Shown here piece by piece: positions 1 through 22,183 of a stretch of DNA of 22,183 nt; the first letter of the stretch is position 1, and each line of letters opens with the position of its first letter. A program made the position numbers and the translations under genes. Location of the stretch: the IMG/VR virus record IMGVR_UViG_3300008448_000742, positions 1 to 22,183 of that record; one strand, 5' to 3'. This DNA is from a virus. A model generated the notes under the pieces. It did no database searches. It was not told where the DNA came from and saw only the letters and a program-made list of their open reading frames with translations.

Positions 1-756
1 AACCCAATAGGGAAAAACATAGTAATTTTGAGGGTCTAACAATTCATAATTAGGGCTTAAAGCATTCATTAATGAATGAAATGATTGTTCTTGAGTATCA
101 ATAATAGTTCTAGTCCACCCTGTTTTTTCACTACCATCTTCATTATATATTCCTGAGAAATCAAAAATGTTTAAAAGTAGATTAAATGTTGATGGGTTTA
201 AGAACTCATCAAATACTCTTAAGTTTAAGCCTTTAAAACCAGCATTAATTCCAATTTCAGAATATTTAACTATATTTTCTTGAAATAATTCAGATAATTG
301 TTTAGCTAAAGCTTTATCACAACCTAGATTAGCTGGTTCTATTATACCAAAAGGTATTTTATGTTCTAAACAGTTTTTTAATTGATCTAAAGATTCATGA
401 TTAAAAATAACATCATATTCAATCATTAAACTATAATCATAACTATAAACTCTTCTAACATAATGATTAATTAATATATGATAAAAATGAACAAAGTTAG
501 GTATTTGAGAAATTAAATCATCACTTCCATAACCACTGTTCTTTAAATAATCATGCATGTCTTCTTTAGAGTACCAAAATGACTTAACAGGCAACTTATC
601 TATTTTTTCTGACCATTCATCTTTATAATCAAACTGATCTAAGACAATGTGGTATTCAAACTCTAAATCAGGAAAATATTTTAGCAATTGTATCATTGTA
701 TGATACTCTAATTTGCCTTTTTTATGCCATAACCTAGCTATAGGAACTACATTCAT
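1..756 (-). CDS. Possible glycosyltransferase-like protein, C-terminus cut by window edge
   Basis: This is an open frame of 252 codons from an ATG at 756 that runs off the left edge without a stop. The ATG sits in an ATGA overlap with the TGA of the upstream GT2 gene, so the two are probably translationally coupled. The protein starts MNVVPIARLWHKK and has an acidic EYDV motif after a hydrophobic strand at residues 113-116, which may be a degenerate DxD nucleotide-sugar site. Another motif, NAGFKGLNLRVFDEFL, lies further on. The neighbours (a GT2 enzyme, an SDR reductase and a sugar dehydratase) support a role in glycan assembly. The family assignment is an inference from context and weak motifs. 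It could instead be an unrelated conserved phage protein. The frame itself is secure because it is long and continues the same-strand array. Confidence 0.6.
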   Translation of the reverse strand, partial: MNVVPIARLWHKKGKLEYHTMIQLLKYFPDLEFEYHIVLDQFDYKDEWSEKIDKLPVKSFWYSKEDMHDYLKNSGYGSDDLISQIPNFVHFYHILINHYVRRVYSYDYSLMIEYDVIFNHESLDQLKNCLEHKIPFGIIEPANLGCDKALAKQLSELFQENIVKYSEIGINAGFKGLNLRVFDEFLNPSTFNLLLNIFDFSGIYNEDGSEKTGWTRTIIDTQEQSFHSLMNALSPNYELLDPQNYYVFPYWV

Positions 757-1361
757 ATTGTATTATAAAAATTATTTTGTTTTTCTTGTCGTTCAATTGT
801 TTTTGGATGGATTAAAGCTAATTCATCTACTGCTGGTAAAACTGTAAATTGTCTATGTCCTTCAATTACCTCATGAACTGCGTTCCTCCATTTAATTTCA
901 GGAACATTTCTATAAATTCGAGTTTGATAATCAGGCCAATTTACTCTATTATTTTCATATCTCCATCCCCATTTTTGAATATGCTCTGGGGTAATGCCTT
1001 CTACAGTATTAATTCTAGGAACATAATACAAATCAACCTCAGGATTCGCTTTAAGAATTTGAGGAAGCATGTGTAGCATTTCAGGAGCTATTAATTCATC
1101 AGCATCAATCTGAAATATAAATTCTCCTAAACATTGTTCTTTAAGCTTGTTTTTATATGAAGCAAAATCCTTATTTAAAGGATGGAACCAATGTTTAATT
1201 CCTCTATCAAGAATAACACTTAATACTTCTTTAGTATAGTTATCTTGATCAATTTGTACTACTACTTCATACGATGGAGATAGTGCTCGTTCTTGGAGAT
1301 AGTCAAGTAAATTTTCTAACTCCTGGTGTTCATTACATACTGTTATTGCTATACTGATCAT
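753..1361 (-). CDS. Family 2 glycosyltransferase (GT-A fold), short form
   Basis: This 202-aa protein begins MISIAITVCNE, the usual first strand of a GT2 Rossmann-like domain. It carries FASYKNKLKEQCLGEF followed by FQIDADE (residues 83-89). The DAD at 86-88 is the metal and nucleotide-sugar binding DxD motif. Family members transfer a sugar from an NDP-sugar to an acceptor; the sugar and acceptor here cannot be told. The closest general resemblance is to short WaaE/SunS-type GT2 enzymes. The chosen ATG places the start right at strand 1. It makes the gene overlap the 3' end of the upstream reductase gene by 29 nt, which is long for this window, but no later Met would keep the fold. It ends in an ATGA overlap with the next gene. 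Confidence 0.85.
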   Translation of the reverse strand: MISIAITVCNEHQELENLLDYLQERALSPSYEVVVQIDQDNYTKEVLSVILDRGIKHWFHPLNKDFASYKNKLKEQCLGEFIFQIDADELIAPEMLHMLPQILKANPEVDLYYVPRINTVEGITPEHIQKWGWRYENNRVNWPDYQTRIYRNVPEIKWRNAVHEVIEGHRQFTVLPAVDELALIHPKTIERQEKQNNFYNTI

Positions 1362-2043
1362 TTAAAAACTTATTTAATTTTGAAATATCCATACTTACAT
1401 CTAAAGGTACTTTAATATCTTCATTGTATATAGGAGAAACATTTGGGTTAGTTTTTTTAGCTAGACGAAGCATACTTTTAAATTCAGTTCCAACATTATA
1501 TAAACCTTTAGCATCTTTTTCTATTAATTTAATATATAAGTTAACAATAACATCTACATAATCAAAATTACCTAAATGATTTATCCACCCTCCTTTATAA
1601 GGAAATGGAGTTGGTTTATGAGTTCCTCTAAGAATTAAATAATTTTTACCTTTAAGTTCAATATAACCATCAGCTAATAATTTTGTATAAGCATAATATG
1701 TTGATTGGTGAACTGGAATTCCTTCTTCATTTGGTTTATCTAAAGAATTAGCATAAACATAATCAGTTGATACGTGAACTAATTTTTTATTATGAGTGTT
1801 ACAGTAGTCCATTAAATCAACAACTGCTTTATAGTTAGTATCCCAATGTATTTTTTTATTATTATCGTAAGTATTTGTATAAGCTATACAATTAATAATA
1901 GTATCATAAGGTAATAATAAGTGCGCCCAAGTGGTAATTTTTGTTAAATCAACACCATCAACAGAGCGGGATAAAATATCCCACCCTGTTTGTTTGGCTA
2001 ATTCTTCACCTAATAATCCATTACCTAGAATTACAGGTTTCAT
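1333..2043 (-). CDS. SDR-family NDP-sugar reductase/epimerase (RmlD-like)
   Basis: This 236-aa protein has the N-terminal NAD(P)-binding loop GNGLLG (residues 7-12). It also has VSTDYVY (91-97), with the catalytic Ser/Thr, and the YxxxK pair Y117/K121. Together these define an extended short-chain dehydrogenase of the dTDP-4-dehydrorhamnose reductase type. Such enzymes reduce or epimerise 4-keto-6-deoxy NDP-sugars in the cytoplasm. At 236 residues it is shorter than typical RmlD (about 290), with a reduced C-terminal substrate domain. It overlaps the upstream DegT-fold dehydratase by 4 nt (ATGA). I infer that it reduces the keto-sugar made by that enzyme, as ColC does after ColD. The specific substrate is not visible, so I give no symbol. 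Confidence 0.8.
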   Translation of the reverse strand: MKPVILGNGLLGEELAKQTGWDILSRSVDGVDLTKITTWAHLLLPYDTIINCIAYTNTYDNNKKIHWDTNYKAVVDLMDYCNTHNKKLVHVSTDYVYANSLDKPNEEGIPVHQSTYYAYTKLLADGYIELKGKNYLILRGTHKPTPFPYKGGWINHLGNFDYVDVIVNLYIKLIEKDAKGLYNVGTEFKSMLRLAKKTNPNVSPIYNEDIKVPLDVSMDISKLNKFLNDQYSNNSM

Positions 2044-3182
2044 TTGTTAAAAAATTCTTTGATTTTATCACAAACATAATCTACATCCTCAATAGTCATA
2101 CCATGATGTGCTCCTAACAAGAAACCATTTTTCATAATAGTATCTGCGTTTTCAAAATCTTGTAAGAATTCTCTATAAGCAGGATGACGAGTTACATTAC
2201 CAGCAAATGTTACTCGGGTTTGGATGTTATTATCTTCTAAGAAATTAAGCAAATCATAACGATAGTTAGTCTGTAAAGGAATTGCTAACCAATTAGGTTG
2301 GATTGAATCATCAGGTAAAATTAAGTCACCTACACCTTGAAGATTTTCAATATACCGTTCAACATTATCTCTTCGAATTTGAGAGAATTTTTTAAAACGT
2401 TCCAATTGAACTAATCCAAAAGCAGCATTCATCTCACTAGCTTTCATATGGTATCCTAAAACACTATATAAAAACTTATGGTCATAAGGAATACCATCTA
2501 CACTATGGTTAAAACGATCATCCATAATTTCTGAGTCATCGCCTAAACGACCCCAGTCTCTGTATTGTAAACATTTAGTGACATGTTTTTTATCATTAAA
2601 CATTACCATACCACCTACACCACCGGCTGTAATAACATGTGAGGCATAAAAACTAGTTGTAGCAACATCAGTCTCTAAAGTTTCAGTAATTGTATCAGCT
2701 GAGTCTTCAATTAAGATAATATCTGTTCTACCTAATAATTTAATTTCTTGTTTTAAACGTTTCCAATCAGGTTTATTACCAATTAGATTAGGTAACATAA
2801 TTGCTTTAACATCAGGAGTAATAGCGGCTACTACTTGACTAATACCAGCTACATAATCGGTTAAACCAACATCTACAAATTTTGGTTGATAACCTAATTG
2901 TAAAATAGGAGCTAATGTAGTTGAGAATGTACAAGCCGGAGTAATAATTTTACATCCTTTAGGTAAGTCTAAAGCAGCTATAGCTAATAAACAAGCTGAT
3001 GATCCTGAGTTAACAAATACACCAAATCGTTTTCCGAAACGTTTAGCTATTGCTTCTTCAAATTCAACTGATTTAGGACCTTGACCTCCTAACCATCCTG
3101 AACGTAATGATTCTTCTACAGCTTTAATTTCTTCTTCCCCATAAGATTCAAACTTATAAGGAGCGTACCATATTTTTTTCAT
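2040..3182 (-). CDS. DegT/DnrJ-fold sugar 3-dehydratase (E1/RfbH/ColD-like)
   Basis: This 380-aa protein has the fold-type I layout of sugar aminotransferases. It has VNSGSSA (57-63) for the cofactor phosphate, IEDSAD (158-163) with D160 for the pyridine nitrogen, and SFYASHVITAGG (177-188). The last motif aligns with the PLP-lysine motif, but His182 occupies the lysine position. In this superfamily that swap marks the PMP-dependent 3-dehydratases (E1/AscC, RfbH, ColD), which remove the C3 hydroxyl of a 4-keto-6-deoxy sugar. Further matches are YRDWGR (207-212) and TRVTFAGNVTRHPAY (322-336), close to motifs I recall from E1 enzymes. No Cys follows YRDWGR, so the E1-type iron-sulphur cluster looks absent. 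An SDR reductase gene overlaps its 3' end. The sugar and nucleotide carrier are unknown. Confidence 0.85.
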   Translation of the reverse strand: MKKIWYAPYKFESYGEEEIKAVEESLRSGWLGGQGPKSVEFEEAIAKRFGKRFGVFVNSGSSACLLAIAALDLPKGCKIITPACTFSTTLAPILQLGYQPKFVDVGLTDYVAGISQVVAAITPDVKAIMLPNLIGNKPDWKRLKQEIKLLGRTDIILIEDSADTITETLETDVATTSFYASHVITAGGVGGMVMFNDKKHVTKCLQYRDWGRLGDDSEIMDDRFNHSVDGIPYDHKFLYSVLGYHMKASEMNAAFGLVQLERFKKFSQIRRDNVERYIENLQGVGDLILPDDSIQPNWLAIPLQTNYRYDLLNFLEDNNIQTRVTFAGNVTRHPAYREFLQDFENADTIMKNGFLLGAHHGMTIEDVDYVCDKIKEFFNK

Positions 3183-3200
3183 ATTGTTTTTAATTTAAAT

Positions 3201-3656
3201 TTATTCAGGTAAAACACCAACATAAGAAAGAGCATCTATAAAATCACGTTCGTGAAAATTTTGTAATGTACTCATATCCATTCTCCATTCATAGTATTCA
3301 TTTTTCTTTCCTGGTATTGGGTATTTTGTTTTTTCATCCTCAGTTACAGGAACAGCTTTTACAGCTGCCCAACCCCAATTTTCTTTAGAAGGACCATTAG
3401 CAAAAATCATTCCTTGTTGAGGTAAATTTATTGATGAGGGCATCCATATTTTACCATCTTGATCTTTAACCATTAGGTCTTTATAAAGTTCAGGTAAAAT
3501 AGATACTTGTTCTTCATAAAAAGTTTCACCTTCTTTTAGTATTGAATTAGTTTGGAATCCACAACCATAACAAAAATAAGTTTTAATGTCTTGGTTTACT
3601 TCATCTACATAACAGGCGTCTGATCCGCATCGATCGCAATTAATTAAATTATCCAT
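3201..3656 (-). CDS. Zinc-ribbon protein of unknown function
   Basis: This 151-aa protein begins with a clear zinc ribbon: CDRC (C7 and C10) and CYGC (C29 and C32), about 18 residues apart. A mostly polar region follows, containing MIFANGPSKENWGWAAVKAV and a C-terminal segment rich in aromatic and acidic residues. I do not recognise the C-terminal part. The start overlaps the end of the upstream GT4 gene by 8 nt. An 18-nt gap separates it from the dehydratase gene downstream. Its place inside the sugar locus may mean it helps there, but zinc ribbons are also common in phage transcription and nucleic-acid binding proteins, so no function is assigned. Confidence 0.7.
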   Translation of the reverse strand: MDNLINCDRCGSDACYVDEVNQDIKTYFCYGCGFQTNSILKEGETFYEEQVSILPELYKDLMVKDQDGKIWMPSSINLPQQGMIFANGPSKENWGWAAVKAVPVTEDEKTKYPIPGKKNEYYEWRMDMSTLQNFHERDFIDALSYVGVLPE

Positions 3657-4941
3657 TTTGTGTTGTTAAATTTGGTAGTCCTATTTTTTTAAGTTGAGGT
3701 AATTTTAACTGTACTTGTTGAGCGAACTCAGGAACATTTTTAGTTAAAATAACTTCTAATTTTTCTTTCATTTTATCCCAGCTAAATTCATTTTTAGATT
3801 TAAATGCTTGACGTTTAGCTTTATCAGTATATTTTTTATAATTTTCAAATACATCCTTTAAATAAAAGCCTACTTGTCCTGGATCAGGTGAAAACCATTT
3901 TGAGTCTTGAATCAAAAATTGGTTTTTAGTGCTTTGATGAACAGGAGTTAATTGACCATTAATCAAATTAGTGAATTCAGAATTTAAAAAATCCATATGG
4001 CCAGACCAAGCTGTTGTAATCAAAGGTTTTTTAGTTAAAGTAAATTCCAATAATGGACGACCAAAACCTTCACCTTTAGTTAAACTAATCATTGCTTTTA
4101 CTTTAGAATGATTATAAATTTCATTCATTTCCTCATCACTAAATTCACCATGCAATAGATAAACATTAGGTAAATTAGTTGAGTTAACTGTTTTCATAAT
4201 TTTTTTAATTTTATGAAGAATAGCTTCTCGATCCATATATGAGGCTCCAACTTGAGATGTTTTTAAAATCAAAGCTGGTTTTTTAGTTTTGTTTTTAAAT
4301 GTTTCAAAAAACGCTTTAACTAACAAACCAACATTTTTTCTATCCTCACCTAAATCACCTTCCATCCAATGACCTACAAATAAATAAGCAAAATCTTCTT
4401 TAACATTAAAGTCAATAGAACAAGGTGTATTAATTACTTTATAAATGTCTGTGTCTGCTCCTTCAAATAATACTTCAATTGGTTTTTTTAATTCAACCAT
4501 TTCTTGAAGTTGATTGGTGTTTTTATCTCTTTTTTCAAACTTTGACTCTACAAATACTTTTTTAGAGTGTTCAGATGAAGTTAGAGTTAAATCCATTCTA
4601 TTAATTCCTTCAATCCATTCAGGAGGGCAAATTGTACTTTCAATACCAGCTGTTACTCCTATATTATACTTTCCAACAGCTTGAAACTCATTAGGAACAG
4701 TAATCTGCATCCACACATCAGGTTGTTTAGGAAGTCGATTGTCTGGGAGGGAATGTTCTAATAGAAAACTCCATTCTTTATTGTCCTCACAAAAACCAAA
4801 GGGTGTGATACCCCATTGTTGAGACAATAACTTAACATCGTATTTATCTGATTTAATAATGGCTTTAACTAAATCTCTTGATCGAGCACCGTAGCCACTG
4901 TAGGTGTCAAAAGGGCAACTTATAACAAATAATGGTTTCAT
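3649..4941 (-). CDS. Family 4 glycosyltransferase (GT-B fold)
   Basis: This 430-aa protein has both GT-B halves. The N-terminal acceptor domain begins LFVISCPFDTYSGYGARSRD, with the usual Gly-rich loop at 16-19. The donor domain begins near residue 185 (YLFVGHWMEG) and has RKN at 201-203. The conserved E-x7-E (EGFGRPLLE, 291-299) contacts the NDP-sugar. It should be a retaining glycosyltransferase. The ATG shares one base with the TAA of the upstream GT4 gene (TAATG), so the two are coupled and may act in sequence on one glycan. Donor and acceptor are unknown. Confidence 0.88.
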   Translation of the reverse strand: MKPLFVISCPFDTYSGYGARSRDLVKAIIKSDKYDVKLLSQQWGITPFGFCEDNKEWSFLLEHSLPDNRLPKQPDVWMQITVPNEFQAVGKYNIGVTAGIESTICPPEWIEGINRMDLTLTSSEHSKKVFVESKFEKRDKNTNQLQEMVELKKPIEVLFEGADTDIYKVINTPCSIDFNVKEDFAYLFVGHWMEGDLGEDRKNVGLLVKAFFETFKNKTKKPALILKTSQVGASYMDREAILHKIKKIMKTVNSTNLPNVYLLHGEFSDEEMNEIYNHSKVKAMISLTKGEGFGRPLLEFTLTKKPLITTAWSGHMDFLNSEFTNLINGQLTPVHQSTKNQFLIQDSKWFSPDPGQVGFYLKDVFENYKKYTDKAKRQAFKSKNEFSWDKMKEKLEVILTKNVPEFAQQVQLKLPQLKKIGLPNLTTQNG

Positions 4942-6377
4942 TAATATAACAATTTATGATTTAAAACTTTATCTTTAATTTCTGTTGTGTTTACAAATTC
5001 AAATTTTTCTCTTGGCTTCCAAGTTTCAAACAATTCATTAAAAGCATCAATAATTCTATTTCCTTGAGCCTCACCTGTGAATCCTGCTTCTTCTCCAATA
5101 GCCCATTCTCTACCAGCCATACCTTTTTCTTTACGTTCTTCAGGAGTTAAATTATATACTGCTGAAATTTGTTTAGCTGCATCTTCTGGACGGCAAATAT
5201 CATCCCAAATGTAAGGTGTTGGAGGTGAACCTACTAATGTTCTTGTACTTGGAAATACTGGAAACGCCCAGTTGCCATGTTTTTTATAAGTACCTAAATG
5301 GTTTGAGGGAACATTTTCATCTGGTGTAAACCAGTTTCCATTTTCATCCTCAAATCTCATTTGGTCTTGCATTCCTCCAGTTACATTTGCAATAATTGGA
5401 TTACCTACTAAAATAGCTTCAGTTAAACTCAATCCCCATCCTTCATTAGATGTTAATAGAATTTGAGCATCTGTACTATTATATAACATATTCATTTGGA
5501 TAGACTCAAATCTAGCATCAGTAAATATGATATTATATTTTTCATCATTAGCAATTAACTCAATAACAGCATCTAGATCAGTTCCATGTTCATTTACTCG
5601 TTCAGTATGAAGAACTAAACAACATTTTTTAGCTTGTTCAATAGGTAAAGTATCAATAAAATACTTATAGGCTAAAATAGTATCTGGAATTTGTTTGCGA
5701 CGAATGTTTCTAGAGTTAAATAGAAGAGCAAAATCATATTCTTTACCTTTAAATAAATGTTTTTTAAATTCCTTTAAATTAGAATCATTTTTATCTAAAG
5801 GTTTAAAAATATTATGATTCAAACCATGAGGAACATATTTAATAATTCTATTCTTAGCTTTATCTCCTAAAACCAAGGTATTAATATTAACTGTTTGTTT
5901 TGAAATACCCATTAACAAATCACAGGATTCATAATAAGGTAAATTATACAATGGTGCTGGATAATCATCCCAAATGTTAAGGTAAGTAATAGGAATTTGT
6001 TTCCTAATTTCATTTTCAATTTGGAACAACCAAGTAAAGTAACGTGGATCTGTAATCAACATAATGGCATCTGGTTTTTCCATTTTAATTAGTTGTCTAA
6101 TTATATGAGGATTACCATAACCATCTGTTGGATACATAATAACTGATGAATCAGTTAAACCCATAGTTTCATTAGTTGATTGACTTAGGTCTAATCTTTT
6201 TCCTTGTTCAGGATGCTGAATAGCTCCTCCTATGTTTACCCAATTGAAATGATGAGCAGTATGTAAAACTACTTCTCTACCTACACCTGCTATACCTGAA
6301 TGAACTCTGATGTCATCACAGATAAGCATAATCTTTTTCCTCTGGTCAGGAGGCAAATACTTAAAACTTTTATTCAT
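4941..6377 (-). CDS. Family 4 glycosyltransferase (GT-B fold), second copy
   Basis: This 478-aa protein opens with IMLICDDIRVHSGIAGVGRE, the GT-B N-terminal strand and Gly-rich loop. The donor domain starts near residue 214 with FALLFNSRNIRRKQ, which carries the Arg/Lys used for phosphate binding. The E-x7-E signature is NEGWGLSLTE (E312 and E320). It then has NVTGGMQDQM, typical of the donor pocket. The sequence is clearly diverged from the 430-aa enzyme, so the two probably add different sugars. The TAATG overlap with that gene and a 7-nt gap to the 63-aa gene place it in one transcript. The product is unknown. Confidence 0.88.
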   Translation of the reverse strand: MNKSFKYLPPDQRKKIMLICDDIRVHSGIAGVGREVVLHTAHHFNWVNIGGAIQHPEQGKRLDLSQSTNETMGLTDSSVIMYPTDGYGNPHIIRQLIKMEKPDAIMLITDPRYFTWLFQIENEIRKQIPITYLNIWDDYPAPLYNLPYYESCDLLMGISKQTVNINTLVLGDKAKNRIIKYVPHGLNHNIFKPLDKNDSNLKEFKKHLFKGKEYDFALLFNSRNIRRKQIPDTILAYKYFIDTLPIEQAKKCCLVLHTERVNEHGTDLDAVIELIANDEKYNIIFTDARFESIQMNMLYNSTDAQILLTSNEGWGLSLTEAILVGNPIIANVTGGMQDQMRFEDENGNWFTPDENVPSNHLGTYKKHGNWAFPVFPSTRTLVGSPPTPYIWDDICRPEDAAKQISAVYNLTPEERKEKGMAGREWAIGEEAGFTGEAQGNRIIDAFNELFETWKPREKFEFVNTTEIKDKVLNHKLLY

Positions 6378-6384
6378 GTTTTGT

Positions 6385-6576
6385 TTAATTTTTAATTTCT
6401 AGATTGTTGTGGTTATGAACTTTTTTTCTAAAATCTTCGTCCGTAAGATATAAATGAATAGTACGGTCAGCAAGCTTTTGTAAAGAAAATTTATACTTAA
6501 CACAAGCAATTTTAAAATCCTCAAATAACTCACTCTGTACTTTTACAGAGGTTAGGGTCATATCTTTTTTTGTCAT
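6385..6576 (-). CDS. Small ribbon-helix-helix-like protein
   Basis: This 63-aa protein fits a ribbon-helix-helix layout. A short beta strand (MTLTSVKV) is followed by helix A (ELFEDFKIACVKYK) and helix B (SLQKLADRTIHLYL), then a polar tail. RHH proteins bind DNA as dimers through the strand and often repress transcription. I recall similar small proteins (TSVKV...KFSLQKL...LYL) in other T4-like marine phages, with no assigned function. It follows a 42-nt gap, one of the two longest in the window, and so could open a transcription unit with the GT4 genes. The RHH fold is an inference from pattern, not a proven domain. Confidence 0.65.
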   Translation of the reverse strand: MTKKDMTLTSVKVQSELFEDFKIACVKYKFSLQKLADRTIHLYLTDEDFRKKVHNHNNLEIKN

Positions 6577-6618
6577 AGCTTTTATTTATTTGTTATATAT
6601 AAATATACATAGATCCTG
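6577..6618 (-). promoter_or_regulatory. 42-nt intergenic gap, A/T-rich, possible regulatory leader
   Basis: This is one of the two longest gaps in the window. On the minus strand it reads from the nuclease stop into a run of T/A alternation (TATATTTATATATAA) and then AATAAATAAAAGCT just before the ATG of the 63-aa gene. No Shine-Dalgarno is visible. A -10-like element could lie in the TA run, but the composition makes such matches frequent, so I do not define a box. The gap may carry a promoter or an operator for the RHH-like protein. Confidence 0.25.
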
Positions 6619-6636
6619 TTAAAGTACACTTACAGG
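6615..6636 (-). other. Imperfect hairpin over the nuclease stop codon
   Basis: The minus strand reads CCTGT-AAG...CTT...ACAGG. The outer 5-bp stem and inner 3-bp stem are separated by a small bulge, and the TAA stop of the nuclease gene lies in the 3' arm. There is no T-tract after it, so a rho-independent terminator is unlikely. It might be an mRNA stability or processing element. Confidence 0.25.
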
Positions 6637-7572
6637 ACATAATTTTTTATCTTTTCCAAAAGGACAATACCGACAATTCCATTTTGAAGGATTAGGCTCA
6701 TGAGATAATACTTTATGAGTTCCATCATGGTTAAAGACAGTTTGAATAAAATTTTCTACTGTTTTAGTAGCTCGGTTTGTTTTTATTTTTCCACTTGGAG
6801 GTCTAAATTCTTGAAGTCGAGAAACAGGATATGGAGCTTCTTCCCATATTTTTCTTTTAACAATAAAAAACTCTATTTCAATATTATCTTCTTCAAGCCC
6901 AAATTGTTTAGCAAAATATTTTTTATAAAGAATAAGTTGGAATTGTTTATTTTCATCTTTTTTAGTTTTGTCATCCCAACCTTTAGTAGATGTTTTAATA
7001 TCCATGATTTTAAAACTATTAGTTGGTTCATGATATAAAACAACATCCAAATAGCCTTTATATAAAATGTTTTTATATTCTGGGATAGGAGTAATTAAGA
7101 TAGGGACTTCACATCCTACTAAAAACCATCCTTGTTTACTAAATAATCCACTTCTAAGTTTTTTTATTGTTTTAATAATTTCTAATCCGTCTTCATAAAA
7201 TTCTCTCATTTCAACAGGATCAGAAAAATGAACATTCTTATTAGATTTATAATCTTTTAAGTATGTTTCTCTAAAACGTTCCTCAAAATAAGCTTCTAAA
7301 TCAATTCGATCAGCTTCCGCGCCGCTAATATTGTATATAACCGTTATATAATGTTGTAACGTCTCATGAAGCGCAGTCCCGAATGTCATATTAATAGACG
7401 CTTCAGATGTGTAATAACCGTCTTTATATTGGAGACTCCACTTATGAGGACAAGACAAATAGGTAGACATTTGACTATAAGAGATTGATTTTTCTACTCC
7501 GTAGATAATCTCTTTTAGGTTATGTTTTTGTATTTGTTTTACAATTGCTGGTATTTTTTTCTTTTTAGCCAA
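6619..7572 (-). CDS. PD-(D/E)XK nuclease, Cas4/RecB-like with four-Cys cluster
   Basis: This 317-aa protein shows the RecB-family layout. It has YSQMSTYLSCPHKW with C41, and then FGTALHETL with H69. It continues with E155, GYLDVV (D176), the core MDIKTS (D191-x-K193), and Q212-x3-Y216. The C-terminus carries C300, C303 and C312. Together with C41 these give the four ligands of the [4Fe-4S] cluster seen in Cas4 and AddB-type nucleases. It is likely an exonuclease or end-processing enzyme for phage recombination or replication. No cas genes are nearby. The start appears to be TTG, three bases after the TAA of the upstream gene. An in-frame stop just upstream leaves only this TTG or an internal ATG at codon 35, which would cut into the first motif. 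Confidence 0.85.
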   Translation of the reverse strand: MAKKKKIPAIVKQIQKHNLKEIIYGVEKSISYSQMSTYLSCPHKWSLQYKDGYYTSEASINMTFGTALHETLQHYITVIYNISGAEADRIDLEAYFEERFRETYLKDYKSNKNVHFSDPVEMREFYEDGLEIIKTIKKLRSGLFSKQGWFLVGCEVPILITPIPEYKNILYKGYLDVVLYHEPTNSFKIMDIKTSTKGWDDKTKKDENKQFQLILYKKYFAKQFGLEEDNIEIEFFIVKRKIWEEAPYPVSRLQEFRPPSGKIKTNRATKTVENFIQTVFNHDGTHKVLSHEPNPSKWNCRYCPFGKDKKLCPVSVL

Positions 7573-7575
7573 AAC

Positions 7576-8253
7576 TTATTTTTTCCAAATTGGTTTTTCC
7601 AATTTATATTTTTCTTCAAAAATATGTTGATCATTATAACATATTTCCATTATCTCACTATTTGTTGATGTTCCATGTTCATCATTACAAGTATAAAATT
7701 TTTCACCAAAGTAATTATAACATGGGTATTTACTATAATAAACATTATAAGTGTCTCCACACCAGTGTTTTAAATCTTCAGGTATAATTAATAAATTATC
7801 CTTATGATTGAATTGTAACGCACCCCACCCACCATCAACATGCCATACTTCTCTTTCAAGAAAACCATAAACTGAAGGTTTGGTTTGGGTTTTACAATTA
7901 AATTGAGTTGGATGCATTCCTATAAATCCTGATTTAGGTCTAAGTTTATAGAAGTGAAGAACATCATCTATAACAGAGGTTGGAAATAAGATATCATCAC
8001 TGCATAAAGCATAATAATGTGTTTTTAACAAACTAATTCCTAAATTCCAACCTCCATTACAAAATTTTTTTTCTTGAAAAGGTACAATTGTTACCTTATT
8101 AAAAAGATTACCATGTTTAGGATCTAATACCCCAGGATCAGGACAATCCTCTATAATTAGAATTTCACTAACTAAGGGATGTGTATCTAAACTTCGTAAT
8201 AATTGTATTAGATGTTTAGACCTGTATACTGTAGGTATTATGAAACTAATCAT
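7576..8253 (-). CDS. Family 2-like glycosyltransferase
   Basis: This 225-aa protein begins MISFIIPTVYRSKHL, a GT-A first strand. IEDCPDPG follows at 35-41, then NGGWNLGI at 67-73. ALCSDDILFP has SDD at 85-87, matching the DxD sugar-nucleotide and metal site. The C-terminal half carries many aromatic residues (WHVDGGWGALQF, HWCGDTYNVYYS) and may bind a carbohydrate acceptor. The ATG overlaps the TAA of the upstream methyltransferase gene (TAATG). The pairing suggests that methylation and glycosyl transfer act on the same glycan. The specific sugar is unknown. Confidence 0.8.
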   Translation of the reverse strand: MISFIIPTVYRSKHLIQLLRSLDTHPLVSEILIIEDCPDPGVLDPKHGNLFNKVTIVPFQEKKFCNGGWNLGISLLKTHYYALCSDDILFPTSVIDDVLHFYKLRPKSGFIGMHPTQFNCKTQTKPSVYGFLEREVWHVDGGWGALQFNHKDNLLIIPEDLKHWCGDTYNVYYSKYPCYNYFGEKFYTCNDEHGTSTNSEIMEICYNDQHIFEEKYKLEKPIWKK

Positions 8254-8906
8254 TAATACTTTCTTTTCAAAATTGTAACGCCATGATTGTTAGCGAACTT
8301 CTCATAGACATACCAATTACGATTTGAATATAAAAATTCTTCAATCGCGGGCCAAATACCTTGAGTTCCACTCATATCTTTAAAATCATAAAACTGAGTA
8401 TCATGGAAACCAATATATTTTTTAGCTTTATCAGCGTGGCGAATTAATTCACCTTTTACCTGATCATATGAATGCCAAGTATCTAAAAACAAGAAATCAC
8501 ATTCTTCAATCTCATTTTCAAGAGTATTTTGTTGTCTGAATTCTAATTCAATACCCCACTGATTAGCTCCTTCAGTAGCTGTTTCTAATAATCTATCACC
8601 CCAGATATTTGGATGGTCAATATCAATACAAACCATTTTTTTACCTTGAATCATAGACATACTATCTAATTCATTCCAACGATGATTAAACAAATGATCT
8701 TGCCAAATGTCTCTTGATGGGTCTGATAGTCCCATTAAAAATCCATAAGTGCCTACTACTGAACGAGTTCCCATTTCAATAATAGTATCACATTCTTTAG
8801 CATATTTTCTAAAAGTAGGCAAATGTTCATAAATATCTGACCATACATTTGGGTTACTAAAGTAATAATATTTTTCGTCTAAAATTTTTCTACGATGTGG
8901 TTCCAT
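8253..8906 (-). CDS. SAM-dependent methyltransferase, Methyltransf_24-like
   Basis: This 217-aa protein has class I methyltransferase features. IIEMGTRSVVGTY (42-54) is the SAM-binding loop. VCIDIDHP (92-99) carries the acidic residues for the ribose. CDFLFLDTWHSYDQVKGEL (136-154) and YIGFHDTQ (164-171) match the post-core pattern of Methyltransf_24 and CmcI-like enzymes, where D and H residues may bind a metal. GIWPAIEEFL closes the domain. In a glycosyltransferase cluster, O-methylation of a sugar is the simplest role, but small-molecule or protein methylation cannot be excluded. The ATG is preceded directly by ATAAGTT, whose TAA is the stop of the upstream 84-aa gene. Confidence 0.75.
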   Translation of the reverse strand: MEPHRRKILDEKYYYFSNPNVWSDIYEHLPTFRKYAKECDTIIEMGTRSVVGTYGFLMGLSDPSRDIWQDHLFNHRWNELDSMSMIQGKKMVCIDIDHPNIWGDRLLETATEGANQWGIELEFRQQNTLENEIEECDFLFLDTWHSYDQVKGELIRHADKAKKYIGFHDTQFYDFKDMSGTQGIWPAIEEFLYSNRNWYVYEKFANNHGVTILKRKY

Positions 8907-8909
8907 AAC

Positions 8910-9164
8910 TTATTTTTTTCCTTTTAACATTTGTATTGTTTTTTCTAAATAAAGAGCTAAATCCATTGCTTCTTCTTTAGCGTGTTGTAAATAATCTAGT
9001 ACAGATAAATCTGTTCTATCTAGAGTATTATTGTATTTAATTTTACCAAATTCAGCTCGTGAAATATGCTCATCAATAATTGAATCTACAATTGAGTCTG
9101 TTTTAATAACTGTTCTTGTTTGGGGATGTTCTCCCCTAAGACCTAAATCGCTGTTTTTTGTCAT
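8910..9164 (-). CDS. Conserved phage protein with MazG-reminiscent helix
   Basis: This is an 84-aa, largely helical, charged protein. The central part (RAEFGKIKYNNTLDRTDLS, then LQHAKEEAMDLALYLEK) resembles small phage proteins with an EExxD-type helix like that of MazG and dUTPase-like all-alpha NTP pyrophosphohydrolases. It carries only this one helix, so a full active site would need a dimer or may be absent. The start overlaps the stop of the upstream gp62 candidate by 4 nt (ATGA). Function is not assigned; nucleotide hydrolysis is a weak guess. Confidence 0.55.
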   Translation of the reverse strand: MTKNSDLGLRGEHPQTRTVIKTDSIVDSIIDEHISRAEFGKIKYNNTLDRTDLSVLDYLQHAKEEAMDLALYLEKTIQMLKGKK

Positions 9165-9580
9165 TGTATTTCTTTTAATAACTTTTTAATTTCTTTTTCA
9201 TTAACACCTGCTTTTTCAAGAATATGTTCTACACCTTCTTTTTTAAGTATATAAACATAATCTTCTGCCTCCCCAAGTGATATTGTATAATGGTTAGCAA
9301 TGTATTGTAATATAGATTCGTTTGTTTTTTTACGTGAACTTTTCACGTACTTAAGGAAAACATTCTTTTTAGGTAACATATGGCAGTAGTATTTGTAGGT
9401 TTTTTCTTTTTCAGGATATGGTATCCTTTGGCCATAATTAGCGACCTCTGTATACCCTTCATACATACTAACAAAGCGATGAACCATGTAAGAATTAAAC
9501 GATTCTTGCTGGCCTTCAGTGAATGATGACCAAGGTGTTTTATTAGTTGTGATTTCTTTTAGCCAATCAAATATTGTCAT
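9161..9580 (-). CDS. Candidate clamp-loader small subunit (gp62-like)
   Basis: This 139-aa protein begins MTIFDWLKEITTNKTPW. It contains HMLPKKNVFLKYVKSSRK (87-104), then a helical C-terminus (LQYIANHYTISLGEAEDYVYIL). The pattern of a basic aromatic block followed by a helix-turn region resembles, as I recall it, the small clamp-loader subunit gp62 of marine T4-like phages. In T4, gp62 is encoded just downstream of gp44. Here two small genes separate it from the gp44 homologue on the same transcript. gp62 joins four gp44 subunits to load the clamp. The call rests on position and weak similarity. It overlaps the upstream 81-aa gene by 14 nt. Confidence 0.6.
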   Translation of the reverse strand: MTIFDWLKEITTNKTPWSSFTEGQQESFNSYMVHRFVSMYEGYTEVANYGQRIPYPEKEKTYKYYCHMLPKKNVFLKYVKSSRKKTNESILQYIANHYTISLGEAEDYVYILKKEGVEHILEKAGVNEKEIKKLLKEIQ

Positions 9581-9812
9581 CTTCGAATTCTGCTCTCAAT
9601 TCTTTAGGAAGCAATTCTACTAATACTTTACCAGTGGCTACATCATAAAAACATGGAATTGGAATAACTCCATCTTCTTGAGTGCCAGTTACAAAACGAG
9701 ATACTTTACGCAAAATAACTCCTTCTGAGAATACTTGGTTGCCTTCAGGTGAGGCAATTGGTCTAGTGTTTTTGATGTCAATATTGACATTCATTGGTTT
9801 TTGATTATTCAT
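9567..9812 (-). CDS. Conserved phage protein of unknown function
   Basis: This 81-aa protein has the core EGVILRKVSRFVTGTQEDGV followed by IPIPCFYDVATGKV. From memory, this core resembles small proteins in the replication region of marine T4-like phages that carry CxxC pairs on both sides of it. The equivalent positions here have no Cys pairs (PEGNQVF and YDVATGK), so a zinc site would be lost. The gene overlaps the membrane-protein gene by 8 nt and the gp62 candidate by 14 nt. No function can be assigned, and the family memory should be checked by search. Confidence 0.6.
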   Translation of the reverse strand: MNNQKPMNVNIDIKNTRPIASPEGNQVFSEGVILRKVSRFVTGTQEDGVIPIPCFYDVATGKVLVELLPKELRAEFEDDNI

Positions 9813-10008
9813 TTTCTATTTCTTTTTTATGTTTACGCCATTCTAAATAAAATCCAGTTGCTACTAAAGCATTCATTCCAAATGAAGCTATAATTTCTTT
9901 AATGTCATCATACACATTCATAGTTAGATGGACATGACCTACCATCCAAAAAGGAATAGATAGATTACTAGCAATCCAAATCACTAGAAAGTATATGAAT
10001 TTTTTCAT
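9805..10008 (-). CDS. Small two-span membrane protein
   Basis: This 67-aa protein starts MKKF and then has a hydrophobic stretch (about 4-24). A second, weaker hydrophobic segment lies at about 41-56 (IASFGMNALVATGFYL), before a charged C-terminus (EWRKHKKEIENE). It probably sits in the host inner membrane with both ends on the same side. It lies between the clamp-loader gene (ATGA overlap) and the 81-aa gene (8-nt overlap), so it is expressed early with the replisome. I do not recognise a family. A role in host takeover or superinfection control is possible but unsupported. Confidence 0.6.
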   Translation of the reverse strand: MKKFIYFLVIWIASNLSIPFWMVGHVHLTMNVYDDIKEIIASFGMNALVATGFYLEWRKHKKEIENE

Positions 10009-10940
10009 ATAACTCGTTTACTTGAAATTAATAATAAAATTCTAGATATCAAAGCCATAATGTTAATTTCTTTATCAATTCTAAAATTAGCATGGTATTG
10101 ATATTCTTCAATATAAATTATCACTTCACCTACACTTAATGGAGCATATTTTTCTACATTGTCATATAAGTATCTAAATAAATCCTCATAATCACTAACA
10201 CCAGAATCAGCTACAATTTGTCTGATGTTGTTAAATGATTTAGAATTTGGTTTAATTAGTTCTGCTAATACTTTTGTTTTATAGTTACTAGATACTAATA
10301 TATTTTTATCAATTAGAATTTCATCACCTGCTACACCCATTTGTAGTGTATTAAGCATTTTACGAATGTCAGGATAATATTGATTAACTACTAATTTTAA
10401 ATCATCAGCTCCCATACCAACATTTTCATTTTTGAGAATGTCTATAATATGATAAGCAATATCTTGTTTAGATGGAGGTACAATTTTTAGTACCTGGCAA
10501 CGTGATTGGAGAGGATCAATGATTCGTTCAATATAATTACAAGTTAAAATAAAACGAGTAGTACGGGCAAATGTTTCAATTATGTTTCTTAATGATGCTT
10601 GAGCTTGTATAGTAAGAAAATCAGCTTCATCTAAAATAACTACTTTAAGAGGTTTAAATGAGGCAACAGATGAAAAACCTTGTACTTTGTCTCTGATAGT
10701 ATCAATACCACGTTCATCAGAAGCGTTAATGTAAAGAAAACTACAATCAAGATTATTAACAATTAGTTTAGCTAAAGTTGTTTTACCAGTACCTGCTGGA
10801 CCATAGAAAATAAAATTTTGAATATCATTTTGTCCTAGATATTTTGAAATAGTATTTTTAATCTGTTCATTACCTACATAAGAATCTAGGTTTGGGGAAC
10901 GATATTTTTCAACCCATAAAGTATGTTCTTTAGAACTCAT
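10005..10940 (-). CDS. 44: Sliding-clamp loader ATPase, large subunit (gp44-like)
   Basis: This 311-aa AAA+ protein matches T4 gp44 and replication factor C small subunits. It begins with LWVEKYRSPNLDSYVG. Walker A is GPAGTGKTTLAK (47-58) and Walker B is VVILDEAD (100-107). Sensor 1 lies around LTCNY (132-136), and SRC (146-148) gives the arginine finger. The C-terminal part forms the collar domain. With gp62 it opens and loads the clamp at primer ends using ATP. All catalytic residues appear intact, and the length is close to T4 gp44 (319). It overlaps the upstream 86-aa gene by 11 nt and the downstream membrane-protein gene by 4 nt. Confidence 0.95.
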   Translation of the reverse strand: MSSKEHTLWVEKYRSPNLDSYVGNEQIKNTISKYLGQNDIQNFIFYGPAGTGKTTLAKLIVNNLDCSFLYINASDERGIDTIRDKVQGFSSVASFKPLKVVILDEADFLTIQAQASLRNIIETFARTTRFILTCNYIERIIDPLQSRCQVLKIVPPSKQDIAYHIIDILKNENVGMGADDLKLVVNQYYPDIRKMLNTLQMGVAGDEILIDKNILVSSNYKTKVLAELIKPNSKSFNNIRQIVADSGVSDYEDLFRYLYDNVEKYAPLSVGEVIIYIEEYQYHANFRIDKEINIMALISRILLLISSKRVI

Positions 10941-11190
10941 AGTCTCCGTATATTGAATATTTTTTAGGTTCTGGTTCTTGCATTTCTATATACTCAGTAG
11001 TAATCATATATAAACTTCCATTCATAGGTTCAAGTCTAAATGCTTGAGGTTTCACAACCGCCACTTCATAATAAGCATTTAAAGCATCTGTTAATGAAGG
11101 TTGAATTTCTTTAACATTTATCACTTGCCATCTATCTCCAGGAGGCACTCTGTCAGCAATTTTAAAGTTTTTTTCTACGTTTTGTTTCAT
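10930..11190 (-). CDS. Hypothetical 86-aa protein
   Basis: I do not recognise this protein. It is acidic near the C-terminus (EMQEPEPKKYSIYGDYEF) and has a beta-rich middle (AYYEVAVVKPQAFRLEPM). No signal peptide, membrane segment or metal motif is visible. The ATG overlaps the upstream TGA (ATGA) and is directly preceded by AAGTT. It overlaps the clamp-loader gene by 11 nt, which suggests coupled translation with it. The reading frame is supported by its fit in the tight array and by the absence of a better frame. Confidence 0.6.
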   Translation of the reverse strand: MKQNVEKNFKIADRVPPGDRWQVINVKEIQPSLTDALNAYYEVAVVKPQAFRLEPMNGSLYMITTEYIEMQEPEPKKYSIYGDYEF

Positions 11191-11390
11191 AACTTAATTG
11201 ATTTTTTCATGTAAGGCAGTAGACTGTGATAGGAATAATTTACTATTGTTGTTTCATTAATTTTAGTTAAACCAAAGTATAAATTAAAATTTTCATTAGC
11301 ACCACTAGGTAAAAAGTATACTTTTGCAATTTTATACTCTATGGCGTCAACAAGAATTGTTTTTCCTATTAAGTCTACTGCGTCTCGCAT
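11187..11390 (-). CDS. Hypothetical 67-aa protein
   Basis: This is a short protein with an apparent beta-rich layout (GKTILVDAIEYKIAKVYFLP, then NFNLYFGLTKI) and a basic C-terminus (YMKKSIKL). I do not recognise a family. It is the first gene after groEL (9-nt gap) and is joined to the 86-aa gene by an ATGA overlap, so it may come from the same transcript as the chaperonin. Confidence 0.55.
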   Translation of the reverse strand: MRDAVDLIGKTILVDAIEYKIAKVYFLPSGANENFNLYFGLTKINETTIVNYSYHSLLPYMKKSIKL

Positions 11391-11399
11391 AGTTTAAAT

Positions 11400-13317
<1,918 letters not shown>

Positions 13318-13320
13318 ATT

Positions 13321-13614
13321 TTAATAATTAGTGTTTTCAATTAATTGACTAACAATGTTTTGATAATTATCAACATACTCTTTTAATGAATTGTATGATT
13401 GATTGTTTGATTTTGCTTTAGCAATACTCTTAATAGCACCGCCTACTGAGCTGTGATGACTAATAATTTTATTAAATTCTTTAGTTGATTCAGTGTAACG
13501 TCTGTCTGGCGTTACTTTTAAATTTACTGTAACACAATAGTTATCCATTGTGATAAAATAAGGCTCCATTGCTGGATCAATAATAGTGTTTGTGTAATCT
13601 TTTTCAGTACTCAT
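13321..13614 (-). CDS. Conserved phage protein of unknown function
   Basis: This 97-aa protein begins with the segment DPAMEPYFITMDNYCVTVNL. I recall this style of N-terminus from small phage proteins, with no known role. The C-terminal half looks helical (SSVGGAIKSIAKAKS and YNSLKEYVDNYQNIVSQLI). There is no membrane or metal motif. It sits directly upstream of groES (3-nt gap) and downstream of the 64-aa gene (23-nt gap). Because it precedes the chaperonin pair it may share their promoter. Confidence 0.6.
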   Translation of the reverse strand: MSTEKDYTNTIIDPAMEPYFITMDNYCVTVNLKVTPDRRYTESTKEFNKIISHHSSVGGAIKSIAKAKSNNQSYNSLKEYVDNYQNIVSQLIENTNY

Positions 13615-13637
13615 AATATTAATATAACATTTTTTTC

Positions 13638-13832
13638 TTAGTTTTCCAAACTATCTTCTATAACTTGAGCTTCTTCTACTATCCTAACAAACCAAAACCA
13701 CCCGTCTTTTCTAAATACATTAGTTGAATGAGTTAATATTCTAAATTTTTCAGTATCAATACCTGTATGTTCAGGAATAGTTCTTATCACCTGATATAGA
13801 TCATCTTTAACAGTTATAAATTTAGAACTCAT
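13638..13832 (-). CDS. Hypothetical 64-aa protein
   Basis: This is a short protein with FITVKDDLYQVIRTIPEH and the aromatic segment VFRKDGWFWFVRIVEE, probably a small beta-rich fold. I do not recognise a family. Its ATG shares a base with the TAA of the clamp gene (TAATG), so it is translated with the clamp. A 23-nt gap follows before the 97-aa gene. Confidence 0.55.
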   Translation of the reverse strand: MSSKFITVKDDLYQVIRTIPEHTGIDTEKFRILTHSTNVFRKDGWFWFVRIVEEAQVIEDSLEN

Positions 13833-14572
13833 TATATTTCTTTTTGGATGATATAATATTCGCTTTTTAAGTTCCCACTGTCAAATTCTAATTTCATAAC
13901 CCCTTCAAGATTAATACTCATTTTACCACCTGCTACATCCTTATTACAGTACATAATTTCCTTAACCACATCTGAAAAATAATGAGCTTGGAAGTTATTA
14001 GGTAAGCTATTAGTTTGAATATCAGATAAATAAAAAGATACTTTATTTAAATGCTCAATATTACCTCCAAACTGCATTTCTAATTGTAAATCACCATCAT
14101 CGTTAGTGAATGGTTTAAATACAACAGTATCACTTTCAGCTAAAGCAGATTTAGCTTTAACAATAGCGTTAATACTTTCATTATCTAAATCAGCAGTAAT
14201 ATTATAAATCCCATCACCAGCATAAGTCATAGGTTTAGGTATAATCATCAAATCAGCTAAAGCATAATTTGTTGTGAACTGATTATCTGAAATAATGAGT
14301 TTAGTTATTAATTTATGTTGTTTTTGATACTCTAATTTTAAATAACCATTTGTAATACCAATCAGTTTGTTTAGTTGAGATGTATTACTAATACCAATAT
14401 CTGAATCTTCTAAATCAACTCCTTCATAAGTCACAGTACCAAGCATCGTTTCATTAGATGTTGTAAATCTGACTGTAAGTTTTTTGTCTTTAATTTCCCA
14501 TTTGACAGCTTCATTCATTCCGTTCAAATAGTACTTGGAAATAATAGACACTAAATCCGCTTTATTAATCAT
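13832..14572 (-). CDS. 45: DNA polymerase sliding clamp (gp45-like)
   Basis: This 246-aa protein lies next to the polymerase and is slightly longer than T4 gp45 (228). It shows the repeated beta-strand pattern of clamps. An N-terminal helix (ADLVSIISKYYLNG) is followed by strands, then a domain starting near residue 115 (YAGDGIYNITADLDNESINAIVKAKSAL), and it ends in KLEFDSGNLKSEYYII. The last segment matches the closing strands of gp45. The clamp forms a trimeric ring that tethers the polymerase and, in T4, also activates late transcription. The ATG is preceded by ACAAGTT. A 20-nt A/T-rich gap separates it from the polymerase gene. The call rests mostly on layout and context. Confidence 0.8.
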   Translation of the reverse strand: MINKADLVSIISKYYLNGMNEAVKWEIKDKKLTVRFTTSNETMLGTVTYEGVDLEDSDIGISNTSQLNKLIGITNGYLKLEYQKQHKLITKLIISDNQFTTNYALADLMIIPKPMTYAGDGIYNITADLDNESINAIVKAKSALAESDTVVFKPFTNDDGDLQLEMQFGGNIEHLNKVSFYLSDIQTNSLPNNFQAHYFSDVVKEIMYCNKDVAGGKMSINLEGVMKLEFDSGNLKSEYYIIQKEI

Positions 14573-14592
14573 AACTTGTTTATTATATATAT

Positions 14593-17187
14593 TTAATATT
14601 TAAAAAATTTACTAACGTTTGTATTAAGAATAAGAGCACCCCATCCTAAATCTGAATATAATGACTCTAATTTGTTTTTCAAAACTGAATCAAACAAACC
14701 ATCTCTATCAATATACTTTTCTATAAATTCCATTAGTTCTGGAGGATCATTATAACCATTAAATCCAATAACATCAATTCTATAAGGATTAGCTTTTAAA
14801 TAAGCAATAAACATTTTATCTCCTATCTGGAAAGTAGGATATTTTTTATCTAAGTTTTTAAATCTTAAAATATCATTATAGTAAATAGCTGCTTTAGTAT
14901 TGATAGGACATTTTGATCCTAATTTAGAAAACACCTCACCAGCACGTGGAGGAGAAGCTAAATATTCACTCATTTTCTTTAAACCAGTAGGTTTAAGAAT
15001 TTTCCTCCAATCAATAGTTCTTAACTCAGTTCTAAAATCTAATACTTGTTTATCAATGTCTGCTTTAGGTTTACCAAACATAATTTCATTAATAATGTTT
15101 TCACCAAACTTTCTAAACAATGGTGGAAAGTTAGATTTCATTAGATCCAAACCTTTAACATCCAATTCATCTACAGGTACGCCTTCCTTGTTAACAATAT
15201 GTTGGGCGTATCTCCTCTTACCTGCAAAATAACCTCTATCAAGTACAACTTCTTGTTTTAGCTCAAAATAGTGAGTTGCTTTATCTCCTAAATTAAAAGC
15301 TGTTTTAGCAAAGTCACCAATAAATTCATTAGCCATTTTTTGCAATTCATTAGCTATAACCAATATTTTATTAATAACATCTTCTCTATCATTAAAGTCA
15401 ATATCTGGGTGTCGGGCTATTAATAAGTCTTTACATTGAATGAATAGTGAGTCAGTATCACTAGTAACAATATAATCTTTAGGAGTTTCATTACCTAATT
15501 CTTTATTTAGGTATTCATTCATATTCCTAATACTTTCTTGTAATAGTCTTTGACCTGATAAAGTAATGGCTTTACTAATGAATTTATTTCCATCTGTGTA
15601 TCTCCAACCATTTTGAGCAAACACACCATAAACGTCATTTAATTTAATTTTATAAGCATGTTGACGTCGGTCATAAAAGGCACCCATAACAGGATCATTA
15701 TCTACCTTATATGCTTTTTTCATCAACTTCTTATACTCTTGTCGTTTAGCAAACCAGTCAGCTAAGATTTCACAAACCACACTTGATTTATCTTTTCTAA
15801 ACAATACACCAGGAGCAGATACAATTAAATTATTTTTTTCAATAACATCAATAATCTCACCTACAGTTATTTCAGAGCGAGCTAATGTTCTATCTTTTCT
15901 AACTTTTTCAATATAGATGATTTTATCTGGGCTCATTGATTTGAGTTCTTTGAGTGACCATTGATTATCATATTTATCTTTATTTACAATTCTACCTACT
16001 AATGTTTCAATACCCATATTAAGAGAACGAATAATAGAAGGATATAGTGAAGTAAAGTCCAAATCAATAATCCATTCATATAAACCAGGTGTAGGATCTT
16101 TTAGATAACCACCAGCATATTCTTCTTCTAATGTTCTTAATGCTGGATTGTAAGTTGTAGGTTTATTAGGTGAAACTATTCCTTTACGTTTTAAGTAAGT
16201 TAAAATAGCTCCTTCATTTAACATAGTTGAATAATAAATAGCCTCATACTCAGTATGACATAGGTGACCAATTGTAACTGTTAACTCAATAAACTTCATT
16301 CTGTTCTCAAGTTCAACAATGATCTCTACATCTCGTAAGTTATAATCAATAAATTTATGAGGATCTTCTTTAAACAATTTATCAAGTGAACCTTGATATT
16401 CTATCTTTTCTAACTTAGCATATTTTTTACCTATGTCTCCTAAACGATAAGATGGTTCTTGTTTCATAATATACTTTTTAAATAAAAGCATATAGTCAAG
16501 ATGATTAATACCTCCTAAATTAACTGGTTGGTCTGCAAATTGAGGAGTGAATTTAATTTTATTAATAGGAGATAAAGTAGCAGCTAATGTTTCACCTAAT
16601 ACTTTTTTAATACGATAATATAAATAGGGAATATCAAAGAACCCACTATTCCAACCTGTGATAATAGTGGGGTCAAGTTCATACCATTTATCTAAAAATC
16701 CACTTAATAGTTCTTTTTCAGTAGCATAAGGTATAATCTCTTTATTTTCTTCTTTGATGTCTTGAAGTGCTTTATCTTTGTCTAGAATTAAACAATAGTA
16801 TTTTTTAGAGTTATGGTCATATAAAGCAACAGCTGTTATTTCACCTTTAGGATCTTTAATATTTTCCTCAGTTAAGGCTCCAGCAACAACACACTCAATA
16901 TCTAAATAAACAATGTTATGAGATTTAGGAGTGTCGTCTGTTTCATAATAATGGTCTACTAAAAAACGAGTTAATTTATCAACATCTTTTTCATAGTACT
17001 TAGGATCTTTCCAATCATCCATCTTTTTGATTGGAGTTACTTTAGTACCTTCTAATGTTTCAAATTCACCATCAGGATCAGATTGGTATAAGGTAGGCCA
17101 ATATTTAACTGTTTTGAACCCAGTCCATCTGTCATCCCTTAGGTAATATTGTTTTTCGTCTTTATCAAAGTATAAAGCTTGATACAT
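14593..17187 (-). CDS. 43: Family B replicative DNA polymerase (T4 gp43-like)
   Basis: This 864-aa polymerase is close in length to T4 gp43 (898). The 3'-5' exonuclease shows Exo I YLDIE (D96, E98), Exo II NSGFFD (N180-D185) and Exo III YNLRD (Y282, D286). The polymerase domain has motif A DFTSLYPSII (D377), motif B K513-x3-N517-x2-YG, and motif C SDTDS (D577, D579). The KRRY block lies at 657-660. All catalytic acids are present, so both activities should work. The C-terminus ends in FFKY, a hydrophobic tail that may bind the clamp, as in T4. The gene starts in a TAATG overlap with the dCTP deaminase-family gene. Codon and base use match the neighbours, and I see no intein or split. Confidence 0.97.
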   Translation of the reverse strand: MYQALYFDKDEKQYYLRDDRWTGFKTVKYWPTLYQSDPDGEFETLEGTKVTPIKKMDDWKDPKYYEKDVDKLTRFLVDHYYETDDTPKSHNIVYLDIECVVAGALTEENIKDPKGEITAVALYDHNSKKYYCLILDKDKALQDIKEENKEIIPYATEKELLSGFLDKWYELDPTIITGWNSGFFDIPYLYYRIKKVLGETLAATLSPINKIKFTPQFADQPVNLGGINHLDYMLLFKKYIMKQEPSYRLGDIGKKYAKLEKIEYQGSLDKLFKEDPHKFIDYNLRDVEIIVELENRMKFIELTVTIGHLCHTEYEAIYYSTMLNEGAILTYLKRKGIVSPNKPTTYNPALRTLEEEYAGGYLKDPTPGLYEWIIDLDFTSLYPSIIRSLNMGIETLVGRIVNKDKYDNQWSLKELKSMSPDKIIYIEKVRKDRTLARSEITVGEIIDVIEKNNLIVSAPGVLFRKDKSSVVCEILADWFAKRQEYKKLMKKAYKVDNDPVMGAFYDRRQHAYKIKLNDVYGVFAQNGWRYTDGNKFISKAITLSGQRLLQESIRNMNEYLNKELGNETPKDYIVTSDTDSLFIQCKDLLIARHPDIDFNDREDVINKILVIANELQKMANEFIGDFAKTAFNLGDKATHYFELKQEVVLDRGYFAGKRRYAQHIVNKEGVPVDELDVKGLDLMKSNFPPLFRKFGENIINEIMFGKPKADIDKQVLDFRTELRTIDWRKILKPTGLKKMSEYLASPPRAGEVFSKLGSKCPINTKAAIYYNDILRFKNLDKKYPTFQIGDKMFIAYLKANPYRIDVIGFNGYNDPPELMEFIEKYIDRDGLFDSVLKNKLESLYSDLGWGALILNTNVSKFFKY

Positions 17188-17684
17188 TATTTTTTATATG
17201 CTGTGTTTAAACCTTGCCATTGACCATCATACTGTTCACCTACTTCTTCTACTCTCCAAAAGGCAATTTGAGCAATTCTAGCATCTTTTTCAATAATGAT
17301 TGAATTATTAACAATCATTGTAGTGTTCATAACCTCGCAATGAAAGCCTGGATCCCACCATGGTGATTCAATTTCTGTTCCTGTACGGTACAAAGATGAA
17401 CGGTGAGTAATCTTAGCAGCACAATCATCAGGTACTTTAATACCTTCATTAAATGTTACTGAGTAAACACCTTTTGATAGTCTCCAACAATCCTTACCAT
17501 CAATTTTAACTAATGGTTGTTCATGATAAAAAGCAGGGTCAATATGTGTTTTGTCTTTATAGACTACTGAACCAGCTGTGATCCATTCAATTTTTTGAAC
17601 AGACAAGTCAATACCAATTTGAGCTCGTTTTGAGAACTCAGATTCGATGACATAATTTGAAATTTGATTTGAATTTAATAACAT
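17187..17684 (-). CDS. dCTP deaminase / dUTPase superfamily enzyme
   Basis: This 165-aa protein has the trimeric dUTPase-fold motifs. AQIGIDLSV (21-29) is motif 1. THRSSLYRTG (93-102) carries the phosphate-binding RSS. DPGFHCEVMN (111-120) is motif 3, with the Asp-Pro-Gly-Phe form of dCTP deaminases. ARIAQIAFWRV follows. The tail QYDGQWQG (151-158) resembles the C-terminal lid of that family. The enzyme would convert dCTP to dUTP, or dCTP directly to dUMP, feeding thymidylate synthesis and possibly clearing dCTP if phage DNA is modified. Deaminase and dUTPase roles cannot be separated by eye. It overlaps the 57-aa gene and the polymerase gene by one base each. Confidence 0.82.
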   Translation of the reverse strand: MLLNSNQISNYVIESEFSKRAQIGIDLSVQKIEWITAGSVVYKDKTHIDPAFYHEQPLVKIDGKDCWRLSKGVYSVTFNEGIKVPDDCAAKITHRSSLYRTGTEIESPWWDPGFHCEVMNTTMIVNNSIIIEKDARIAQIAFWRVEEVGEQYDGQWQGLNTAYKK

Positions 17685-17857
17685 TATTTCTTTAAGTTAT
17701 TTAAAACTTTGTCCAAAAACAAGTCTAACTTGTCTTTTCTTGCTTTACAACCACAATCATCATAACCCATTTTTTTAGCTATGAAGAGAGCAATTCGATA
17801 ACCTTGCCCTAAGGTAATAATGTTTATTACCTTTTCAACAAAACCACCTAGCTTCAT
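17684..17857 (-). CDS. 57-aa Cys-motif protein
   Basis: This short gene has the ATG at 17857 and TAA ending at 17684. It overlaps both neighbours by a single base in TAATG, which is strong support for a real gene. The protein starts MKLGGFVEKVINIITLGQGY. It has a hydrophobic middle (RIALFIAKKMG) and the motif YDDCGCKARKDKLD near residues 32-45, then ends NNLKK. The CGC-x-x-R-K block resembles a motif in small phage proteins of unknown role. Metal binding by the two Cys is possible only if the protein oligomerises. It lies between GTP cyclohydrolase and the deaminase-family gene and may take part in nucleotide metabolism. Confidence 0.75.
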   Translation of the reverse strand: MKLGGFVEKVINIITLGQGYRIALFIAKKMGYDDCGCKARKDKLDLFLDKVLNNLKK

Positions 17858-18549
17858 TAGATCTGATGTCCTCCGTTATTGATTTTCAAGCTGTCAAAAA
17901 ATTCTTTACGAGCTTGATTTTCATTATTTAGGAACACTCCTGATGCTTTAGTAGTAACCATTGAAGCTCCTTGATGTTTAACACCTCTACAGCTTACACA
18001 ATTGTGAGTTGCAACTACAGTAACAATAACACCTTTATTGTTTTCACAGATTTTATCTACTGCTTGGTGAATTGCGGATGTTAATTGTTCTTGGATAGCT
18101 CCTCTACGCCCAAAATGTTCTACAATACGATTTAATTTACTTAAACCAATTACTGAACCATTTTCACCCACAATGTATCCAATATGAACTACACCCCCAA
18201 TTGTTTGGTGGTGATGTGAGCACATTGATGTGAGTGGAATATTACGTTCAATAACAATACCATCATAACCATCACTTGGGAATGAGGTAATATCGCTCAT
18301 TGGTTCGTAACGACCTTTCCACAAATCAAATACATATGCTTTAGCTACTCTACGAGGAGTATCAGATGAATTGGGATCGTTTCTCCAATCACATCCTAAA
18401 GCATCTAAAAATTTACCATAAGCTTCTGCTGCTTCATCTACCATTGACCATTTTTCTTTTTCAGTGAATGGGAAACCGGGAGCAATACCATTGGCATAAC
18501 CTGTTTTCACACACTCTAGATTGAGTGTATATGTTTTTTTATTTTCCAT
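17857..18549 (-). CDS. folE: GTP cyclohydrolase I
   Basis: This 230-aa protein has the complete GCH-I signature. DTPRRVAKAY lies at 63-72. The zinc and catalytic block is SMCSHHHQTIGG with C110, H112 and H113, and GLSKLNRIVEHFGRR lies at 135-149. The last zinc ligand is C184 in HNCVSCRGVKHQG, followed by ASMVTT. The enzyme converts GTP to 7,8-dihydroneopterin triphosphate, the first step of folate and also of 7-deazaguanine (preQ0) synthesis. HNCVSCRGV differs from the usual HMCMTMRGV form but keeps the key Cys. It follows a 42-nt gap with a possible promoter and heads the TAATG chain folE - 57-aa - deaminase - polymerase. Confidence 0.93.
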   Translation of the reverse strand: MENKKTYTLNLECVKTGYANGIAPGFPFTEKEKWSMVDEAAEAYGKFLDALGCDWRNDPNSSDTPRRVAKAYVFDLWKGRYEPMSDITSFPSDGYDGIVIERNIPLTSMCSHHHQTIGGVVHIGYIVGENGSVIGLSKLNRIVEHFGRRGAIQEQLTSAIHQAVDKICENNKGVIVTVVATHNCVSCRGVKHQGASMVTTKASGVFLNNENQARKEFFDSLKINNGGHQI

Positions 18550-18561
18550 AACTTATATTTT

Positions 18562-18590
18562 AATATAATAAATTTATTTTTAAGGACCAA
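18562..18590 (-). promoter_or_regulatory. Candidate sigma70-like promoter upstream of folE
   Basis: On the minus strand TTGGTC is followed after exactly 17 nt by TATATT (five of six bases of TATAAT), 12 nt before the folE ATG. The -35 matches only its first three bases and the region is nearly all A/T, so a chance match is likely. It is one of the two longest gaps in the window and separates structural genes from the nucleotide and replication block, which is a sensible place for a promoter. Confidence 0.3.
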
Positions 18591-18591
18591 A

Positions 18592-19566
18592 TTAAAGTCC
18601 ATATCTTGATTTTTGAGCGTTATAGTTTTGTAAGACTTCCGCCGCTGAAAGTGCTTTGTTATAAGCTAAAACTTGATATATTTTACCAACATACGCACCA
18701 CCATATACTCCTCCTATTTTAAAGGCAGCATCACTTTGTAAAGCAGCATGACCCGGGGTTGAAGCTACTAAAACATCATTTCTATATATAGATTGAGTTC
18801 CTGATCCTGAAATATCATATATAAAAGTAGCACAATAAGTTACATTGTTTGAGACACCACCACCACTAGTATCATTACCATAAAAACCCATATGTAAAGA
18901 TCCACCTCTTAAATTATAATGTAAATAAGTATTAGCTCCTCCTCCATTTGTAGAAAATAAAGGAGAATCATTACCTGTGTTACTAGAATTAAACCAAATA
19001 GAAACAGAAAAACTAGCATTTGCAAATCCTAATTGAGCTGCTGTTTTATATAATTCAATAGAATCATCTACACCATCAAACACAATTGATCCACTATTAG
19101 CAGAGTTAAATGTTGGTCCATTTGTTAATGTTCCATTATTAGTATTTCCACTTAAATCATACCAAGTAGTATTAATTGTAGGATATGAACCTACAAACCC
19201 AGCATCTGTGTTTAATACTAACCCATCAGTGACTATACTTTCATATTGGAAATTAATAGCCATTAAATTAGTTTGAGTTCCAATCCAAGACAAAACAGCA
19301 GCAACAGAACCAGTATTATCCCCAGTTGCTCCTTTCCAACGAGCAAATCTAATTAATTCAGCATCATTTTGGGGACTATAAACTTCAGGGTCACCAGAGG
19401 CAGCGGTTTCAATAATTTGATACAAACCAGAAGTAGGAGGATTAGGACCATTGTACCAACCAGTAGTTGAGGTTGGTCCTAAACTACCACTAACACCTAA
19501 AGCGACATTACCTTTTTGAAGGCTGCCTGTTAGGTTTCCTGCTTTATACTTTATTGCGTTTGGCAT
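18592..19566 (-). CDS. LamG-domain virion/tail-fibre protein (324 aa)
   Basis: This protein has an N-terminal region (about 1-110, starting MPNAIKYKAG) shared in style with the 715-aa protein. A linker follows, and then one LamG/concanavalin-A-like lectin module from about 135 to 324. The module has YDLSGNTNNGTLTNG, SIVFDGVDDSIEL, a SVSIWF strand, IYRNDVLVA and the closing KIYQVLAYNKALSAAEV. The C-terminal end NAQKSRYGL resembles the 715-aa end FDAFKSQYGF. LamG modules bind glycans, so the protein probably sits on the tail or capsid surface and contacts the host. It has low Cys content and is rich in Gly, Ser, Asn and Thr. No enzymatic motif is visible. Confidence 0.8.
   Translation of the reverse strand: MPNAIKYKAGNLTGSLQKGNVALGVSGSLGPTSTTGWYNGPNPPTSGLYQIIETAASGDPEVYSPQNDAELIRFARWKGATGDNTGSVAAVLSWIGTQTNLMAINFQYESIVTDGLVLNTDAGFVGSYPTINTTWYDLSGNTNNGTLTNGPTFNSANSGSIVFDGVDDSIELYKTAAQLGFANASFSVSIWFNSSNTGNDSPLFSTNGGGANTYLHYNLRGGSLHMGFYGNDTSGGGVSNNVTYCATFIYDISGSGTQSIYRNDVLVASTPGHAALQSDAAFKIGGVYGGAYVGKIYQVLAYNKALSAAEVLQNYNAQKSRYGL
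19062..19080 (-). repeat. 19-nt repeat encoding the FDGVDD LamG motif, copy 1
   Basis: The plus strand reads AATCATCTACACCATCAAA. Copy 2 at 20323-20341 is identical and copy 3 at 20956-20974 differs by one base. Each encodes the FDGVDD(S/Y/F) turn at the start of a LamG module, so protein-level constraint explains part of the match. Confidence 0.7.
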
Positions 19567-19571
19567 TTAAA

Positions 19572-19835
19572 TTAAGGCATTTGTGGGTTTGGATCAGTCC
19601 ATTCAGGTGTAGCCATAATAGCTAAAATTTCATCATAGGTGTAAGGACCTTCCTTTGTAGTCATTGTAGCTACAAATTCAGGAGCTTCACCATCCCATTT
19701 AATTAATGTTTTTTGTTTATCTACTGATTTGCGAAGTGTAGAAGAGGATGTTTCTAATACTTCATTAAAATCAACTTTGTCAATTTCACTAACATTAAAA
19801 ATTAAAAAATTACGTTCGTCATATATTTGTACCAT
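19572..19835 (-). CDS. Conserved fibre-locus protein (87 aa)
   Basis: This 87-aa protein begins IYDERNFLIFNVSEIDKVDF and has a middle LRKSVDKQKTLIKWDGEAP. It ends in PYTYDEILAIMATPEWTDP. I recall similar short proteins beside tail-fibre genes in marine phages, with no known function. It is acidic, without membrane or signal features. It lies between the two LamG genes (5- and 11-nt gaps), so it may be a fibre assembly factor or a minor virion component. That role is inferred from position only. Confidence 0.65.
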   Translation of the reverse strand: MVQIYDERNFLIFNVSEIDKVDFNEVLETSSSTLRKSVDKQKTLIKWDGEAPEFVATMTTKEGPYTYDEILAIMATPEWTDPNPQMP

Positions 19836-19846
19836 ATTTTTATTTA

Positions 19847-21994
19847 TTAAAATCCATATTGTGATTTAAAAGCATCAAAGTTTTGCTTTAATTCAGCATT
19901 TGTTAATTGTCTATTATATAATGCTACTCTAAACATTTTTCCTTTATATACTCTACCATTAAAAATATGTGAAAGGGTACTTAAAGTCATATTACCTATT
20001 GCTCCTACATAAAAGTTTTGTGTAAGTGTTCTTCCATTAGGAACTTGAAAGTATGGATAATTACTACCAATAACAATTGATGATAAACTAGAAGTTCCAT
20101 TTATCATAAACTGATTAGGATATCCAAATTGGTAATCATTATTATTTCCTCCATTCATACCATGAATTGAACCAGAGCCAAAAAATGTACCACCAAAAAA
20201 TCGTAAACTGTTATCACCTGTTGCTGATTGGCCAACTAATGCTTGTAATCCCTCAGTCGCACCAACATCTGCAATACCCCAAAAACAAACAGTACCCACA
20301 TATGTTGAAGTAAATTGAACATAATCATCTACACCATCAAATACTAAAGCACCTCCACTTGTTGTATCAAATGAAACTCCATTAGTCAATGTTCCGTTAT
20401 TGTTATATCCACTCAAATCATAGATTGTTGTTCCAGAGCCTGGGTAGCAGTTTGGATTTGAAAAATCATAGTAAACTGTTAAACCTTGGCTAACCATAGA
20501 TGATGTTGGGGAGTAAGTGGAAAGAGTAGCTGTATATAAATTTTCTATTTCAGTAGCAGATAATGCTTTATTATATATTTGAGCATTTCCTATTTGACCA
20601 TTTAAGAATCTACCACCAGTATATGAACCTAAAACATTTTGGTTTGATGAACCAAAACTCATATTAATAGAAGGCATTGTAGCGGTACTTACTTGATTTC
20701 CATTTATATAAAAAGTAGCAGCAGTTCCATTTTGAGTTACAGCGATAAAATTCCAGGATCCTGTTGTAAATGAATAACCAGCACCATTACTACCTTGATA
20801 TACATCCGACCACCAACCTAACCCTCCAGCATTTAATTCAAATAAAGTACCTCGTATATTAAACACAGCATTGTTATTACCAAAAGCAAAGGATTTAACC
20901 CAAGCAGTATATGTTAAAGCTGTTGTAATTGGAGGGGTATCTGATAATCTTATAAAATCATCAACACCATCAAACGAATAACAACCACCATTAGAACCAT
21001 CCCAAGCCCATGCTTGGTAACCAGTCATGTTATTTAAGCTCCAACTTCCAGTAGACAATCCACCATTAGTAGGTAAATCAAAGTTTGTAAAGTTTTTAAA
21101 TGTAGTAGGAGTATTACCTTCCTCCATTTGTATTTCAGTAACTAATATTCCTACTCCAGACTGTAAATTTCCATTATTTGCTCTACCAAAAAATAAATAA
21201 TACTTGTCAACAGTATGAGTAAAAGTAAAATATGAACGTTGCCAAGTTGTTGTTGGATTTACAAAAGTACCATTTGGAGATTGAACATTAAACGTATTAG
21301 GATCACCACTACCTCCTTGAGTTTGAACAAACATATTGGTTGTAGTAGAAGATAAACTTTTTAACCAGAATGAAAAAGTATATGTTTTTCCTGTTTCTAA
21401 ACCCATTTTTGTTCCTAATCCAGCCCAATCATAAACTTCAGAACCAGAAAATTTAAGAGCATAATTAGAAGGAGAACCCACATATGGTTTATCATTTGAT
21501 ATATCAACAACTGTTGTTGTTGATTCTTGTCTCATATATAAAGGATATCTAGCACCCCCAAATGAACTAGAAACAGAATTGTTTCCGTTTGGCCATCTGT
21601 TAACTGATTTAGGGTTAAAAGAAGCTACTAAACCATTAACTATAGTTGAAGGGTATACTTCATCACTTTTTAGTATAGAATATTGTCCTGATGCTACTGA
21701 ATAACTTACAGCTGTATTAACATCTGTAAATCGGGTTTGACCTACTCTATCAGGTAAACCATTTATTGTTGTTAATAAACCAGAATCTGTAAAATCACCT
21801 GTACCCCACATAGCAGGAGGATTAGAATTGTTTACAATAACATATTGGTAAGAAGAATCTAACCCATTATAAAAAGTAGCATTAGCTGCTCCTGCTCCCC
21901 AGTTTGAAGGACCAACACCAACTAAAATATTTGATTGTTTAGCTGTGTTAGGTGGTTGGATTGTACCTGTTTTATATGCTATTGGTCTTGGCAT
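19847..21994 (-). CDS. Large LamG/CBM-bearing virion or tail-fibre protein (715 aa)
   Basis: The N-terminal domain (about 1-125, starting MPRPIAYKTG) parallels that of the 324-aa protein and may anchor both to the virion. A carbohydrate-binding-like region (about 150-303) follows, with TYTFSFWLKS, TTWQRSYFTF and TEIQMEEGNTPTTF, the usual CBM4/9-type closing pattern. Two LamG modules come next. One (about 338-490) begins CYSFDGVDDFIRL and ends GQIGNAQIYNKALSATEIE. The second (about 501-715) begins with VYYDFSNPNC, YDLSGYNNNGTLTNG and VFDGVDDYVQF and ends FDAFKSQYGF. No protease or lysin motif is seen. It probably recognises host surface glycans. The gene begins just after the phosphoribosyltransferase-like gene. 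Confidence 0.8.
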   Translation of the reverse strand: MPRPIAYKTGTIQPPNTAKQSNILVGVGPSNWGAGAANATFYNGLDSSYQYVIVNNSNPPAMWGTGDFTDSGLLTTINGLPDRVGQTRFTDVNTAVSYSVASGQYSILKSDEVYPSTIVNGLVASFNPKSVNRWPNGNNSVSSSFGGARYPLYMRQESTTTVVDISNDKPYVGSPSNYALKFSGSEVYDWAGLGTKMGLETGKTYTFSFWLKSLSSTTTNMFVQTQGGSGDPNTFNVQSPNGTFVNPTTTWQRSYFTFTHTVDKYYLFFGRANNGNLQSGVGILVTEIQMEEGNTPTTFKNFTNFDLPTNGGLSTGSWSLNNMTGYQAWAWDGSNGGCYSFDGVDDFIRLSDTPPITTALTYTAWVKSFAFGNNNAVFNIRGTLFELNAGGLGWWSDVYQGSNGAGYSFTTGSWNFIAVTQNGTAATFYINGNQVSTATMPSINMSFGSSNQNVLGSYTGGRFLNGQIGNAQIYNKALSATEIENLYTATLSTYSPTSSMVSQGLTVYYDFSNPNCYPGSGTTIYDLSGYNNNGTLTNGVSFDTTSGGALVFDGVDDYVQFTSTYVGTVCFWGIADVGATEGLQALVGQSATGDNSLRFFGGTFFGSGSIHGMNGGNNNDYQFGYPNQFMINGTSSLSSIVIGSNYPYFQVPNGRTLTQNFYVGAIGNMTLSTLSHIFNGRVYKGKMFRVALYNRQLTNAELKQNFDAFKSQYGF
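20323..20341 (-). repeat. 19-nt LamG repeat, copy 2
   Basis: Identical to copy 1 at 19062-19080, inside the second LamG module of the 715-aa gene (VFDGVDDY). Confidence 0.7.
20956..20974 (-). repeat. 19-nt LamG repeat, copy 3
   Basis: One base different from copies 1 and 2 (AATCATCAACACCATCAAA), inside the first LamG module of the 715-aa gene (SFDGVDDF). Confidence 0.65.
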
Positions 21995-22004
21995 TTACTA
22001 TAAA

Positions 22005-22025
22005 TATGGCTAGTCCTCAGCCATA
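22005..22025 (-). other. Hairpin over the stop codon of the phosphoribosyltransferase-like gene
   Basis: The minus strand forms a perfect 7-bp stem (TATGGCT pairing with AGCCATA) around a 7-nt loop. The TAG stop spans the loop and the 3' arm. A short T-rich run (TTTATAG) follows but there is no strong U-tract, so termination would be weak at best. It sits just upstream of the 715-aa fibre gene. Confidence 0.35.
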
Positions 22026-22183
22026 ATGCCTGTAATGTATTTTTGGTTTCGTTTTAATCCATTTTCAGCATCTAACCCATATCCAATCAACCAATGTTCA
22101 TTAGTTAATTCAAATCCCCAAACTAAATTATTAGTGTTTGAATAGTGTTTTTTAAATAATGTTACTGGTGTAACTGATTTAGG
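22010..22183 (-). CDS. Phosphoribosyltransferase-like protein, C-terminal end only
   Basis: This is an open frame entering from the right edge and ending at TAG (22010-22012), 57 visible codons. The C-terminal part reads LVWGFELTNEHWLIGYGLD followed by KRNQKYITGI. This matches the closing strand pattern of hypoxanthine phosphoribosyltransferases (W-x-F ... GYGLD ... R-N-x-x-YI), where the base-binding aromatic and Asp sit. The family salvages purine bases with PRPP, which would suit the nucleotide enzymes nearby. The PRPP-binding loop and N-terminus lie outside the window, so the call is tentative. A hairpin overlaps its stop codon. Confidence 0.6.
   Translation of the reverse strand, partial: PKSVTPVTLFKKHYSNTNNLVWGFELTNEHWLIGYGLDAENGLKRNQKYITGIMAED

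Follow-up and report, generated by a model that had tools for sequence, protein, structure and literature searches.

The DegT-fold and SDR genes lie among glycosyltransferase genes

The DNA analysed here (the window) is an entire virus record of 22,183 bases. On its minus strand, positions 2040-3182 encode a DegT-fold protein of 380 residues (PF01041, 231 bits), which its PDB matches, its AlphaFold2 (AF2) model searched with Foldseek and a phylogenetic tree mark as a predicted 3-dehydratase. As the original prediction stated, the next gene on the same strand (1333-2043) overlaps it by 4 nt; it encodes an RmlD-like SDR of 236 residues, a predicted NAD(P)H 4-ketoreductase by its match to RmlD_sub_bind (56.5 bits), its AF2 model and Foldseek matches, and its invariant residues.

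The remaining genes of this region are also on the minus strand. A GT2-family glycosyltransferase gene (753-1361; PF00535, 39 bits; homologues in 72 loci) overlaps the SDR gene by 29 nt, and its product is a candidate user of the sugar. Beyond it lies a gene cut by the window end (1-756), the product of which has no family match and could, by its position only, be a glycosyltransferase; the full-length version of this protein has 288 residues (L004, 12427-13293). On the other side of the DegT gene, positions 3201-3656 encode a zinc-ribbon-like protein of 151 residues with CxxC pairs, which found no match in Pfam, PHROG or NCBIfam. It is a conserved neighbour, with homologues in 73 loci, 58 of which have at least two CxxC pairs. 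Two GT4-like glycosyltransferase genes follow (3649-4941 and 4941-6377; PF00534, 29 and 28 bits, respectively), each with homologues in 73 loci, so that the dehydratase and SDR genes are flanked by GT2 and GT4-like glycosyltransferases.

The replication genes of this environmental phage are T4-like, and its nearest isolate is Microcystis phage Mel-JY01, with which its PolB shares 34% identity. The phage also encodes GroEL and GroES homologues (11400-13317) and two proteins with LamG/carbohydrate-binding domains (18592-21994) that may belong to the tail or to fibres. Scanning the window for Rfam families and for tRNAs gave no matches.

A histidine replaces the PLP lysine in the DegT-fold protein

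In aminotransferases of the DegT fold, a lysine binds PLP. The original prediction placed a histidine, His182, at this position, and we found that its codon (2639-2637, minus strand), within TSFYASHVITAGGVGG, indeed aligns to H220 of E1 and H188 of ColD. An alignment to these two enzymes had been proposed along with the prediction, and in each case the mutated position is His182: it aligns with the lysine of the deposited E1 H220K mutant (3bb8) and the position that differs between wild-type ColD and its H188 variants. Because the mutated residues of these entries fall there, the alignment is fixed at His182. Both of the motifs that had been reported, YRDWGR (residues 207-212) and TRVTFAGN (residues 322-329), are found in the protein.

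The best PDB matches are to E1 (3bcx, 1.4e-53) and then to ColD (about 1e-37). When the AF2 model (pLDDT 87) was searched with Foldseek, E1 was the top match, followed by many aminotransferases sharing this fold, with ColD entries foremost among them. The protein misses the curated NCBIfam cut-off for RfbH (249 bits, against 423). It shares S61, L65, T88, G328, N329 and G357 with RfbH and ColD, to the exclusion of the Lys-type sequences compared. The product of 2040-3182 is very probably an enzyme that removes the 3-hydroxyl of a nucleotide sugar.

One could instead propose that the protein is a sugar aminotransferase that needs no PLP lysine and that its product is a 4-amino-4,6-dideoxy sugar. 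Members of the DegT fold family are mostly aminotransferases, many of which are in the Foldseek list, and the best PHROGs family for the protein is named “aminotransferase”. Moreover, SpnQ, which is also a His-type enzyme, transaminates when its reductase is absent (PMC8987622); under the same conditions, however, E1 and ColD gave no transamination (PMC8987622). The lysine is, furthermore, missing throughout the family described below, the phylogenetic tree excludes the Lys-type sequences, and the YerE-like and transketolase-like partners of sister genes would need a ketone. We regard the aminotransferase reading as unlikely, and favor a 3-dehydratase.

His182 is invariant in a family that is distinct from E1 and from ColD

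A scan of viral sequences gave 211 relatives, 80 of which, at 77-100% identity, were kept. Together with the window and three cellular loci, these make up a family of 84, and His182 is invariant in the alignment of all 84 members. An 85th aligned locus (L085) was rejected as a His182 member; it encodes an ordinary Lys enzyme that had been shifted by one residue in the first alignment. A pattern scan of cellular genomes recovered only four loci, one of them of a distant Lys type. The dN/dS ratios are about 0.06-0.21 for the DegT gene and about 0.14-0.29 for the SDR gene, and both genes therefore look maintained.

We constructed a phylogenetic tree of 40 sequences, five of which were of the Lys type. 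Every His-type sequence was placed apart from these five (support 99/98). The window family formed a single clade with a gene from a genome of the phylum Bacteroidota (L090; support 100/99). This clade was sister to the Fe-S RfbH/E1 group with moderate support (94/85); several branches are long, which leaves the sister position less certain than the clade. ColD clustered with enzymes of phages S-CAM7 and ACG-2014f, apart from the window family. The window enzyme is thus a member of an Fe-S-free branch beside E1/RfbH, and is neither E1 proper nor a member of the ColD clade. A lone Fe-S-free His-type gene, which has no adjoining sugar genes, was also seen in a Bacteroidota-phylum genome (L144 in G052, 9553-10764).

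The iron-sulfur motif is missing, and no E3-like partner was found

Both E1 and SpnQ require electrons, delivered via an Fe-S cluster, while ColD works by hydrolysis of its intermediate and by recharging of PMP with glutamate (PMC8987622). In RfbH and E1, the cysteines that hold the [2Fe-2S] cluster lie just after the WGR motif. The corresponding segment of the window enzyme (residues 213-221, LGDDSEIMD; 2520-2546, minus strand) has no cysteine, and neither do those of the window-family members compared or of L090; among RfbH-type cellular proteins, all 43 of 43 have at least three. The conserved cysteines of the family, C64, C84 and C371, sit outside the site of the motif. We also looked for an E3-like ferredoxin partner (PF00111/Fer2) and found none in ten related records, some of which are fragmentary; the PF00111 search was positive in 12 of 14 control genomes. 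With neither [2Fe-2S] cysteines nor an E3 found, the enzyme should, like ColD, have no need of electron transfer, and we infer a ColD-like route of hydrolysis and glutamate recharge for it.

Alternatively, the enzyme could follow an E1-type mechanism, with electrons that come from a host ferredoxin or reductase rather than via a cluster of its own. E1 and RfbH are its closest relatives by sequence and in the tree, and it retains the E1-type positions W210, R212, R223, F224, Y233, D234, K236 and F326. The family-wide absence of the cysteine motif and the lack of a Fer2 protein in the related records nevertheless make this mechanism very unlikely in our estimation, and the ColD-like route is the one that we carry forward.

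The SDR is a predicted ketoreductase that is linked to the dehydratase

The SDR contains the GxGxxG motif, the catalytic serine and the YxxxK motif, and G7, G9, G12, S92, Y117 and K121 are invariant in 31 aligned sequences. Its AF2 model has a pLDDT of 93, and its top Foldseek matches are RmlD. It scores below the curated rmlD equivalog cut-off (49 bits, against 224), and no match to the model of Fcl (GDP-fucose synthase) was reported for it. ColC is an Fcl-type enzyme. In line with the proposal that the SDR could act as a ketoreductase after the manner of ColC, it is RmlD-like and directly follows the 3-dehydratase gene; the likeness to ColC does not extend to an Fcl-type match.

The weak SDR scores, along with the fact that the gene after the DegT gene varies among relatives, might suggest that the dehydratase and SDR genes share a glycan locus without a common function, and that the SDR serves another pathway. 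We consider this highly improbable, since 38 of the 49 SDR loci show an overlap of 4 or 1 nt between the two genes and the catalytic residues of the SDR are invariant. An unrelated huge phage of 642 kb also has an SDR 48% identical to that of the window: its gene, which includes a fused glycosyltransferase-like portion, comes after an Fe-S E1-type gene. A role of the SDR downstream of the dehydratase is the reading that we prefer.

Sister phages carry other enzymes in place of the SDR

Across 85 loci, the DegT gene is followed by an SDR gene in 49, by a gene for a ThDP enzyme in 16, by a split transketolase in eight and by a C-methyltransferase in one; in the remaining 11, it is followed by another gene or by the contig end. 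DegT genes on either side of a swap between an SDR and another partner reach 94% identity, as between the window and L005. About 13 partner changes are needed on the DegT tree, which has many weak branches, and its well-supported branches force only four to five.

We asked what the ThDP enzymes resemble. A single JanthE type for all 16 of these genes was rejected, as their motifs show three subtypes: nine with a CDG motif, four with GDG that occur with a PanB-like gene, and three with GDG that occur with an HpcH/HpaI gene. JanthE is the top PDB match for all three. The main subtype, that of the nine CDG loci, scores 565 bits to JanthE against 261 to the best acetolactate synthase. The two GDG subtypes likewise match JanthE best (321 against 300 bits and 365 against 271 bits), with a narrow margin for the PanB-linked subtype. 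JanthE is a YerE-like enzyme in which the uncommon CDG motif is present. The substrate of YerE is CDP-3,6-dideoxy-4-keto-D-glucose, to which it attaches a unit of two carbons, creating a branch at the C4 ketone (PMC12188165, PMC12247030). A split transketolase has been proposed as the enzyme that branches a keto-sugar in miharamycin biosynthesis (PMC12247030). That YerE-like or transketolase-like enzymes take the place of the SDR therefore fits a 4-keto-3-deoxy product of the dehydratase, and not a 4-amino sugar.

The genes that adjoin the GDG-type ThDP genes are PanB-like or HpcH/HpaI aldolase-like (L058, 12930-13865; L080, 12329-13267; L013, 11816-12613; L010, 8217-9014), and the PanB-like gene of L058 exceeds the curated cut-off. 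Such genes could make hydroxylated 2-oxo-acid donors, as used by ErwE.

We also approached this association from the opposite direction. We recovered JanthE-like genes from 31 viral contigs, and every one of these genes has the CDG motif. A DegT relative was present in 12 of the 14 records of this kind that were searched, and in all 12 the best DegT match was of the His type: three are Fe-S-free (L178-L180) and nine have the Fe-S motif (L181-L189).

Residue, fold, phylogeny and genomic partners together support predicted activities for the window pair of a nucleotide-sugar 3-dehydratase that depends on PMP and, after it, a 4-ketoreductase. With the partner swaps, they also favor the predicted pathway to a 3,6-dideoxy sugar rather than to an amino sugar, which was the central suggestion of the original prediction. 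What the analysis itself shows are the residues, the predicted fold, the clade, the gene pairing and the partner swaps.

Substrate supply and the identity of the nucleotide

No 4,6-dehydratase or nucleotidyltransferase gene was found in the window or in its closest records (L002-L004, fragments of 17-35 kb), and the host may therefore supply the substrate. A nucleotidyltransferase (PF00483) scored above the cut-off in only one of 31 related records. Nine viral loci encode an RmlB-like 4,6-dehydratase with an STDEVYG motif. The RmlB-like gene directly follows the DegT gene in four of the relatives (L076, L077, L078 and L080) and in a locus from an archaeal MAG (L083, 8078-10966), where the order is RmlD-like SDR, 3-dehydratase (73% identical) and RmlB-like gene. 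These RmlB-like proteins miss the curated RmlB cut-off. In L054, an RmlC-like gene adjoins the RmlB-like gene. Strong Gmd-like matches were found in L075, L079 and the 268-kb L061 record; being strong in only a few relatives, Gmd was rejected as a general source of the substrate. The NDP-4-keto-6-deoxyhexose probably comes from the host or from a phage gene outside the fragment.

A further gene, just upstream of the DegT gene and almost only in ThDP-linked loci, belongs to a cluster (cluster 21; L009, 9192-10004, and 25 other loci) that weakly matches alpha-1,3-fucosyltransferases (GT10-like). As to the nucleotide, the RmlB- and RmlC-like genes point to dTDP, and the Gmd-like genes and the GT10-like transferase of the ThDP-linked loci point to GDP.

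Two observations concern related genes. In phages S-CAM7 (L135) and ACG-2014f (L136), genes for Gmd, an Fcl-like protein and a ColD-like His-type DegT protein are consecutive and are followed by a GT11 gene, an arrangement that resembles a cyanophage colitose pathway. In L075, a partial DegT-family protein of 199 residues (13024-13623) adjoins a hexapeptide acyltransferase gene.

A proposed pathway to dideoxy and branched sugars

The best explanation overall, which we hold with good though not full confidence, is an Fe-S-free PMP-dependent 3-dehydratase that acts on an NDP-4-keto-6-deoxyhexose through a ColD-like cycle, with the SDR as the finishing enzyme. The reaction, cofactor cycle, substrate and product that we infer would run as follows. 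The C4 ketone of the NDP-4-keto-6-deoxyhexose would form a Schiff base with PMP, His182 would deprotonate PMP at C4', and the C3 hydroxyl would depart. With neither a cluster nor an E3 to deliver electrons, the resulting aminohexoseen would probably be hydrolyzed to the 4-keto-3,6-dideoxyhexose and ammonia, and glutamate would recharge PLP to PMP, as in ColD. The overlapping RmlD-like SDR would then reduce the C4 ketone, and neighboring glycosyltransferases may transfer the NDP-3,6-dideoxyhexose onto a glycan. A YerE/JanthE-like enzyme or a split transketolase of sister phages would instead add a branch to this 4-keto intermediate at C4.

It appears that phages that combine the DegT protein with swappable partners produce rare 3-deoxy sugars, and not amino sugars, for use in glycans. 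A broader reading, to which we give somewhat better than even chances, is that in a large clade of T4-like phages the Fe-S-free 3-dehydratase is a fixed hub that provides an NDP-4-keto-3,6-dideoxy intermediate, while the finishing enzyme is exchanged: a reductase, a YerE/JanthE-like enzyme with or without a PanB- or HpcH/HpaI-type donor maker, or a split transketolase. If the hub reading is true, viruses would build diverse dideoxy and branched sugars with which to change the glycans of the host or virion, and some auxiliary genes of viruses that are labelled “acetolactate synthase” would encode sugar-branching enzymes. There would also be an Fe-S-free class of E1-like 3-dehydratases, common in environmental phages, and these phages would be capable of making branched as well as rare 3-deoxy sugars. 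A single dehydratase whose partners are exchanged in nature would offer a ready biochemical test. A note of caution follows for surveys of auxiliary metabolism, which the labels “aminotransferase” and “acetolactate synthase” on viral genes may mislead.

Comparison with known systems

Annotations of rfbH, ascC and ddhC 3-dehydratases in viral contigs have been catalogued (PMC10653327, PMC11295528), and an RfbH-like gene is annotated in cyanophage S-H68. In the accessible parts of these surveys, there is no separate Fe-S-free family and no partner swapping (PMC10653327, PMC11295528). More widely, viral catalogues in the literature within our scope, which took in few subscription papers, include genes like rfbH and ilvB. 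Viral RfbH-like genes are thus already known; in this literature we found no description of the Fe-S-free family, of its partner swapping or of branched-sugar synthesis by phages.

Compared with E1/AscC/DdhC/RfbH, the CDP-4-keto-6-deoxyglucose 3-dehydratases, the window enzyme is alike in its histidine for lysine, its DegT fold and its motifs of the YRDWGR and TRxxFAGNxTR type, and these enzymes include its closest solved relative and form its sister clade. It differs in that it lacks the [2Fe-2S] cysteines, is about 60 residues shorter, has no E3 found with it, and scores far under the curated RfbH cut-off. With ColD, the GDP-4-keto-6-deoxymannose 3-dehydratase, it shares the histidine, the absence of an Fe-S motif, a similar length and, as expected by analogy, a PMP cycle recharged by glutamate; unlike ColD, it belongs to a different clade, has E1-type motifs, and has no Gmd or Fcl gene adjoining it in the window. 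The SDR resembles RmlD- and ColC-type 4-ketoreductases in directly following a 3-dehydratase gene and in its RmlD-like predicted fold, and it could reduce a 4-ketone; it differs from them in its length of 236 residues, a score under the curated RmlD cut-off and the lack of an Fcl/ColC-type match. Finally, the ThDP enzymes of sister phages, though not of the window, resemble YerE, ErwE and JanthE in that they adjoin a 3-dehydratase and in the CDG motif of their main subtype. In contrast to those enzymes, they are encoded by phages, are tied to an Fe-S-free 3-dehydratase, and sometimes occur with PanB- or HpcH/HpaI-type genes as possible makers of the donor.
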